Assembly: GCA_028704945.1 (NCBI GenBank)
Contig: JAQWEL010000002.1
Location: 62,001-126,000, forward strand
Length of the DNA stretch: 64,000 nucleotides
DNA from: Patescibacteria group bacterium
Lineage (GTDB): Bacteria; Patescibacteriota; Patescibacteriia; Patescibacteriales; Patescibacteriaceae
Direction of reading: 5' to 3'
Made by a program: the position numbers and the translations under genes. The notes under the pieces are model-generated. The model was not told where the DNA came from. It was given only the letters and a program-made list of their open reading frames with translations, and did not search any database. Positions 1 to 64,000 of the stretch are shown here, in pieces. Position 1 is the stretch's first letter. Each line of letters opens with the position of its first letter.

Positions 1-1
1 A

Positions 2-631
2 GCTCAGATTAATACTCGAGGCACTTCCAGTGTCAATATTAATGCTGTCGGACGCTGTAACCTTAATAACTGTCGAGGCTCTTCAGGCGCCATTGTTAAG
101 ATTAATGCCAATGTGAGCGTGCCTGGCAAACCTTGTCCGGTTGATTCAACTGTTGCTTATCAAGGGAAGACTTATAAAACATTTTTTGCCGATTTGGATA
201 AGGATGGAGTTCAAGATGCTGGTGAGTGTTGGTTGGGAGAAAATTTAGCCGCCCCATTATTGAACGATGAAACAACAAGTGCAACTTACACTGATAGTTG
301 CGGCCCTTCCCATACCGATGTTATGGGTTATCTTTATGACAGCTCTATGTCAACGAGTTCAATTTGTATGAGCGGCTGGCATTTACCCACTCAAACCGAC
401 TGGAATAATTTAATCACAGAGTACCCCAATAATGCTCTGTTGCCAGGATATTCTTCTGGTTTTGAAGCGCTGATGGCTGGTTATTATAACTCTGGTTGCA
501 ATCATTATGGCACTAAGGCTTTCTTTTGGGTAGATGATGCTAAAAATTATATATCGATTGAAGATTATTCTCCTTATTTTTATCAAAACACTATGTCAGG
601 CGGTCGTTTTAGTGTTCGTTGTATAAAATAA
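2..631 (+). CDS. FISUMP-domain surface protein (5' end outside window)
   Basis: The frame is open from base 2 with no convincing start. A GTG at 113 is only an internal codon, so the gene is truncated by the window edge. The C-terminal part has the layout of the Fibrobacter succinogenes major paralogous (FISUMP, TIGR02145) domain: a GKTYKTFFADLDKDG entry, CWLGENL, GWHLPTQTDWNNL, a GF-AL-GYY segment, FFWVDD and a terminal SVRCIK. This domain is typical of secreted or surface-exposed proteins and its biochemical role is unknown. It lies 4 bp before a prepilin gene and probably shares its transcript, so a role at the tip of a pilus-like structure is possible but only inferred. Confidence 0.8.
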   Translation, partial: AQINTRGTSSVNINAVGRCNLNNCRGSSGAIVKINANVSVPGKPCPVDSTVAYQGKTYKTFFADLDKDGVQDAGECWLGENLAAPLLNDETTSATYTDSCGPSHTDVMGYLYDSSMSTSSICMSGWHLPTQTDWNNLITEYPNNALLPGYSSGFEALMAGYYNSGCNHYGTKAFFWVDDAKNYISIEDYSPYFYQNTMSGGRFSVRCIK

Positions 632-635
632 AAAA

Positions 636-1052
636 ATGAAAAAAGGATTTACGTTAGTTGAGGTGTTAGTTGTAGTGGCCTTGCTGGCCGTGCTTACCAC
701 GGCTAGCGTGGCTGTTTTTAGCCGCATCCGTCGACAAAGCAGAGACTCTGTCCGAGTGGTTAATATTACTCAGATGCAAGTCGCGTTAAGAGCCTTTTAT
801 CGAGATTGGGGAGTTTATCCTGAAGATATGATTAATGGTTCGAATTTGGCTTCGGGTAGTATTACTTATATGGATACTATACCTTTATATCCTCAGCCGG
901 TTGATGGTAATTGCCCAGCTAATTCGTCTTATGATTATGAGCTTGGCGCTGGCAGCACAACTTATTCTATAACTTTTTGTTTAGCAGAAAAAATTGGCGA
1001 TATTGAAGGTGGAATTAATATTGTTACGCCAGCAGGAATAACACACCAATAG
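636..1052 (+). CDS. Prepilin-like protein (type IV pilin/pseudopilin)
   Basis: 138 aa. The N-terminus MKKGFTLVEV is a class III signal peptide cleaved after Gly, with Phe+1 and Glu+5, followed by a hydrophobic helix of about 20 residues. The next segment resembles the GspG/PilE helix-loop pattern (QMQVALRAFYRDWGVYPED). The C-terminal half shares a YM-x3-P-x2-P-x-PV...CPA-S-YDY pattern with the next gene, so the two are paralogues. Such proteins are processed by a prepilin peptidase and assembled in the inner membrane. No peptidase, ATPase or PilC-like gene lies in this window. There is no SD; the start was chosen because it gives a perfect prepilin leader. Confidence 0.85.
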   Translation: MKKGFTLVEVLVVVALLAVLTTASVAVFSRIRRQSRDSVRVVNITQMQVALRAFYRDWGVYPEDMINGSNLASGSITYMDTIPLYPQPVDGNCPANSSYDYELGAGSTTYSITFCLAEKIGDIEGGINIVTPAGITHQ

Positions 1053-1055
1053 TTT

Positions 1056-1610
1056 ATGAAAAAAAACGGCTTCACAATTTTAGAACTTTTATTGGCTATT
1101 GTTATAATGTCAATGTTGACGGTTATGACTGTTAAGATTTTAACGTCTTTAAGAATGTCTAATCGCGATAATAAACGAATTACTGATATTAAAGAAATCC
1201 AAAGCGCTTTAGAGCTCTATTATCGAGATAACAGCACTTATCCTTCGAGTTTGTCTGCTGGTCAGCCCTTAGCGTCTTCTTCAGTTACTTATATGTCGAG
1301 TGTACCCGAAAATCCGAAACCGGTTAATGATGGAATTTGTCCAGCTGATTCGTTTTATGATTATTCTTCTGATGAGAATGGCATTTCTTATCATATAAAA
1401 TTTTGTCTTGGCGCTCGGGTTTCAAGCGTTGGAGCCGGTATTAGCTATGCTATACCTGGGGATATTTTAACTTGTGTGCCTGATTGTTATCTGTCTTGCA
1501 AGATTAGCCCGAGCAACGGTTCGGATGGTTGCGGTAGTATTTGCGCTAATGCTTTAGATGCTTGTCCGACTGGTTTCACTTGCCAAAGTAATCATTGCAT
1601 CGTTGACTAA
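1056..1610 (+). CDS. Prepilin-like protein with C-terminal Cys-rich module
   Basis: 184 aa. It starts MKKNGFTILELLLA (cleavage after Gly, Glu+5) and has a TM helix, then a GspG-like region paralogous to the preceding pilin (LYYRDNSTYPS, CPADSFYDY). After about residue 142 it has a Cys-rich tail, CVPDCYLSC...DGCGSICA...CPTGFTC. This resembles the C-x-P-x-C...DGCGGxC repeats of bacterial extracellular proteins and probably forms disulfides. The same motif ends the PilX-like protein at 8976-9578. It is 3 bp from the upstream pilin and shares its operon. The tail could be an adhesive or stabilising module. Confidence 0.83.
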   Translation: MKKNGFTILELLLAIVIMSMLTVMTVKILTSLRMSNRDNKRITDIKEIQSALELYYRDNSTYPSSLSAGQPLASSSVTYMSSVPENPKPVNDGICPADSFYDYSSDENGISYHIKFCLGARVSSVGAGISYAIPGDILTCVPDCYLSCKISPSNGSDGCGSICANALDACPTGFTCQSNHCIVD

Positions 1611-1623
1611 AATATTGTATAAT
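1595..1623 (+). promoter_or_regulatory. Candidate promoter giving a near-leaderless mRNA
   Basis: TTGCAT (1595-1600), a 17-bp spacer, then TATAAT (1618-1623). It lies across the end of the pilin gene. The -10 ends only 6 bp before the ATG at 1630, so transcription would start at or next to the start codon. Confidence 0.5.
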
Positions 1624-1629
1624 TTATTT

Positions 1630-2040
1630 ATGAATAATAAATTGCCGATAATTATTTTAATTGTTTTTGTTTTAGCTGCTGGTCTAGTCATTTTTTATCT
1701 TTCTAAAAATAGTGATACCAAAAAAGTTGTTCCTGAAAATAATATTATCATTGAAAATAATAAAACCACTCCAAGCGAACCGACAAAGCCAATCATAAAT
1801 ACGCCAACTGGAACAACTTTGACTCCGGCTCAAGTTGAAGCCAGAAAAAAAGAATTAGAACCGATTATTAATAAAGCTATAGAAGAAAAAAAAATTAAGG
1901 TTCAACAAGAGTCAAAGGGCCGAGCGTTCAACGAAGATGAGCTTGATTTCAGGACTGATGCTAAGACTAATGTGGTGACAGAATTAGTCAAAAAACAAGT
2001 TATTTCCGAACAGGATAAAACTATTATTTTAAATAAGTAA
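1630..2040 (+). CDS. Single-pass membrane protein, function unknown
   Basis: About 136 aa from the ATG at 1630. An upstream in-frame ATG at 1558 lies inside the pilin gene and was rejected. Residues 1-24 are a membrane helix (LPIIILIVFVLAAGLVIFYL), followed by a Lys/Pro/Thr-rich linker. The charged helical C-terminus contains ELEPIINKAIEEKKIKVQQE and ends in KKQVISEQDKTIILNK. No catalytic motif is visible. The position between pilins and a large surface protein suggests an accessory role in envelope display or pilus assembly. A TATAAT box lies 6 bp upstream of the ATG. Confidence 0.7.
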   Translation: MNNKLPIIILIVFVLAAGLVIFYLSKNSDTKKVVPENNIIIENNKTTPSEPTKPIINTPTGTTLTPAQVEARKKELEPIINKAIEEKKIKVQQESKGRAFNEDELDFRTDAKTNVVTELVKKQVISEQDKTIILNK

Positions 2041-2045
2041 TTTTT

Positions 2046-4505
2046 ATGAATATGCGCGCCAAAGACAAATTAATCTTGGCATTTTTAACAATAGCGGGTT
2101 GTTCTTTATTGTCCGCTAAAGTCTTGGCTTGGTCTGAGCCAACTCTTCAGGCACCAGGTGATAACCGCCTCGCTCCGATTAACGTTGGTACCGGTTTTCA
2201 GGAAAAGAGCGGTACGTTAACCTTGAGCAATTCAAGTGATAAATTGATTTTTAGAAATACTGCCAATAGCGCCGAATTAAGCTTTAGGGCTAACCCAATA
2301 GCCAGTTATACTTTAACTTTTCCGCCTACTCAGGGTGGCAATAATCAAGTTTTAGTTAATAATGGCGCTGGTGTTTTGAGTTGGGGAGATAGAGGCGCTG
2401 GTGGTGGCACAATTACTGATGACGACTGGAGTTATGATCCCGACCAAACAGACCCAACCTCTATTTTTTCAACAGTTTTAACTAGAATTGGTTCTGGTGG
2501 TACAAGGTCTGTTAGTGGCGCTGGAAACTTATATGTCCAAAATAATGCCGAAATAGACGGCACCTTGGCTGTCGGCAATAACAGTTTTGCTGTCGATAGT
2601 TCAGGTACGCTTACTGCCGGTAATGTGCCTTGGGTTAGGTTAACTAATTTTCCAAGCGCCTGCGCCTCTAACCAATATGTTGCCGGAGTCGGCGCCTCTT
2701 TGTCCTGCCAACCGTTAACTAATGCTTTGCCAACAGCTAATTCGGGTGATACCCTGCGGTATAACGGCACTAATTGGGTAGCTAATAATTATCTTTATAA
2801 TGATGGGACTAGGGTTGCTATTGGAAGTGTTGGTGTATTAGGTAATTCTGATGTTTTTAGGGTTGATTCCGGCTCAGCCACCTTGCCCCAGCTGGTTATC
2901 AAGAGTCAGGGTTATGTAGTAATCGGCGCTGCCAATGCCAATGAAATCAACCCAGGTGTCACTTATAAATTTCAGATTAATACTAATACGGCGCCTTATA
3001 CTGATAAAATTTATGATTTAGGTAAAGATACTGTTCGTTGGAATAATTTTTATTCTAATCATATTTATCTTTATAACGATTCTGTCTCGAGAAATGATAA
3101 TGATGGCGGAATATTATTTATTGATAATGACAGTAAACTTATTTTTGATAAAGTAAATTTTTTCTGGGATAGAACTAATAAACGTCTGGGCATTGGTACA
3201 GGTACGCCGAAAGAAAGATTAGAGGTATCTGGCAACATACTTTTATCTGGCACTAATAGTAGAAATGGCTATAGTGGAACATTGTTTTTGGGTAATACTA
3301 AAATGCATACTAGCTATGGCTATATTGCTAATCCGGCTGGTTTTTTTGGCTCTTCAACTTCAACTGAGGCTATCCTTGATGGTGCAATTACTACTCCAAT
3401 TTCTTCTAATATTTTTATCGGGCAAGACTCAGGACCAGTTTTTAATGCATCATTTTCTGAGAATGATCAAAAATATATCAGTTATAACACAGCTATGGGT
3501 TACAAAGCTTTGGGCAGTATAATATACAGTGCTGGTATCCCAGCTCAACATTTAGCCGCTTTTGGCGCCAATGCTTTACGTTCAAATACTAATGGTAATA
3601 ATAATGTGGCTGTTGGTTCAGGCGCTATGGCTTTTAATACTACTGGTTCACGTAATGTAGCGCTTGGTACCGATGCTTTATTATTTGGCGAAATGAGTAA
3701 CAATTCAGTTATTATTGGTTATCAAGCCAGCCGAGATTTTCCTGGTAATCATGATGTTTATATCGGTAGTGAGGCTGGCAGAAATGATAATAGCCCTTAT
3801 GATCTGTCTCGAGGTGATTTTAATATTGGTATTGGAGATAAAGCCGGTTTTAATGCTAACGGCGGAAAGAATATTACAATCGGAGACCGCGCTGGTTATT
3901 TCGCCACCGGTGTTTATAATAACAGTAATAATATAATTATCGGTAATAGATTAATAGATTCTGGTTCTCAACCATTGATGGGTGGTGGTGCTAATAATCT
4001 TTATTTAGGTTCAGGCGTAGCCAAGAGTAATGACGGTAGCCAGAATGTATTTTTAGGCATGGGCGCTGGCAGAGAAGTTAATGGTATTAGTAATATTTTA
4101 TTAATTAATTCAGATCTTAGAATATCCGGAACCAATTTCACCAATTCTTTGATTGCTGGTCGTTTTTATAACAGCGTGTCAGGATTGTCGGCTTATGCTC
4201 GAATTAATGGCCGTTTGATTATTACCCCGAATAATAGCGTTTCGTCAGCTATTACCGATACTTTGGCTAATTCCGCTGCTGACGGCTGGCTGTTTGCTGA
4301 AGGTTATGGTGTTAAAAATGGCGCTACTTATGCTAAGGGTATAACTAATGGAATTTGTGTCTTAGATTCGGCTACCACTTTTACTAAATTATTTTATGTT
4401 AATGGTCTTTTAATTTGTCGAGCAAGCGGATTATCATCATCTGCTGTTTGCTCAGGCTATGCTTTAGCAACTTGTTGCACCGCTCAAGGTGGCTGTAATC
4501 CTTAA
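2046..4505 (+). CDS. Large exported fibre protein with YadA-head-like and tail-fibre-like repeats
   Basis: 819 aa with an N-terminal hydrophobic export signal (about residues 8-30). The first half resembles phage tail fibre or endosialidase-chaperone-type surface proteins: LSFRANPIASYTLTFP, GVLSWGD, and KRLGIGTGTPKERLEVSGNI. From about residue 480 it has repeats of the type NNVAVGSGAMAFNTTGSRNV, DVYIGSEAG, NIGIGDKAG and NITIGDRAG, which match the left-handed beta-roll head repeats of YadA-type trimeric adhesins. The C-terminus has clustered Cys (CSGYALATCCTAQGGC). There is no YadA membrane anchor and no S74 protease motif that I can recognise, so attachment is probably different. The context suggests a surface adhesin displayed with the pseudopilus. 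Confidence 0.75.
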   Translation: MNMRAKDKLILAFLTIAGCSLLSAKVLAWSEPTLQAPGDNRLAPINVGTGFQEKSGTLTLSNSSDKLIFRNTANSAELSFRANPIASYTLTFPPTQGGNNQVLVNNGAGVLSWGDRGAGGGTITDDDWSYDPDQTDPTSIFSTVLTRIGSGGTRSVSGAGNLYVQNNAEIDGTLAVGNNSFAVDSSGTLTAGNVPWVRLTNFPSACASNQYVAGVGASLSCQPLTNALPTANSGDTLRYNGTNWVANNYLYNDGTRVAIGSVGVLGNSDVFRVDSGSATLPQLVIKSQGYVVIGAANANEINPGVTYKFQINTNTAPYTDKIYDLGKDTVRWNNFYSNHIYLYNDSVSRNDNDGGILFIDNDSKLIFDKVNFFWDRTNKRLGIGTGTPKERLEVSGNILLSGTNSRNGYSGTLFLGNTKMHTSYGYIANPAGFFGSSTSTEAILDGAITTPISSNIFIGQDSGPVFNASFSENDQKYISYNTAMGYKALGSIIYSAGIPAQHLAAFGANALRSNTNGNNNVAVGSGAMAFNTTGSRNVALGTDALLFGEMSNNSVIIGYQASRDFPGNHDVYIGSEAGRNDNSPYDLSRGDFNIGIGDKAGFNANGGKNITIGDRAGYFATGVYNNSNNIIIGNRLIDSGSQPLMGGGANNLYLGSGVAKSNDGSQNVFLGMGAGREVNGISNILLINSDLRISGTNFTNSLIAGRFYNSVSGLSAYARINGRLIITPNNSVSSAITDTLANSAADGWLFAEGYGVKNGATYAKGITNGICVLDSATTFTKLFYVNGLLICRASGLSSSAVCSGYALATCCTAQGGCNP

Positions 4506-4511
4506 AAAAAT

Positions 4512-4730
4512 ATGAACAAAAAATTAATTTGCAATATTTTATTAATCGTTGGCGGTTTTTTATTAGGTTGGTATGCCTTAATCAATGCCCAGCTTTATTT
4601 AGCTGTTAGAAAGAGTGAAATCACCAATTCAGAGCAATCAGATAGATTGCAAAAAATAGAAGATTTTTTAAAAAAAAGTTTTCCGCAAGCAATGGAACAA
4701 GGCGGAGCTAAGACAGAAGAAAATAAATAA
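4512..4730 (+). CDS. Small membrane anchor with coiled-coil tail
   Basis: 72 aa. One TM helix (about residues 5-27, ILLIVGGFLLGWYALINAQL) is followed by a short amphipathic segment, QSDRLQKIEDFLKK, predicted to be helical. The next small gene has a similar arrangement (TM, then a heptad-like RIVNIENFLN segment), so they may be diverged paralogues. It sits 6 bp after the adhesin gene and 8 bp before the next, consistent with one transcript. A scaffold or partner role for the surface proteins is inferred only from context. Confidence 0.6.
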   Translation: MNKKLICNILLIVGGFLLGWYALINAQLYLAVRKSEITNSEQSDRLQKIEDFLKKSFPQAMEQGGAKTEENK

Positions 4731-4738
4731 TAAATTAT

Positions 4739-4990
4739 ATGGCTATTAATAAAGACAATAAAAAAGAAGTCATCCAAACTTTTTCAATTATCGGCTTAAT
4801 AACAGTTGTTTTGGGCTTGCTGATTGTTACTAATTTTTATTTTACCGAAAAATTAAATCGTTTAGAAGCTCAAAATAACGCCAATTACACCAGGATAGTC
4901 AATATTGAAAATTTTTTGAACGCTCAAATTGACGCTGCCACTAAAGCCAATAAGGATAATACTAAAACTCAAACAGAGCAGACAAAATAA
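4739..4990 (+). CDS. Small membrane anchor with coiled-coil tail (second copy type)
   Basis: 83 aa. A charged N-terminus (about 12 aa) precedes a TM helix at about 15-36 (FSIIGLITVVLGLLIVTNFY). A helical segment with heptad-like spacing follows (KLNRLEAQNNANYTRIVNIENFL) and then a Lys/Thr/Gln-rich tail. There is no recognisable enzymatic motif. Same layout as the gene just upstream. Confidence 0.6.
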   Translation: MAINKDNKKEVIQTFSIIGLITVVLGLLIVTNFYFTEKLNRLEAQNNANYTRIVNIENFLNAQIDAATKANKDNTKTQTEQTK

Positions 4991-5004
4991 GATTATATTT
5001 AATA

Positions 5005-6999
5005 ATGTTTGATTTTTCTAAGAAAAATATTTTTAAAATTTCCGGCCTAATTTTATTATTAGGTCTTTTGGCATTTTTTTCTTTTAAAGAATTTAGTCAA
5101 AAGCCATTTAGCGCCAATGCTATGGCTGGGGTGGAGGGGAATATCCCGCTGCGTGGTTGGCTTTGGACAGACACTATCGGTTGGATAAAATTAAATGGCC
5201 TTTCTCAGGATAATAATACCTATGGTGTTACGGTTAATCCAAATAATGTCAGCTTAGGCAATTTTGATGCTAATAGTTGGGCTTGGTCAGAGAATGTTGG
5301 TTGGGTCGCTTTTTTTAGACCAAAAGTTTGCGGTAGCAACTCTATGATTTTTTGTAATAGCAGTTCTGATTGTGGTGGAACTGACGAATGTTATCCCGTA
5401 TCTATTCCTTATGATGCTGATAATTCGGATTTTTCTAATCATTGCGCTAATTGTAATAGCTCCGACAATTGTTCAGCTTGTTATGATAATGCTACTAAAA
5501 AGATTTATGGCTGGATGTATGTCTTGTCTATGGGTAAAAAACAAGGTTGGATAAAATTAAATGGAACTAATTATGGTGTTTCTGTTTTACCCGAAGATAC
5601 TTCAGATAAAGATATTGTTAAAACAGCTTCTATTGGTAAATCTACTTGGGGCGATTTTACTGGTTGGGCTTGGGGTTGGGGAGAAGGTGAAAGCGGCAAT
5701 CTAAAGCCAGGTATTGGCTGGGTTAGTTTTAATTGTAATAATTCTAATGGTAATGTTTGTAATACTTCTAATTATTTTGTAACTGGCCGACCGGAAAGAA
5801 CCACTATTACTTCGGTTGGTCCAACTGTTGACGCAGAGAGCACCAGTATAACTGTTAAATGGCAAGCTTCTTTAGGAGCAAGAGAATATCAGCTTTATCG
5901 CCGTGAAGGGCATTGCGCTACTGTTGGCGCGGCTAATTTTTTAACCGCCACTTCTTGTAATAGCGGAGCCGCACTGCCTATTGGTTGCAGTACTTGCCAA
6001 ATGGACGATGTTTTTCACCCAGCGGTTAATAGCTCTGGCGCTCAGCTGATTACGCCTGGTTTGGATATTAATGATACTTTAGAATCAGCTCCACCTGCCA
6101 AGCCGCTAGAATTAGGTATAAACTATTACTATATCTTAAGGTCTTGTAATATGTTCGGCTGTTCGTTGAGTAATGAAGCTGTGACCATGCTTAATCGCAT
6201 CGGCGTGGTTAAGAATTTATCTGTAACACCGACTTGTTCCGCCTCTGGTGGGCCTAAAGTGGCTTTGACTTGGAGTTTACCTGACATTGTTAAACCGGCT
6301 GGAGCCACGACTTTTTTACCGTTTCTTGATTATTATCAAGTTGAATATTGCGCTTTAGACGCTAGCTTGAATAAAGATATTTGCGTTTGGCAAAAAGCGA
6401 ACGGAACTTGTTCTGATAGCGAAGTAGCTAATCATTGCAATGGGGGAAATTGTTCCAAACAGGTTTCAGCGTTGAAATGCTCTATCGGTGCTAAGGATTG
6501 TTATAGTGGATCCGAGTCTGGCAATTGTAATCCGACGCCAGCAATGTGTAATGTGAAAATAGCGGCCATTAATTGCGCTGACAGTTTTGACTCAAACTAT
6601 AATAAAAAAACTAATTATCATATTTATCGCGTCCGTTTAATAGGGACAGAAACTTATCCTGACAAGCGTTGTTTTGGCGGTGATAAAAATGGATCAACTT
6701 GCGATGAGGACAATGACTGCGTTGTCACTGGCCAGTGCATCGGTGAAGATGGCAATAAAAAATGCTCTGATGTTAATAGCAAATCAGGCACTGCTTGTAC
6801 TGCCGACAGTCAGTGTGCGGTTGGTGCCATTTGTTCAATCGGCACTTGTTCTAATAATGCGAATACTGGTTGTAGAAACAATACTGATTGTGGGGGAAAT
6901 ATTTGTAATGCCAGGATTTTTGCTGGCGGCTGGGCTTACACCAAACCCTTTAGAATTTGCTCCAGCGGTAATACTTATCAAGAGGTACGTCCTAATTAA
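5005..6999 (+). CDS. Exported Trp/Cys-rich surface protein with FN3-like domain
   Basis: 664 aa. A signal anchor lies at about residues 9-30. It is followed by repeats built on G-W-x-W...IGW(I/V) (GWLWTDTIGWIKLNG, SWAWSENVGWVAFF, GWAWGWGEG...GIGWVSFNC). This repeat style recurs in CPR surface proteins. From about residue 260 there is a fibronectin III-like beta domain (TSVGPTV..STSITVKWQAS). The C-terminal third is Cys-rich with short repeats of the type G-x3-C-x3-x-DC-x-x-x-xC (STCDEDNDCVVTGQC, TACTADSQCAVGAIC, TGCRNNTDCGGNIC). Disulfide-stabilised extracellular location is inferred. It lies directly upstream of a second prepilin block. Confidence 0.75.
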   Translation: MFDFSKKNIFKISGLILLLGLLAFFSFKEFSQKPFSANAMAGVEGNIPLRGWLWTDTIGWIKLNGLSQDNNTYGVTVNPNNVSLGNFDANSWAWSENVGWVAFFRPKVCGSNSMIFCNSSSDCGGTDECYPVSIPYDADNSDFSNHCANCNSSDNCSACYDNATKKIYGWMYVLSMGKKQGWIKLNGTNYGVSVLPEDTSDKDIVKTASIGKSTWGDFTGWAWGWGEGESGNLKPGIGWVSFNCNNSNGNVCNTSNYFVTGRPERTTITSVGPTVDAESTSITVKWQASLGAREYQLYRREGHCATVGAANFLTATSCNSGAALPIGCSTCQMDDVFHPAVNSSGAQLITPGLDINDTLESAPPAKPLELGINYYYILRSCNMFGCSLSNEAVTMLNRIGVVKNLSVTPTCSASGGPKVALTWSLPDIVKPAGATTFLPFLDYYQVEYCALDASLNKDICVWQKANGTCSDSEVANHCNGGNCSKQVSALKCSIGAKDCYSGSESGNCNPTPAMCNVKIAAINCADSFDSNYNKKTNYHIYRVRLIGTETYPDKRCFGGDKNGSTCDEDNDCVVTGQCIGEDGNKKCSDVNSKSGTACTADSQCAVGAICSIGTCSNNANTGCRNNTDCGGNICNARIFAGGWAYTKPFRICSSGNTYQEVRPN

Positions 7000-7001
7000 T
7001 T

Positions 7002-7574
7002 ATGTTTAATAATTTTAATAAAAAAGCTTTTACCTTTGTTGAACTAATGGTTACTGTTAGTTTGTTAGTTATAGTTTTAACTATTTCTTCGGTCAGCTAT
7101 CGCCGATCAGCCAAGCGCTCGGAAATTATTGCCGTAGCTCAACAGATGGCTATGGATATCAGAATGATGGAAAGTTTTGCGGCTAATGGCCAAACCTATA
7201 ATAATGAACGAGGAAGTAATATTTGGGGTATACATGTTGGTAAAGATGATGTTAATGGTTATTTATTATTTAATACTCTTACAGATTATTCACTTTACGA
7301 ACATAGCGGTATTTATTTTAAAGATTATAAAAAGGTTAAATTTTCTAGTGGCTTGACCATAGATGAAATTGGTTATGAGGACGATGCCGGCATTAGAACA
7401 CCAACCTCAACGCTTACAATACGTTTTGTGCCACCTGATCCAGCTGTTTATATTGCTGATATGAATCAATATGAATTTCATAAAGCGGCTTATATCAGAC
7501 TCAAAGATAGTTTTAATAATTCTTATAAGAATGTCTATATTAATCGCTTTGGCTTAGTTGACGTGGTTAGATAA
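7002..7574 (+). CDS. Prepilin-like protein (GspH/FimT type)
   Basis: 190 aa. MFNNFNKKAFTFVELMVTVS carries a prepilin cleavage site after Ala, Phe+1 and Glu+5. The membrane helix is followed by RRSAKRSEIIAVAQQMAMDIRM, which resembles minor pseudopilins of the GspH/FimT group. It starts 2 bp after the surface protein gene. It is the first of four minor-pilin-like genes in a row (H, I/V, J/W and X types), an order that matches minor pilin operons priming type IV pilus assembly. Confidence 0.8.
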   Translation: MFNNFNKKAFTFVELMVTVSLLVIVLTISSVSYRRSAKRSEIIAVAQQMAMDIRMMESFAANGQTYNNERGSNIWGIHVGKDDVNGYLLFNTLTDYSLYEHSGIYFKDYKKVKFSSGLTIDEIGYEDDAGIRTPTSTLTIRFVPPDPAVYIADMNQYEFHKAAYIRLKDSFNNSYKNVYINRFGLVDVVR

Positions 7575-7578
7575 AATT

Positions 7579-8319
7579 ATGAAAAGATTAGCTTTTTCTT
7601 TGATTGAAATAATTATTGTTACTTTCGTGATTACCACGGCTTTTATGGGCTTGATGGGCTTGATTAGGAACGCTATCACGGTAACTGCCTCTAATCGTAA
7701 TTCGTTTTTAGCGGTTTCAGCCGCTCAAGAGGCGGTAGAATTAACTAGATTGATTAGGGACCAAAATTGGATGATGAGGAGCCAGCAACCTCAATTAGCC
7801 GCTGCTTTTTATTTTGGTAATAATTTGGTTCCGCCTGAATTTGACGTTGTTATTAAAGATCGAGCCATCACTGGCTGCAGAATGATTTCAACCATTGATT
7901 ATCGAGTTAAGGATCCAGCCAACAGAAGCGTTATAAAAACTTTATATTACGTTAAGACTAAACGTAATAGTACCGAACGCCTTATTTTACGAAATTTTGG
8001 CGTATCCAACAGCGGTTTAATGGCTGATTATATAAAGGATAAAAGATTTCAGCTTTACTTGTGCAAAGACACTAACGGTCAAGAGCACTACCAACAAGAT
8101 CCTGACTGGACAGAGCCGCCAGCTAATTGCCAAACCACCATTTTTCATCGTTTAGTGGAAAATACTTTTAATGACGGGGGAACATTTGATGATGATATTG
8201 ATGATTATATTTCCACCAAGGTGATGGTTTTTTGGTCAGATCGTAACGGCGATCATTATTACGTTTTAAATAATATCCTCAGCAATTACAGCTGGGCTTA
8301 CAATAATGCAGTTGAATAA
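7579..8319 (+). CDS. Prepilin-like protein (GspI/PilV type)
   Basis: About 246 aa from ATG 7579. A TTG further upstream in frame was rejected because ATG 7579 places MKRLAFSLIEIIIV as a proper short leader (cleavage after Ala, Glu+5). The helix is followed by NSFLAVSAAQEAVELTRLIRD, typical of PilV/GspI-like minor pilins. The C-terminal domain is family-specific, with no motif I can name. Its 3' end overlaps the next gene by 14 bp, indicating tight co-translation. Confidence 0.8.
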   Translation: MKRLAFSLIEIIIVTFVITTAFMGLMGLIRNAITVTASNRNSFLAVSAAQEAVELTRLIRDQNWMMRSQQPQLAAAFYFGNNLVPPEFDVVIKDRAITGCRMISTIDYRVKDPANRSVIKTLYYVKTKRNSTERLILRNFGVSNSGLMADYIKDKRFQLYLCKDTNGQEHYQQDPDWTEPPANCQTTIFHRLVENTFNDGGTFDDDIDDYISTKVMVFWSDRNGDHYYVLNNILSNYSWAYNNAVE

Positions 8320-8974
8320 ATTTAACAATAAAGGAGTAACTTTAATTGAGCTTACTATCGCGTTGGCTATTTTTTCTGTTGTCATCGTTATCGCTGTCGA
8401 TTCTTTTATGAGTGTTTTTAGAACCAGCCGTGATTCTATTTATAATCAAAATTTGCAAGATCATGCTGAATTTTTATTTAGCATGATGTCTAAAGAAATT
8501 AGGATGGCTAAGATAAATTACGATGGAACTTGCGATAGTTTTTTTTACGGCAAGCCTGTTAATGGTTCCCAAGTAGTAGAGTTAAATCAGGTTTATGCTA
8601 CTTCGACTATCAACTTGGCTGGGACCAACACAACTGATTTGCGTTTTAAAAATTATAAAAATGAATGTGTTCGTTATTATTTAGAAAAAGATCCTGACAA
8701 TAATAATGTTACCCGCCTTAAGGTAGACCGCCAAAATCCAGCTGGCACAGCTACGGAGTCTTATTGGGTTTCGCCGATTGTGATGGATATCCAAAATATA
8801 AATTTTGCTGCCACGCCCTTTAAGTTTAACGAGCCGGTTAAGATTTCTAATGCTCTTTACTCTCAGCTGCCGTCTTATGTTTATTACACCATGAAGATTA
8901 AATCTAATCTGTGGAGTCCTGATACTATTACCTATACTAATTTTATTGTTGGACGTAATTTTGAACAATTTTAA
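8306..8974 (+). CDS. Prepilin-like protein (GspJ/PilW type)
   Basis: 222 aa. MQLNKFNNKGVTLIELTIAL has cleavage after Gly, Val+1 and Glu+5. After the TM helix, NLQDHAEFLFSMMSKEIRMA matches the region following the helix in PilW/GspJ minor pilins. It overlaps the 3' end of the preceding minor pilin gene and is followed after 1 bp by the PilX-like gene. Confidence 0.8.
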   Translation: MQLNKFNNKGVTLIELTIALAIFSVVIVIAVDSFMSVFRTSRDSIYNQNLQDHAEFLFSMMSKEIRMAKINYDGTCDSFFYGKPVNGSQVVELNQVYATSTINLAGTNTTDLRFKNYKNECVRYYLEKDPDNNNVTRLKVDRQNPAGTATESYWVSPIVMDIQNINFAATPFKFNEPVKISNALYSQLPSYVYYTMKIKSNLWSPDTITYTNFIVGRNFEQF

Positions 8975-8975
8975 T

Positions 8976-9578
8976 ATGTTTAAGATGATAAAAGACAAAA
9001 AAGGCTCAGCTTTGATAACCGTTATGTTTTTACTTAGCGCCATGTTGGTTGTGTCTTTGGTTGCTATGGAGATAATTAATAGTGGAATTAAGCGCCGTCG
9101 CTCGGAAGGAGCCTCAGCTAAAGCATTCTATGCTGCTGAATCTGGTTTAGAATTGGCTCTCGAGATGTTTAGGTATGATGCTGGTATCCCCTTGGATAAT
9201 ACTTCAATTTATGATAAGTGTATAAGCCAAAGTTATTTGTATGTTAAGGTTGAAGCCTATAGAAATAGGCATGATTGGTCAGCGATTAATACCTGTACTA
9301 ACAGCTCGGAAGATTGCGTCTGCATGGTTAACAGCAATATTGGTTACGGCACTTATTATCTTAATGGTGACAGCAGTCTGCCGAAATTTTCTGCTTTTGT
9401 CACCACTTCAACCGACCCAAATCCTATTTATGCTACCTCAACCCCAAGAGAGCTGACAGTCCATTCCAATGCCTCTTATTTGGGTACTGCCAGAGAAGTT
9501 GCTGTTAGTTTTTGTTTGCCCAGTTGTTATTTAAAATCTGCTGGCGATAATGATGGTTGCGGAGGAGCATGTAATTAA
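8976..9578 (+). CDS. PilX-like minor pilin with Cys-rich end
   Basis: About 200 aa from ATG 8976, which directly follows the stop of the upstream gene. MFKMIKDKKGSALITVMFLL is the N-terminus of PilX_N-type proteins, which lack Glu+5. SAKAFYAAESGLELALEM is the family's signature region after the helix. The protein ends CLPSCYLKSAGDNDGCGGACN, a shortened form of the Cys module of the pilin at 1056-1610. It closes the surface block; ligA starts 7 bp after the stop. PilX-type proteins can act at the pilus tip or promote cell-cell contact (family knowledge). Confidence 0.78.
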   Translation: MFKMIKDKKGSALITVMFLLSAMLVVSLVAMEIINSGIKRRRSEGASAKAFYAAESGLELALEMFRYDAGIPLDNTSIYDKCISQSYLYVKVEAYRNRHDWSAINTCTNSSEDCVCMVNSNIGYGTYYLNGDSSLPKFSAFVTTSTDPNPIYATSTPRELTVHSNASYLGTAREVAVSFCLPSCYLKSAGDNDGCGGACN

Positions 9579-9585
9579 CGAAAAT

Positions 9586-11700
9586 ATGAATAAATCAGAT
9601 ATCAAAGCAAGAATCGAAAAACTAAGGGAGGAAATTGAACGACATAACTACGCTTATCACGTCTTGGACGCGTCTGATATCTCGGACGCTGTTTTTGACA
9701 ATCTGAAAAATGAATTAGTGAAGCTGGAAAATGCTAATCCTGAATTTATCACGCCAACTAGCCCAAGCCAACGTGTTGGCGGCCAACCGTTAGATAAATT
9801 TGAAAAAACTAAGCACAGTTCACCCATGATGAGTATTTATGATGTTTTTGAAGAAACCGAGCTGAAAGATTGGGAAAATCAGCTTAAAAAGATTTTAATT
9901 GAGGCTGGTATTTTAGCCAAATTAGATTATTATGCTGAATTAAAGATGGACGGCTTAGCGATGAGCTTGATTTATAAAAATGGAGAATTTGTTCGTGGCG
10001 CCACTAGAGGTGATGGTAAAATTGGTGAGAATGTTACTAATAATTTAAGAACAATTAAGGCTATTCCATTAAAAATAAGACAGCCGAAAATAGAAGAATT
10101 AGAAAAAATTGGCCTGAATGAACAGCAAAGCGTCAATGTTCTTCAAAAGATTTCTGAGGGAGAAATTGAGGTTCGTGGCGAAGCGATTATGCCCTTAAGT
10201 GTTTTTGAAAAATTAAACAAGCAGGCTTTGGCTGATAATAAAGCTATTTTGGCTAATCCAAGAAATGCAGCGGCTGGTTCAATCAGACAGTTGGATAGCC
10301 GAGTTACAGCTTCGCGACAGCTTGATTTTTATGTTTATGATATTATAACCGATTTTGGCTTGTTAAATCACGAAGCAGAACATAAATTAGCCGGTTTGTT
10401 AGGTTTTAAAGTTTTAACGCAAAATAAATATTGCCATGATTTAACCGAGGCTATCAAATTTCATCATCATTGGGAAAAAAGCCGTCAATCAGTCGGCTTT
10501 GACTGCGATGGTTGTGTAATTGTTGTTAATAATCTAGGGTATTGGCCAAAACTCGGAATAGTTGGCAAGGGCCCTCGTTATATGAGAGCTTATAAGTTTG
10601 CCGCGCCCCAAGCCGTTACAAAGTTAAAGGAAGTTGTTTGGCAAGTTGGCCGAACAGGAGTGCTGACCCCGACAGCTATTTTGGAACCAGTCAAACTACA
10701 GGGAGTAACTATCGGCCGCACTACGCTTCATAATTATGATGAAATTAAACGTTTAGATATTAAATTAGGTGATACGGTTATAGTTGAACGAGCCGGTGAT
10801 GTGATTCCTAAAATTATCGGTTTTTTAAAGGATTTGCGGACCGGGCAAGAAAAAATAATCGAATTACCGAAATTTTGCCCAGTTTGCGGATCAAAGACGG
10901 AGCTTAAGGCTGGTGAAGTGGCAGTGCGTTGTCTTAATAAAAATTGTTATGCTGTTAAGATGAGGGGACTAAGGCATTGGGTATCTAAAGGCGCTGCCAA
11001 TATTGAAGGCTTGGGCCCTAAAATTTTAGAACAGCTCTGGCAAGCAGGTTTAATTAAGGATATTGCTGATTTATATACCTTAAAAAAAGACGATTTATTA
11101 TCCTTAGAGGGTTTTAGAGAAAAATCAGTTAATAATCTTTTAGTTTCGGTTGCTGCCAAAAAAGAGATGTCTTTAGCTAAATTTATTTACGCTTTAGGCA
11201 TTAGACATGTCGGCGAAGAAACAGCTATCTCTTTACAGGATTATTTAGTAGGTGTCGCTTCTGCTAATAATATCACCATTAATATCCCGACAGATATTCT
11301 TAAAGTGATCAATTATCAAAAAGTCGAAGATTTTTTTGAAATAGATGATGTTGGTGAAGTGGTAGCCAAGAGTATTTTTAAGTGGTTTAAGTCCGAGGAG
11401 CATATTAGCTTGCTTAAGAAGCTTGATTCTGTTAAGATTAAGATATTAGTTAATAAAGATAATCAAAACTTGGTTCTAAAAGGAATAAGTTTTGTTTTGA
11501 CTGGTTCTTTTGAGTCTTTAAGCCGGAACGAAGCTAAGGATAAAATCAGGCTTTTGGGCGGGCAAGCCTCAGAGTCAGTTAGTAAAAAAACTGATTATTT
11601 AGTAGCTGGTCATGAAGCTGGATCGAAATTAGCCAAGGCTCTAAAACTCGGAGTAAAAATATTAACTGAACAAGACTTTTTAAAAATGATTGGATTATGA
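9586..11700 (+). CDS. ligA: NAD-dependent DNA ligase LigA
   Basis: 704 aa, close to the family norm. It seals nicks in DNA using NAD+ during replication and repair. The Ia/adenylation domain is N-terminal (HNYAYHVLDASDISDAVFD). The nucleotidyl-accepting Lys is K120 in ELKMDGLA, followed by an OB fold (GPRYMRAYKFAAPQAVTKL). A four-Cys zinc finger (CPVCG...CLNKNC), helix-hairpin-helix repeats (IEGLGPKILEQL, EGFREKSVNNLL) and a BRCT domain (LKGISFVLTGSFESLSRNEA) come next. ATG 9586 was chosen over an upstream in-frame GTG/ATG that overlaps the PilX-like gene, because the protein then starts at the conserved helical domain. It overlaps gatC by 4 bp (ATGA). Confidence 0.97.
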   Translation: MNKSDIKARIEKLREEIERHNYAYHVLDASDISDAVFDNLKNELVKLENANPEFITPTSPSQRVGGQPLDKFEKTKHSSPMMSIYDVFEETELKDWENQLKKILIEAGILAKLDYYAELKMDGLAMSLIYKNGEFVRGATRGDGKIGENVTNNLRTIKAIPLKIRQPKIEELEKIGLNEQQSVNVLQKISEGEIEVRGEAIMPLSVFEKLNKQALADNKAILANPRNAAAGSIRQLDSRVTASRQLDFYVYDIITDFGLLNHEAEHKLAGLLGFKVLTQNKYCHDLTEAIKFHHHWEKSRQSVGFDCDGCVIVVNNLGYWPKLGIVGKGPRYMRAYKFAAPQAVTKLKEVVWQVGRTGVLTPTAILEPVKLQGVTIGRTTLHNYDEIKRLDIKLGDTVIVERAGDVIPKIIGFLKDLRTGQEKIIELPKFCPVCGSKTELKAGEVAVRCLNKNCYAVKMRGLRHWVSKGAANIEGLGPKILEQLWQAGLIKDIADLYTLKKDDLLSLEGFREKSVNNLLVSVAAKKEMSLAKFIYALGIRHVGEETAISLQDYLVGVASANNITINIPTDILKVINYQKVEDFFEIDDVGEVVAKSIFKWFKSEEHISLLKKLDSVKIKILVNKDNQNLVLKGISFVLTGSFESLSRNEAKDKIRLLGGQASESVSKKTDYLVAGHEAGSKLAKALKLGVKILTEQDFLKMIGL

Positions 11701-11978
11701 TTAGTAAAGAAAAAGTGGAGCATGTTGCCCGCTTGGCCAAATTAAAATTAACTGATGAAGAAATTCAGAGATTTACCGAGGAATTATCCAAGGTGATTGA
11801 CTATATTGGAGAATTAGATAAAATTAATACAGACGAGGTTGAGCCAACGGCGCAAGTTAGCGGTTTAACAAATCAAGCTCGTCCAGATCAAATAATAAAC
11901 TCAGATAATCGTCAATCGTTATTGGAACAAGCTAAAGCAAACCAGGGTGATCTGATAAAAACAAATAAAATTTTATAA
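11697..11978 (+). CDS. gatC: Aspartyl/glutamyl-tRNA amidotransferase subunit C
   Basis: 93 aa, the usual GatC size. The N-terminus, EKVEHVARLAKLKLTDEEIQ, and later VIDYIGELDKINTDEVEPTA are diagnostic. GatC holds GatA and GatB together in the complex that amidates Glu-tRNA(Gln), or Asp-tRNA(Asn). An AsnS is encoded at 18365-19663, so the complex is probably needed mainly for Gln-tRNA (inference). gatA and gatB are not in this window. Its start codon overlaps the ligA stop (ATGA). Confidence 0.93.
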   Translation: MISKEKVEHVARLAKLKLTDEEIQRFTEELSKVIDYIGELDKINTDEVEPTAQVSGLTNQARPDQIINSDNRQSLLEQAKANQGDLIKTNKIL

Positions 11979-11989
11979 AATAAAAAAGT

Positions 11990-12385
11990 ATGAGAATTTT
12001 AGTCATTGATAATGATATTAATATTAATGGTCTTATCAAAAGTGTACTGAGTTTAGAAAAGGATTTTGAGGCTGATTTTGCTTTGTCTGGTAAGGAAGGA
12101 CTAAAGAAGCTAAAAAGCGAACACTTTGATGTTGCTTTGGTTGACTTAACCATGCCTGAAGTCTCCGGCTTTGATATTTGTAAATTTATGTCAGCTGATG
12201 ATGAGCTGAAAAAAATTCCGGTTATTATTGTTTCCGCGATGCCGATTAATGATAAGGATTATCAACGAGAAAACGGTAATTTTCAGAATTTGCCAGTTGT
12301 TAAGAGTATGATTGAAAAACCATTTGACGTTCATGATTTATTAAAGCAAATTCGTGATGTAGTAAGTGCGGCTTCAACAGCTTAG
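11990..12385 (+). CDS. Stand-alone response regulator (REC domain)
   Basis: 131 aa, a single receiver domain with no output domain. The phospho-acceptor is D52 (VALVDLTMPEVSGFD). The acidic pocket is in ILVIDNDIN, Ser in IIVSAM, and the conserved Lys-Pro pair in IEKPFD. It probably relays phosphate from a kinase to a protein partner. Two histidine kinases and a second REC protein lie 1.5-5 kb downstream. Confidence 0.88.
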   Translation: MRILVIDNDININGLIKSVLSLEKDFEADFALSGKEGLKKLKSEHFDVALVDLTMPEVSGFDICKFMSADDELKKIPVIIVSAMPINDKDYQRENGNFQNLPVVKSMIEKPFDVHDLLKQIRDVVSAASTA

Positions 12386-12511
12386 GCAAGTTGTTAGAAT
12401 CGATTACGTAATTTTAAAACATGAATTCATAGTGTTTTGAAGCTAAGTAGTCGTTTTTTATTTTAGAAAAAAAATTTAAAATATTGGTTCTTTAAAAAAG
12501 GAGAAATTATC

Positions 12512-13774
12512 ATGAAGCGGTTGAGTTTGATTTTGGCGGATAAATTGAAATTTATCTATAAAACTTATGAGGTTACGTATTTAGGGATTACTTGGAGAGC
12601 AATTATGTTTGTTTTAGATTGGCGAAATCACCTAAATACTTTTTGGCGACTAATTAAGAATTTTCCCAAGACCATTTGGGGTCAACCAATTGATGTTGTC
12701 TTTATTTCCAATCTTCGCGATTCCAGAGACCGGCAGCTTTTTTTAGGAGTTTTTAATGATCCTAAAGATGGTTTTTTTAATAGTGCCCGCATTAAGTTTA
12801 AAGGTTTGAATGCTCGAATATTAATGATTAATTCTGACGCTTTAGAATTATTTCGACCTCAAACAAAGAAAATTGCTCAAAAGCAATTTATGAACGCAGT
12901 TGCTTTTGCCGTCAAAAGAGGTGCTAAGGTGATATTATTTGCCGCCGGTGTTAAAAGGTTATTCAATAAGCAGGAAATGAACGATATTCAAAAACAGTAT
13001 CCTGATATTTTATTTACTATTGGCGACAACGGCACAGCAATAACTTTGATTTCGGATATTGAGAAAGTAATTAAGCTTGCTTGCCCATCATTAAACAAAA
13101 TAAAATTTGTTGTTTTGGGACCGTCTGGTCATTTAGGCAAAGCAGCTATCGCTCATTTTTCTCAAGATAAGCGATATGAGATTTATGGACTCGGTTCAGA
13201 TTTAAAAAGATCAAAATTGATAGCCAATAAATTCGGAACCAAGTCGATTGAAAGTTTTGCTGAAATTAATGAGGCTGATATCGTGATTGCTTGCACCCAT
13301 GATGATAAATTGAGGTTAAATCAAGAGACAATTGAGCAGATTAAGCCAAAACAGCGAAAATTGATTGTAATTGATGTGGCTGAACCAAAAAATTTAACCA
13401 AAGATGAGTATGAACAATGTCAACATGATGTTGTGGTGATACATACCGGCGACCCGTATTCGTCAAAACTTAAATATGTCGCTCAAATAATGTCGACGCA
13501 TATCTTGAGATTGAAGCCACATATTATTTTTGGCTGTTTTGCGGAAGCGCTTGTACTCGGATTAGCGTTAAAGGATAAATCATTATCTTTAAGTAAAGCG
13601 CTTAATAATAAGGAGTATCCTTGGTTTGATAGTCAAAAAAAGGAATATGATTGGCTTGAGGTTAATGATAGAGGCAAAGCGATGATTTTGGCTTTATTTA
13701 AGAAATATGGTTTTGAGTTGGGCTATTTACGAAATTTTAAAGGAAAAATAAAATCAATCGAATTGTCACGATAA
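12512..13774 (+). CDS. Acyl-ACP-reductase-like NAD(P)-binding protein
   Basis: 420 aa. A Rossmann fold is visible: VVLGPSGHLGKAA with glycines 203, 206 and 209, then ADIVIACTHDD. From recalled sequences, the order of motifs parallels cyanobacterial long-chain acyl-ACP reductase: a helical segment before AAGVKRLF, FTIGDNGTAIT, the Rossmann glycines, IDVAEPKNL, VVVIHTGDP, then GCFAEALVLG. The last aligns with ACFAEA, which carries the catalytic Cys; here it is C342. The first ~60 residues look like an extra amphipathic or membrane-associated region. The enzyme family reduces fatty acyl-ACP to aldehyde, but the substrate here is unknown. A strong SD (aaggag) precedes the ATG, unusual in this window. 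A terminator follows at 13793-13829, so it is probably monocistronic. Confidence 0.6.
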   Translation: MKRLSLILADKLKFIYKTYEVTYLGITWRAIMFVLDWRNHLNTFWRLIKNFPKTIWGQPIDVVFISNLRDSRDRQLFLGVFNDPKDGFFNSARIKFKGLNARILMINSDALELFRPQTKKIAQKQFMNAVAFAVKRGAKVILFAAGVKRLFNKQEMNDIQKQYPDILFTIGDNGTAITLISDIEKVIKLACPSLNKIKFVVLGPSGHLGKAAIAHFSQDKRYEIYGLGSDLKRSKLIANKFGTKSIESFAEINEADIVIACTHDDKLRLNQETIEQIKPKQRKLIVIDVAEPKNLTKDEYEQCQHDVVVIHTGDPYSSKLKYVAQIMSTHILRLKPHIIFGCFAEALVLGLALKDKSLSLSKALNNKEYPWFDSQKKEYDWLEVNDRGKAMILALFKKYGFELGYLRNFKGKIKSIELSR

Positions 13775-13792
13775 TTTTTTCTAACTAATAAC

Positions 13793-13829
13793 AAGAGGGT
13801 GGGTTAGACAAAGCTTTCCCTCTTTTTTA
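13793..13829 (+). terminator. Intrinsic terminator
   Basis: aagaggg (13793-13799) pairs with ccctctt (13818-13824) and a T tract follows. It ends the transcript of the acyl-ACP-reductase-like gene. Confidence 0.7.
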
Positions 13830-13845
13830 TTTTTTATTTTTTCTG

Positions 13846-13851
13846 TATAAT
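13846..13851 (+). promoter_or_regulatory. TATAAT -10 box, leaderless start for kinase gene
   Basis: TATAAT lies 7 bp before ATG 13859, so the predicted start of transcription falls on or beside the start codon. The -35 region is only a T-rich stretch, so this is a weaker call. Confidence 0.45.
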
Positions 13852-13858
13852 TATAAAT

Positions 13859-16063
13859 ATGGAGGGAACTATTATTCCACAAATTCTTTCTCTATTAAGC
13901 TCTCTGCTTATTTTTGGTTTGGGATTTTTTGTTTTTAGAAAAGATGTTAAAAAACCTATTAACATCCTGTTTTTTTTAATTTCTATTGTTTTTACGATTT
14001 GGGAGATAGGTACCTTCATGATGTTTGGAGCTAAAACCGACAAAGAGATTGTTTTTTGGGATAGAATTGTCTATTTAGGAGTGGTTTTTGTTCCAGTTAT
14101 TGAATACCATTTTAGTTTAGTGGCGACCCGTTATACCAGTAAACGCAAGGTTATGCTGGTGATTGCTTATTTTTTGAGTTTTATTTTTTTGTTAGTTAGC
14201 CGAACCGATTATTTTATTGATGGTGTCTTCCGTTATCAGTGGGGAGCACACTCGATTGCTCAAATCGGACACCATTTATTTTTAGTTTATTTCTTCTTCT
14301 ATGTTTTTGCCCTGCTTTATAATTTTTTTACAGAAAAGAAACTGCATCAATCAATGATTGAAATTAAGAGAATAAATTATTTTATTATTGGCTTTGTTTT
14401 TCTTAATATTGTTGGAGGGGTTGCTTATTTACCAGCTTATTCTTTACCAGTTTATCCTTTTGCTTTAGTTTCACCGACGGTTTTTGCCTTGATTATTTCA
14501 TATTCCATTATTAATTATCGGTTGATGAATTTGCGGATAGTTTTAAGACAATCCGTTGTTTATTTAGGTTCTTTATTTATAACTTGTTTAATCGTCTTTA
14601 TTTTTAAGTATTCTTTTAATTATTTTTTACCAGAAATAAGTTATATTTTAGATTTTGTTATCTTGTTGATTGCTTTAGTCATCTTTCCTGTTTTAAAGAG
14701 ATCTAGTTATAAGCTTGCCAATAGATTCTTTTTTACGTCATTGTATGATGCTAAAAAAGTAATCGCCGCCTTAAGCGAGGAATTAAGTTCAACTTTAGAT
14801 AACGACAAGATATTTGAAGCGACTGATCGAACGCTTAGTAAAGCCTTCCATTCGAAGGGGATTGCTGTCTTTCAATTTAATAAAAGCACTAATAATTTTG
14901 ATTTAGTTTATTCATTCGCGCTTTCTTTTAAAAAACAATCATTTAGATTTAACCGTCATGTCATGAATAATTTTTTGTCTCAAAATAATGTTTTTGTGAT
15001 TGAAGATTTGAAAGATCAAGACGGTATTAAATATGCTGCGTTTATTAGGGAATATCGTGATAAATATGGCATCGACTTGATTGCTCCAATGGTTTTAAAA
15101 CATAAGATTGTCGGTTTTATCGCGCTTGGCCCCAAAGAATCTGGCGATATGTATGATTTGGAGGATACAGAAATGATGACTATCGTGGCTAATCAAGTGG
15201 CGATTTCTTTGGAAAATGCTACGCTGTTTGAAGAAACAAAGAATTTTAATTCCAAGCTTACGAAGGAAGTTGAAAAAGCCACGCATGATTTAAGGACTGC
15301 TAATCAGGAATTAAAAAAATTGGATGAAGCTAAGTCAGAGTTTATTTCTATTGCCAGTCATCAATTACGCACGCCGTTAACCGTTATCAAGGGTTATTCT
15401 TCAATGATGCTTGAGGGAAGTTTCGGTAAAATCCAGCCGCCAGTCATTTCTGAAAATATTCAGAAAATATTTGAATCAAGCCAACGCTTAACTAATTTGG
15501 TTGAAGATCTTTTAAATATTTCTCGCATTGAATCTGGCCGATTAACCTTTACCTTTACTGTTGATGATCTTGAGCCAATCGTTGCCAGTGTAATTGAAGA
15601 ACTTGAAAGCACGGCTAAGGCTAAAAATATTTATCTTAAATATGAAAAGCCAGCAACCAACTTGCCATTAGTTAAGATTGATAAGAACAAAATTAGACAA
15701 GTAATTATTAATATTATTGATAATTCAATTAAGTATACCCAATCAGGCGGCGTTACCGTTCATCTGATAGAAATCGGTGATTTTATCAGGTTTTCGACTA
15801 TTGATACCGGCATGGGAATCAAGCCATCGTTATTACAGCAGTTGTTCCAGAAGTTTTCACGAGGTGAGGAAACATCTGTTATTCATACTGAAGGAACTGG
15901 ATTAGGTCTTTATGTGGGCAAAATGATGATTGAAGAACACGGTGGCCGCATCTGGGCAGAATCTGCTGGCGAGGGTAAGGGCGCAACTTTTTCGTTTGAG
16001 TTGCCGATAGCTAAAAAATCAATCAGCGATAAGCAAGTTGAATCACTTATAGTTAGTAAATAA
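13859..16063 (+). CDS. Multi-TM sensor histidine kinase with GAF domain
   Basis: 734 aa. The first ~280 residues form about eight membrane helices like the 7TM N-terminal domain of histidine kinases. A GAF-like domain (about 300-460) and a short coiled coil come next. The HisKA domain has H501 in IASHQLRTPLTVIKGY. The HATPase domain has an N box (IRQVIINIIDNSIKYT), DTGMGIKP and GTGLGLYVGKMM. It autophosphorylates on His in response to a membrane or internal signal and passes phosphate to a REC protein. It is followed after 1 bp by a second kinase with a near-identical catalytic core and then a REC protein, so the three may form one circuit. Confidence 0.92.
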   Translation: MEGTIIPQILSLLSSLLIFGLGFFVFRKDVKKPINILFFLISIVFTIWEIGTFMMFGAKTDKEIVFWDRIVYLGVVFVPVIEYHFSLVATRYTSKRKVMLVIAYFLSFIFLLVSRTDYFIDGVFRYQWGAHSIAQIGHHLFLVYFFFYVFALLYNFFTEKKLHQSMIEIKRINYFIIGFVFLNIVGGVAYLPAYSLPVYPFALVSPTVFALIISYSIINYRLMNLRIVLRQSVVYLGSLFITCLIVFIFKYSFNYFLPEISYILDFVILLIALVIFPVLKRSSYKLANRFFFTSLYDAKKVIAALSEELSSTLDNDKIFEATDRTLSKAFHSKGIAVFQFNKSTNNFDLVYSFALSFKKQSFRFNRHVMNNFLSQNNVFVIEDLKDQDGIKYAAFIREYRDKYGIDLIAPMVLKHKIVGFIALGPKESGDMYDLEDTEMMTIVANQVAISLENATLFEETKNFNSKLTKEVEKATHDLRTANQELKKLDEAKSEFISIASHQLRTPLTVIKGYSSMMLEGSFGKIQPPVISENIQKIFESSQRLTNLVEDLLNISRIESGRLTFTFTVDDLEPIVASVIEELESTAKAKNIYLKYEKPATNLPLVKIDKNKIRQVIINIIDNSIKYTQSGGVTVHLIEIGDFIRFSTIDTGMGIKPSLLQQLFQKFSRGEETSVIHTEGTGLGLYVGKMMIEEHGGRIWAESAGEGKGATFSFELPIAKKSISDKQVESLIVSK

Positions 16064-16064
16064 T

Positions 16065-17285
16065 ATGAACGGTACAGACTTTTTTTATTTTCAAGAACAT
16101 GGCGCACTATTTATAATTATTTATATATTGCTTTTTTTAACCTTTTTAGCTTTTATTTTCGGTTTATTATTAATGAAAAGATTAAATGAAGAACGGTTGA
16201 TTAACGAACAGCAAAAAACTGATTTGATTAAATTTAAGTTAGCTGTCCAGAATGTTTATGATATTATTATGATTTCTGATGGCGCGGGCAGAATATTGTT
16301 TGTTAATAAAATGTTTGAAGTCACGACTTTTTTTCGAGTCGGAGAAATTGTCGGTCACAATCTTAGCGAAGCTTTAGTCGAGCATTTACCAGCTGATTTT
16401 CTTGAAAATATGCTTAGAACAGTTTTGCGGGAAAACATGATGTTTGACGGTGAAACGTCAGCTAAACGAAAGAACGGCGAGGAATATTTTTTGAAAATAA
16501 ATATTTCTCCGATTTTTGATGAGTATGGCAAAACTGTTTTTTGTGTTGCTATTATGCGAGACGTTTCTAAAGAGAAAGAGATTGAACAGGCTAAATCAGA
16601 TTTCGTTTCAATTGTTTCTCATCAGTTACGCACGCCATTGACCGTTATCAAGGGCTATGTTTCAATGCTTAAGGAGTCTGGCTTTGGGGCTTTATCTGAT
16701 CAACAAAGAGTTATTTTAAGTAAGGTCTATGACTCTAATGAGCATTTGATTAATTTAGTTCAAGATTTGTTGAATATGAGCCGAATTGAAGCTGGTAGAA
16801 TTAAATATGATTTTGAAGAAGGCCAATTAGAAGACGTAGCTAATAATATTGTAGAAGAAATGACCAATGTTGCTAAAGAAAAGGGGCTTTATCTTAAATA
16901 CGAAAAACCAACATCACCTTTACCAAAAGTTAGAGTTGATAAAGAAAAAATCAGACAGGTAATTATCAATTTTATTGACAACGCAATTAAATACACCCCG
17001 CAGGGTGGTTTAACTGTTAGCCTATCAACTGTGGCTGATCATGTTCGTTTTGAAGTGTCGGATACGGGGTTAGGCATAAAAGAAGATGAAATGAATAATT
17101 TGTTTAATAAATATTCAAGAGGTTCTGATGATTCCAGCAAAACCAAGACTATTAAAGGTACTGGTTTAGGCTTATATGTCGCCAAAATGATGGTTGAGGC
17201 GCACAAGGGTGTTATTGGCGCCAGCTCTGACGGCGAAAATAAAGGATCGATATTTTATTTTGAAATACCAGTAATAAAAAAATAA
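16065..17285 (+). CDS. PAS-domain sensor histidine kinase
   Basis: 406 aa. One TM helix (about 12-36), a PAS domain (about 55-165, with GAGRILFVNKMFE and FCVAIMRDVSKEKE), HisKA with H186 in IVSHQLRTPLTVIKGY, and HATPase_c (IRQVIINFIDNAIKYT, DTGLGIKE, GTGLGLYVAKMM). The catalytic core is closely similar to that of the upstream kinase, suggesting tandem duplication with different sensors attached. It starts 1 bp after the upstream stop and ends 4 bp before a REC gene. Confidence 0.93.
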   Translation: MNGTDFFYFQEHGALFIIIYILLFLTFLAFIFGLLLMKRLNEERLINEQQKTDLIKFKLAVQNVYDIIMISDGAGRILFVNKMFEVTTFFRVGEIVGHNLSEALVEHLPADFLENMLRTVLRENMMFDGETSAKRKNGEEYFLKINISPIFDEYGKTVFCVAIMRDVSKEKEIEQAKSDFVSIVSHQLRTPLTVIKGYVSMLKESGFGALSDQQRVILSKVYDSNEHLINLVQDLLNMSRIEAGRIKYDFEEGQLEDVANNIVEEMTNVAKEKGLYLKYEKPTSPLPKVRVDKEKIRQVIINFIDNAIKYTPQGGLTVSLSTVADHVRFEVSDTGLGIKEDEMNNLFNKYSRGSDDSSKTKTIKGTGLGLYVAKMMVEAHKGVIGASSDGENKGSIFYFEIPVIKK

Positions 17286-17289
17286 ACAT

Positions 17290-17670
17290 ATGTCTAAAAA
17301 AATTGTCATCGTTGAAGACGAAGTCTTTTTATCAGAGATGTATAAAATGAAATTTTCAGCAGAAGGCTATGACGTCTACACGGCTGCTAACGGAGAAGAA
17401 GCGCTAAAAGTGGTAAAGGAAGTTATGCCAGATATACTTTTATTAGATTTAGTGATGCCTAAAATGGACGGTTACGAAGTATTAAAGAAATTAAGAGCTG
17501 ATGAGAAGACGAGTAAACTAAAAATTTATGTTTTATCTAACTTGGGTCAGACGGGCGAGGTTGATAAAGGTTTTCAAGAAGGAGCAGATGGTTATTTTGT
17601 TAAATCCAGTATGACCCCGACTCAATTAGCTGATGAGGTGGAGAAAATTTTGGCGTCAAAGCAGTTATAA
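17290..17670 (+). CDS. Stand-alone response regulator (REC domain)
   Basis: 126 aa. Receiver domain with the acidic pair in IVIVEDEVF, phospho-acceptor D53 in LLLDLVMPKMDGYE, Ser in YVLSNLG and Lys in YFVKSSMTP. There is no DNA-binding domain, so output is through protein contact or phosphorelay. It is the third gene of the kinase-kinase-REC operon and the likely target of both upstream kinases. Confidence 0.93.
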   Translation: MSKKIVIVEDEVFLSEMYKMKFSAEGYDVYTAANGEEALKVVKEVMPDILLLDLVMPKMDGYEVLKKLRADEKTSKLKIYVLSNLGQTGEVDKGFQEGADGYFVKSSMTPTQLADEVEKILASKQL

Positions 17671-17675
17671 ACAAC

Positions 17676-17684
17676 TTATCCACA
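17676..17684 (+). promoter_or_regulatory. Perfect DnaA-box sequence
   Basis: TTATCCACA, identical to the classical DnaA box, sits 10 bp upstream of the -35 element at 17695. It is a single copy and no cluster is present, so a regulatory rather than origin role is more likely. Confidence 0.4.
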
Positions 17685-17694
17685 GTTTTAACCA

Positions 17695-17723
17695 TTGACT
17701 GTTTTGTTAAAATTTGCTATACT
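17695..17723 (+). promoter_or_regulatory. Strong sigma70-type promoter
   Basis: TTGACT (17695-17700), 17-bp spacer, TATACT (17718-17723). Transcription should begin near 17730 and give a leader of about 370 nt before the ORF at 18098, or a short RNA ending at the terminator near 17893. Confidence 0.8.
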
Positions 17724-17729
17724 GTAGTT

Positions 17730-17893
17730 ATACAAATAAAGAGTTAGCTTCTCTTAAAAAAGCTAAAAAAATAAAAACAAAAATTTAATTGAATATTTCC
17801 TTGGTTGCTCTAAATTAGAGCGAAAGAGGGCAGCGGTTAGAAAATAATTTTTGTTTTAAATAAGTTTTTTGACCGTTGCCTTTTTCTTTTTCC
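17730..17893 (+). ncRNA. Candidate structured RNA or attenuator leader
   Basis: About 160 nt between the promoter and a terminator. A 12-bp perfect stem (17774-17785 with 17846-17857) encloses a small hairpin, gctcta/tagagc (17807-17821). A second stem, 17829-17839 with 17870-17880, is followed by a T-rich tract and reads as an intrinsic terminator. The two long stems cross, so only one can form. That layout fits an attenuator or riboswitch, or simply a small RNA ending at 17893. I do not recognise a known Rfam family; 6S RNA was considered but its closing stem is not evident. Confidence 0.5.
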
Positions 17894-17926
17894 TTAACAA
17901 ATTAATAAAGTTGAAAAAAATAAATC

Positions 17927-18060
17927 AGCAGACTTTAATTATTATAAAAATAAAAAAGTAATAATAAATAAAATCGCCAATTAAAAAAATGATTTTAACG
18001 AGAATTGGCAGCCTAATTATAAAAACTGAAGTCTGCTACAAATCCTTTTATTTTAAAGGT
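17927..18060 (+). other. Second structured leader segment before the microprotein gene
   Basis: A 9-bp long-range stem (17927-17935 with 18029-18037) encloses a 7-bp hairpin, gccaatt/aattggc (17976-17982 with 18003-18009). An alternative aaaatc/gatttt stem would disrupt the hairpin. Two small hairpins follow (cctttt/aaagg and gctgt/acagc). No gene was seen in 17671-18097. Confidence 0.4.
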
Positions 18061-18097
18061 GGCTGTAAAATAAACAGCTTAAAACAAAAATAAAAAT

Positions 18098-18295
18098 ATG
18101 GAAAACATTAACAACCTACCACTGGAAAAAAATCTTAAAGCTAATTGCGATACTAATTGTAAAAGCGATACGGTTGAACCGCCGAAACCGGCTGCTAAGT
18201 GGCAATCTTTCGCTGATTCTTATATCATGATTGCTTTTGCCGTCGGTGTCTATGCTCAGATTTTTACTTTCTTCTTGTGCGCTTTCACTTACTAA
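18098..18295 (+). CDS. 65-aa putative membrane microprotein
   Basis: 65 aa. The hydrophilic N-terminal half contains two Cys (CDTNC) and a Pro-rich PPKPAAKW segment. The C-terminal ~24 residues form one hydrophobic segment (IMIAFAVGVYAQIFTFFLCA). No known family was recognised. It is the only ORF between a strong promoter with a long structured leader and a perfect bidirectional terminator, which argues that it is real and regulated. There is no SD; aaaaat precedes the ATG. Confidence 0.6.
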   Translation: MENINNLPLEKNLKANCDTNCKSDTVEPPKPAAKWQSFADSYIMIAFAVGVYAQIFTFFLCAFTY

Positions 18296-18301
18296 TTTGA
18301 A

Positions 18302-18359
18302 GATAATTAAAATAAATAAAAAAACACTTTAAAGTGTTTTTTTATTTATTTTAATTATC
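18302..18359. terminator. Bidirectional terminator (perfect 29-bp palindrome)
   Basis: Two 29-nt arms, 18302-18330 and 18331-18359, are exact reverse complements. The A/T-rich flanks give a T run on either strand. It sits between the convergent microprotein and asnS genes. Confidence 0.85.
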
Positions 18360-18364
18360 AGTCT

Positions 18365-19663
18365 TTATGGTTTAATGCGATAAATAGTTCTGGCAAACGG
18401 AATTGATTCACGAATGTGTTGTAAACCGCAAATCCAAGTAACAATACGTTCCAAACCAAAACCAAATCCGCCGTGCGGCACCGAACCGTATTTTCGTAAA
18501 TCAAGATACCAATCATAATCTTCGGGCTTTAATCCGAATTCAATAATGCGTTTTTTTAAGGTATCGTAATTTTCTTCACGTTGAGAACCGCCGATTATTT
18601 CGCCGTAACCTTCTGGCGCTAATAAGTCGGCGCATTCGGCTCTGGTTGAATCTTCACTATTGCGTTTCATGTAAAAAGCCTTGATAGCCGCCGGATAGTT
18701 GGTTATAAAAATTGGATTATCATAAAGTTTAGTTAAAATAGTTTCATCATCGCCTCCTAAATCTTCATTTTCAGTAATGTCTGAACCATTTTCTCTTAAA
18801 ATTCTGACGGCTTCTTTGTGGGTAATCTTGTAAAAAGGTTTGGTAATATTTTCTAAAATTTTGGTATCGCGTTCTAATAATTCTAATTCTGTTTTATTTT
18901 TTTCCAAAACAGCGCTAACCATAGAACGTAATAATTTTTCTTGTATTTCTAGGTTATCAGCTAAATTAGTAAAAGCCATCTCGGCATCCATCATCCAAAA
19001 TTCTGTCAGATGTCGTCTGGTTTTTGATTTTTCAGCTCTAAAGGTGGGACCGAAATCAAAAACTCGGCCATGGGCGAAAATGGCCGCCTCAATATAAAGT
19101 TGACCGGTTTGAGAAAGATAAACCTTATTATCAAAATATTTTACCTCAAATAAGTCAGTTGTATTTTCGCCAGCGTTAGGTGTCAAAATGGGCGCGTCGA
19201 TTTTGGTAAAATCGTTATCGCGCATAAAGTCATAGCAAGCGTTTATTATGGTATTGCGAATTTTTTGAATAGCCCATTGGCGTTTGGATCTGAGCCAAAG
19301 ATGTCGGTTATCCATTAAAAAATCAATGCCATGTTCTTTTTTGGCTATCGGATATTCTTCGCTGATTTGGTAAAAAGAAAAATCCTCAACACTGATTTCG
19401 TATTCTTCTTTTTTGGGATGTTTATTGACTTTACCTTTGATAGAAACTGATGTTTCCATAGTGGCTTTGGTTGATAGGGCAAATTTTTCTTCGCTTAAAT
19501 CATCAGCCGAAACAATAGCTTGGGTAAAGCCGGAGCCATCGCGTAATTGCCAAAAGGATATTTTGCCTGATGAGCGGAGGTTGTAAATCCAAGCATCAAG
19601 TTCAACAACTTCGCCTAAGTGGTCTTTAAGATTTTTAATTTTAATTTTAGCCATAAAGTTCAT
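18365..19663 (-). CDS. asnS: Asparaginyl-tRNA synthetase
   Basis: 432 aa, a normal length. It attaches Asn to tRNA(Asn). The N-terminal OB anticodon-binding domain is followed by a class II catalytic core: LSQTGQLYIEA, motif 2 in FRAEKSKTRRHLTEFW, and motif 3 in GGFGFGLERIV. The FGPTFRAE...EFWMMDAEMAF pattern fits AsnRS rather than AspRS. The start is either 19663 or the in-frame ATG 9 bp downstream (MAKIKIKNL), and neither has an SD. It ends against the bidirectional terminator at 18302-18359. Confidence 0.94.
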   Translation of the reverse strand: MNFMAKIKIKNLKDHLGEVVELDAWIYNLRSSGKISFWQLRDGSGFTQAIVSADDLSEEKFALSTKATMETSVSIKGKVNKHPKKEEYEISVEDFSFYQISEEYPIAKKEHGIDFLMDNRHLWLRSKRQWAIQKIRNTIINACYDFMRDNDFTKIDAPILTPNAGENTTDLFEVKYFDNKVYLSQTGQLYIEAAIFAHGRVFDFGPTFRAEKSKTRRHLTEFWMMDAEMAFTNLADNLEIQEKLLRSMVSAVLEKNKTELELLERDTKILENITKPFYKITHKEAVRILRENGSDITENEDLGGDDETILTKLYDNPIFITNYPAAIKAFYMKRNSEDSTRAECADLLAPEGYGEIIGGSQREENYDTLKKRIIEFGLKPEDYDWYLDLRKYGSVPHGGFGFGLERIVTWICGLQHIRESIPFARTIYRIKP

Positions 19664-19706
19664 CTAATAATGTTATATAGTGTAGCATAAATTTTAAATT
19701 TGTCTA

Positions 19707-19735
19707 TTGACAATAGCTGTTATTAGTAATTAAAT
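19707..19735 (+). promoter_or_regulatory. Promoter for the envelope glycan region
   Basis: TTGACA (19707-19712), 17-bp spacer, TTAAAT (19730-19735), in the divergent gap between asnS and the gene at 19809. Confidence 0.5.
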
Positions 19736-19808
19736 ATATAAATTATAACAGCAGAAAAATTTGCTAAGCTAAAAAATGTTTAGTTTTTTTGCTAATTTAA
19801 GCCCATAA

Positions 19809-21224
19809 ATGAGAAAAAATTGTTTATTAATTTTAAGGATTGTTTTGTATTCCGCGATTATCTTTACGATCGGCGTTATTTTTTGGCGTATTATTGCTCC
19901 TAACGGCAAGGTAGCTTATGTTTGGACGCCTGATTATCAAGCTGACGAAATAAAAAAATTAGGTCCCAATGAACGCTTTGCCATAGACGGGCAAGCCGGT
20001 GTGATGAGAGGGAGTCCGATTTATTTTAATGTTCGCGCTTATCGTCCGTTTAATAGTCTGACGGTTAGTATTAAATACAAAAATATCGATCAAAGTCCTA
20101 TTATTGAAACCGGTATTTTGGTTGATAGTGTTTTGAAAAATTATCAGCTAAAGCCGTTAACCAATACTTTATTAGATGATTTAGTTAATCGGAATTCATG
20201 GAATAAACTTGAAAAAGGAAAGATTATTTTGTTGCAAAGAAAAAAAATTTACGCGACCATTGAAGATTTTTTAGCCAAACCACCCGCAGGAACAAAGATA
20301 GCTTCTTATAATTATAATTGGCCCGCTCAGACAAAACTCAAGGATTATCAATCACCAAAGAAGATATTGCTGTCTGGCAACAATCTGGTCGGCGCTTGGC
20401 AAGCTTATATTTATTTTAAGAATGAAGCAGCTAACGTAAAAATAAAATATTACTCCAATAGCGTTGATTTATCAGAAGTTAAATTACTTATTCGTGATGC
20501 TAATGGAAAAATTGTGGAAACAGTATCTGCTAAAGCTTTAAATAAAGATCAGCTTGGCGCCAACAATCAACAAGAAATTAATCTGAAAACCAATAAGTTG
20601 ATTGAAGGGCTTTATAAGATTGAATGGCAAGCCAGCCGAAATATTGTCGCTAAGACTATTGAGTGTAATTCTTCCAAATTTTCTTTTATTAGCAGATTAG
20701 AGTTACTTGATCAGATTAATCCGATTAAACTTTGGCTCAAATCATCAAATGTTGCTTTGCAAACAGTTAATCCTAAGGCGCTCCAGACAGTCAGGTTGGG
20801 CGGTTTGAATTTAAAGGTTGAGGATGTCTACACGCAGTATTCTCAAGCAGTTTTATGTCGTGATCGAGCTTGTCCTCTGACACTAACCAGGGGCGGTTTA
20901 GAAGTGGCTGGGCACGGGGTTATTGCTTTTTCGCCAGAAGCGATTGTCGCAGCCGATATTACGCCGATTGATTATTGGTTTAAGACTGATAAGATTGATT
21001 ACATAATCGCTAATTATGAACCAAGCGCTTCGGACGGGGAATGGCAACTGGCAAAAAATAGTTTTGATCTGGCTGGCATTAAAAAAAATAAAGGTTATTA
21101 TGAGGTGATGATTAATGTTCCAGAAATGGCGAATAATAATTCATCTGGATTGCAAATTTCGGAAATTAAGGTTGAACTTGAAGGTGTTAGTCTGAAGCAA
21201 GCCATTTTAAATTTGTTTAAATAG
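19809..21224 (+). CDS. Membrane-anchored extracellular protein, function unknown
   Basis: 471 aa. One N-terminal TM helix (about 6-28, LILRIVLYSAIIFTIGVIFW) is followed by a large soluble domain, probably outside. It is rich in beta-type sequence (VRAYRPFNSLTVSIKYKN, GAWQAYIYFKNEAANVKIKYY). The carbohydrate-binding-like look is only an impression. No catalytic motif is evident. It heads the run of sugar-nucleotide and glycosyltransferase genes, with a small two-TM protein 8 bp downstream. A role in surface polysaccharide export or binding is inferred from position only. Confidence 0.6.
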   Translation: MRKNCLLILRIVLYSAIIFTIGVIFWRIIAPNGKVAYVWTPDYQADEIKKLGPNERFAIDGQAGVMRGSPIYFNVRAYRPFNSLTVSIKYKNIDQSPIIETGILVDSVLKNYQLKPLTNTLLDDLVNRNSWNKLEKGKIILLQRKKIYATIEDFLAKPPAGTKIASYNYNWPAQTKLKDYQSPKKILLSGNNLVGAWQAYIYFKNEAANVKIKYYSNSVDLSEVKLLIRDANGKIVETVSAKALNKDQLGANNQQEINLKTNKLIEGLYKIEWQASRNIVAKTIECNSSKFSFISRLELLDQINPIKLWLKSSNVALQTVNPKALQTVRLGGLNLKVEDVYTQYSQAVLCRDRACPLTLTRGGLEVAGHGVIAFSPEAIVAADITPIDYWFKTDKIDYIIANYEPSASDGEWQLAKNSFDLAGIKKNKGYYEVMINVPEMANNNSSGLQISEIKVELEGVSLKQAILNLFK

Positions 21225-21232
21225 ATTATTTT

Positions 21233-21430
21233 ATGAAAGATAAGTTTTACAGATTGGTTTATGCCATAATAAAAGAGTTGGTCTTGGCAATGACTTTTGC
21301 TAGTTTGGTTTTTCTCTTGATAGAGTTTATTTGTCCACGAGCAATTCAGTCGATTTTAAACCTTTCTTTATGGTTTGTTTTTTGGTTTTTTGGTGTTATA
21401 ATAACTATATTAATGAATAATTATGATTAA
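21233..21430 (+). CDS. Small two-TM membrane protein
   Basis: 65 aa with two hydrophobic segments (about 12-32, IIKELVLAMTFASLVFLLIE, and 42-60, LSLWFVFWFFGVIITILM) and few other residues. No family was recognised. Its 3' end overlaps the next gene's start by 8 bp, and a TATAAT box inside it (21397-21402) may serve that gene. Confidence 0.5.
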   Translation: MKDKFYRLVYAIIKELVLAMTFASLVFLLIEFICPRAIQSILNLSLWFVFWFFGVIITILMNNYD

Positions 21431-21878
21431 CGGAATTGTAATAAAAAAATTGAATAAGTATCAAGATGATCGCGGCTGGTTAACTGAAATCTGGCGCGAA
21501 GATGAAGATAACTATTCTCCGGCCATGAGTTATATTAGTATTACCTTGCCAGGAGTGGCTCGTGGGCCGCATGAGCATGTTTATCAGTCAGACTGTTTTG
21601 TTTTTATCGGCCCAGGCTTTTTCGATCTTTATCTTTGGGATAGGCGTGAAAATAGCCCAACCAAGGGTGAGTTTATGAAGTTAGAGAAATTAGGAGAGGA
21701 AAATCCAACCGCTGTCATTGTCCCGCCAGGAGTGGTTCATGGCTATAAATGTATGAGTGAAGTGCCTGCCACCTGTATTAATTTGCCGGATAAGCTTTAT
21801 AAAGGTGAAAACAAAACTGAAGAAATTGATGAAATACGCTGGGAAAAAGATGAGAATTCTATTTTTAAAATAGATTAA
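21423..21878 (+). CDS. rmlC: dTDP-4-dehydrorhamnose 3,5-epimerase-like cupin
   Basis: 151 aa, shorter than the usual ~180 aa RmlC. Features: KYQDDRGWLTEIWR, the His-containing ARGPHEH motif where RmlC has its catalytic His, and VPPGVVHGYKC in the distal beta-barrel. Together with rmlB, rmlD and rmlA downstream it would complete dTDP-L-rhamnose synthesis by epimerising C3 and C5 of the 4-keto-6-deoxy sugar. Because of its size and divergence it could instead be a related 3- or 5-epimerase or isomerase. The assignment rests on motif plus context. Confidence 0.75.
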   Translation: MINGIVIKKLNKYQDDRGWLTEIWREDEDNYSPAMSYISITLPGVARGPHEHVYQSDCFVFIGPGFFDLYLWDRRENSPTKGEFMKLEKLGEENPTAVIVPPGVVHGYKCMSEVPATCINLPDKLYKGENKTEEIDEIRWEKDENSIFKID

Positions 21879-21900
21879 TTAATTTATTTAACATAAAAAT

Positions 21901-22311
21901 ATGGAGTGTATTTTTTGCAAAGTCATAAAAGGCGAATTGCCTTCTTATAAGATTTATGATGATGATTATGTAGTCGCTTTTTTAGATATCGCTCCTGTTA
22001 ATGAAGGTCATATATTAGTTGTCCCCAAAAAGCATTTTGATAGTTTAGAAGAGGTTGATGAACTGATGTTGTCTTATGTGATGAATATTGTTAAGAAATG
22101 TGGCGCAGCGATTGAAAAGACTTTGGGGGTTAAGGGCTATAATGTCATCATTAATAACGGTTCAGTTGCCGGACAAGTAATTAATCATTTTCATTGCCAT
22201 GTTATTCCGCGTCGAGATGATGATGGTTTGCATAACTGGCCACAAAAAAATTATCCAGAAGGCAAAGCTGAGGAAATTGTTGCTAAATTGGCAGCTGAAT
22301 TAAAAAAATAG
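21901..22311 (+). CDS. HIT-family hydrolase (HinT-like)
   Basis: 136 aa. CIFCKVIKGELPS at the N-terminus and the histidine triad HFHCHVIPR near residues 98-106 identify a HinT-type purine nucleoside phosphoramidase. VNEGHILVVPKKHF is also conserved in the family. It lies between rmlC and a glycosyltransferase and is likely just carried along in the operon. No specific link to glycan synthesis is visible. Confidence 0.93.
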   Translation: MECIFCKVIKGELPSYKIYDDDYVVAFLDIAPVNEGHILVVPKKHFDSLEEVDELMLSYVMNIVKKCGAAIEKTLGVKGYNVIINNGSVAGQVINHFHCHVIPRRDDDGLHNWPQKNYPEGKAEEIVAKLAAELKK

Positions 22312-22341
22312 TGTCAGGAGGCTGATAAACTTATAAAAAAT

Positions 22342-23382
22342 ATGGTAAGAATCCTTTATGGTGTTTCTGGTGAAGGTTTTGGACATGCTGCTAGGTCTAA
22401 AGAAGTAATTAATCATCTTTTAAAATCAGGTCATGAAGTGAAGGTCTTATCTTATGATCGCGGCTATAATTGGCTTAAATCATATTTTAACACAGAAGAA
22501 ATTTTTGGCTTAAATTTTACTTATGAAGCGAATAAAGTAAAATATCTGCCGACAATTTTTAATAATTTGATTAAGACCCCGACAGCCGTTCGTTCAATTG
22601 AAAAAATTAAGAATATTATTAATAAGTTTAAGCCTGAGATAGTTTTTACTGACTATGAGCCGTTGACTTGTTTTGTTGCTAATCTTTATAATTTACCTTT
22701 AATATCGCTTGATAATCAGCATCTATTAACCAGAACCAAATTAGAATATCCCGAAATTTATCATGCCGAAGCTTTAGCGGCTAAAATAGTTACTAAGTTA
22801 ATGGTTTTTAACGCCAAAGAATATTTGATCACTAATTTTTTTGCCGTTGAAATAATTGATAAAAAGACCAAGATATTGCCACCGATAGTTAGACAAGAAA
22901 TTTTGGACGCTAAACCGCAATTAGGCGATTATGTTTTGGTTTATCTTACTTCAGACGCCACTAATGTTACAGATGGCTTGAAAGGGCTCAATTATAAATT
23001 TAAGGTCTATGGCTTAGCTCAAAGAGGGGTTGAAGATAATATTGAGTATAAAGAATACGATCAAGAAAATTTTTTGACTGACCTGATAAATTGCCAAGCG
23101 ATCATCGGTAATGCCGGCTTAAGTTTGATTTGCGAAGCCTTGTTTTTAAAAAAGCCTTATTTAGCTGTACCGGCTAAAGCTCAGTTTGAACAAGCTTTAA
23201 ATGCGATATATTTAGAAAAGCTCGGTTATGGACGTATGACAGAAAATTTGACCAAGGTAGCAGCGGCTGATTTTTTGTCAAACTTAGATTATTACCGCCA
23301 CGCTTTAGAAAATTATAAATCGTTAGGCAATACAACTGTTTTTAAGGCGGTTGACGAAGTAATCGCTAAATTTTCCAAATAA
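22342..23382 (+). CDS. GT28/MJ1255-like glycosyltransferase
   Basis: 346 aa, GT-B fold. The N-terminus RILYGVSGEGFGHAARSKE is typical of the MJ1255/VC2487 family, which is related to MurG. The C-terminal sugar-nucleotide site region reads CQAIIGNAGLSLICEALFL, then KPYLAVPAKAQFEQALNA. It probably transfers a sugar from a nucleotide donor to a lipid or polysaccharide acceptor at the inner membrane. Donor and acceptor cannot be read from sequence. Confidence 0.82.
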   Translation: MVRILYGVSGEGFGHAARSKEVINHLLKSGHEVKVLSYDRGYNWLKSYFNTEEIFGLNFTYEANKVKYLPTIFNNLIKTPTAVRSIEKIKNIINKFKPEIVFTDYEPLTCFVANLYNLPLISLDNQHLLTRTKLEYPEIYHAEALAAKIVTKLMVFNAKEYLITNFFAVEIIDKKTKILPPIVRQEILDAKPQLGDYVLVYLTSDATNVTDGLKGLNYKFKVYGLAQRGVEDNIEYKEYDQENFLTDLINCQAIIGNAGLSLICEALFLKKPYLAVPAKAQFEQALNAIYLEKLGYGRMTENLTKVAAADFLSNLDYYRHALENYKSLGNTTVFKAVDEVIAKFSK

Positions 23383-23393
23383 TAAGAAATATT

Positions 23394-24368
23394 ATGAAAT
23401 TATTAGTAACAGGCGGAGCTGGTTTCATTGGCTCTAATTTTATTCATTACTGGCTTAAAAATAATCCAGGTGACGAAATTATCAATTTAGATAGTTTGAC
23501 TTATGCTGGCAATCTGGATAATTTGCTCGATTTGGCTGATAATAAGAGCTACAGTTTTATCCATGGCGATATTTTAGACAAAGATTTGGTTTTTTCTTTA
23601 GTTCCTAAAAGTGATGTCGTCGTCCATTTTGCAGCTGAAACTCATGTTGATCGTTCAATTAAAGACAGCGCCGCTTTTATTAAGACCAATGTGTTAGGCA
23701 CGCATCTTTTATTAGAAGCTGCCAGAATCAATAATACACGCTTTCACCATATTTCTACAGATGAGGTTTTTGGCTCTTTGGAGTATGATAGCGCGCCTTT
23801 TTCAGAAACTACGCCTTATGATCCTAGGAGTCCTTATAGCGCTTCCAAAGCCTCTTCAGACCATTTAGTTAGGTCTTATTGGCATACTCATAAGCTGCCG
23901 ATTACTATTTCTAATTGTTCTAATAATTACGGGCCATATCAATTTCCTGAAAAATTAATTCCTTTGGCCATCACTAATCTTTTAACTGATAAAAAAGTGC
24001 CAGTTTATGGACAGGGTGAAAATGTCCGTGACTGGATTCATGTCGATGATCATAATTCTGGCGTAGAGGCGATTATAAAACAAGGGAAGATTGGCGAAAC
24101 CTATTGTCTCGGCGGTAAGAGTGAAACTAAAAATATTGATATCGTTAAAAATATTTTGCAGGCTTTGAATAAGGGCGAAGAATGGATTGAATATGTGACT
24201 GACCGGCCTGGCCATGATTTGCGCTATGCCATAAATATTGCTAAAATATATAAAGAACTCGGCTGGGAGCCAAAAATTAATTTGGCCGAAGGCTTGGCAG
24301 CGACAGTTTCGTGGTATCAAGCCAATGAGACTTGGTGGAGGAAGCTTTTGGATCGTCGCGCCATTTAA
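23394..24368 (+). CDS. rmlB: dTDP-glucose 4,6-dehydratase
   Basis: 324 aa, an extended short-chain dehydrogenase. NAD-binding motif TGGAGFIGSNF is at residues 6-16. HFAAETHVDRSI and STDEVFGSL are RmlB-specific, the catalytic YxxxK is in SPYSASKASSDH, and NCSNNYGPYQFPEKLIPL follows. It converts dTDP-glucose to dTDP-4-keto-6-deoxyglucose, the second step of dTDP-rhamnose synthesis. rmlD and rmlA follow. Confidence 0.95.
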   Translation: MKLLVTGGAGFIGSNFIHYWLKNNPGDEIINLDSLTYAGNLDNLLDLADNKSYSFIHGDILDKDLVFSLVPKSDVVVHFAAETHVDRSIKDSAAFIKTNVLGTHLLLEAARINNTRFHHISTDEVFGSLEYDSAPFSETTPYDPRSPYSASKASSDHLVRSYWHTHKLPITISNCSNNYGPYQFPEKLIPLAITNLLTDKKVPVYGQGENVRDWIHVDDHNSGVEAIIKQGKIGETYCLGGKSETKNIDIVKNILQALNKGEEWIEYVTDRPGHDLRYAINIAKIYKELGWEPKINLAEGLAATVSWYQANETWWRKLLDRRAI

Positions 24369-24391
24369 AACAAGGCTAACAAGCAAATAAT

Positions 24392-25111
24392 ATGATAGAA
24401 GCAAAAAAGATATTATTAGGCTTAACAACAACTTTCCGATCAGACTGGAAGGATAAAATTCAAGAAATCAGAGAATTGAATCTAAAAGAGATTGCTCTTT
24501 TTCCGACAGTTTTAAAAATTGACGAACGCAAAGAACTGTATCGCATGATTAGCGAGGCTGGCATCGAGACAGTTCCTTATGTGCATTTGCGTGAAGACTT
24601 TAGTCAGGAAGAAGTTGAATTCTTGATGGATACTTTTAAAACAAAAATATTTAGCTGCCATTCGGATGTTAAGAGTTTCTCTTTGATGGATTCTTTGGCA
24701 AAATATGCCAGCTTGATTTATGTTGAAAATCCTCAAAAGATCAAACCGGAAGAATTTTTTAATGCCGGTTCTTTTTCGAGACAACAGGTGATTGGCATTT
24801 GCCTTGATAACGCTCATCTGGAAAATTTAAAAAATCATGATCGCGTTAATTTTAAACGAGTCCAGGAAATGCTAAAAACTTTTCCAATCGGAGTTAATCA
24901 TATTAGCGGTTTTAAATTCAATAAGCCACTTGGCTTTATCAATCTTACTCACCCGACGCATTATATCGATGATCTTAAGGACTTCGATTATTTGCGAGGT
25001 ATGCCAGCTGAATATTTTTCAAAGTGTATCGCTTTGGAAGTTGAAAATTCTTTGGCTGAACAGATAGAAATGGAGAAATACTTGAAGCTTATTCTTAAAA
25101 ATGAATTATAA
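24392..25111 (+). CDS. Xylose-isomerase-like TIM-barrel protein
   Basis: 239 aa. The strand pattern and residues resemble the AP endonuclease 2/xylose-isomerase-like superfamily: ETVPYVHLRED, LIYVENPQKI, the metal-site-like GICLDNAHLENL, GVNHISGFK and IALEVENSLAEQ. These supply possible His, Glu and Asp ligands. Substrate unknown. It sits between rmlB and rmlD, 6 bp before rmlD, so a sugar isomerase or epimerase step in the same pathway is plausible. Confidence 0.55.
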   Translation: MIEAKKILLGLTTTFRSDWKDKIQEIRELNLKEIALFPTVLKIDERKELYRMISEAGIETVPYVHLREDFSQEEVEFLMDTFKTKIFSCHSDVKSFSLMDSLAKYASLIYVENPQKIKPEEFFNAGSFSRQQVIGICLDNAHLENLKNHDRVNFKRVQEMLKTFPIGVNHISGFKFNKPLGFINLTHPTHYIDDLKDFDYLRGMPAEYFSKCIALEVENSLAEQIEMEKYLKLILKNEL

Positions 25112-25117
25112 TTAAAT

Positions 25118-25975
25118 ATGACGTATTTGGTTTTGGGAGCAAAAGGAAATTTAGGCAGCCAGTTTATTAAAATTTTAGGAGAGTCTGCTATCGGTTTAGA
25201 CCGACAAGATGTCAATTTGCTTGATTTTAAAGAGTTAGAAAATAAATTATCAGTTTTAAGTTTTGATATCATTATAAACGCTGCCGCTTATAACGCAGTC
25301 GATAAATGCGAGGGAGATTTACAGGAAAAATCCCTCGCATTTCAGCTTAATGAAGGCTTGCCTGATTTTTTAGCCAAGTATTCTTTGGCTCATAATAAGA
25401 TTCTGGTTCACTATTCAACTGACTACGTTTTTAATGGAACTTTAAAAGATGGCTATAACGAAGCCATGGAGCCTGCTCCAATTAATGTTTATGGACAAAG
25501 TAAATTGGCCGGAGAATTAGCGATTAAAGCGCAAGTCGATAAAGGATTAAAAGCTTATATTATCAGGACATCAAAATTATTTGGTCCTCAAGGCAGTAGC
25601 CCCTTAACAAAAGTAAGTTTTTTTGACTTAATGCTGGGTTTGTCTAAGGAAAAAAAAGAATTAGAGGTGGTTGATAGTGAAAAAAGCGCTTTTACTTATA
25701 CGGTTGATTTAGCCTCAAAAACCTTAGAATTGATTGAAAATTATCCGGCAGGGCTTTATCACTTGATTAATTCAGGCGCAGCGACTTGGTTTGAAGCGGC
25801 TGAGGAGATGTTTGACATTTTAGCCATTTCGATTAAAGTTAAGCCAGTTTCCGCCCAAGCGTTTGCGCGACCAGCACCCCGACCGGAGTATTCCCAATTA
25901 TTAAATACTAAAGGTCCTGGTATGAGAAGCTGGCAGGAAGCTTTAAAAGATTATTTATTACATAAAACAGTATGA
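25118..25975 (+). CDS. rmlD: dTDP-4-dehydrorhamnose reductase
   Basis: 285 aa. Rossmann motif VLGAKGNLGSQF, then IINAAAYNAVDKCEGD, HYSTDYVFNGT, and the YxxxK motif in NVYGQSKLAGE. It reduces dTDP-4-keto-rhamnose to dTDP-L-rhamnose with NAD(P)H, the last step. The stop overlaps the rmlA start by 4 bp (ATGA), indicating translational coupling. Confidence 0.93.
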   Translation: MTYLVLGAKGNLGSQFIKILGESAIGLDRQDVNLLDFKELENKLSVLSFDIIINAAAYNAVDKCEGDLQEKSLAFQLNEGLPDFLAKYSLAHNKILVHYSTDYVFNGTLKDGYNEAMEPAPINVYGQSKLAGELAIKAQVDKGLKAYIIRTSKLFGPQGSSPLTKVSFFDLMLGLSKEKKELEVVDSEKSAFTYTVDLASKTLELIENYPAGLYHLINSGAATWFEAAEEMFDILAISIKVKPVSAQAFARPAPRPEYSQLLNTKGPGMRSWQEALKDYLLHKTV

Positions 25976-26697
25976 GAGGAATTATACTTTCTGGCGGATC
26001 AGCCACTAGACTTAGACCATGCACTAAAATAACTTCTAAACAGCTTTTGCCTGTTTATAACAAGCCGATGATTTATTATCCGTTAAACACTCTTATTAAG
26101 GCGGGTATAAAAGAAATTTTAATCATTGTCGCTCCAGAAAGAGCTGGAGATTATTTAAATTTGTTGGGATCAGGCAAAGAATTTGGGGTAAAATTTACTT
26201 ACGAAATCCAAGATAAACCTAGAGGCTTAGCTGAAGCCTTTATCATCGGTGAAAATTTTATTGATAAAGAAAATGTTGCCTTAGTCTTGGGGGATAATAT
26301 TTTTGAAGATGATTTAAGCGAAGAGATAAAGTCTTTTAATGCCGGTGGTAAGATTTTTTTGAAAGAAGTCCCTGATCCTGAGCGCTTTGGCGTGGCTGAA
26401 ATAAATGACGCCGGCCAAGTTGTTTCTATCGAGGAAAAACCAACTCAACCTAAATCAAACTTAGCCATTACCGGACTATACGTTTTTGATTCAAGAGTAG
26501 TGTCAGTCGCTAAGAACGTGAAGCCGAGCGAAAGAGGCGAACTTGAAATAACCGAAGTCCAAAAATGGTATTTGAATAATAGCGAGTTATCTTATGGGAA
26601 GATTATGGGGGAATGGATTGATGCCGGCACTTTTGATTCTCTTTTAAGAGCGCAAATTTTTGCTAAAGAAAAAATGCAAGCTAAAATGGTTATTTAA
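25972..26697 (+). CDS. rmlA: Glucose-1-phosphate thymidylyltransferase
   Basis: 241 aa, the short type (about 50 residues shorter than classical RmlA). Nucleotide motif GIILSGGSATRLRPCT, then KQLLPVYNKPMIYYPL, QDKPRGLAEAFIIG, LVLGDNIFEDD and EWIDAGTFDSLL. It makes dTDP-glucose from dTTP and glucose-1-phosphate, the first step of dTDP-rhamnose synthesis. The truncated C-terminus may lack the allosteric site of long RmlA proteins. Confidence 0.92.
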   Translation: MRGIILSGGSATRLRPCTKITSKQLLPVYNKPMIYYPLNTLIKAGIKEILIIVAPERAGDYLNLLGSGKEFGVKFTYEIQDKPRGLAEAFIIGENFIDKENVALVLGDNIFEDDLSEEIKSFNAGGKIFLKEVPDPERFGVAEINDAGQVVSIEEKPTQPKSNLAITGLYVFDSRVVSVAKNVKPSERGELEITEVQKWYLNNSELSYGKIMGEWIDAGTFDSLLRAQIFAKEKMQAKMVI

Positions 26698-26711
26698 TAA
26701 ATTTAAGATGT

Positions 26712-27671
26712 ATGAAGCATCAAATTAAATTAGCAGTCGGTTTTATAGTTTACGGCCAATCTGATTATAAATATTTGCCTGAATTTTTGCCGAGCCTAAC
26801 TGCCGCCCTTAGGCAGGCTGGGGTTGATGATTTAATTATCGCTTTTGACAATTTTCCTAAAGATCAAGCTAATTCTAATTGGATTAAACATCATTTCCCG
26901 GATGTTCAAATAATGTCAGCCGGGCACAACCTTGGTTTTGGAGCCGCTTACAATAAAATGTTTGCTGAAGCTTTTAGTTGGGGAGCTGATTATTTTTTAG
27001 TTACCAATACTGATATTTTTTGGGCAGCTAAAGCGATTGCAGAGCTGTTGGCGGCAGTTGAACTTGATGACAGTCTCGGCTCAGTTTCCCCTAAGGTTTA
27101 TCAGTGGGATTATGCTTCGGATAAACCTACCAAAATTATTGATACTTGCGGCATTGTTAAATTGCCTGGTCTAAGGTTTGTTGATGCTAATCAGCGAAAA
27201 TTTGACAAGGGGATAGATAGCGCCGATATTATCGGGCCGTCTGGTTGCGCCGGTCTTTATCGGATGGATGCCTTGGCTCAAGTTAAGGTTGGCAGAGAAA
27301 TTTTTGACGAAGATTTTTTTATGTATAAGGAAGATTGCGACTTAGCAATGCGTCTTTTTTTATCCGGTTGGAAAACTGAATTTATTCCTTTAGCTAACGC
27401 TTGGCACGACAGAACAGCTGGGGGCAGAGGCTTATCTTTTTGGAATACTTGGTTAGCTTATAAAAAACAAAATAACTCTATTAAAAAATGGTCTTTTAGA
27501 GGTCAATTGATTCTGTATTGGAAGTATTGGAGAAAAGAGAGCTTTAAAAGCCAAGTTATTTTATGTTTTCATTTATTGTTAAGGCTTGGTTTCGCTTTTG
27601 TCTTTTCTAAAAATTTATGGAGCGAATTTAAAGAATTTTGGCGCATTAGGGCCAGAATTAAATTGGTTTAG
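26712..27671 (+). CDS. GT2-family glycosyltransferase
   Basis: 319 aa. GT-A fold with a variant N-terminus (VGFIVYGQSDYKYLPEF), GHNLGFGAAYN, the metal-binding NTD in FLVTNTDIFW, and EDFFMYKEDCDLAMRL, typical of rhamnosyltransferase-like GT2 enzymes. A basic, aromatic C-terminus (about 260-319) may associate with the membrane. It follows the rml genes by 14 bp, so dTDP-rhamnose is a reasonable donor guess. Confidence 0.88.
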   Translation: MKHQIKLAVGFIVYGQSDYKYLPEFLPSLTAALRQAGVDDLIIAFDNFPKDQANSNWIKHHFPDVQIMSAGHNLGFGAAYNKMFAEAFSWGADYFLVTNTDIFWAAKAIAELLAAVELDDSLGSVSPKVYQWDYASDKPTKIIDTCGIVKLPGLRFVDANQRKFDKGIDSADIIGPSGCAGLYRMDALAQVKVGREIFDEDFFMYKEDCDLAMRLFLSGWKTEFIPLANAWHDRTAGGRGLSFWNTWLAYKKQNNSIKKWSFRGQLILYWKYWRKESFKSQVILCFHLLLRLGFAFVFSKNLWSEFKEFWRIRARIKLV

Positions 27672-27674
27672 TTT

Positions 27675-28532
27675 ATGGACTTTAGCATCATTATTGTTTC
27701 TTGGAATGTCAAGGACAAGCTTAGAGAAAATTTAAAAAGATTGATAACTTCAAAGGATGTTTCCTTTGAAGTTATTGTAGTTGATAATAATTCTTATGAT
27801 GGTACGTCCGAAATGGTTGAACAGGAATTTAAAACAGTTAAATTGATTAAAAATAAAGATAATTATGGTTTTGCTAAAGCCAATAATATTGCTTTAAGAC
27901 AAGCCGAAGGCGATTATCTCTTACTTCTTAATCCTGATATGTTGGTGGAAGAAAGCACCTTAAGCAATTTATTAACTTGGCTTAAAAATAACGAACAGGC
28001 TGATGTCGTTGGCTGTAAGCTGGTTGATGAACATGGTCTGATAGTTAAACACGTGCGCAGCTTTCCGGGTGTTTTTGATCAAGCAGCGATTGCTTTGAAG
28101 TTGCCGCATATTTTTAAAAATATTTTAGATAAATATTTAAGAATTGATTTTGATTATAGCCGCTCAAGCAGAGTTGACTCTATTCGCGGATCATTTTTTT
28201 GCATCAGGCGCAAAACTTATAAAATTTTAGGCGGATTAGACGAGCGTTATTTTGTTTGGTTTGAAGAAGTGGACTATTGCCGTCAAGCTAAGCAAAACGG
28301 GCTCGAGGTCTGGTATACTCCGGCAACCCAATGCATTGATTTGGTCGGACAGTCATTTAAGCAATTGAAGGGTGGCAAAAAACAAAAATATTTTAAAGAA
28401 TCAATGCTAAAATATTTTTTAAAATGGCATAGCCAGATAGCCGTGTTAACTATTTATCTCGCTTGGTTGATTGGAGGTGTTATTTATAACATTGGCTTGA
28501 TGTTTTCAATAAAATCTAAAAATAATACCTAA
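27675..28532 (+). CDS. GT2-family glycosyltransferase
   Basis: 285 aa. SIIIVSWNVKDKLRENL, VVDNNSYDGTSE, LLLLNPDMLVEE (metal-binding NPD) and ERYFVWFEEVDYCRQA place it with WbbL-like rhamnosyltransferases. A C-terminal hydrophobic stretch (LTIYLAWLIGGVIYNIGLMF) suggests membrane attachment. It is separated by 3 bp from the upstream GT2 gene and ends the plus-strand run at a hairpin terminator. Confidence 0.9.
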   Translation: MDFSIIIVSWNVKDKLRENLKRLITSKDVSFEVIVVDNNSYDGTSEMVEQEFKTVKLIKNKDNYGFAKANNIALRQAEGDYLLLLNPDMLVEESTLSNLLTWLKNNEQADVVGCKLVDEHGLIVKHVRSFPGVFDQAAIALKLPHIFKNILDKYLRIDFDYSRSSRVDSIRGSFFCIRRKTYKILGGLDERYFVWFEEVDYCRQAKQNGLEVWYTPATQCIDLVGQSFKQLKGGKKQKYFKESMLKYFLKWHSQIAVLTIYLAWLIGGVIYNIGLMFSIKSKNNT

Positions 28533-28552
28533 TTTATTTGCCTTTAACTCAC

Positions 28553-28603
28553 AGATTAAATAAACAGCCGCTTAATTAGATTGAGTGGCTGTTTATTTAA
28601 TCT
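28553..28603. terminator. Bidirectional terminator
   Basis: 20-nt arms (28553-28572 and 28584-28603) pair with one G-U wobble around an 11-nt loop, between the convergent GT2 and Cache-sensor genes. Confidence 0.75.
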
Positions 28604-28620
28604 GGATTATAAGATGTCAA

Positions 28621-29367
28621 TTAATGGAATAATTTTTTGTTGTAGTGAATCGTAAAATCTTCTTCATTTGGCTTATTGGCCTTATTGCGATAATGAACGA
28701 TGCCTAAATAGCCAATGACAAATATTATTCCAATAAAAAAGGAATAAATATAACCAAAATTAATGGTTTTGATCCACTGATCAGCCGTAATGTCGACACC
28801 TAAGACAGCAATTATTTGGCCGTCCTTTTGGTTTTTAATTGGCACGAAAGCAGAAACAAAAGTTCCCCATCTGTCAGTGTAAGGGCCAGCAATGGACATG
28901 TTACCAACTAAAAAAGTATTTCGTAACTCTGGCGGGGCATCGTTATATTCTTCTCCTGGTATAGTTAAGTCAGAGCTACTAAAGGTTCCAGTCGGTTGAG
29001 TGTCGGAAGAAAACAGTATTTTCCCATTAACTTGCTTCATCAAATAGATAAAGCGGATATTTTCAGTGGCATTACAAAGCTCAGTCATTCTTTTTTTTGT
29101 TTCAATATATTCCGGCCTATTTAAATCCTTAATGTCTGCTTTTAATTTATCGACTAAATTTTTTTCTGGATCAATGGCATAAACCATTGTTTGAGCTAAC
29201 TGAGAAAATTCCGATCTTTCTTTTTTGTCAGCCATTCGACCTAAAAAAATAGCCGCCGTCAGGCTGATAGCAATAATAAGACAAGAAACAAAAATATGCG
29301 TACCCCAGCTAACGCCAAAATTATTGATATTATTTTTTTTGATTGAAGGTAGAATTTTATTGAGCAT
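28621..29367 (-). CDS. Membrane Cache-type sensor without output domain (copy 2)
   Basis: 248 aa. TM helix 1 at about 22-44, an extracellular domain of about 160 residues, TM helix 2 at about 204-226, and a short basic tail. The outer domain ends in GPYTDRWGTFVSAFVPI...IAVLGVDITADQW, a Cache/PAS-like signature. No HAMP, kinase, cyclase or methyl-accepting domain follows. It is paralogous to the gene 1 bp upstream. Possible roles are a sensing partner of the stand-alone kinases or RECs, or a solute-binding membrane protein. Confidence 0.7.
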   Translation of the reverse strand: MLNKILPSIKKNNINNFGVSWGTHIFVSCLIIAISLTAAIFLGRMADKKERSEFSQLAQTMVYAIDPEKNLVDKLKADIKDLNRPEYIETKKRMTELCNATENIRFIYLMKQVNGKILFSSDTQPTGTFSSSDLTIPGEEYNDAPPELRNTFLVGNMSIAGPYTDRWGTFVSAFVPIKNQKDGQIIAVLGVDITADQWIKTINFGYIYSFFIGIIFVIGYLGIVHYRNKANKPNEEDFTIHYNKKLFH

Positions 29368-29368
29368 A

Positions 29369-30082
29369 TTATTGGCTAATGAGCTTATCTTTATTTTGGC
29401 GCAATATTTTTCTCTCTATTTTTTTATTAATATAAACAATAATAAAATAGATTAAAATAATAACAAAGCCGATGCTTATCGATAAAATATTTCTGAAATT
29501 TATATCCACCAGCCATTCGTTGATATCAACATCAACTCCGACTACCGCAATGGTTTTACCGGTTTCACTGTCTATAATTGGAATTAGGGAAGATATGAAC
29601 GTACCCCATTCATCTGTCTCCGGACCGACAGTTGCAGCTTTGCCGGTTTTAAAAACATTTTCCACTGAACCGGTATTATCATTATATATTTCTCCCGGAT
29701 TGCTCGTAGTCATTCCTTGACTAGAAAAACGATGCGGTTCACTATCTAAATAAAAGAATAGTTCACCGTTTTTCCTACCGAAGATATAGATGTATCTAAC
29801 GTGTTCGTTAATGTCGCCAATAGCGGTAAATTTTTCTTTAATTATATTGTAATCAGGATTATTAAAATCATCTGAGGTGCCCTTTAAGTTGGCAATCATT
29901 TCTTCACTAACGGTCATAGATATTATTTTCCCCAACAAAGACAATTCTCTTCTTTCCTGAGTGTCAATATTTATGCCACTAAAAAATGATATTGTCAGAC
30001 TTAGACCAACAATAAAAATTGAGAATATGGCGTGCCAATACCACTCTAGTTTAAAAATCGAGGAAGATAGTTTGGGTGACAT
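29369..30082 (-). CDS. Membrane Cache-type sensor without output domain (copy 1)
   Basis: 237 aa. TM at about 17-37 and about 200-220, with an outer Cache-like domain whose last strands (GPETDEWGTFISSLIPI, TIAVVGVDVDINEW) match the neighbour closely. Outputs are absent here too; the tail is only ~20 basic residues. The two genes are separated by 1 bp and form one minus-strand operon inserted in the plus-strand glycan island. Confidence 0.7.
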   Translation of the reverse strand: MSPKLSSSIFKLEWYWHAIFSIFIVGLSLTISFFSGINIDTQERRELSLLGKIISMTVSEEMIANLKGTSDDFNNPDYNIIKEKFTAIGDINEHVRYIYIFGRKNGELFFYLDSEPHRFSSQGMTTSNPGEIYNDNTGSVENVFKTGKAATVGPETDEWGTFISSLIPIIDSETGKTIAVVGVDVDINEWLVDINFRNILSISIGFVIILIYFIIVYINKKIERKILRQNKDKLISQ

Positions 30083-30187
30083 AGTAATTCTTTTTTTCTT
30101 TATTATAACATATTTTTTTTAAAATAGTTATTATTTGGCTTGACTTAATTTTTTATTTAAAATAAGCTATTATGTTAATAAGAGTTT

Positions 30188-31264
30188 ATGAAAACAGCTT
30201 TAATAGTCAGTCCTAATTGGCGTGATTACGCCTCAAAGTATTTGGAAGAATTTTTAGCTTCTATTGTTTCGCAAAGTGTTTTGCCAGACAAGATTTTTTT
30301 AATTGATAATGAATCAAGTGAAGAGAGTTTTTCTTTTTTAAAAGTTAAGGCCGAATTTTTTTTAAGCGATAAGCTTGATTGGGAAATTATTGTCAATCAT
30401 GAAAACCTTGGCTTTGCTGGTGGAAACAATGTTGCTTTGAAAAAGTGTTTGGCTGAAAAATTTGATTATGCTTTGCTGTTTAATATGGATGGTTTTTTGG
30501 ATAAAGACGCTGTTAAGCTATTGGTTCAAAAAATTAATGCCAACGATAGCTTAGGGGCAGTCCAAGCCAGAATTATGCTTTGGCCTGACCAGGAATTGAT
30601 TAATAGCCTTGGCAACAGCACTCATTTTTTAGGTTTTGGTTTTTGCGATGCTTATAAAAAAAGATGGCAAGAGACTGATTTAGTTAAGTTGGATAATAAG
30701 GAAATTTTTTATCCATCAGGCGCGGCTGTTATAGTTAGATTGAGCTTGTTATCTAAGATTGGTTTGTTTGATGAAAAATATTGGATGTATAACGAAGATC
30801 AGGATTTGGGTTGGAGAATTTGGTTGAGCGGTTTTAAAGTGGTTTTGGCGCCCGAAGCGGTTTTTTATCATAAGTATGAGTTTAGCCGTTCCATTAAGAA
30901 GTATTATTGGATGGATAGGAATAGGCTTATTTCTATCTTTATCCATTATAAATTAGCGACTTTATTATTAATTTTACCCAGCTTAATTTTGATGGAATTT
31001 GGCCAGTTGTTGTTTGCTTGGCGTGGCGCTTGGCTAAAAGAAAAGTTAAGAGTTTATGGTTGGTTTTTTTCTGTTAATAATTTAAAGTATTTAGTCGAAG
31101 CCAGAAAAAAATCTTTAAACCTAAGAGTTATTCCTGATAAAGACTTGCTTCAACTGATTAGTGGAACGATTTCTTATCAGGAAATTGATAGTTTGGCGCT
31201 TAGAGTGGCTAATTTATTCTTTAACGCTTATTGGAAAATTGTCAGCCAATTAATTGTTTGGTAG
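30188..31264 (+). CDS. GT2-family glycosyltransferase
   Basis: 358 aa. TALIVSPNWRDYASKYLEEF, FLIDNESSEES, HENLGFAGGNNVAL, the NMD metal site in LLFNMDGFLDKD, and EKYWMYNEDQDLGWRI. There is a long C-terminal extension with hydrophobic segments (about 255-290). It resumes the glycan island after the Cache pair; the next GT2 gene starts 9 bp downstream. Confidence 0.9.
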   Translation: MKTALIVSPNWRDYASKYLEEFLASIVSQSVLPDKIFLIDNESSEESFSFLKVKAEFFLSDKLDWEIIVNHENLGFAGGNNVALKKCLAEKFDYALLFNMDGFLDKDAVKLLVQKINANDSLGAVQARIMLWPDQELINSLGNSTHFLGFGFCDAYKKRWQETDLVKLDNKEIFYPSGAAVIVRLSLLSKIGLFDEKYWMYNEDQDLGWRIWLSGFKVVLAPEAVFYHKYEFSRSIKKYYWMDRNRLISIFIHYKLATLLLILPSLILMEFGQLLFAWRGAWLKEKLRVYGWFFSVNNLKYLVEARKKSLNLRVIPDKDLLQLISGTISYQEIDSLALRVANLFFNAYWKIVSQLIVW

Positions 31265-31273
31265 ATTAAATAT

Positions 31274-32065
31274 ATGGATTTAAGTATTATAATTGTTAAT
31301 TACAGGAGCAAAGCCTTTACTTTAAATTGTTTAAAGTCTTTGGCTGAAGCTGATTGGAACGGTCTTGATAAAGAGATTATCGTAGTTGATAACAACTCAG
31401 AAGATAATTCGGCTGAAATCATTCGTTGGCAATTTCCAGAAATAAAATTAATTGAAAGTCCTATTAACCTCGGTATGGGGGCGGGCAATAATTTAGGTTT
31501 TAAAAATTCTTCGGGGCGTTACTTGGTTGTTATGAATCCTGATACGATTGCCTTTAAAGATGTTTTTCAAAAATTAGTGGTGTTCATGGATGAAAATCCA
31601 AGAGTAGGCATTGTTGGTCCCAAACAATATAATCCTGATCATAGTGTGCAAGACTCTTGCTATCGTTGGCATGGGCCGTTAACACCGCTTTATCGCCGAA
31701 CCGGCTTAGGCAAAACTGGCTTTGGCCAGAAAGATGTTAGCCGCTTCATGATGACTGATTTTAATAAGAATGAACCTTTGGATGTCGATTGGCTTTTGGG
31801 ATCTTTCTTGATGATTAGGCGAGAAGCCTTGGAAGAAGTTGGGGGCTTTGATGAAAGATTTTTTCTTTATTTTGAAGATACTGATATTTGTCGCCGTTTT
31901 CACGCTAAAGGTTGGCGAGTAGTTTATTACCCAGAGGCGGAAATAATCCATAATCATAATCGAGCCAGCGCTAAGACTAAGTGGTATCGTTTTTTTAATT
32001 CCAAAAGCGCTCGGATGCACATAATTTCTTGGTTGAAATATATTTTTAAATGGAGACACCTTTAA
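31274..32065 (+). CDS. GT2-family glycosyltransferase (WbbL-like)
   Basis: 263 aa. SIIIVNYRSKAFTLNCL, VVDNNSEDNSAEII, NLGMGAGNNLGF, the metal site in VVMNPDTIAF, VDWLLGSFLMIRREA, and ERFFLYFEDTDICRRF. These are classical features of rhamnosyl- or N-acetylglucosaminyl-diphospho-lipid rhamnosyltransferases (WbbL). Acceptor unknown. Confidence 0.92.
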   Translation: MDLSIIIVNYRSKAFTLNCLKSLAEADWNGLDKEIIVVDNNSEDNSAEIIRWQFPEIKLIESPINLGMGAGNNLGFKNSSGRYLVVMNPDTIAFKDVFQKLVVFMDENPRVGIVGPKQYNPDHSVQDSCYRWHGPLTPLYRRTGLGKTGFGQKDVSRFMMTDFNKNEPLDVDWLLGSFLMIRREALEEVGGFDERFFLYFEDTDICRRFHAKGWRVVYYPEAEIIHNHNRASAKTKWYRFFNSKSARMHIISWLKYIFKWRHL

Positions 32066-32092
32066 TTTTTTAGAAATAATTTAATTAATTAT

Positions 32093-32962
32093 ATGAACAA
32101 AGAGGTTAAAACAGCTATTTTCCCGGTAGCGGGATTTGGTACAAGATTTTTGCCAGCAACTAAGGCTCAGCCAAAAGAAATGTTGCCCGTAGTTGATAAG
32201 CCGGCTATCCAATATTTAGCTGAAGATGCGGTCTCGGCTGGAATTGAACAGATTATTTTTGTGACTGGCCGCGGCAAAAGAGCGATTGAAGATCATTTTG
32301 ATTATTCCTTTGAGTTAGACAGAAATTTAGTCGAAAAGAATAAGATGTCTTTAGTTGAGGAAGTAAGACGTATTTCTAATTTAGCTAATTTTAGCTATGT
32401 CAGACAGCCGATGCCTTTAGGTGATGGTCACGCTGTTAGTTGCGCCGCTCATTTAATTGGCGATAATCCGGTTTTGGTTATGTTTGGTGATACGTTGTAT
32501 GACTCTGAGATTAGCCCAGCCAAACAAGTTGTTGATGCTTATCAAAAGTATGGCAAAACTATCGTTGGCTTAGCGCGCGTGCCTAAAGAAAAGGTAAGCG
32601 AATTTGGTGTTATCGATGGCCACCAAATAGATGGTGTTACTTATCAGATAACTAATTTTGTTGAAAAGCCGGCTATTGATGAAGCGCCATCAGATTTGGT
32701 CGCGGTCGGTGTTTACGTTATTACCCGAGAAGTTATTGACGTCTTAAATAATATGGATAAAGGGGAGTCTGGTGAAATAAGATTAGCTGATGCCTTTGGT
32801 CAAATGCTTAAAAATGGTTCCGAAGTTATCGGCTTAGAGCTTTCTGGCGATTGGCTTGATACCGGCAATAAATTAGGCTGGCTTAAAGCTAATATACAGC
32901 TGGCGCTGAAGAATTCAGAAGTAGGTGAAGACTTAAAACAATATATAGATTCATTAAAATAG
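32093..32962 (+). CDS. galU: UTP-glucose-1-phosphate uridylyltransferase
   Basis: 289 aa, the normal GalU length. TAIFPVAGFGTRFLPATKA is the nucleotide-binding motif, followed by PKEMLPVVDKPAIQYLAEDA, FVTGRGKRAIEDHFD, PLGDGHAVSCA and GDWLDTGNKLGWLKA. It produces UDP-glucose for glycan synthesis. The stop codon lies inside the stem of the following terminator. Confidence 0.95.
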   Translation: MNKEVKTAIFPVAGFGTRFLPATKAQPKEMLPVVDKPAIQYLAEDAVSAGIEQIIFVTGRGKRAIEDHFDYSFELDRNLVEKNKMSLVEEVRRISNLANFSYVRQPMPLGDGHAVSCAAHLIGDNPVLVMFGDTLYDSEISPAKQVVDAYQKYGKTIVGLARVPKEKVSEFGVIDGHQIDGVTYQITNFVEKPAIDEAPSDLVAVGVYVITREVIDVLNNMDKGESGEIRLADAFGQMLKNGSEVIGLELSGDWLDTGNKLGWLKANIQLALKNSEVGEDLKQYIDSLK

Positions 32963-32983
32963 GCCTTGAGCCTATTTTTTTTT
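32956..32983 (+). terminator. Intrinsic terminator of galU
   Basis: aaaataggc/gcctatttt hairpin with a 5-nt loop and T run; its 5' arm contains the galU stop codon. Confidence 0.75.
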
Positions 32984-33064
32984 AAACATAACTTTAATCG
33001 CAGCGTTTGTTTTGGGTTATGTTTTTTTATGTTATAATTCTTTATATAAGAATTAATAAATATT

Positions 33065-34798
33065 ATGCTAAAAAAATTTCAGCAAATTTTAATTATAGTT
33101 GTCGGTCTGTTAGTTTTTAATGAAGCCAGAGCGGAAGCTAATGTTGGTTTTGTGCCAAGCGGGTCAACTGTAACTAATCCTTTTCAGTCGATTGTTAAAA
33201 TTAAAACCTATACGATAACTTCTGGCGGAGCTTTATTGTTGGAAGGTTTTGGTTCCGGCGTAGTGATTAGTAATGATGGAAAAATTTTGACCAATCATCA
33301 CGTGGTAACAGTGGAGGACTATGATAATAAAAAAAAGGATAGTATTTATGAAATTTGTTTTACTCTTAAATCAGACCAACGGCCAGAGTGTTGGTGGGGC
33401 GCTAGTTTAATTGCTTCTGACAAGAGCTTAGACTTAGCTTTATTGTCTATCAAAAAAATAGCCAATGTTAAAAATCCAGAGATTTCTTTTATCCCTTTAA
33501 AACTATCATCAGTTCAAGCTCAATCTGGTGATAGCATAAAGGCCATTGGTTATCCGGCGATTGGTGGTAAAACCATTACCTTTACTCAAGGCGTGATTTC
33601 CGGAGTTGAAACAGAGGGCAATAAGCGTTGGCTAAAGACAGACGCCGTTACTTCATTCGGCAGTTCAGGCGGTGCAGCTTTAAATACCAACAATGAAATT
33701 ATTGGTATTACTAGCGCCGGCAAAAGCGACAGTATGGCCACTATAGGTTATTTGATAGATGCCTCAATTATTAATACTTGGTTGGAGAATAATTTAAGTA
33801 AACAGGCGCTTGTCAATAATAAATACGATAATCAATTAAGTGATTTTATTAAGAAGGAAAATGGTTTAAAAGTTTGGAATAAATTTATCAACTATAGGCC
33901 AGATTTTCAATTTACTCGTCCAAACGACTGGTTGTTTGATTTTGCTGATGAAACTAGTCTTGAAGTCAGCCGGGAGGGTGATGAGGATAGCGGTTCTTGT
34001 AGTGTTCAAATAGAGCGAGCAGCTTTTTCTGAGGAATTAACCGATAAAGATTACAAAACTCTTGGAGAGTCACTTACTTATGGTGATGATGCGTTAGTTG
34101 TTTTTAAGAACCAAGAAGTTATTAAAATGGGTAACACTAAGTTTCTTAGATTGGACGTATCTTATTTCGACATTATAAGTATAAATCAGTATATTACTCA
34201 GGTCGGTAATTCGCTTTTAGCTTTTACTTGCGACAGTGGCAAAGAAGAAAAAGATAAAAATGTGATTGCGGGAATGTTGAAGTCATTTGTGGTGGGCGTT
34301 AATAAGATTAGTGTTTCCAAGGAATTGAAATTTAAGGATCCAAATATAAATATTAAGGTTGGCTCAGATTTTTCTTTATTAGCCAGTCAGAACAGAGAAG
34401 CGCCTTTTTCTATTTTTAAAAATGGTTCTCGACTTTTTAGTATGGATGTTAGTTTGTCTTATTTTGAAAATGGGCAGAAGCAAAAGAGTAATAAAGATAT
34501 AGTTAAAAATAGTATAGATTCAGCTAAAAAACTTGATGATGGTAAAGATAATAAAGTGAAAGTGATTGAGTCTAACGATAATTATAAAATTAACGCCGAA
34601 ATGAACAATCTGGTTAAAATAGTTATTTTTTCTAAGAATAGCAAGAAGGCAAAAGGACATTGCCAGGTTGATTATCGCAAGATAATAAACAAAAATTACG
34701 CCATTAGTTTTAGTTGGGAAGAATATTTATCAGAAAAAGATTGTAAAAATAAAAGTAAAGATTTTGAAAAAGCTTTAGCTGGAATTTCCTTCAAATAA
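33065..34798 (+). CDS. Exported trypsin-like serine protease without PDZ
   Basis: 577 aa. Signal peptide at residues 1-24 (ILIIVVGLLVFNEARAEA). The HtrA-like protease domain (about 40-240) has the catalytic triad H79 (TNHHVV; H78 adjacent), D123 (LDLALLSI) and S201 in GSSGGAAL. No PDZ domain follows. The C-terminal ~300 residues hold two beta-rich segments starting FTRPNDWLFDF and KVGSDFSLLAS that look like two copies of a PsbP/LpqN-like fold (weak). Likely an envelope quality-control or processing protease. Its own promoter region includes TATAAT at 33033-33038. Confidence 0.82.
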   Translation: MLKKFQQILIIVVGLLVFNEARAEANVGFVPSGSTVTNPFQSIVKIKTYTITSGGALLLEGFGSGVVISNDGKILTNHHVVTVEDYDNKKKDSIYEICFTLKSDQRPECWWGASLIASDKSLDLALLSIKKIANVKNPEISFIPLKLSSVQAQSGDSIKAIGYPAIGGKTITFTQGVISGVETEGNKRWLKTDAVTSFGSSGGAALNTNNEIIGITSAGKSDSMATIGYLIDASIINTWLENNLSKQALVNNKYDNQLSDFIKKENGLKVWNKFINYRPDFQFTRPNDWLFDFADETSLEVSREGDEDSGSCSVQIERAAFSEELTDKDYKTLGESLTYGDDALVVFKNQEVIKMGNTKFLRLDVSYFDIISINQYITQVGNSLLAFTCDSGKEEKDKNVIAGMLKSFVVGVNKISVSKELKFKDPNINIKVGSDFSLLASQNREAPFSIFKNGSRLFSMDVSLSYFENGQKQKSNKDIVKNSIDSAKKLDDGKDNKVKVIESNDNYKINAEMNNLVKIVIFSKNSKKAKGHCQVDYRKIINKNYAISFSWEEYLSEKDCKNKSKDFEKALAGISFK

Positions 34799-34801
34799 AA
34801 G

Positions 34802-34848
34802 TAATTAATAATAAAACAAGGTCACAAACCTTGTTTTATTATTAATTA
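34802..34848. terminator. Bidirectional terminator
   Basis: Perfect 21-bp arms (34802-34822 and 34828-34848) with a 5-nt loop, between the convergent protease and PEGA-protein genes. Confidence 0.85.
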
Positions 34849-34854
34849 TAGAAG

Positions 34855-36246
34855 TTAGTCAATTATTTTTAAGCTATATATTTTATAATTATCTTTATCT
34901 GATTGTTTACCGACAAAATAAAGCATTTTTCCATCCGGTGATGTTTCCGTTACCTTTAAAGAAAACATATTTATAAGCTCAATTTGGCTGTGAGAATCTC
35001 GGTTATCTAATTCGAAAGAATAAACTGTTTTATTGGTGCTATATAAAATATAGTTATCATCATTTGACCACGCAGTATAAATAATCGGCTGGCTGGTTCT
35101 GGTTAGAAGATTTTCCGTATCATCGTTTCGGCTCCATATTTTTAAATCAAAGTCTCCGGCAATGAGCATTTTTTTATCTTTCAGCCAAGCGCCAAGCTGA
35201 TAGTTTTCTATTTTTTTAATTTTAAATTCGTTAGAGAATAATCTTGGCTCTTCAATCAAGTAAGCAATTTTATTTTTTTCATCCTTAATATTAATCCAAG
35301 TATTATCTTGATTGATAAAGGAATAATCTGAAATAGCCGGCAAATCAACGGATGAACTGGTCTTTTTGTCTTTGATGTCGCTAATAATCAGGCTGGTTTT
35401 GTTGCTTTGTTTGTTTTTAGCCAGCAGATAAAAGCGATTATTCTTAATCAGGACATCACTAATAGCGAGGTCTTGGCCAACGATTATTTTTTCCTCAGCC
35501 GCGCTTTCTTTACTTATATTTTTTATGTAAAAGATATTTTGATCCCAGTAGTAAATGTTATTATCATAATCGCTTGATAATGAAAATTGTTCTTTTTTGA
35601 TAGCAGACGGTAGTTTTTTAATTTTAAAATCAGAATTGATTTCAATTAAATTATTGCCGGCAATTAATAAAGAATCATTGTTTCCCCATAATAATTTTTT
35701 ACTATCGTTAGTCGCATCAAAGTCAATTTGTTTTACGGCCTGGGTTTTTAAATCGATAATAACAACACTGCTTTCGGTTAATATGGCCATTCTTTTTTTG
35801 TCTAAGGATAGCGCAACACTGATAATGTTTTGGTTATTGATTTGATATAATTCTTTGGGGCTTTCTTGGGGGAATAGCCGGACATTTTCAAGATAAGTCG
35901 TTTCACCTGGATTGATAAAGAGTTTCTTTTCCCAATTGTGGTAACCGTTCAGTTTGATTGCAACGGTATATTCACCTGGAGTAAGTCCTGAAATCTTGAC
36001 TGGCGAGGTGGCAAAATTATTTTTTGTGCTCGGATTTATTTTTTCTAAGAACGATTGGTATGGCTTGCCGTTTAATAATATTTGCGCGCCGCGAGGAGTG
36101 GTTTTGATGTCGAACATACCCGACTTTTGCAGTCTTAAGCCGTTACTTAGGGTGTAGCCGAAAGAATAGATTAAGGTTACGGCAGATATACTGACAAAGA
36201 GTAAAATAAAAACAATTAAAAGTATCAGCCTGATTTTTTTATCCAT
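34855..36246 (-). CDS. Membrane-anchored PEGA-domain beta-propeller-like protein
   Basis: 463 aa. TM helix at about 7-29. A PEGA domain follows (about 42-125: GMFDIKTTPRGAQILLNGKP, GLTPGEYTVAIKLNGYHNW). The rest is a series of beta repeats with KK-LLWGN, YDNNIYYWD, AWSNDDNYILYS and SPDGKMLYFVG, which suggests a WD40/TolB-like propeller. PEGA domains usually bind surface or wall components. It starts 6 bp after murA on the same strand, so a role near peptidoglycan is plausible. Confidence 0.75.
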   Translation of the reverse strand: MDKKIRLILLIVFILLFVSISAVTLIYSFGYTLSNGLRLQKSGMFDIKTTPRGAQILLNGKPYQSFLEKINPSTKNNFATSPVKISGLTPGEYTVAIKLNGYHNWEKKLFINPGETTYLENVRLFPQESPKELYQINNQNIISVALSLDKKRMAILTESSVVIIDLKTQAVKQIDFDATNDSKKLLWGNNDSLLIAGNNLIEINSDFKIKKLPSAIKKEQFSLSSDYDNNIYYWDQNIFYIKNISKESAAEEKIIVGQDLAISDVLIKNNRFYLLAKNKQSNKTSLIISDIKDKKTSSSVDLPAISDYSFINQDNTWINIKDEKNKIAYLIEEPRLFSNEFKIKKIENYQLGAWLKDKKMLIAGDFDLKIWSRNDDTENLLTRTSQPIIYTAWSNDDNYILYSTNKTVYSFELDNRDSHSQIELINMFSLKVTETSPDGKMLYFVGKQSDKDNYKIYSLKIID

Positions 36247-36252
36247 ATAGTT

Positions 36253-37512
36253 TTAATCAGCTCGTTCAATGTCGGCGCCAATTGATTTTAAACGAGCAGC
36301 TAAATTTTCGTAGCCTCGGTCTATTTGGTAAATATTATCTATCTCGGTTTTTCCATCGGCTATTAAACCGGCAATTACCATGGCCATACCAGCTCTCAGG
36401 TCGGGTGAAGTCAAATGACGGCCATGTAATTTGGTCGGGCCATTAACAACGATGCGATGAGGATCACACATAATAATGTTAGCGTTCATTTGGGTTAACA
36501 TGTCGGTAAAGAGCAAACGGCGATCATAAATAGTTTCATGGATCAGGCTTGAACCATTGGCTTGTGTCATTAAAATGGTGTAAGGGGATTGCAAGTCGGT
36601 TGGGAAACCAGGGTATTCATGAGTTTTTATACTGTAAGGTTTTAAGCTATCAGTTGGTTTAATAATTAAAAAATTATCGCCTTGTTCAAAAGGCACTCCG
36701 ATGTGCTTAAAGATATTTAATAAAGATTCTAAATGTTTAGGTTCACAGTCGGTGATAGTTAGCTCTGAATTGGAAGCGGCTGCCATGATGGCGAAAGTGC
36801 CAGCTTCAATCCGGTCAGGAATAACAGCGCAAACACTGGCAGAAATTTTTTCTACTCCCTCAATAATTATAACAGGTGAGCCATGGCCGCTAATTTTAGC
36901 GCCGACTGAATTTAAGTATTCAGCTAAAGCAAAGATTTCTGGTTCCATGGCGCAGTTTTTAAGAATGGTTTTACCTTGCGCCAGAACAGCTGTCATCATT
37001 AAAGCTTCAGTGCCAGTAACGCTCATAACCGGAAAAAAATATTCAGCGCCAGTTAATTTATCAGCTTTTAAAACATAATTAGTGTCTTCAGCAGAAAGCT
37101 TAGCGCCCATAGCTTGAAAACCTTCCAGAAAAATATCAATCGGTCTGGTGCCGGCGCCAATAACACAGCCGCCCGGATGAGGAAATTTAACTTCGCCAAA
37201 ACGCGCTAACAGCGGGCCGACAAACATAATTGAGGCTCTGAGTTTATTGGCAAAAACTTGATCAAGTTGGGTTTTATTAATACCAGCAGTATTAATTTTG
37301 CAAATTGACCCATTACGATTGATTTCAGCGCCCAGGTCTTTAAGTAATTCCAGAGAACGGTCAATGTCTTCAATATTAGGCAAATTGGTAATAGTCATTT
37401 CAGCGCTTGATAATAAGGTGGCAGGAATTATCTTTAAAGCAGCGTTTTTAGCTCCTTTTACTGAGATTTTCCCAGATAATGGCTTATTTCCATGGATAAT
37501 GTATTTAGGCAT
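36253..37512 (-). CDS. murA: UDP-N-acetylglucosamine 1-carboxyvinyltransferase
   Basis: 419 aa. It performs the first committed step of peptidoglycan synthesis, adding enolpyruvate to UDP-GlcNAc. K22/N23 are in VKGAKNAALKIIPA. The catalytic Cys is C116 in HPGGCVIGAGTRPID, so it should be fosfomycin-sensitive in principle. EYPGFPTDLQSPYTILM and the C-terminal RGYENLAARLKSIGA are conserved. First gene of a two-gene operon with the PEGA protein. Confidence 0.96.
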   Translation of the reverse strand: MPKYIIHGNKPLSGKISVKGAKNAALKIIPATLLSSAEMTITNLPNIEDIDRSLELLKDLGAEINRNGSICKINTAGINKTQLDQVFANKLRASIMFVGPLLARFGEVKFPHPGGCVIGAGTRPIDIFLEGFQAMGAKLSAEDTNYVLKADKLTGAEYFFPVMSVTGTEALMMTAVLAQGKTILKNCAMEPEIFALAEYLNSVGAKISGHGSPVIIIEGVEKISASVCAVIPDRIEAGTFAIMAAASNSELTITDCEPKHLESLLNIFKHIGVPFEQGDNFLIIKPTDSLKPYSIKTHEYPGFPTDLQSPYTILMTQANGSSLIHETIYDRRLLFTDMLTQMNANIIMCDPHRIVVNGPTKLHGRHLTSPDLRAGMAMVIAGLIADGKTEIDNIYQIDRGYENLAARLKSIGADIERAD

Positions 37513-37570
37513 ATTTTAATGGTTATTTTTTAATAAATATAGCTAAAAATAACTATTTTTTCAAGTGCCA

Positions 37571-37599
37571 TTGACAAATTAGCATAAATATGCTATACT
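37571..37599 (+). promoter_or_regulatory. Strong sigma70-type promoter
   Basis: TTGACA (37571-37576), 17-bp spacer, TATACT (37594-37599). It starts an mRNA with a leader of about 220 nt before the ORF at 37825. Confidence 0.8.
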
Positions 37600-37625
37600 T
37601 TTACATTACTTTTAAAATTGTTCCT

Positions 37626-37790
37626 ATTAATTCGGGAAAGAAAACAAAGGGATAGCATGTTAATCGTTAACTGGTTACGACTCGTTTACGCCTGCGGCTA
37701 TTTCTATCAAGGTTGAGGTTTATATCTATATAGATCTATATAACCAATCACCTTACTCTCTCTTTTCCGTATTAATACGAATAATTCGTA
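37626..37790 (+). other. Structured 5' leader, riboswitch-like fold
   Basis: A closing helix pairs attaat-t-cgggaaaga (37626-37641) with tcttttccg-t-attaat (37761-37776), 15 pairs and one mismatch. It encloses about 120 nt with smaller hairpins (gttaa/ttaac; gcc/ggc; a tatata-gatc-tatata palindrome near 37720-37740). A tacgaa/ttcgta hairpin follows. No T run is present, so control would be translational: the SD aggag lies near 37813. I recognise no known riboswitch class. This fills most of the 312-base gap before 37825. Confidence 0.5.
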
Positions 37791-37824
37791 AAACTGTTAT
37801 TTAAAAATATATTAGGAGTTTATC

Positions 37825-38388
37825 ATGTACCCGTTAATAATTGCACTCGCAATATTAGTAATAATATTGGCCGTTCTTTACTTTCGTAAAGAATTTGTCC
37901 TTCTAAAAGAATTCAAGCTGACGGTTCCTGATGATTATCAGTACGAAACCCAGCTCACCAACTTCGCCGATAATCATCGAAAAGATTTGGCTTATTATAA
38001 CTATTTTATTACCGACAGCAATTTTTCTAAAGTCAGTAATAATTTAATACCAGGAAAAACCTACCTGGTTAAGCTATGGATTCGTAAAAAAAGATTTTTT
38101 TCCAAAATGATTTCTTTTGAAAAATGTCTGGCCTGGTTAAAAAAGAATAATGTCATTCTAACCGGAGCCCAAGGTCTTTCTCTTGTTTATCAAGAGAAAA
38201 AAGAAGAATTGCCTATTGATAAATGGACAGTATCTTTTGACGAAAAAGAAAATCTCTTATACGCCGGTGGCAATCATGGGGTGCCGAGCATCGAGCGCCG
38301 CTCGCTTGGTGGTTATGAATTCGGCCTCGGTTACTTCGGGCTCGATTGGAGTGGCCCTGATTGTTTGATGGGCTTCTGCGACTGTTAG
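37825..38388 (+). CDS. Membrane-anchored protein of unknown function
   Basis: 187 aa. N-terminal TM helix (residues 2-20, YPLIIALAILVIILAVLYF), then a mixed alpha/beta soluble domain with KTYLVKLWIRKKRFF, CLAWLKKNNVILTGAQGL and LPIDKWTVSFDEKENL. It ends in a Gly/aromatic-rich segment with three clustered Cys (GPDCLMGFCDC). Unlike most genes here it has a good SD (taggag) 7 bp before the ATG, behind the structured leader. No family recognised. A terminator follows at 38446-38482. Confidence 0.65.
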   Translation: MYPLIIALAILVIILAVLYFRKEFVLLKEFKLTVPDDYQYETQLTNFADNHRKDLAYYNYFITDSNFSKVSNNLIPGKTYLVKLWIRKKRFFSKMISFEKCLAWLKKNNVILTGAQGLSLVYQEKKEELPIDKWTVSFDEKENLLYAGGNHGVPSIERRSLGGYEFGLGYFGLDWSGPDCLMGFCDC

Positions 38389-38445
38389 TTTTTAGAAACT
38401 TAGTCACTTAGTCAAAGCTAATCTTTTGAGCCTTAAATTTTTTTT

Positions 38446-38482
38446 GAGCATTTGTAAATATTTACGAATGCTCTATTTTTTT
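38446..38482 (+). terminator. Intrinsic terminator
   Basis: gagcatt...aatgctc hairpin, almost fully palindromic (tgtaaatatttacg core), then a T run. Confidence 0.75.
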
Positions 38483-38489
38483 GCTTATA

Positions 38490-38622
38490 TTGTCATTCCG
38501 ATTCGCCCGGAGCGGAGAGGAATCGCTCTTTATGTAGTGATGAGCCCTAGCCATTTTTTGTTGGTTTTTTAGTTGATTGCATTAAGAGGGATCTCTCCTT
38601 CTTACAGTCGTCGAGATGACAA
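38490..38622. repeat. Intergenic palindromic repeat / MITE-like element
   Basis: About 133 bp bounded by imperfect inverted ends, ttgtcattccga and tcgagatgacaa. Internal GC-rich segments (cggagcggagaggaatc and gggatctctcc) stand out from the AT-rich surroundings. It resembles the widespread TGTCAT...ATGACA intergenic repeats of many bacterial genomes. Only one copy is in this window, so the repeat nature is inferred from appearance. It occupies much of the 342-base gap 38389-38730. Confidence 0.55.
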
Positions 38623-38686
38623 CAGTAGGTGTGAAATTAAGTCCTTTAATACTTTGTATTTTAGGACTTTTTTGTTATTAATTTTC

Positions 38687-38716
38687 TTGGACGATAGTTT
38701 TTAAAAATGGTATAAT
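38687..38716 (+). promoter_or_regulatory. Promoter of the P-type ATPase gene
   Basis: TTGGAC (38687-38692), 18-bp spacer, TATAAT (38711-38716), 14 bp before the ATG at 38731; the leader would be only a few bases long. Confidence 0.65.
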
Positions 38717-38730
38717 GACAAAAAATTTAT

Positions 38731-41292
38731 ATGCCAACACCAAAAATAAATAATAAGTTTATCCAAACTGCGTCAATCAAGAACATTGACGATATTTTTG
38801 TCCAATTAGAATCATCTGCTACCGGTTTGAATATCTTAAAGGTTAATGAATTGTTAAAACGAGACGGCCTTAATGAAATCGGCGGCAGAAAAAAGATGTC
38901 GACTGTTAAAAATTTTTTGCTAAGACTTAGAAGTCCATTAATCTTAACTCTTTTTACTATCGGCACAATCTCTTTATTTCTTAATGATTTACGTTCAGCT
39001 ATCGTGGTTTATGCCATGATTCTATTAAGCGTAGCGATTGACTTTGTTCAAGAACATAAATCTGAAAAAACAGTTGAAAAATTAAAGAGCCAAGTAGTTA
39101 CTAAAGTGGAAGTAATCCGAGACGGCAAAAAGATTAGTCTTGAAGCCAAACATTTAGTAGCTGGTGATGTTATTTGTCTTTCGGTCGGTTCAATCGTTCC
39201 GGCTGATGCTCGAATTATAGAATCAGATGATTTTTTTACTAATGAGTCATCATTGACCGGCGAAGCTTTCCCGGTCGCCAAACATCGCGACACACTTAGT
39301 AAATTGCCAGCCGATATTTCCGATTATGACAATATTATTTTTACCGGAACTGATGTCGTTTCCGGCTATGCTACCGCTATCGTTCTGGCGACTGGAGAAC
39401 GGACAGTCTTTGGTCGCATTGCCGCCAAATTAGCCGAACCGTCCTCTGAAACAGAATTTGAAAAAGGTGTTAAAAGTTTTGGCAATTTAATCATTAAGGT
39501 TATCTTGTCATTAGTTTTTTTGATTTTTTTTGTTAATACTATTATCGCTAAGCATGATTTTTTAAGTTCCGTAATGTTTGCTTTAGCTTTAGCTGTCGGC
39601 TTGACGCCAGAGCTTTTGCCGATGATTATGTCTATCACTTTAGCTCGTGGTTCGGTTGATATGTCTAAAAAGGGCGTTATCGTTAAGCGGCTAAATTCAA
39701 TTCATGATTTTGGAGGTATGAGCGTTCTATGCACCGATAAGACAGGCACCTTGACGGAAAATAAGATTAAGATGGTCAAGCACATCGATATTGATGGAAA
39801 TAATTCGACTAAAATTTTGGACTACGTTTATCTTAATAGTTATTATCAGGCCGGCTTAGCTAACCCGCTTGATGAAGCTGTTTTAAGAATAAAAGAAAAG
39901 ATAAAAGTTTCCGGTTGGAATAAGCTTGATGAAATACCGTTTGATTTTTCTCGACGACGACTATCAATAATCTTGGAATCAGTCAAAACAGAAGAGATGC
40001 TTATGATTTCCAAAGGAGCTCCGGAAGAAATGTTTACCGTAGCCTCTTTTTATGAAGACAATGGAGAGGTTAAAAAATTTGATAAAAAGTATCGTAACCA
40101 AGCCTTAAAGAAATATCATGAGCTATCAGCTGATGGTTTTAGGGTATTAACTTTGGCTTATAAAAAAGTTTCTGAAAAGAAAAGAGAGTATCCTGTTCAA
40201 GAAGAATGTGATTTGATTTTGTTAGGTTTTGTGGCTTTTCTTGATCCAGCTAAGAAGGGCGCTAAAGCAGCAATTGATTTATTAGAAGCAAGGGGTATAG
40301 AAATAAAGATTATTACTGGTGATAACGATTTAGTAACCAAGAAAATTTGCCATGATGTCGGCGTAGATATTAAGGGTATTTTAACCGGGCCAGAAGTTGA
40401 TGCTATGACGGACGAAGATCTAAAAAGTAAGGTAATGGATGTTACTATCTTTTCCCGTATTTCACCGGAAGGCAAAGCCAGGATAGTTAGCGCCATTCGG
40501 GAAAATAAAGTTTGCGTCGGCTATATGGGAGATGGCATTAATGATGCTTTACCCTTAAAAGCGGCCGATGTCGGCATTTCGGTCAATAATGCGGTTGATG
40601 TGGCTAAAGAAGCGGCCGATTTGATTTTGTTGACCAAAGATTTAAAAGTTTTAGCATTAGGAGTAGAAGAAGGCCGGCGAACTTTCGGCAACACCATGAA
40701 ATATATTTTAATGGGTCTTTCGTCTAATTTTGGTAATATGTTTTCGGTTGCCGCTGCTTCATTCTGTTTACCTTTTTTGCCGATGTTGCCGATTCAGATT
40801 TTACTTAATAATTTTTTGTATGACTTTTCTCAAATAACCATTCCGCTTGATAATGTTGATGAAGAATATATCAAGAAACCGAAACGTTGGGATGTTAATT
40901 TTATTAAAAAATATATGGTCTTATTTGGGCCATTGAGTTCTGTTTTTGACATTACGACCTTTGTGGTAATGATTAAATTATTTCATGCTAATGCTTCCAA
41001 TTTCCAAACGGCTTGGTTTTTAGAATCATTTGCCACTCAGACTTTGGTCATCTTTTTTATCCGCACCAGAAAAATTCCTTTTATCGAGTCACGGCCGTCT
41101 AAGTATTTAGCCGCTTCAATTTTGTTTTTTTGCGTTATCGCCATGATAATTCCTTTTAGTCCTTTGGCTGCTTATTTTGGCTTTACTAAGCCGACTTTGG
41201 GCGTAATGGCGGCTATTTGGTTTATCGTTTTGGTTTATTTGCTGTTAGTCCAAACTGTTAAGAAAGGAATTTACAAGAAGTATTTTGTTTAA
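38731..41292 (+). CDS. mgtA: P-type cation ATPase, MgtA-like
   Basis: 853 aa, about family length. Cation_ATPase_N domain at 20-70, actuator loop with TGE (residues 176-178), phosphorylation site D336 in CTDKTGTLT, nucleotide-binding domain with ISKGAPEEM, hinge GDGIND near residue 600, and ten or so TM helices. VGLTPELLPMIMSITLARGS, MSKKGVIVKRLNSI and the C-terminal LLNNFLYDFSQITIPLDNVD match P3B Mg2+-importing ATPases of the MgtA type better than Ca2+ or H+ pumps. ATP-driven Mg2+ uptake is the likely role. Confidence 0.87.
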   Translation: MPTPKINNKFIQTASIKNIDDIFVQLESSATGLNILKVNELLKRDGLNEIGGRKKMSTVKNFLLRLRSPLILTLFTIGTISLFLNDLRSAIVVYAMILLSVAIDFVQEHKSEKTVEKLKSQVVTKVEVIRDGKKISLEAKHLVAGDVICLSVGSIVPADARIIESDDFFTNESSLTGEAFPVAKHRDTLSKLPADISDYDNIIFTGTDVVSGYATAIVLATGERTVFGRIAAKLAEPSSETEFEKGVKSFGNLIIKVILSLVFLIFFVNTIIAKHDFLSSVMFALALAVGLTPELLPMIMSITLARGSVDMSKKGVIVKRLNSIHDFGGMSVLCTDKTGTLTENKIKMVKHIDIDGNNSTKILDYVYLNSYYQAGLANPLDEAVLRIKEKIKVSGWNKLDEIPFDFSRRRLSIILESVKTEEMLMISKGAPEEMFTVASFYEDNGEVKKFDKKYRNQALKKYHELSADGFRVLTLAYKKVSEKKREYPVQEECDLILLGFVAFLDPAKKGAKAAIDLLEARGIEIKIITGDNDLVTKKICHDVGVDIKGILTGPEVDAMTDEDLKSKVMDVTIFSRISPEGKARIVSAIRENKVCVGYMGDGINDALPLKAADVGISVNNAVDVAKEAADLILLTKDLKVLALGVEEGRRTFGNTMKYILMGLSSNFGNMFSVAAASFCLPFLPMLPIQILLNNFLYDFSQITIPLDNVDEEYIKKPKRWDVNFIKKYMVLFGPLSSVFDITTFVVMIKLFHANASNFQTAWFLESFATQTLVIFFIRTRKIPFIESRPSKYLAASILFFCVIAMIIPFSPLAAYFGFTKPTLGVMAAIWFIVLVYLLLVQTVKKGIYKKYFV

Positions 41293-41367
41293 AGCAAACC
41301 TTGATTTTTATTTTTAAAGATAATAACATACTATAATAGATAAATAAAATAATAAATTAGAAAAACT

Positions 41368-42429
41368 ATGAACAAAAAAATTGTTGCTTTAGCTGTTTCC
41401 TCCGTGATTATTTTTGGCAGTAACGGAGTCTTGGCGACTGACAAAGCATCCACTAAACAGGCTGTTAAACCTGTAAGTAAAGTTGTTAGTCCAGTCGACA
41501 GAATGTTTAATTTGATGTATGGGACAGACTCCTATACCTATGATTTTAAAATGCCCATGGTAACTAAGGTTGTTCCTCAAGGCGAAACAAAGGAAACAAA
41601 GGTTGAAATTAACATCACTATGAATGGAGCTGTGGTTGGTCAGAAAAATCCTAAGACCATGAAGCAGGATATTAAAGTCAACTATCAAATAAAGAACGAA
41701 GATCTTAAGACTGCTATCGGAACAAATAAAATTAATTTGGGTTTAGACATGAAAACCGTTGGCGAGGATTATTTTTTTAATTTAAAAGAATATCCGGATT
41801 TAGTTAACGTCATAGTGGATTTATCAAAAATTAAAGGACAGTGGATTAAATTAACTTCAGACGACTTGGCTAATTTTATTAAGATGTTACCTGAGGATGG
41901 TAATAATAATGATTTGTTGATGTCGAGTTTGAATATGGAGAAGCAAGCAGAAAAGCAAAAAGAGATTGTTAATTTAATGAAGAAACATAAAGTCATTGTC
42001 GTTGGAAAAAAATTATCTAATGGTAAGGTTGGTAAGACTGTAGTTGATCGTTGGAATTTTTCTTTAAATAAATTGGGTATGGCTAAGTTTATGATTGATA
42101 TGAATAAACTATATGGCACCCCAATGACTAAAGCGGAAATCGAAGACATGAATAATGGTTTAAGGAGCTTTAATTTCAAGACCGGAGAGTTAGCTATCGG
42201 TAGAAATAATGAAGTTTTGGTATTAAAATTAACTGGAGTTAATAATGATATTGACGGAGATAAACAGACTAAAGATTCTTTGACGATGAATTTTGATTGG
42301 ACTATGCGCGATTTTAACAGTAAAAAAATCAAAGTCTCTACACCGATCAAAGCTATTTCTGTTAATGAGGTTAGTAATTTAGTCAAGTTGAATATTGACG
42401 CTAATACTCTTGAAGAATCAGCTAAATAA
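41368..42429 (+). CDS. Exported protein of unknown function
   Basis: 353 aa. Signal peptide at residues 1-23 (IVALAVSSVIIFGSNGVLA). The mature part is a long run of beta-type sequence with charged loops (KVEINITMNGAVVGQ, EYPDLVNVIVDLSKIKGQWI, NNEVLVLKLTGVNNDIDGD). The shape reminds me of LolA/LppX-like lipid carriers, but no motif supports that firmly. There is no lipobox Cys. TATAAT at 41332-41337 may be its promoter. It ends at a shared terminator with topA. Confidence 0.6.
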   Translation: MNKKIVALAVSSVIIFGSNGVLATDKASTKQAVKPVSKVVSPVDRMFNLMYGTDSYTYDFKMPMVTKVVPQGETKETKVEINITMNGAVVGQKNPKTMKQDIKVNYQIKNEDLKTAIGTNKINLGLDMKTVGEDYFFNLKEYPDLVNVIVDLSKIKGQWIKLTSDDLANFIKMLPEDGNNNDLLMSSLNMEKQAEKQKEIVNLMKKHKVIVVGKKLSNGKVGKTVVDRWNFSLNKLGMAKFMIDMNKLYGTPMTKAEIEDMNNGLRSFNFKTGELAIGRNNEVLVLKLTGVNNDIDGDKQTKDSLTMNFDWTMRDFNSKKIKVSTPIKAISVNEVSNLVKLNIDANTLEESAK

Positions 42430-42450
42430 GGTTCCCTTAAATAAAATCAA

Positions 42451-42479
42451 AAACTCAGGTTTGTCGCCTGAGTTTTTTA
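42451..42479. terminator. Bidirectional terminator
   Basis: aaactcagg (42451-42459) pairs with cctgagttt (42467-42475), with A and T runs on the two sides, between convergent genes. Confidence 0.8.
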
Positions 42480-42485
42480 ATAAGT

Positions 42486-44690
42486 TTATTTAGTAAATTT
42501 GCAAGTTTTACTACTGCAACTAATGCCACCTTTTTTGTTTTCGATCAATAACGCTTCGCAATCTGGACATTTTTCTCCAGTTGGTTTACCCCAATAAGCA
42601 TTCTTACAGTCTGGATAATTAGAGCAGGCGTAAAAAATTCCGAAACGACTTTTTTTAGGTGTTATCTCGCCTTTTTCACAGGCCGGACATTTAATACCGG
42701 TGCCAACGATATTTTTTTGACCTTCTTGAATATTCTTGATGTTTTTACATTTTGGATAAGCGCTGCAAGCTAAAAAAGCGCCGAAGCGTCCGGTTTTAAT
42801 CATCATAGGATGATCGCATTTTGAACATCTTTCACCTTTATATTTTTCATTCAAAGCTTTTAATTCCTCAGTTTCTTCCGGACTAGCCTTTTTTTCACCG
42901 ATTTGGCGAGTGTTTTTACAAGCAGGAAAATTTGAGCAAGCTAAAAATTTGCCAAAACGGCCGATTTTAATAACCATCGGGCTTTCGCATTTATCGCAAA
43001 GCTCTTGTGTTCTTTCTTCTGGCATAATGTCAGCTTTATTTAATTCTTTAGTTTTATCCTCAATGTTTTGATGAAACGGTTCGTAGAATTTAGCGATAAC
43101 TGGTTGCCAAGAAATTTTGCCATCAGCGATTTTGTCGAATTTTTTTTCCATTTTAGCAGTAAATTCCAAGTTAACAATATCAGGAAAATGTTCGACCAAT
43201 AAGTCGTTGACAATAAAGGCAATGTCGGTTGGTTTCAAACGCTTGTCTTCAGCTCTTTCAATATAGTTTCTATTTTCTAAAGTAGCAATAGTCGGGGCAT
43301 AAGTAGAAGGACGGCCGATTTCATTTTTTTCCAGTTCTTTGACTAAGGTGGCGTCAGAGTATCTGGCTGGCGGCTTGGTTGAATTGGCTTCTGTCTTGAC
43401 TTCGACTAAAGTCAATTTTTCACCATCAGTTAAGACAGGCAATTCGCTTTCGCCAGTCGACTCAGAGTAAATTTTTAAAAAACCGTCGAATTTTAAAATT
43501 AAGCCCTGGGCAATCAATTCATATTGGCCAGCGGTGATTATCGCTTTGGAGCTGTCAAACAGCGCGTCAGGCATTTGACTGGCGATGGACCTGGACCAAA
43601 TCAGTTCGTATAATTTTTTTTCATTAGCGTCTGTGCCTGTCTTTAATTTAGACGGTTCGCGAGTTGCTTCGGTTGGCCGGATAGCTTCGTGAGCTTCTTG
43701 AGCGCCTTTAGCTTTAGTCTTATAATGTTTCGGGCTGGAATATTCTTTGCCAAAGTTTTTAATTAAATATTTATCAGCTTCAGCTAAGAATTTCTCACTT
43801 AAATTAAGCGAATCGGTACGCATGTAAGTGATAAAACCTTTTTCGTAAAGCTTTTGGGCAACTACCATGGTCTGCTTAGCGCTCCAACCTAAACGGCGGT
43901 TAGCGGTTTGTTGTAAAGTGGAAGTCTTAAAAGGAGTCGGAGCTTTTTTGGTGGCGATTTTTGTTTCAACGGATTGGACAGTATGTTCTAGATTTTCCAA
44001 TTCAGTTTTAATATTGTCAGCTTCCTCTTGACTCTTGATTGATAATTTATCCAAAGTTTCATTATTAATAGCAGCTAATTCGGCAGTAAATTCTTCTTTA
44101 GCTTTTAAAATTTCTTTGATTTTCCAATAGTCAATTGGCTGGAAAGCTTTGATTTCGCGTTCGCGTTCGACAATTAATTTTAAAGCGACTGATTGAACAC
44201 GTCCAGCTGAAAGGCCTCTGGCTACTTTTTTCCAAAGTAAAGGCGAGAGTTCATAACCAACCAAACGATCCAAGACTCGACGAGCCTGTTGCGCGTTAAA
44301 AAGATTTTCATCCAGGTGACGGGGAGTTTCCAAAGCTTTTAAAATAGCATCTTTAGTTATTTCATGGAAAACAATGCGTTGAGCAGCTTGTGGTTTGATA
44401 TTCAAAACTTCAGCCAAGTGCCAAGCAATAGCTTCTCCTTCGCGGTCTTCATCGGAAGCAAGAACGATTTCGTCAGCTTTTTTAGCGGCTTCTTTCAGAA
44501 TAGTAACCGCTTTTCTGGCCTTAGTCGGGATAACATATTTAGGCTCGAAGTTTTTTTCAACATCAATACCCAAGGTTGATTTAGGTAAATCGCGGATATG
44601 ACCAAAAGAAGACTCTATTTTATAGTCAGAGCCTAAGAATTTAGAAATAGTTTTTGCTTTAGTTGGTGACTCAACGATGATAAGCTTCAT
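42486..44690 (-). CDS. topA: DNA topoisomerase I
   Basis: 734 aa. Type IA enzyme that relaxes negative supercoils. TOPRIM domain at residues 1-110 (IIVESPTKAKTISKFLG, ASDEDREGEAIAWHL), catalytic Y289 in GFITYMRTDS, and the SAGRVQSVAL strand-binding motif. The C-terminal region has three full topoisomerase zinc ribbons and a fourth shorter one (CDKCESP..CSNFPACK; CSKCDHP..CSAYPKCK; CPACEKG..CSNYPDCK; CPDCEAL..CSSKTC). The start is 1 bp after the dprA stop, so dprA and topA are co-transcribed, a common bacterial pairing. Confidence 0.96.
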   Translation of the reverse strand: MKLIIVESPTKAKTISKFLGSDYKIESSFGHIRDLPKSTLGIDVEKNFEPKYVIPTKARKAVTILKEAAKKADEIVLASDEDREGEAIAWHLAEVLNIKPQAAQRIVFHEITKDAILKALETPRHLDENLFNAQQARRVLDRLVGYELSPLLWKKVARGLSAGRVQSVALKLIVEREREIKAFQPIDYWKIKEILKAKEEFTAELAAINNETLDKLSIKSQEEADNIKTELENLEHTVQSVETKIATKKAPTPFKTSTLQQTANRRLGWSAKQTMVVAQKLYEKGFITYMRTDSLNLSEKFLAEADKYLIKNFGKEYSSPKHYKTKAKGAQEAHEAIRPTEATREPSKLKTGTDANEKKLYELIWSRSIASQMPDALFDSSKAIITAGQYELIAQGLILKFDGFLKIYSESTGESELPVLTDGEKLTLVEVKTEANSTKPPARYSDATLVKELEKNEIGRPSTYAPTIATLENRNYIERAEDKRLKPTDIAFIVNDLLVEHFPDIVNLEFTAKMEKKFDKIADGKISWQPVIAKFYEPFHQNIEDKTKELNKADIMPEERTQELCDKCESPMVIKIGRFGKFLACSNFPACKNTRQIGEKKASPEETEELKALNEKYKGERCSKCDHPMMIKTGRFGAFLACSAYPKCKNIKNIQEGQKNIVGTGIKCPACEKGEITPKKSRFGIFYACSNYPDCKNAYWGKPTGEKCPDCEALLIENKKGGISCSSKTCKFTK

Positions 44691-44691
44691 A

Positions 44692-45771
44692 TTATTTAAG
44701 ATGATAAATTCCCCCCAAAGAGGTGATTAAGCCATTAAGCTCCATAATAGTTAGAGCTGGCGTTATAACACAAATATCTAAGTTTAGCAATAGTCGTAAC
44801 TCATCTGGCGTTTGCGGTAACTTTTTAATGGCTTCCAGAATAGCTTGTTCGGTGTCATCCAAAGAGTTTATTATTTCACTATTATCTGGTTTGAGTCGGT
44901 CCATTTTTAAGTTTTCTAATATGTCTAGTGGCTCAATAACTGGCTTAGCGCCATTTTTAATTAGTTCGTTTGGCCCAGCTGAATAACAAGAATTGATTGG
45001 GCCAGGTATAGCCATAACTTCGCGACCTTGTTCTAAACCTAAGCGGGCAGTAATCAAAGAGCCTGATTTTAGAGCCGCTTCAATAATTAAGACGCCCAAA
45101 GAAATACCGGAAACAATTCGGTTACGACGGGGAAAATTAGCGGGAAAAGCAATGCTTAATGGTGGAAATTCACTTAATAACAGCCCCCTTGCTTCTATTT
45201 GTTTAGCTAGATTAAGATTTCGTTGCGGATAAATTAAGGCTTGGTCTAAACCTGATCCTAAAACAGCAACAGTTTTACCAGCTGATTCCAAACAAGCTTG
45301 ATGAGCTAAAGCATCAACACCGATGGCTAAGCCGCTAGTGATAATTAATCCGGCTTGAGACAAAGTCGGGATGATTAAATCAATCGCTTGTTTGGCATAT
45401 TTAGTCGGCTTTCTGGAACCGACCACAGCTAAGCCTGGTTCAGAAGCTAATTTAATATCACCTTTGTAATAGAGTAATAATGGCGCGTCCTTAATGTTTT
45501 TAAGCAGTTTGGGATAATTTTTATCCGAAATAGTTAAAAAAGAGATATTTTCTTTAGTTAAAATATCTTCAAAAATATTTTTATTAAATTTGTTACGCCA
45601 GGCCAGAAAATGAAGAACGGCGTCTTGTTTTAATCCGGCTGCTTTTAGCGATAGCCCATCTGCTGAATATAAATTTTCCCAAGATTCAAAATAGCTGAAA
45701 AGCTTGGACAATGTAGCTGGACCAAAGTTTGAATAGTTGGATAGATAAGCTAAGAAGATGGAGTCCGACAT
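44692..45771 (-). CDS. dprA: DNA processing protein DprA
   Basis: 359 aa. The Rossmann-like DprA core is clear: GLAVVGSRKPTKYA, ITSGLAIGVDALAHQ, TVAVLGSGLDQALIYP, FPRRNRIVSG, EAALKSGSLITARLGLEQGR and PGPINS. A winged-helix-like C-terminus follows. DprA loads RecA on incoming single-stranded DNA during natural transformation, so its presence together with pilin-like genes is compatible with competence (inference; no ComEC or ComEA seen here). Confidence 0.94.
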   Translation of the reverse strand: MSDSIFLAYLSNYSNFGPATLSKLFSYFESWENLYSADGLSLKAAGLKQDAVLHFLAWRNKFNKNIFEDILTKENISFLTISDKNYPKLLKNIKDAPLLLYYKGDIKLASEPGLAVVGSRKPTKYAKQAIDLIIPTLSQAGLIITSGLAIGVDALAHQACLESAGKTVAVLGSGLDQALIYPQRNLNLAKQIEARGLLLSEFPPLSIAFPANFPRRNRIVSGISLGVLIIEAALKSGSLITARLGLEQGREVMAIPGPINSCYSAGPNELIKNGAKPVIEPLDILENLKMDRLKPDNSEIINSLDDTEQAILEAIKKLPQTPDELRLLLNLDICVITPALTIMELNGLITSLGGIYHLK

Positions 45772-45779
45772 AAAAAAAG

Positions 45780-45853
45780 TGCGCCCAGCTGGACTTGAAC
45801 CAGCGACCCCCGCCTTATAAGGGCGGTGCTCTAACCAACTGAGCTATGGGCGC
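45780..45853 (-). tRNA. tRNA-Ile (anticodon UAU)
   Basis: Complete cloverleaf on the minus strand: acceptor GCGCCCA/TGGGCGC, D stem GCTC/GAGC, anticodon stem CCGCC/GGCGG around loop CTTATAA (anticodon TAT at 34-36), T stem GCTGG/CCAGC, discriminator A. The 3' CCA is not encoded. UAU pairs with AUA, so AUA can be read without lysidine-modified tRNA-Ile(CAU). Confidence 0.92.
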
Positions 45854-45907
45854 TTAAACTACTAATATAATATACGATTCTTTAAAATAGTAAAGAGCTA
45901 ATAAAAA

Positions 45908-45927
45908 AAACCGCTATAACGCGGTTT
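45908..45927 (-). terminator. Terminator of the tRNA-Val transcript
   Basis: aaaccgc/gcggttt hairpin with a 6-nt loop. The A run on the plus-strand left side is the T tract of the minus-strand transcript. Confidence 0.65.
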
Positions 45928-45931
45928 ATTT

Positions 45932-46008
<77 letters not shown>

Positions 46009-46063
46009 AATTATTTAGCACTAACTTCGCCACAGGCGGACAAGCGCTTAATAAACAAAAATT

Positions 46064-46091
46064 ATCATAACATATTTCTTAAAAAATACAA
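46064..46091 (-). promoter_or_regulatory. Promoter of tRNA-Val
   Basis: On the minus strand TTGTAT (46086-46091), 16-bp spacer, TATGAT (46064-46069), about 55 bp upstream of the mature tRNA 5' end. Confidence 0.45.
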
Positions 46092-46132
46092 GACTTATAA
46101 AAAATAATAATATTGGACTAAAATCAAATCCC

Positions 46133-46161
46133 TTGACACAAAGCTAAGTCGGCTTTAAAAT
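46133..46161 (+). promoter_or_regulatory. groESL promoter
   Basis: TTGACA (46133-46138), 17-bp spacer, TAAAAT (46156-46161). The start of transcription falls near 46168, exactly at the edge of the operator-like inverted repeat. Confidence 0.8.
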
Positions 46162-46168
46162 AGGTTTG

Positions 46169-46195
46169 TTGGCAGTCTATATGCTCGACTGCTAA
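46169..46195 (+). promoter_or_regulatory. CIRCE-like operator (HrcA site), variant
   Basis: TTGGCAGTC, 9-nt spacer, GACTGCTAA. This has the TTAGCACTC-N9-GAGTGCTAA architecture of CIRCE with a swapped base pair (CTC/GAG to GTC/GAC) and one mismatch. Placed at +1 of groESL it would block transcription when HrcA is bound and open on heat shock. Confidence 0.75.
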
Positions 46196-46270
46196 CAGAC
46201 AATTGTTAATTAAATTATTAGTATTTAATTGTGTTTTGTAAACTCAGTTAAATACTGAAAAAGAAAAAAT

Positions 46271-46561
46271 ATGAATTTAAAACCACTTTACATGAATGTG
46301 ATTGTTAAGCCTTTGGCTGACGAAACTATCACTAAATTTGGTATCGTCATTCCAGACACGGTTTCTAAAGAAAAACCAGAAAAAGGAGAAGTTGTGGCTG
46401 TGGGTGAAGGTCGACTTTTGGACAATGGCCAAATTGCGCCATTAAAAGTTAAGGTTGGTGATAAAGTTATGTTTAAAAAATATTCACCAGAAGCGATTAA
46501 GCTTGATGATCAGGAATATTTGGTTATCAAAGAACAGGATATAATGTTGATTTTTGAATAA
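46271..46561 (+). CDS. groES: Co-chaperonin GroES
   Basis: 96 aa. LKPLYMNVIVKPLADETITK, a mobile loop (FGIVIPDTVSKEKPEKGEVVAVGEG), KVGDKVMFKKYS and the terminal EQDIMLIFE are typical. It caps GroEL for ATP-dependent folding. First gene of the heat-shock operon, 33 bp before groEL. Confidence 0.96.
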   Translation: MNLKPLYMNVIVKPLADETITKFGIVIPDTVSKEKPEKGEVVAVGEGRLLDNGQIAPLKVKVGDKVMFKKYSPEAIKLDDQEYLVIKEQDIMLIFE

Positions 46562-46594
46562 TTAGATTAAGATTAATAAGCTAAAAATAAATAT

Positions 46595-48250
46595 ATGGCA
46601 AAACAGATTATTTTTGATGAAAAGGCTCGTTTAGCCTTAAAGCGTGGCGCTGATCAATTAGCTGCCGCTGTTAAAGTAACCATGGGTCCAAAGGGACGTA
46701 ATGTGGTGATTGAAAAATCATACGGAGCGCCAGTTATTACTAAGGATGGTGTAACTGTTGCCAAGGAAATTGAATTAGAAGATAGGTTTGAAAATATCGG
46801 CGCCGAAATTATTAAAGAAGCAGCTTCTAAGACTAATGACGCCGCTGGAGACGGTACTACTACGGCTACTGTTTTGGCTGAAGCTATTATTAATGAAGGT
46901 ATGAAGTTGGTCGCCGCTGGAGTTTCCCCGATTGAGATTCGTTCTGGTATTGAAAAAAAAGTTGCTGAAGTCGTTAAGAATCTCAAGGAAATGTCTAAGG
47001 TTATTTCTACTAAAGAAGAAATCGCTCAAGTCGCTTCTATCTCCGCGAATGATCCAGAAATTGGCTCTATCATTGCTGAGGCAATGGAATCAGTTGGTAA
47101 GGATGGCGTTATTACTGTCGAAGAGGGTCAATCTTTCGGAGTAGAAAAAGAAGTTGTTGAAGGCATGCAATTTGATAAGGGCTATGTCTCGCCTTATATG
47201 ATTACTAATTCAGAATCAATGAAGGCTGAAATGAATGACCCATTTATTTTGATTACCGATAAAAAAATTAGCTCTATTCATGATGTCTTGCCGATTTTGG
47301 AAAAAGTTTTGCAGCTGGGCAAAAAGGACGTTGTTATTATTGCTGACGACATTGAGGGTGAAGCTTTAGCTACCTTCGTGGTTAATAAAATGCGTGGTAT
47401 TTTTAATGTCTTAGGCATTAAAGCGCCTGGCTTTGGTGACAGACGCAAAGCTATGTTGGAAGACATTGCCGTGTTGACCGGTGGCAAAGTTATTTCTGAA
47501 GAAATCGGTTTAAAATTAGATACGGCAGAAGTATCTGATCTTGGCCATGCTCGTAAAGTAGTTTCTACTAAAGATACTACTATTATTGTTGACGGCGCCG
47601 GTGACCAAGCTAAAATCCAAACTCGCGTTGAACAGATTAAGAAAGAAAAAGAATTATCCGACTCTGATTATGATAAAGAAAAACTGCAAGAACGTTTGGC
47701 TAAATTGTCTGGCGGTGTAGCTGTTATTAAAGTTGGGGCTGCCACTGAAACTGAAATGAAAGAAAAGAAAGATCGCATTGAAGATGCCTTGAATGCTACT
47801 CGCGCAGCTGTTGAAGAAGGTGTGGTGGCTGGTGGTGGTTTAGCCTTAGCATTAGCTGGTAATTCTTTTGCTGAAATGTCCAATGATAAACACGAATCAG
47901 TCGGTTCACAGATTATTGCCGCTGCTTTAATTACTCCTATCAAACAGATTGCCGCTAATGCCGGTAAAGATGGATCTTTGGTGTTATATCAGATTATGAG
48001 CGAACACAAAGCTGGTAAAACCAACGTCGGTTATAATGCTGCTACTGGAGAATTTGTCGATATGTTTGCTGCTGGTATTATTGATCCGACTAAAGTTGTC
48101 CGCAGTGCTTTAGAAAACGCCGCTTCAGCCGCGATGATGTTTTTAACTACCGAAGCAGTTATTGCTGACAAACCAAAAGAAGGTTGTGCTTGCGATAGTC
48201 ATGCCGGCGGTGGTATGGGCGGTATGAATCCAGGTATGATGGGTATGTAA
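46595..48250 (+). CDS. groEL: Chaperonin GroEL
   Basis: 551 aa, the standard length. [17 protein letters not shown] and [13 protein letters not shown] are ATP-site segments, followed by [26 protein letters not shown] and a C-terminal GGM-type tail ([14 protein letters not shown]). It folds cytosolic proteins in a double-ring chamber. [13 protein letters not shown]-like Cys residues sit just before the tail ([10 protein letters not shown]), a small oddity. Confidence 0.98.
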
Positions 48251-48280
48251 AGATAAGTTTGATTAAATATTTTTAAATAA

Positions 48281-48312
48281 AAAATGCTTCGGCCCGCGCC
48301 AAGCATTTTTTA
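48281..48312 (+). terminator. groESL terminator
   Basis: aaaatgctt (48281-48289) pairs with aagcatttt (48301-48309) around a GC-rich 11-nt loop, then a T run. Confidence 0.85.
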
Positions 48313-48313
48313 T

Positions 48314-48342
48314 TTGACATTTTTAGTTTAAAATGATTTTAT
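48314..48342 (+). promoter_or_regulatory. Promoter of the CDP-alcohol transferase gene
   Basis: TTGACA (48314-48319), 17-bp spacer, TTTTAT (48337-48342). Confidence 0.45.
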
Positions 48343-48389
48343 ATTGTTAATAAAAAAATAGTTCATTTATAATTTTAAAGAGGTGTATC

Positions 48390-49064
48390 ATGTCAATGAT
48401 AAGCAAAACCGATCGTATAATTACCTGGGCGAACGCCATCACTGTCTCAGGAATAATTTTCGCCATTGCCGCTACTTGGTTAGCTTTTGAAAAACAGCTG
48501 GCTTGGTCATTTATTTGTTTGGTAGCCGGTTTTTTAACTGATTTTTTAGATGGCCAGGTTGCCAGAAGAATTGAGAAAAAAAGACCAGGTTACGGAGTTT
48601 CGGTTTTTGGCGCCAACTTAGATCCAATCCGAGACAAGATGTTGCTTCTGCCACTGTGGCCTATGTTTAATTTTTATAACAACGGCGAATTAACGGTATT
48701 ATTCAGTCTTTGCATTGGTTTGATCTTTTTAGCTGAATTTATTTTGGCGCGCGCTTTTTCTTTTCTTTATTTTGAGGCCATCAAGGTTAATAATATAAAA
48801 AAGAAAATTCCTTACTTGAGCAAAGTTTTGACATTTTTGCAGGGGGTAGTTTTTGCTGTTTTATTAATCAAATTTTATCTAATTGGTTTGCAATCAGTAG
48901 AATTTTGCAGCGCGATTGTCGCGATTATGATTATATCGATAACTCGCGTCTCCATGTATTTCATTTTATATTTAAAAAATAAGCCAAGTGATCTACCTAA
49001 TGCTAGCACCTTGTTTAAGACCTTGTTGTTTTTATTCTTTTTTTGTAAAAATAATCAGGTTTAA
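48390..49064 (+). CDS. CDP-alcohol phosphatidyltransferase family protein
   Basis: 224 aa, membrane enzyme with about six helices. The family signature DG-x2-AR-...-G-x3-D-x3-D is met by DGQVARR...FGANLDPIRDK. It would join a CDP-activated lipid to an alcohol, for example phosphatidylglycerophosphate synthase (PgsA), or act on a related head group. The alcohol cannot be told from sequence. One of few genes here with an SD (aagaggtg) before atcATG. A terminator follows at 49091-49120. Confidence 0.85.
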   Translation: MSMISKTDRIITWANAITVSGIIFAIAATWLAFEKQLAWSFICLVAGFLTDFLDGQVARRIEKKRPGYGVSVFGANLDPIRDKMLLLPLWPMFNFYNNGELTVLFSLCIGLIFLAEFILARAFSFLYFEAIKVNNIKKKIPYLSKVLTFLQGVVFAVLLIKFYLIGLQSVEFCSAIVAIMIISITRVSMYFILYLKNKPSDLPNASTLFKTLLFLFFFCKNNQV

Positions 49065-49090
49065 TCTTATTGCCTAAGGTTAGTTTTTTT

Positions 49091-49120
49091 AAGCGTCTTC
49101 ACAAATGAGACGCTTTTTGT
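49091..49120 (+). terminator. Intrinsic terminator
   Basis: aagcgtct/agacgctt stem with a 9-nt loop and a T run. Confidence 0.8.
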
Positions 49121-49146
49121 TATAATTTTTGGAAAACTTATATTTT

Positions 49147-49608
49147 ATGGATGGATTTATAAAATATCCCTTGTGGGCTATTGGTGGTTTTATTATTTTA
49201 ACTTTGTTATTTTCTGGCGGTTTGAATATCTCTATTTCTTCTGTTATGGCGTCAGACTCTGCTTCTGTAAAAGGACTTACTACTATTCAGAAAGAAGCTT
49301 CGGCTATTTATAAAAGTGGGAATGATTTAAATGGTTTTTTAATGTTTAATAAAGTTAAGAAGGATTTAGCCGCCCAAAAGAAAGGCATGAAGATATATAT
49401 TGATAGTTTGGTTAAAAATGGTGAAAAAATCACTGTCAATGAAAAATATGCTATGAATAATTTTATTGTTTACGGCACACCTTCAACCTCTATCTACATC
49501 CAAGATCAGCGTTTTTTGATGATTAAAAAATATAAAGAATATAATGATTCTTTGCCTAAAACAGAAGATAATTGGAATTTGCTTTTAAAATCTATCGCAG
49601 TGCGTTAA
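49147..49608 (+). CDS. Membrane-anchored protein sharing a domain with the surface protein at 53703
   Basis: 153 aa from ATG 49147. A TTG 18 bp upstream is too close to the TATAAT box at 49121-49126 and was rejected. Signal anchor at about 10-35. Residues ~80-152 (KIYIDSLVKNGEKITVNEKY, FIVYGTPSTS, MIKKYKEYNDSLPKTEDNW) parallel the segment near residues 727-800 of the protein at 53703-56357 (AGLIRDQKKLSADD, FITYGTLLTK, VLGSYKAAFGKLPTKENEW). The shared domain is helical and unknown to me. Confidence 0.62.
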   Translation: MDGFIKYPLWAIGGFIILTLLFSGGLNISISSVMASDSASVKGLTTIQKEASAIYKSGNDLNGFLMFNKVKKDLAAQKKGMKIYIDSLVKNGEKITVNEKYAMNNFIVYGTPSTSIYIQDQRFLMIKKYKEYNDSLPKTEDNWNLLLKSIAVR

Positions 49609-49643
49609 AATATATCATATAAGAAAGTTAATTTATAAAGAAT

Positions 49644-50564
49644 ATGGAAAATTTTGATTTGTTGATTTTGGGCTCAGGGCCGGCCGGCTTGACGGCTGCG
49701 CTTTATGCTCTGCGCTATAATTTAACAGTCGGCATAATCGGAGGTATTCCAGGCGGCCTAATGATGGAATCTCATAAGATTTGCAATTGGCCGGGTGAAA
49801 ATGAAGTTGTCGGTTATGAGTTAGCTAATAAGATGAAAGAGCAAGTAAAACAACAAGGCGCAAAATTTATTTTTGATTTTGTAGAAGAAATTTTGCCGGA
49901 CAATGAGGCGTGGATAGTCAAAACTAAAGCCGGTAAAGAATTTAAAAGCAAATTCGTTATTTATGCCTTAGGCACTCAGCATAAGCATCTTGGCTTAGCC
50001 GCTGAAGATAAATTTATCGGTAAAGGGGTTGCTTATTGCGCTACCTGCGACGCCATGTTTTATAAAGGCAAGATTACTGCCGTAATTGGTGGCGGCAATA
50101 GCGCTATGACAGCCGCGCTTTATTTGGCTGATATCTGCCCTAAGGTTTATCTAATTAATAAACGAGCTGATTTAAAGGGGGATATTGTCTGGCTCAATAA
50201 AGTTAAAGAAAAAGAGAATATTGTTTATATCCCAAATAATAATGTTATTGATTTAACTGGTGAAGAAAAATTAGAAAAAATTATTTTGCAGACTGAATTT
50301 TTGGGCCAAACTGAGATAAATGTAGATGGATTATTTATTGAGATTGGTTTAGAACCCAACACAGTTTTGTTTAAGACTATTGGCGGGGAGTTGGATGAAA
50401 AAAATCATATCAAGGTTGCTCAAGATATGAGCACTAATTTAAAAAATATTTTTGCAGCCGGTGATGTCACTAACGGTTCTAATAACTTCAGACAAGTTTT
50501 AACGGCAGCTGCTGAAGGGGCGATTGCGGCTGACAGTGTTTTTAAAGAATTTTCTAAGAGATAA
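49644..50564 (+). CDS. trxB: Thioredoxin reductase-like flavoprotein
   Basis: 306 aa. FAD motif ILGSGPAGLTAALYA, redox-active disulfide C132-A-T-C135 in VAYCATCDAMFYKG, NAD(P)H motif VIGGGNSAMTAALYL, and the FAD-binding end IFAAGDVTNGSNNF. It passes electrons to thioredoxin or a glutaredoxin-like partner, which could also reduce a ribonucleotide reductase or supply other thiol enzymes. The usual ATG-HRK pattern for NADPH (HRRxxxR) reads INKRADL here, so cofactor preference is uncertain. Confidence 0.9.
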   Translation: MENFDLLILGSGPAGLTAALYALRYNLTVGIIGGIPGGLMMESHKICNWPGENEVVGYELANKMKEQVKQQGAKFIFDFVEEILPDNEAWIVKTKAGKEFKSKFVIYALGTQHKHLGLAAEDKFIGKGVAYCATCDAMFYKGKITAVIGGGNSAMTAALYLADICPKVYLINKRADLKGDIVWLNKVKEKENIVYIPNNNVIDLTGEEKLEKIILQTEFLGQTEINVDGLFIEIGLEPNTVLFKTIGGELDEKNHIKVAQDMSTNLKNIFAAGDVTNGSNNFRQVLTAAAEGAIAADSVFKEFSKR

Positions 50565-50582
50565 AAATTAAAGTATCAAATA

Positions 50583-50618
50583 AAAAAACATGACTATGCT
50601 TTATAGACCATGTTTTTT
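50583..50618. terminator. Bidirectional terminator
   Basis: aaaaaacatg (50583-50592) pairs with catgtttttt (50609-50618), with ctat/atag extending the stem, between convergent genes. Confidence 0.75.
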
Positions 50619-50635
50619 ATGTTTATGCCTAATGA

Positions 50636-51760
50636 TTAAATATTGCCCAATTCAGTCTCTATGATTTTAACAGCTGTTTCAATCTTGATGTGGCTAGGCA
50701 AATTGAATTCAGCTAACTGTCTTGAACCCCTGGGCGAGAAATTTTTACTTAATTCCAGAGCGTCAATATTTTTAATTGACCACAGTATGCCTCTGGTGGA
50801 CTGGCTGTTGCTGATAAAGACCACTGTAATCAGTGTTTCTGGTATAGACACAATTAATTCGTCAACTAAAGAGGTTAAATTATCCATTGAACCTTCAGCT
50901 GCTTCATAATTATCCTCTGAAATAACTGACCAAACTAATTTTTTATCAGCTGAGGATGACAGCTTACCTAAGATAAATCCCCAAAGTTTCAAGAGTTTGA
51001 TAGTGTGTTTACGGTATAATTCATTAACAATTAATTCACGGTCAGCTCCAAGTCCGATTAACTCGGCAGCTATATTAAGCGTGTCTGGACTGACGCTGGC
51101 GCTTTTAAAGTTTTTGGTTTTAGCTATCAAGCCGGCCAATAAGTTGGAAGCAGCGGTTTCATTTATTTTAAATTCCGGAATATTTTTAAATAAACTATAG
51201 ATGATTTCAGCGGTCGAAGCTGCTTTAAGATTAATAATGTTTATTTCGCCGTAGTTTTCATTAGCAGAGTCTCGATCAATATTGATAATCGGCGTACGGT
51301 AAAATAAATTAGGGTGTTCAGTTGTTATTTGGCCGAGTGACAATAAATCGGGGGCGCCAATAGTGAAGATTAAATCATAAGGATAACCAGTTTGCTCTAA
51401 TTTGATTTGGTTTTCTTGCAACCAACCAGAGTTTAAACTGATGACAAAGTTTAATTGGTTATCAACGTGTTCATAGCGGACCTTATTCAAATCAGCATTG
51501 ACAGTATTGACGGATACAGTGAATTCCGGTCGACGGCTGACTTCATTTTTCATTTCCGAAAAGTTACTTAAAAAAGAAAAGTTTTTGCCTAATTCAGAAT
51601 TTTTAACTATTAGTTCGGCATTTACGCCAGCTTTAGATAAGATTGACAATAAACCTAAACCAGCGCCAATGACGTCGCCACTGCGATGTTGGTTGATGAA
51701 AATGGCTATATTTTTAGATTTTGATAGTATTTCTTGCAATTGTTCTGTTATCTCAAGCAT
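50636..51760 (-). CDS. DHH-family phosphoesterase-like protein with degenerate active site
   Basis: 374 aa from ATG 51760 (a TTG 18 bp upstream is in frame but less likely). The fold pattern follows NrnA-type DHH/DHHA1 proteins: FINQHRSGDVIGAGLGLLSI, INIDRDSANENYGEINII, ASTAEIIYSLF and NLLAGLIAKTKNFKS. The catalytic Asp/His residues are altered. The first motif lacks the DxD pair (SGD), the middle Asp is replaced (FTIGAPD), and DHH reads D162-R-D164. It is therefore probably not an active nanoRNase or pAp phosphatase and may bind a nucleotide or protein instead. Confidence 0.72.
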   Translation of the reverse strand: MLEITEQLQEILSKSKNIAIFINQHRSGDVIGAGLGLLSILSKAGVNAELIVKNSELGKNFSFLSNFSEMKNEVSRRPEFTVSVNTVNADLNKVRYEHVDNQLNFVISLNSGWLQENQIKLEQTGYPYDLIFTIGAPDLLSLGQITTEHPNLFYRTPIINIDRDSANENYGEINIINLKAASTAEIIYSLFKNIPEFKINETAASNLLAGLIAKTKNFKSASVSPDTLNIAAELIGLGADRELIVNELYRKHTIKLLKLWGFILGKLSSSADKKLVWSVISEDNYEAAEGSMDNLTSLVDELIVSIPETLITVVFISNSQSTRGILWSIKNIDALELSKNFSPRGSRQLAEFNLPSHIKIETAVKIIETELGNI

Positions 51761-51956
51761 AAATTTAAAATTATTCAATTTAGTTTACCTTAAAGCGTCT
51801 CTTTTGTAAACAAAAAATTTTAGTCAGATATTAGGTAAAAAATAAAATCTAAAAGTTAATATTTATATTATTAACTTTTGTTTTTTTTATAGGCTTGTTA
51901 TAATAAAAAATAAAGTTACATAAAATTTTAATACTCAAAAAATTAATAATAACAAT

Positions 51957-53321
51957 ATGATCACAAATCCAAAAGTTTTTAAGGCTTATGATATCAGAGG
52001 CATCTATGGCACTGATTTTGATGAAGAATTGGCTTATCGTCTGGGTTTAGCCTTTGCTAAGATGCGAGCCGACGAGTTAGGTCGCCCCGGCCCGAAATTA
52101 GTCGCTGCCCGTGATATGCGTTTATCCAGTCCTAAATTACAGGAGTCTTTGATTAAAGGTATGATTGACGGAGGAGCTCAAGTAGTTGATATCGGCTTAG
52201 CCAGCACCCCGACTTTTTATTTTGCTGTGGCTGAATATAATTATGATGGCGGCATCCAAGTTTCCGCTTCACATAATCCAAAGGAATATAATGGTTTTAA
52301 AATGGTGCGTGAACGCGCTTTGCCAGTCGGGGAAGGTACAGGTATGGAAGATTTGAAAGAATTGGTCATGTCGGAAAATCTTAAGGAATATCCAGTGAAA
52401 GAATCAGTTATTAAGCGTGAAGAGGTGGTGAGTGATCAAGTGGCGCATGATTTGCAATTTGTCGATGTATCCAATTTGAAACCTTTTAAGATTGTCATTG
52501 ATCCAGCCAATGCCATGGGCGCCCAGTATTTTGAGGAATTATTTATCCACTTGCCAGGCCAAGTCGTTAAGATGAATTGGGAATTAGATGGAACTTTCCC
52601 AGCGCATGAAGCCGATCCTTTCAAGCCGGAAAATATTGCTGGTTTAGAAAAAAGAGTTGTAGACGAAAAAGCTGATTTTGGCATTTCCACCGATGGTGAT
52701 GCCGATCGTATATTTTTTGTTGATAATGAGGGTAAAGCGGTTGAGCCAGGTATTATCCGAGCTGTTTTAGCTAAAATATTTTTAGAAGAAAAACCAGCTG
52801 CTACTATCGCTTACGACATTAGACCGGGCCGAATTACTCTCGATACTATTTTGAAGCATGGCGGCAATCCAATTGTAACTCGCGTGGGACACTCTTTGAT
52901 TAAAGCTCAGGCAGTGCGCGAGGGCGCTTATTTTGCCGGGGAGTCGAGCGGCCATTTCTTTTTAAATATGGAAGAGGGTTGTTATGAAGTGCCGATGATT
53001 GTGGCTTTAAAGATAATGATTGAATTATCGAAATCAGGTAAAACTTTTGCCGAATATATCGCCCCGTATAAAAAATATTTCCATTCTGGCGAAATTAATT
53101 CCACCGTGACTGATGCCAAAGCTAAAATACAAGCTATCAAAGAAAGATATAAAGATGGTCAAATAAACGAACTTGATGGCATCACAATTGAATATCCTGA
53201 TTTTTGGTTAAACGTCCGAGCGTCTAACACTGAACCCTTATTGCGTCTGAATTTAGAAGCTAGGACTAAGGAGCTTATGGAAACTAAGCGGGACGAAATT
53301 TTGGCTTTAATTAGACAATAA
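51957..53321 (+). CDS. Phosphomannomutase/phosphoglucomutase
   Basis: 454 aa, alpha-D-phosphohexomutase family. N-terminal FKAYDIRGIYGTD, phospho-Ser S105 in VSASHNPKEYNG, metal loop DGDADRIFF near residue 245, sugar loop GESSGHFF and phosphate-binding RASNTEPLLRLN. It interconverts sugar 6- and 1-phosphates and would feed glucose-1-P or mannose-1-P to RmlA and GalU. Which of the two sugars it prefers (ManB, PGM or AlgC-like) is not resolved. Confidence 0.93.
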   Translation: MITNPKVFKAYDIRGIYGTDFDEELAYRLGLAFAKMRADELGRPGPKLVAARDMRLSSPKLQESLIKGMIDGGAQVVDIGLASTPTFYFAVAEYNYDGGIQVSASHNPKEYNGFKMVRERALPVGEGTGMEDLKELVMSENLKEYPVKESVIKREEVVSDQVAHDLQFVDVSNLKPFKIVIDPANAMGAQYFEELFIHLPGQVVKMNWELDGTFPAHEADPFKPENIAGLEKRVVDEKADFGISTDGDADRIFFVDNEGKAVEPGIIRAVLAKIFLEEKPAATIAYDIRPGRITLDTILKHGGNPIVTRVGHSLIKAQAVREGAYFAGESSGHFFLNMEEGCYEVPMIVALKIMIELSKSGKTFAEYIAPYKKYFHSGEINSTVTDAKAKIQAIKERYKDGQINELDGITIEYPDFWLNVRASNTEPLLRLNLEARTKELMETKRDEILALIRQ

Positions 53322-53362
53322 CGGCATTGACTTTTTTGAATAATACATAAATAACAATTTTT

Positions 53363-53396
53363 TAACCGCAGATTCATCATAAGTCTGCGGTTTTTT
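53363..53396 (+). terminator. Intrinsic terminator of the phosphohexomutase gene
   Basis: aaccgcaga (53363-53371) pairs with tctgcggtt (53383-53391), followed by Ts. Confidence 0.85.
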
Positions 53397-53416
53397 ATTT
53401 TATCAAATTTTAATTG

Positions 53417-53445
53417 TTGAGTAGATTGCCAAAAAATTGTATAAT
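53417..53445 (+). promoter_or_regulatory. Promoter of the surface protein gene
   Basis: TTGAGT (53417-53422), 17-bp spacer, TATAAT (53440-53445); the leader is about 250 nt. Confidence 0.75.
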
Positions 53446-53499
53446 ATAACTGTTCCAATTAATAATGTTTTAATTTTGAATCAAAATTTAATAAATTAT

Positions 53500-53613
53500 A
53501 ACCAAGTTTACTTAAAAGCGCTTGAGTTATGCAAATAAATTGAGTCAAACAATGCAATAAATGATAATAAAAAGACCAAAAAGTTGGTTTTTTTTACTTG
53601 GTTGACTTTTTTT
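53500..53613 (+). other. Leader with overlapping terminator-type hairpins
   Basis: accaa-aaag-ttggt (53575-53588) followed by eight Ts reads as a small terminator. An alternative long-range stem, aaccaagt (53500-53507) with acttggtt (53596-53603), is also followed by a T-rich run. This would suit attenuation or a short RNA. The rest of 53452-53702 is AT-rich with no other gene. Confidence 0.4.
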
Positions 53614-53702
53614 ACTTAATAATGTTAAATAATTTAAACTCATTTAATTTATATAATTGCTTTAAATATTGTATTTTTAGCAGCTTAATTTTTTTAAAAA
53701 AT

Positions 53703-56357
53703 ATGAAGAAATGGAAATTTTTTCATCGATCATTAATTTTGATGTTTGTTGCTTTTATATTTTTGACCGGTGGAGCAGCTTTGGTTTTGGCAGAAGATGG
53801 AGAGCAAGACACTCAAGCCCCTTATGTCACCAGGGTAGTGACTACTAATGAAGCTTGTAAATATTATAAAATTGGCGATACTTTGAATATTGACGTTGTT
53901 TTTAACGAGCCAGTATTTTTGGATGAAACTAAAGCAGTTGAAGATAATTATGCTTTTTGGCTCGGTTCAGCGCCTGGATGGGTTTTAAGTTTTTGTACTG
54001 AAAATTGCCCAGACAATGCCGGCATGGCTACTTATAGCGGAGGTTCTGGTACCGATACTTTACATTTCCGTTATGTAATTAATGAATATGATCGTGCTGA
54101 TAAATTAGCTTATAATTACAATGGCACCGAATCTGGTGGCGGTATGAGCTCTTTGTCTATTGTGCCTGACAATATTAAAGATGCTGCTGGTAATGTTAGT
54201 TTAAATACGCTTCCAGCTGATAATGATAATGATGGAGAAGTTGACAATCAGATTGTGTCAATAACTCGAGGAGAAGGAGCGCCTTCTTTAGAAGAATGTA
54301 ATTATATTGGTGTTGATGGAGATAGGCCAAATATTGATTATATATCTCCAACCCCGGCCAATAATGCCACTACTACCTCTAGCAATGCTATTTTTCAAAT
54401 CAAATCTAATGAATATATAACCGAAGCTTGGGTTGTTTTTGATAATAGCCAGAGGCACGCTATGAATATCCGTGTTTTAGAAGGACTTGATTATCAGGAT
54501 TATGTTGACGTCGAAGATAGTCAATCGGTTGTTGCTTCAAGCTCCGTTTCTTTAACTGACGGCATTTATAATTATTATATTGAAGTTAAGGATCAAGATG
54601 GCAATATTGCTACTTCTACTACTAGGACGATGACTGTCGATACCAATCCTTATGTCACTAAGGTGGTAACTACTAACGAAGCTTGCCGATATTATAAAAT
54701 CGGCGATGTTTTAAACTTTGACGTTGTTTTTAGCGAGCCAGTTTATATTGCGGAAGATATAAACACTGACAATTTTGCTTTTTGGATTGGTTCAGCTCCA
54801 GGTTTAAATCTATGTAATGCTATCGATGGAAACTGCGCTGAAACTTCTGGTAAGGCTATTTATACCGGCGGCGCAGGCACTAATACCTTGCATTTTAGTT
54901 ATATCATTAATGAAAATGATTATTCTGATATCCTCGCCTATAATTATAATGGCACAGAGTCGGGTAGAGAAATGAGCTCTTTGGCTATTAACCCTGAATA
55001 TATTAAAGATGCTAATGGTAATATCAGTTCAAATATATTGCCAGCCGATATTAATAATGACGGTGAACTTGATAATCAAATTGCTTCAGTTACCCCAATG
55101 GAAGGAGTTTCTTTAGAAAATTGTAGCCATGTCGGTATTGATGCTATTAAACCGAAACTTAATTATATCAATCCAACTCCGAATGATAATGCCACTGTTA
55201 CCTCAACTAAAACTGTTATTCAAATTAAGTCAGACAAATCCATTAAAACTGCTTGGGTTGTTTTAGTTAACAACCAAAAGTATGCTATGGATATTCGTAA
55301 TTTAGAAGGATTAGACTATCAAGAATATCCTGATGTTGGAGAAATGGATGTTGTAGTTGCTTCAAGTTCTCTTTCTTTAGCCGATGGCACTTACAGCTAT
55401 CATATTGAAGCTCAAGACTACTCAGATAATATTACTACTTCTACTACTAATAGGACAATAACTGTTAAGACTACTAGCTCAAGTGGTGGATCGGGTTCGG
55501 GTGGTGGTTCTGGCTCAGGCTCTGGTGGCGGTGGATCAAGTACGACTTTTTGCTCGACCGTCGTTTACAGTGATTGGAGTCAGTGCGTTAATGATTTGCA
55601 GAAACGGACTATTGTTAGCAGCACACCAACTGGCTGTACTTTAACTACAGCCCAATCAGCTGAAGCGCTCTCGAGAGCTTGCACTATTACCAAGGCGCTA
55701 AAAACTGCCGAAGTTAACACCGACCTAAAAGTTTTAGGTGTTAAGATTGGTTCCGGTTCCAATGGACAATTAGATCAGATTTCTATTGATACAGCCGCGA
55801 TTTGGTCAGCTAACATTAATACGATTTTAGATAATTCCAAATCATTACGTAATCAAGGCGCTGAAAAAATAAATACCGACAAATATTTAGCTGGCTTGAT
55901 TCGTGATCAAAAAAAATTAAGCGCTGATGATACTAATCGTTTAAAGTATTTCATTACCTACGGAACTTTGTTGACCAAAGGCTTGGGCGCTGGCGAAAGA
56001 GCCGGTGTCTTGGGTTCTTATAAAGCTGCTTTCGGAAAATTGCCAACCAAAGAAAATGAATGGAAAGATGCTATTAAGATTTCTGTTGGTCGTTGGCCAA
56101 CCGGAAGAAATGTTAAAAAAGAGGCTTTAGCTTTGGTTGAATTTAAGAAAATTTATAAACGAGACGCTAATATGAAAAATCGTAACGACAACGCAGCTGT
56201 TACGATTATGACTTACGGTTTGCTGCCTGCTAAAAGAAATAAAGTCAGCGAGCTTAATGCCACTAAAACTTTTAAGACAATCTACAAACATAATCCGGCC
56301 ACTGCAACCGATTGGAATATAATTAGAGCGATTGCTTATGGCGGTGTTAAAAAATAG
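53703..56357 (+). CDS. Multidomain exported surface protein
   Basis: 884 aa from ATG 53703. A longer frame from 53598 would place the signal peptide internally, so it was rejected. Signal peptide ~1-33. Two tandem homologous blocks begin PYVTRVVTTNEACKYYKIGD and PYVTKVVTTNEACRYYKIGD, each with an Ig-like segment after it. A Gly/Ser hinge near residues 597-617 precedes a thrombospondin-1-like module (YSDWSQCVNDLQKR, CTLT...RACT). The C-terminal ~200 residues are helical repeats (FKKIYKRD, FKTIYKHNP, YG) and include the domain shared with the 49147 protein. Likely an envelope or adhesion protein. Confidence 0.78.
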   Translation: MKKWKFFHRSLILMFVAFIFLTGGAALVLAEDGEQDTQAPYVTRVVTTNEACKYYKIGDTLNIDVVFNEPVFLDETKAVEDNYAFWLGSAPGWVLSFCTENCPDNAGMATYSGGSGTDTLHFRYVINEYDRADKLAYNYNGTESGGGMSSLSIVPDNIKDAAGNVSLNTLPADNDNDGEVDNQIVSITRGEGAPSLEECNYIGVDGDRPNIDYISPTPANNATTTSSNAIFQIKSNEYITEAWVVFDNSQRHAMNIRVLEGLDYQDYVDVEDSQSVVASSSVSLTDGIYNYYIEVKDQDGNIATSTTRTMTVDTNPYVTKVVTTNEACRYYKIGDVLNFDVVFSEPVYIAEDINTDNFAFWIGSAPGLNLCNAIDGNCAETSGKAIYTGGAGTNTLHFSYIINENDYSDILAYNYNGTESGREMSSLAINPEYIKDANGNISSNILPADINNDGELDNQIASVTPMEGVSLENCSHVGIDAIKPKLNYINPTPNDNATVTSTKTVIQIKSDKSIKTAWVVLVNNQKYAMDIRNLEGLDYQEYPDVGEMDVVVASSSLSLADGTYSYHIEAQDYSDNITTSTTNRTITVKTTSSSGGSGSGGGSGSGSGGGGSSTTFCSTVVYSDWSQCVNDLQKRTIVSSTPTGCTLTTAQSAEALSRACTITKALKTAEVNTDLKVLGVKIGSGSNGQLDQISIDTAAIWSANINTILDNSKSLRNQGAEKINTDKYLAGLIRDQKKLSADDTNRLKYFITYGTLLTKGLGAGERAGVLGSYKAAFGKLPTKENEWKDAIKISVGRWPTGRNVKKEALALVEFKKIYKRDANMKNRNDNAAVTIMTYGLLPAKRNKVSELNATKTFKTIYKHNPATATDWNIIRAIAYGGVKK

Positions 56358-56384
56358 TATTTGCTTATCAAAAGTATTATATTT

Positions 56385-56414
56385 AAAATAGGGTTAATTT
56401 AGCCCTATTTTTTA
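56385..56414 (+). terminator. Intrinsic terminator
   Basis: aaaataggg (56385-56393) pairs with ccctatttt (56403-56411), then Ts. Confidence 0.82.
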
Positions 56415-56483
56415 TTATTTTCAAATTTAAGATAGAACTATTTGTCTTAAATAAGCCTTTTGAACAGGGTGTTGACATCTTTC

Positions 56484-56513
56484 TTGAAAAAATAAGGATA
56501 TTCGTGTTAAAAT
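56484..56513 (+). promoter_or_regulatory. ftsZ promoter
   Basis: TTGAAA (56484-56489), 18-bp spacer, TAAAAT (56508-56513). A TTGACA at 56472 has no matching -10 at 17 bp. Confidence 0.55.
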
Positions 56514-56586
56514 AAAAGGACATGGGAGCTCAAAGCTGACTTTACCTGTTTTACTATATTTTTATTTATTATTTAATTAATATTTT

Positions 56587-57780
56587 ATGCCAGAAATTAG
56601 ACCGGAAGTTGAAACATTTGCCAAGATAAAAGTTATTGGCGTTGGCGGCTCTGGTGGTAGCGCAATTAATCGAATGATCGATTGTGGCATTAAAGGCGTT
56701 GATTTTATCGCAGCCAATACTGATGTTCAGGCTTTGCATTATAATAAAGCGGCCAAAAAAATTCATATCGGCAAAACCATTACCAGGGGACTTGGCGCCG
56801 GCATGAATCCCGAACTGGGTCGTCAAGCAGCTGAAGAAGCGCAAAATGAAATACGTGAAGTTTTGAAAGATGCCAATATGGTTTTTATTACCTGTGGCAT
56901 GGGTGGAGGTACTGGTACTGGTGCCAGTCCCTTAGTCGCGCAGATTGCTAGAGAGTTAGGCGCCTTGACTGTAGCTGTGGTTACCAAGCCATTTTCTTTT
57001 GAAGGTAAACAAAGAATGAATGTGGCCGAAAGGGGTTTGGCGGAATTGTCGGACAAAGTTGATGCTATTATTGTTATCCATAATGAGAAAATTTTGCAGA
57101 TGGTTGATAAGCGTACAGGAATTTTAGACGCCTTTATGCAAGTTGATGATATCTTAAGACAGGGCGTTCAAGGTATTTCCGATATTGTTAGCGTTCCAGC
57201 TATGATTAACGTTGATTTTAATGATATTAAGGCAATTATGGCCGAGGCTGGCTCAGCGTTAATGGGCATTGGTAAGGCTTCAGGTGACAATAGAGCGGTT
57301 GATGCCGCTAAAATGGCAATTAGTTCACCTTTGTTAGAAATGTCTATTGAAGGGGCTAAGGGCGTGTTGTTTACTATTTTTGGCGGTAAGGATTTATCAA
57401 TGCTTGATGTCCAAGAAGCTGCTAAAGTTATTACTTCAAGCGTTGATGATGAGGCTAAGATTATTTTTGGCGCTGGTATTGATGAAAGCTTAAGAGATGA
57501 AGTTAAAATTACAGTCGTAGCTACTGGCTTTGATTCTATGCGCACAGTTCCTAATCGTGCCGCTAATCAAGCGGAAGAACATCGTTATACGCCAAGTGTT
57601 TTTATCGAAGAAAAACAAGTTGAAGCTAAAAAAGAATTTGAAGTTAGACCCAAGATTAATCCGATTGCTCAAGCTCAGACAGAACCAGCTAAGAAAAAGC
57701 CAGTGATTTTTGCTGAAGAAGAACCAGTCGATGAAGATGAACTCGGCATCCCAGCATTTATCCGGAAAAAAATGATGTAG
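56587..57780 (+). CDS. ftsZ: Cell division protein FtsZ
   Basis: 397 aa, tubulin-like GTPase that forms the division ring. IKVIGVGGSGGSAINRM, the GTP tubulin signature GMGGGTGTGASPLVAQ, NVDFNDIKAIM (T7 loop) and VVATGFD are typical. A charged Pro/Glu linker leads to a conserved C-terminal tail, DELGIPAFIRKKMM, the peptide that binds FtsA-like anchors. Followed by a hairpin (57778-57803) and a terminator. Confidence 0.97.
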   Translation: MPEIRPEVETFAKIKVIGVGGSGGSAINRMIDCGIKGVDFIAANTDVQALHYNKAAKKIHIGKTITRGLGAGMNPELGRQAAEEAQNEIREVLKDANMVFITCGMGGGTGTGASPLVAQIARELGALTVAVVTKPFSFEGKQRMNVAERGLAELSDKVDAIIVIHNEKILQMVDKRTGILDAFMQVDDILRQGVQGISDIVSVPAMINVDFNDIKAIMAEAGSALMGIGKASGDNRAVDAAKMAISSPLLEMSIEGAKGVLFTIFGGKDLSMLDVQEAAKVITSSVDDEAKIIFGAGIDESLRDEVKITVVATGFDSMRTVPNRAANQAEEHRYTPSVFIEEKQVEAKKEFEVRPKINPIAQAQTEPAKKKPVIFAEEEPVDEDELGIPAFIRKKMM

Positions 57781-57824
57781 CCCTATCAGGAATCCTAGGG
57801 CTATAAACAAATCATATATTTATT

Positions 57825-57856
57825 AAAAAGAATTATTGTAAAAGGTAATTCTTTTT
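57825..57856 (+). terminator. Intrinsic terminator
   Basis: aaaaagaatta/taattcttttt, 11 bp perfect with a 10-nt loop; an upstream tagcccta/tagggcta hairpin overlaps the ftsZ stop. Confidence 0.78.
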
Positions 57857-57903
57857 AATAAGCAAGTTAGGAAACAATAATTTTTTGTGGTAATATTAAT
57901 TAT

Positions 57904-58845
57904 ATGATTTTAAATATTTTTATTTTAGCCCTGTCTTTAGTTGTTATTATCAAGGGAGCAACTTTAGCTACTAAATATGCCGCTCGTTTAGCGGAAAGTT
58001 TTCATTTATCAAAATATGCCGTCGGTTTTTTTATCATCGCTATTATTTCTATCTTACCGGAAACCTTTATTGCGATTAATTCAGCCATCGAAGGAGTACC
58101 TGCGTTTGGTTTAGGCATCTTGTTTGGTTCCAATGTAGCTGATTTAACTTTAGTCTTTACCATAACTTTGTTTTTTGTAGGTCGAGGGTTAAAGGTGGAA
58201 AATAAGATTTTAAAAAATCGTAAGATTTATCCGTTAATGCTTTTGTTACCATTGGTTTTAGGTTTGGATGGTTTTTATGGTCGGATTGATGGTTTGGTTC
58301 TTGTTATTGTAGGCGGACTGTTTTATTACACCACTTTAAGAGGAGGAGTAGAAATTAAACTTATTGGCAAGAAAGAAAATCGTTTTAAAGATCTGCTGGG
58401 CTTACTCGCAGGAATGATTTTTCTTTTAGCTGGTTCACATTTTACCATTAGTTCAACTTCAGCCTTGGCAATTAATTTCGGAGTAAATCCAATTTTTATT
58501 GGTATGTTAATCGTAAGCGTTGGTGCGACTATGCCAGAGTTATCTTTTTCGATTAAATCAATTAAGAAAAAAGATGATTCATTAGCAATCGGCGATGTTT
58601 TGGGAACTGTCCTGGCTGATGCTACTATTGTAGTTGGTGCTATTGCTCTAATATCTCCTTTTTATTTTTCACGTACCATAATTTTTGTTTCTGGTATTTT
58701 TATGCTTTTAGCTTCGATACTGTTATATCATTTTATGTATACAGGACGTGTCTTATCACGAAAGGAAGCTATTTACCTCTTTTTGTTTTGGCTTATCTTT
58801 ATTCTGACTGAATTTTTTATTAATAAAGTTTTTTATAGTTTTTGA
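57904..58845 (+). CDS. CaCA-family cation antiporter (Na+/Ca2+ exchanger type)
   Basis: 313 aa, ten or so TM helices in two inverted halves. The two alpha-repeats are visible: ISILPETFIAINSAIEG...GILFGSNVADLTLV and VSVGATMPELSFSIKSIKK...DVLGTVLADATIVVG. The conserved Glu in LPE and MPE are the ion ligands. It exchanges cytosolic Ca2+ (or another cation) for Na+ or H+. No partner gene is evident. TAATAT sits 8 bp before the ATG, so the leader is very short. Confidence 0.9.
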   Translation: MILNIFILALSLVVIIKGATLATKYAARLAESFHLSKYAVGFFIIAIISILPETFIAINSAIEGVPAFGLGILFGSNVADLTLVFTITLFFVGRGLKVENKILKNRKIYPLMLLLPLVLGLDGFYGRIDGLVLVIVGGLFYYTTLRGGVEIKLIGKKENRFKDLLGLLAGMIFLLAGSHFTISSTSALAINFGVNPIFIGMLIVSVGATMPELSFSIKSIKKKDDSLAIGDVLGTVLADATIVVGAIALISPFYFSRTIIFVSGIFMLLASILLYHFMYTGRVLSRKEAIYLFLFWLIFILTEFFINKVFYSF

Positions 58846-58968
58846 AAATAATAAAAAAAGTCTCAATTTTAAAAGAGATTTTTTTATTATTTAGTAATCC
58901 ACAGGCTATGGTTAACAATGTAAAAAATTTTAGTGGATAAGTCTTTTTTTTGTTTAATTTAAAGCTCA

Positions 58969-58997
58969 TTGACCATGTTTTTTAATAAGAGTATAAT
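58969..58997 (+). promoter_or_regulatory. nrd operon promoter
   Basis: TTGACC (58969-58974), 17-bp spacer, TATAAT (58992-58997). Transcription would start near 59004, just upstream of the NrdR boxes. Near-DnaA-box sequences at 58895-58903 (taatccaca) and 58932-58940 (reverse of ttatccact) lie upstream. A second -35-like TTGACA (59026-59031) sits between the two boxes. Confidence 0.75.
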
Positions 58998-59008
58998 ACA
59001 ACTATTAA

Positions 59009-59056
59009 ACACAATATGTTGTGTCTTGACAAAAGATTGTATACTATATATTGTAT
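59009..59056 (+). promoter_or_regulatory. Tandem NrdR boxes
   Basis: ACACAATATGTTGTGT (59009-59024) and ATACTATATATTGTAT (59041-59056). Each matches the 16-bp palindromic NrdR box pattern, separated by 16 bp (32 bp repeat spacing, three helical turns). NrdR binds such pairs with ATP/dATP as signal and represses nrd genes. Confidence 0.85.
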
Positions 59057-59094
59057 TTCATTTTAAATTTTTTGCTTAAGTTAGAGAATATTTT

Positions 59095-59547
59095 ATGCGT
59101 TGCCCAGTTTGCCAATATCCAGATACTAAAGTTATCGACTCTCGCGTAGTTAATGATGGTTTGTCGATTAGACGCCGCCGTGAATGCTTAAAGTGCGAGT
59201 TTCGTTTTTCTACTTATGAAGAAATGGAAATTTTAGATTTAGCAGTCATTAAACGAGATGGAACTAAAGAAAATTATTCCAGGGATAAGATAGTTCAGGG
59301 GTTAAGAAAAGCTTTAGAGAAAAGACCAGTGGAAGAAAATGATTTCCGGAAATTAATAAATTTGATTGAATTGGATTTACAGACTTTAAAAAAACAAGAA
59401 ATTTTGTCCGATGCTATCGGCGATATAGTTATGGAAAGATTGAAAGAATTTGACCAAGTTGCTTATATCAGATTCGCCAGCGTTTATAAATCGTTTGATG
59501 ATGCTGAAACTTTTCAAAAAGAAATTAAAAATTTAATTAAAAAATAA
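59095..59547 (+). CDS. nrdR: Transcriptional repressor NrdR
   Basis: 150 aa, standard. Zinc ribbon CPVCQYPDTKVIDSR...RRRECLKCEFRFSTYE, then an ATP-cone domain (VIKRDGTKENYSRDKIVQGL). It senses the ATP/dATP ratio and represses ribonucleotide reductase genes. It is the first gene behind the two NrdR boxes, so it is probably self-regulated together with nrdD and nrdG. Confidence 0.97.
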   Translation: MRCPVCQYPDTKVIDSRVVNDGLSIRRRRECLKCEFRFSTYEEMEILDLAVIKRDGTKENYSRDKIVQGLRKALEKRPVEENDFRKLINLIELDLQTLKKQEILSDAIGDIVMERLKEFDQVAYIRFASVYKSFDDAETFQKEIKNLIKK

Positions 59548-59548
59548 T

Positions 59549-59618
59549 CAGTCTTGAGTTTAAACCAATGAGGTTTTGCAGTAATGCAAACGCTCTCCCG
59601 CTCATCGGTTTAAGGCTG
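59549..59618 (+). other. Structured spacer between nrdR and nrdD
   Basis: cagtctt (59549-59555) pairs with aaggctg (59612-59618), aaacc with ggttt and atgag with ctcat, with a bulge and one A-C mismatch. An inner gttttgca-gtaa-tgcaaac hairpin completes the fold. It ends 16 nt before the nrdD ATG. No known motif recognised; it could tune nrdD translation or stability. Confidence 0.5.
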
Positions 59619-59634
59619 AAGGCAATCAAAACCC

Positions 59635-61686
59635 ATGCAACCGGAAACTATTAAAGAAATCCGTAAGCGTTCGGGCGATATTGTTGCTTTTGAGGATGCT
59701 AAAATATCGAACGCTATCTACAAGGCAGCCAAGGCTGTCGGTATTGATGATAGTGATTTAGCGGAAAAATTGACTAACGAAGTCGTCGATCTTTTAAACA
59801 AAAAATTTCATGCCGCCAGTATTCCGGCCGTGGAAGAAATACAAGATTTAGTGGAAGAGGTGCTAATTAAAAATCGTTACACCAAAATTGCCAAAGCTTA
59901 TATTCTTTATCGTGATCAGCACAGACAAATCAGAGAAATGGATTACGGAGAAAAATTAATGGAAGATTATCTTGGTCAAGCTGATTGGCGTTTGAAGGAA
60001 AATTCTAACATGAGTTTTTCTGTCCAAGGTTTGAATAACTATGTCGCCAGCGCTGTTAGCGCCCGTTATTGGCTTAATAAGCTTTATCCAGAAGCAATCA
60101 GACGAGCTCATACTGAGGGCGATTTTCATATTCATGATCTTGGTTTATTAGCTCCATACTGTTGCGGCTGGGATTTGAAGGATTTATTGTCGCGAGGTTT
60201 TGGCGGGGTCAGCGAAAAAATTTGGTCCAAACCGCCCAAACATCTTAGACCAGCTTTGGGACAGATTGTTAACTTTTTATACACTATGCAAGGCGAAGCC
60301 GCCGGCGCGCAGGCTTTTGCTAATTTTGATACTTATTTAGCGCCGTTTATCCGTTACGATAATTTGAGCTTTACCGATGTTAAGCAAGCGCTTCAGGAAT
60401 TCGTTTTTAATTTGAATGTTCCAACTCGTGTTGGTTTTCAAACGCCATTTACCAACATTACTTTAGACGTTACTCCTTCCAAAATGATTGGTGAGGAACA
60501 TGTTATTATCGGCGGTAAGCCAACCAAAGATTACTATGCTGATTTTCAAGCCGAAATGGATATGTTTAATGAGGCTTTTGCTGAAGTAATGATTGAAGGT
60601 GACGGTCGCGGACGGATGTTCCCATTCCCGATACCGACTTATTCGATTGACAAGGACTTTGATTGGAATAGAAAGAGTTTGGATAAGATGTGGGAAATGA
60701 CTGCTAAATTCGGCGTGCCTTATTTTTCGAATTTCGTTAATTCAGATATGAGTCGAGATGATGCTAGGTCAATGTGTTGCCGTTTGCGTTTGGATAATAG
60801 GGAATTAAGAAAGAGGGGCGGCGGTTTATTTGGCGCTAATCCTTTGACCGGTTCGCTCGGAGTAGTTACGATTAATTTAGCCAGACTTGGTTATTTAGCC
60901 CAAAATAAAGAAGATTTTGTTGAGCGTCTATTAGCGTTGATGGATTTAGCTAAGGAAAGTTTAGAGATAAAAAGAGAAGTTTTGGAGAAATTTTCTGATA
61001 ACGGACTCTATCCTTATAGCGCTTATTATTTGGATGGTATTAAAGCAAGATTCGGAACATACTGGCAAAATCATTTTAATACCATTGGCATTAATGGCAT
61101 GAATGAAGCTTTACTGAATTTATTAGGCAACGATTTAACTACACAGGAAGGACAATCTTTCGCTTTGGAAATTTTAGATGTTATGCGTGATCGCTTAATG
61201 GATTACCAAAACGAAACTAATAATTTGTATAATTTAGAAGCCAGTCCGGCCGAAGGAGCTACTTACCGTTTTGCTAAGAAAGACAAAGAGCTTTATCCCG
61301 AAATTATTGCCGCTAATGAAGATGCTGTCCGTGAGCAAGGAGCTGATCCGTATTACACTAATTCCACTCATTTGCCTGTCGGTTTTACTAATGATATTTT
61401 TTCTGCTCTTGACCTGCAAGATAAACTTCAAACTAAATATACTGGCGGTACAGTTTTACATGGTTTTATCGGGGAAAGATTAGAAACAGCCGAAACTGCT
61501 AAAAAATTAGTTAAGAAAATTGTTGAAAATTATCATTTGCCTTACTTTACCATCACACCAACTTTTTCCATTTGTCCTAAACATGGTTATTTGTCCGGTG
61601 AGCATCAATATTGCCCAAAGTGTGATGAGGAAATCGGCTATGTGGATATCGAGAGCGAACGTGACAAAAATTGTTCAGAATGTTAA
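59635..61686 (+). CDS. nrdD: Anaerobic ribonucleoside-triphosphate reductase, catalytic part lacking glycyl-radical domain
   Basis: 683 aa. N-terminal ATP cone (EIRKRSGDIVAFEDAKIS; residues 1-95). The class III catalytic barrel has FHIHDLGLLAPYCCGWDL, active-site Cys pair C381/C382 in SMCCRLRLD, and a C-terminal zinc-site region CPKHGYLSGEHQYCPKCDEE. The protein stops after ERDKNCSEC, before the R-V-x-G-Y radical motif that ends normal NrdD. That motif occurs in the next short ORF. The enzyme makes dNTPs from NTPs using formate and a glycyl radical. Stops in all three frames between 61684 and 61723 exclude a simple frameshift. Confidence 0.93.
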   Translation: MQPETIKEIRKRSGDIVAFEDAKISNAIYKAAKAVGIDDSDLAEKLTNEVVDLLNKKFHAASIPAVEEIQDLVEEVLIKNRYTKIAKAYILYRDQHRQIREMDYGEKLMEDYLGQADWRLKENSNMSFSVQGLNNYVASAVSARYWLNKLYPEAIRRAHTEGDFHIHDLGLLAPYCCGWDLKDLLSRGFGGVSEKIWSKPPKHLRPALGQIVNFLYTMQGEAAGAQAFANFDTYLAPFIRYDNLSFTDVKQALQEFVFNLNVPTRVGFQTPFTNITLDVTPSKMIGEEHVIIGGKPTKDYYADFQAEMDMFNEAFAEVMIEGDGRGRMFPFPIPTYSIDKDFDWNRKSLDKMWEMTAKFGVPYFSNFVNSDMSRDDARSMCCRLRLDNRELRKRGGGLFGANPLTGSLGVVTINLARLGYLAQNKEDFVERLLALMDLAKESLEIKREVLEKFSDNGLYPYSAYYLDGIKARFGTYWQNHFNTIGINGMNEALLNLLGNDLTTQEGQSFALEILDVMRDRLMDYQNETNNLYNLEASPAEGATYRFAKKDKELYPEIIAANEDAVREQGADPYYTNSTHLPVGFTNDIFSALDLQDKLQTKYTGGTVLHGFIGERLETAETAKKLVKKIVENYHLPYFTITPTFSICPKHGYLSGEHQYCPKCDEEIGYVDIESERDKNCSEC

Positions 61687-61704
61687 TAATTATTTAATAT
61701 ATTT

Positions 61705-61743
61705 AAAGGAGGTTAATTCATAAGTCCTCCCATATGCTTATGA
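61705..61743 (+). promoter_or_regulatory. SD-bearing switch hairpins before the radical-domain ORF
   Basis: A strong SD, aaaggagg (61705-61712), can be hidden by ggagg/cctcc (61708-61712 with 61726-61730). A second stem, tcataag/cttatga (61718-61724 with 61737-61743), hides the ATG at 61740 instead. The two stems cross, so they exclude each other. Confidence 0.6.
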
Positions 61744-61889
61744 GCCCAATAACAACAAAAAGGCAAGAATGTATTGTTTATTCCCGTGTTGTCGGCTGGT
61801 ATACGCCAGTTCAGAATTGGAATAAAGGGAAAAAATCAGAATACGGCGATCGCAATACTTATGAAATTTGTTCTTCTTGCGAAGAATAG
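61734..61889 (+). CDS. Separate glycyl-radical domain of anaerobic ribonucleotide reductase
   Basis: 51 aa from ATG 61734, or 49 aa from ATG 61740, stop TAG at 61887-61889. CIVYSRVVGWYTPVQNWNKG, then KKSEYGDRNTYEIC, matches the C-terminal glycyl-radical segment of class III NrdD (C-x-VY-[ST]-RV-x-GY...NxGKxxE...R). The predicted radical Gly is codon 61794-61796. In ordinary NrdD this segment is part of the main chain. Here it lies 47-53 nt downstream in another frame, 12 bp before nrdG. The SD is ~21 nt before ATG 61734, long for standard initiation; an in-frame ATT at 61716 is closer. It ends with an additional CSSC pair. Confidence 0.8.
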   Translation: MLMSPITTKRQECIVYSRVVGWYTPVQNWNKGKKSEYGDRNTYEICSSCEE

Positions 61890-61901
61890 ATACTTTGGTG
61901 T

Positions 61902-62630
61902 ATGATTATAGGTGGAATACAAAAGTTAAGCCTTTTAGATTATCCAGATACTTTGTCCGCCATAATCTTTACTAAGGGATGTAATTTTAGATGTCCCTTT
62001 TGCTACAACCCCATGTTTGTCTTGCCCGGCTGGTTCGAGGCAAGAGATATAGAGCATAGAGATCATTCTCAGATTTTTGAGAGCGATCTCTTTGCATTTT
62101 TAGAAGAGCGTCAAGGTAAGCTTGAAGGAGTAGTTATTACTGGTGGAGAGCCGACACTGCATCAAGATTTGCCTGAGTTTATTAGAAAAATAAAACAATT
62201 AGGTTATTTGATTAAATTGGATACTAATGGCACTAACCCAGAAATGTTAAGCTACTTGCTGGACAATGATTTAATAAATTATGTAGCTATGGATATCAAA
62301 GCCCCGCATGATAAATATGATAAAGTTGTCGGGGTCGGGGTCAATTTGGAAAATATTAAAAAAAGCGTTAAAATAATTAAAGAATCTGGAATCGGTTATG
62401 AATTTAGAACGACCGTCGTGGCTGGTCTGCTGACGGCAGATGATATTTTAAAGATAGCCGAAGAAATCAAGGGGGCTAAAAAATGGTATTTACAAAAATT
62501 TATAGCTGACGCCGATTTACTGAACAAAGATTTAAAATCAACTAAAAATTATACTAATAGTGAGTTAAAGCTGATAACCGAGAAAGCTAAGGAAATTGCC
62601 GGTTTTTGCCAATTGAGAGGTATTAATTAA
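61902..62630 (+). CDS. nrdG: Anaerobic ribonucleotide reductase activating protein (radical SAM)
   Basis: 242 aa. The [4Fe-4S]/SAM motif CxxxCxxC is in GCNFRCPFCYN. TGGEPTLHQDLPEFI, KLDTNGTNPEML and VAMDIKAP are typical of pyruvate-formate-lyase-activating and NrdG2-type enzymes. It uses SAM to generate the glycyl radical, here presumably on the separate radical-domain protein. It lies 12 bp downstream of that ORF. Confidence 0.93.
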   Translation: MIIGGIQKLSLLDYPDTLSAIIFTKGCNFRCPFCYNPMFVLPGWFEARDIEHRDHSQIFESDLFAFLEERQGKLEGVVITGGEPTLHQDLPEFIRKIKQLGYLIKLDTNGTNPEMLSYLLDNDLINYVAMDIKAPHDKYDKVVGVGVNLENIKKSVKIIKESGIGYEFRTTVVAGLLTADDILKIAEEIKGAKKWYLQKFIADADLLNKDLKSTKNYTNSELKLITEKAKEIAGFCQLRGIN

Positions 62631-62635
62631 AATAT

Positions 62636-62926
62636 ATGGCAAGAGAACTCAAGTCAAAAAATAAACTGGTGGCCAAAAGCCAAAAAGTTGACACAGTTTC
62701 ATTAATAGAGCAAAATATTGCTTTAACTGAAGAAGTCTATCAATTGACTAAAAAAGTCCATAATTCGATTGTTTTCAGCCGGATTGTGGCTATTATTCAG
62801 TTAGTTTTGTTTATTGCCCCTTTGATTATGGCTTTTATTTACCTGCCGCCAATGTTTAAAGAATTTTTAGGAGAATATAAGTCGCTTGTTAATCAATCAA
62901 ACAATTCTTTAAATGTGTTGAAATAA
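62636..62926 (+). CDS. Small membrane protein with coiled-coil
   Basis: 96 aa. A charged N-terminus is followed by a heptad-like helix (LIEQNIALTEEVYQLTKKVH), one TM segment (about 55-77, IVAIIQLVLFIAPLIMAFIY) and a polar tail. No family recognised. It lies 5 bp after nrdG and 3 bp before the CCA-adding enzyme gene. Confidence 0.6.
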   Translation: MARELKSKNKLVAKSQKVDTVSLIEQNIALTEEVYQLTKKVHNSIVFSRIVAIIQLVLFIAPLIMAFIYLPPMFKEFLGEYKSLVNQSNNSLNVLK

Positions 62927-62929
62927 ATT

Positions 62930-64000
62930 ATGATCCCAGCTTATATTGAAGAAATTATCAGCCGCTTGAATGCTCAAGGTTTTGAAGCGTATGTTGTCGG
63001 TGGCAGCGTACGTGATTTATTAATGGGTAAAACACCTAAAGATTGGGATATAACCACCAACGCCAGACCAGAAAATATTTTGGAAATTTTTCCTGACTCA
63101 GTTTATGAAAATTCTTTTGGAACAGTAATTGTTAAAAAAAAGAATGAGGCTGGCCAGACGACTGAAATCGCCGAAGTTACTACCTACCGTTCCGAATCAA
63201 ATTATTCAGACCATCGCCGTCCAGACACGGTTGTTTTTGAAGATAGGCTTGAAGCTGATTTATCACGTCGAGATTTTACAGTTAATGCCATGGCGTTAAC
63301 GCCGGTAACTGACAGCGGTGGAATGCAGCTCGGAGAAGGGGAATCGATAATTGAGCTTGACGGAGAAGCTTACAAGATTATTGATTTTTACGGCGGGCAG
63401 AAAGATATCCATAAGCGAGTTATTAGAGCAGTCGGCGAACCTAATATCCGTTTTAAAGAAGACGCGCTGAGAATGATGCGGGCGGTTAGATTCGCTTGCC
63501 AACTCGGTTTTGATATTGAGCCAAAAACTGAACGGGGAATTATTAAATTAGCCGGTTCACTAAAATTTATTGCTAATGAAAGAATCAAAGATGAGTTGAT
63601 TAAAATTTTAGAAACCGACAAAAGAGCTTTTGGCTTTGACAAGCTTCATGATCTTAATTTGTTGAATTATATTATTCCAGAATTAGAAACTGGTTTTAAT
63701 ATGAAACAGAATCATCATCATATTTACACTGTTTTCGAGCATTCCTTGAGATCTTTGCAATGCGTGCCTTCAAAAGAATGGCAGGTCAGATTGGCTGCGC
63801 TATTACATGATGTTGGCAAGCCAGCGGCTAGAAAAATAATCGACGGCCAAACAACTTTTTACAATCATGAATATATCGGAGCTAAAATGACTAAAAAAAT
63901 AATGTCTCGGCTTAAATTCCCAACGGCTGATATTGAACGGGTTGTTAACTTAGTCAGAAATCACATGTTTTATTACAATGTTGATGAAGTGACTGCGGCG
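62930..64000 (+). CDS. cca: CCA tRNA nucleotidyltransferase (3' end outside window)
   Basis: At least 357 aa; open to the window edge. The class II nucleotidyltransferase head has VVGGSVRDLLMG and KDWDITTNA (metal-binding DxD), LSRRDFTVNAMAL, and RVIRAVGEPNIRFKEDALRMMRAVRFA. An HD domain follows (HHHHIYTVFEHSL, LLHDVGKP). It adds or repairs the 3' CCA on tRNAs. This is needed because tRNA-Ile at 45780 lacks encoded CCA. It could also act as a poly(A) polymerase, which shares the head domain. Confidence 0.9.
   Translation, partial: MIPAYIEEIISRLNAQGFEAYVVGGSVRDLLMGKTPKDWDITTNARPENILEIFPDSVYENSFGTVIVKKKNEAGQTTEIAEVTTYRSESNYSDHRRPDTVVFEDRLEADLSRRDFTVNAMALTPVTDSGGMQLGEGESIIELDGEAYKIIDFYGGQKDIHKRVIRAVGEPNIRFKEDALRMMRAVRFACQLGFDIEPKTERGIIKLAGSLKFIANERIKDELIKILETDKRAFGFDKLHDLNLLNYIIPELETGFNMKQNHHHIYTVFEHSLRSLQCVPSKEWQVRLAALLHDVGKPAARKIIDGQTTFYNHEYIGAKMTKKIMSRLKFPTADIERVVNLVRNHMFYYNVDEVTAA

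Follow-up and report, generated by a model that had tools for sequence, protein, structure and literature searches.

In the CqsA/CqsS, LqsA/LqsS and PhcB/PhcS systems the gene for a small-molecule synthase adjoins the gene for a membrane histidine kinase, and such enzyme-kinase gene pairs are an established feature of quorum sensing; little is known of how CPR bacteria perceive one another or their hosts. The closest described relatives of the enzyme considered here belong to the thioester-reductase superfamily. In the cyanobacterial acyl-ACP reductase (AAR) SeAAR the catalytic cysteine is Cys294, and residues R73, R79 and K80 contact ADO (PMC7089970); PigE is reported to reduce a thioester (PMC8341465).

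We describe an AAR-type gene from the window, by which is meant the whole 64,000-nucleotide stretch of Patescibacteria DNA that was analysed. Its product is a divergent member of this known superfamily, and it lies beside the gene for a 7TM histidine kinase (Table 1). What appears to be new is the pairing of these two genes, its occurrence in several phyla with kinases of two architectures, and an apparent swapping of lipid enzymes next to related 7TM receptors in CPR; no description of the pair was found in the literature searched, in which subscription titles were incompletely covered.

Table 1. Features of the reductase-kinase locus (window coordinates)
Feature	Position	Strand	Basis
Response-regulator receiver protein, upstream of the reductase-like gene	11990..12385	+	PF00072 E=1.2e-15
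AAR/thioester-reductase-like protein, 420 aa	12512..13774	+	ORF, TIGR04058 and PDB profile matches, AlphaFold model and Foldseek, family alignments A1-A3
Dinucleotide loop GPSGHLG, residues 203-209	13118..13138	+	aligned to SeAAR 162-GATGDIG-168
Cys342 codon TGT, predicted acyl-thioester cysteine	13535..13537	+	aligned to SeAAR Cys294
Terminator-like hairpin AAGAGGG...CCCTCTT, then T-tract	13793..13824	+	read from sequence, folded with counterparts
TATAAT, possible -10 element before kinase ATG	13846..13851	+	agreement with the consensus alone, which does not show function
7TM-GAF-HisKA-HATPase histidine kinase, proposed receptor	13859..16063	+	PF16927, GAF_3, HisKA, HATPase_c
PAS histidine kinase, downstream	16065..17285	+	PAS, HisKA, HATPase_c
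Receiver-type protein, downstream	17290..17670	+	ORF; falls in kinase/receiver cluster

Results

Family of the reductase-like protein

The sequence-only reading of this DNA had proposed an AAR-like protein in which GPSGHLG is followed by GCFAEA with Cys342. The ORF and both motifs are present in that order; its start is an ATG with AAAGGAGAAA just upstream, and GCFAEA occupies residues 341-346. The best NCBIfam model for the protein is TIGR04058 (cyanobacterial acyl-ACP reductase), which matches residues 115-352 with E=1.1e-10 and a score of 41.4 bits, below the curated cut-off of 449.7 bits. A profile made from 35 family sequences (alignment A2) matches SeAAR (6JZU) in the PDB with E=1.4e-10; the match is colinear through both domains and aligns Cys342 on Cys294. 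When the AlphaFold model (mean pLDDT 89) was compared with the PDB using Foldseek, the top 17 matches were to the carmabin TAD thioester reductase and SeAAR (E 1e-15 to 6e-13), the next class being amino-acid dehydrogenases at E about 1e-8. The proposed likeness to AAR is therefore upheld both by the HMM search and by structure prediction.

Two other families had been named as possible closer relatives and both were rejected on coverage and score. Glutamyl-tRNA reductase (HemA) reached 32.9 bits of 209.6 and matched the Rossmann part only; PF01488, of the shikimate dehydrogenase family, covers residues 191-298 only. Judged by its profile matches and predicted fold, the window protein is a member of the AAR/PigE/TAD thioester-reductase superfamily. 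Cyanobacterial AAR is nevertheless no orthologue of the protein: the score is 41 bits against a 450-bit cut-off, the genome search found no ADO and the residues equivalent to the ADO contacts are changed.

The dinucleotide loop and the catalytic-type cysteine are retained. GPSGHLG fits the dinucleotide loop pattern of the superfamily, GX(1-3)GX(1-2)G, and in A3, the widest alignment, G203, G209 and Cys342 are all invariant, the cysteine down to 19% identity; in A2 it is missing only from Chitinimonas. Retention of the cysteine had been noted by the sequence-only reading. A membrane-binding amphipathic helix at the N-terminus, an idea that came from the model, was discarded, since among 35 members the hydrophobic moment exceeded that of shuffled sequences only for the window's own sequence.

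Lipid metabolism of the host genome

The presumption of a CPR genome was correct: the assembly comprises 984 kb in 13 contigs, is 97.6% complete, and its nearest gene-carrying relatives are Candidatus Falkowbacteria (CPR). Statements about this genome as a whole are based on family searches. Using reference genomes as positive controls, these found no ACP, no AMP-binding ligase, no PlsC acyltransferase, no ketosynthase and no aldehyde dehydrogenase. A search for ADO (PF11266) also found none, so that the check for an aldehyde-using partner gene, which the sequence-only reading had recommended, revealed no such gene. The further suggestion that it processes scavenged lipids or host acyl groups is compatible with a genome in which no ACP, ligase, ketosynthase or PlsC of its own is seen, but no scavenging partner was found in the genome either. 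As ACP, AMP-ligase and ketosynthase are not recognisable, the acyl donor is unexplained, and this counts against the protein being the synthase of a signal.

Elsewhere in the window several consecutive short genes (7002-9578), whose products begin like prepilins, lie upstream of ligA and are common to loci L012, L014 and L016; genes for a dTDP-sugar isomerase-like protein and a family 1 glycosyltransferase (21423-23382) are possibly the start of a glycan cluster.

Linkage to 7TM kinases in CPR loci

An AAR-type gene is accompanied by a 7TM kinase in all 19 CPR loci read (the window, L012-L018, L026, L076-L081 and L112-L115). It is immediately upstream of a 7TM-GAF kinase in 18 of them, a figure that includes loci in which only the 7TM part of the kinase follows, owing to a contig end or a split frame; L081 has an acyl-CoA ligase (long-chain type), kinase, receiver and AAR-type gene, in that order. 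Some of the AAR-type proteins are only about 19% identical to that of the window and still retain the cysteine and the glycine loop. The genomic settings of the loci also differ, a ligA-gatC setting being common to several and not to others. Within the window's own genome the adjoining kinase is the only match of its 7TM domain. Across 61 relatives, with related genomes treated as independent, the core-family gene was found in 8/12 genomes with a close 7TM domain versus 1/49 without one (Fisher p=1.4e-6). The four genomes that had a close 7TM domain and no core-family match were then the source of L112-L115, which were found from the kinase side: a more distant AAR-type gene occupies the same place, with the cysteine and glycine loop largely kept (A3).

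Some loci carry additional genes. In L112 the AAR-type gene with its 7TM kinase is immediately preceded by a KAS III-like gene (1389-2483). A second 7TM protein flanks the AAR-type gene on its opposite side in L079 (1225-2712) and L080 (7132-8553); its match to the kinase query stops before the kinase domains.

Of 18 CPR gaps between AAR-type gene and kinase, window included, 16 contain a hairpin similar to that of Table 1; the short gaps of L079 and L080 have no terminator-like hairpin. Co-transcription alone does not therefore explain the linkage, which is not simply that of an operon. From the hairpin sequences, the reductase-like gene and the kinase gene may be transcribed separately. In the window 7 bases separate the end of TATAAT from the ATG of the kinase gene, and the kinase transcript is possibly leaderless.

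Linkage in other phyla

A kinase of different architecture is found near the gene in proteobacteria. In 20 of 24 alpha-, beta- and gammaproteobacterial loci, a set that includes two bins of uncertain name, a DISMED2-7TM kinase is near the AAR-type gene (2.4 kb away in L042), in most cases with a NarL-type regulator next; the four exceptions are L029, L032, L034 and L043. A conserved RND/MMPL-like protein and a LolA-like protein are also encoded in nine loci, most of which have a further gene with no Pfam match. In Nitrospirae-type loci the AAR-like gene is surrounded by genes for a CHASE8 kinase, PlsC and a GGDEF-REC-HD protein. Three Desulfobacterota loci and one Bacteroidetes locus showed no kinase.

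The Desulfobacterota copies (L022, L023 and L024) are close to CPR sequences and had no kinase neighbour in the stretch examined; a small helix-turn-helix-like gene and a possible NDP-forming acyl-CoA synthetase gene, both recognised by eye, are nearby. The cysteine and glycine loop are lost in Chitinimonas L050 and L051 (5986-7167), where L050 reads FGGYAEA and PYGPQG in place of FGCFAEA and the glycine loop; a DISM kinase and regulator still adjoin. The fact that the kinase neighbours are kept while these residues are lost suggests that catalysis is not always needed.

Lipid enzymes beside other CPR 7TM receptors

Less closely related 7TM receptors from the same CPR order are found downstream of other lipid enzymes: an ACP-thioesterase (G005) and a thioesterase (G051), PlsC-methyltransferase (G017, G032), PlsC with HAD (G015, G034, G050), KAS III (G043), an NAD_binding_4 reductase (G057) and methyltransferases (G048, G016, G028, G029). 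The only PlsC genes found in G015, G034, G032 and G050 are those of the kinase locus, these genomes having been chosen for having them. In about nine 7TM-receptor loci a lipid enzyme does not adjoin directly. The neighbours were surveyed once the pattern had already been noticed, and against no formal control set.

Two loci (L123, 2372-8825; L127, 2019-8434) consist of a HAD protein, two PlsC acyltransferases and then two tandem 7TM kinases, and PlsC genes were found in their genomes only in these tandem-kinase loci. Rossmann proteins with a weak match to the AAR-family profile, a GG(K/R)GFIGRR motif and a conserved cysteine are near 7TM kinases in L129 (2459-3391), L133 (5073-5939) and L138 (2384-3436), and are possibly another divergent branch.

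Distribution and trees

Relatives of the window protein are patchily distributed: 8 of 381 genomes of the class have one at E<=1e-20, divergent members included. They are also found in beta- and gammaproteobacteria, Tistrella, Desulfobacterota and Nitrospirae-type MAGs; none was found in the viral contigs searched and there was no match in the plasmids searched. In the reductase tree the proteobacterial sequences fall together and those of Desulfobacterota lie inside a mainly CPR group, a placement which suggests transfer; the deep order is unsafe given the long branches (window 1.85, L018 3.13, L081 4.7) and was not used. L052, L053 and L055 are near-identical, with a TonB plug protein, YfiR, CHASE8 kinase, PlsC, AAR-like protein and GGDEF-REC-HD protein, and their MAGs are labelled Nitrospirae, Thermodesulfovibrio and Deferribacteres; this indicates either recent transfer or mislabelled bins. 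The AAR-adjacent kinases do not form one clade in the kinase tree. A single origin of the kinase partners was accordingly rejected, and repeated pairing or swapping is possible.

Discussion

The presence of a 7TM kinase beside AAR-type genes across CPR, and of a different 7TM counterpart in proteobacteria, is the strongest clue, one missed by the sequence-only reading, and shifts the likely role of the protein from lipid metabolism to signalling or regulation. We propose, tentatively and at a little short of even probability, that the cysteine-dependent reductase makes a lipid-derived signal and that the adjoining 7TM-GAF kinase detects it. The predicted fold, the retained catalytic-type residues and the conserved gene linkage are the observations behind this proposal. 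If, as we infer, the protein is an active enzyme with an acyl substrate, then by analogy with SeAAR (PMC7089970) the acyl group would be taken onto Cys342 and reduced with NAD(P)H, and an aldehyde-type product (acyl aldehyde or a derivative) would be released. Going by the linkage, the 7TM-GAF kinase would detect this product, directly or after modification, and would signal through the flanking receiver proteins; a role between cells is conceivable. The gene neighbourhood is silent on the direction in which information flows between reductase and kinase.

Several results count against the proposal. The linkage is missing from the Desulfobacterota loci (three), the single Bacteroidetes locus and the four proteobacterial exceptions noted above, and the 7TM-receptor loci lacking an adjoining lipid enzyme point the same way, as do the Chitinimonas copies; the equivalent of SeAAR R189 is not kept, which speaks against a signal synthase. 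The main rival, which we consider unlikely, is membrane-lipid homeostasis, in which the 7TM kinase would monitor the condition of the membrane, and acyl groups would be altered or cleared in response by the lipid enzymes linked to it (AAR-type reductase, PlsC, thioesterase, methyltransferase). In its favour, 7TM kinases are adjoined by lipid-tailoring enzymes of generic types and tandem kinases by PlsC-HAD modules, and scavenged lipids are presumably handled by CPR cells. Against it, the window's genome has no recognisable PlsC, ACP or AMP-ligase to build with, and the kinase of the proteobacterial pair has a DISMED2 sensor domain of extracellular type, often with an RND-like protein encoded nearby.

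Alternatively, the protein may be a former enzyme that now acts through the kinase as a non-catalytic cytosolic subunit sensing a ligand or redox state; the Chitinimonas copies, which retain kinase and regulator, the cytosolic-type GAF domain of the kinase and the failure to find an acyl donor in the own-genome searches are consistent with this. We regard it as improbable, since Cys342 and the glycine loop are retained across members at 19-40% identity and the loss is confined to one genus of the set. It is more improbable still that the protein is a metabolic acyl-thioester reductase working on scavenged or host acyl groups with the kinase merely as its regulator: the AAR fold, the cysteine and the acyl-CoA ligase in one relative's cluster would suit such an enzyme, but no aldehyde user (ADO or ALDH) was found in the genome and the same kinase type is paired with quite different lipid enzymes. 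The synteny of some CPR loci (the ligA-gatC block) could be taken to mean that the genes are linked by chance or hitch-hiking, with no functional meaning. This is made very improbable by the differing flanks of many loci, the occurrence of two kinase architectures and the finding of very divergent reductases at an equivalent position, and the spread over phyla already disfavours it.

On the proposal that the reductase makes a signal for the kinase, the two would be one of several exchangeable synthase/receptor pairs in CPR, formed by differing lipid-tailoring enzymes that precede related 7TM receptors. It is conceivable, though in our view unlikely, that CPR lipid-signal systems consist in general of related 7TM kinases with exchangeable synthases (AAR-type reductases, KAS III, acyltransferases, thioesterases, methyltransferases), that the AAR-type synthase is shared with proteobacteria, whose 7TM receptor is a different one, and that CPR and other bacteria could exchange a common or related signal. 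The pair is also found in named, cultured genera (Rheinheimera, Chitinibacter, Vogesella, Methylovulum and Tistrella); if the proposal is true, lipid signalling could first be tested in laboratory strains and then carried over to CPR. The reductase-kinase pairing also offers a partner-gene route to the ligands of orphan 7TM kinases.

In comparison with cyanobacterial AAR (SeAAR, 6JZU), the window protein has the same overall fold and dinucleotide loop, its Cys342 aligns on Cys294, and the two are colinear over about 240 residues. It differs in an extra N-terminal helical region, in having Thr/Lys/Gln at the positions of the ADO contacts R73/R79/K80, in not keeping R189, the NADPH-phosphate residue, in coming from a genome where no ADO was found and in having a kinase as the product of its adjoining gene. 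With the thioester reductase domains of PigE, TamH and carmabin TAD it has the superfamily in common; the top Foldseek matches (9E4S etc.) are of this kind, and the PigE model NF053554 has matches in relatives. Unlike these domains it is a stand-alone protein, with neither a transaminase fusion nor a biosynthetic cluster. The linked kinases carry the domain architectures of 7TMR-DISM and HisKA_7TM (PF16927) histidine kinases. As in CqsA/CqsS, LqsA/LqsS and PhcB/PhcS, an enzyme gene is linked to a membrane histidine kinase gene, whereas the synthases and sensor domains of those systems are of other kinds.
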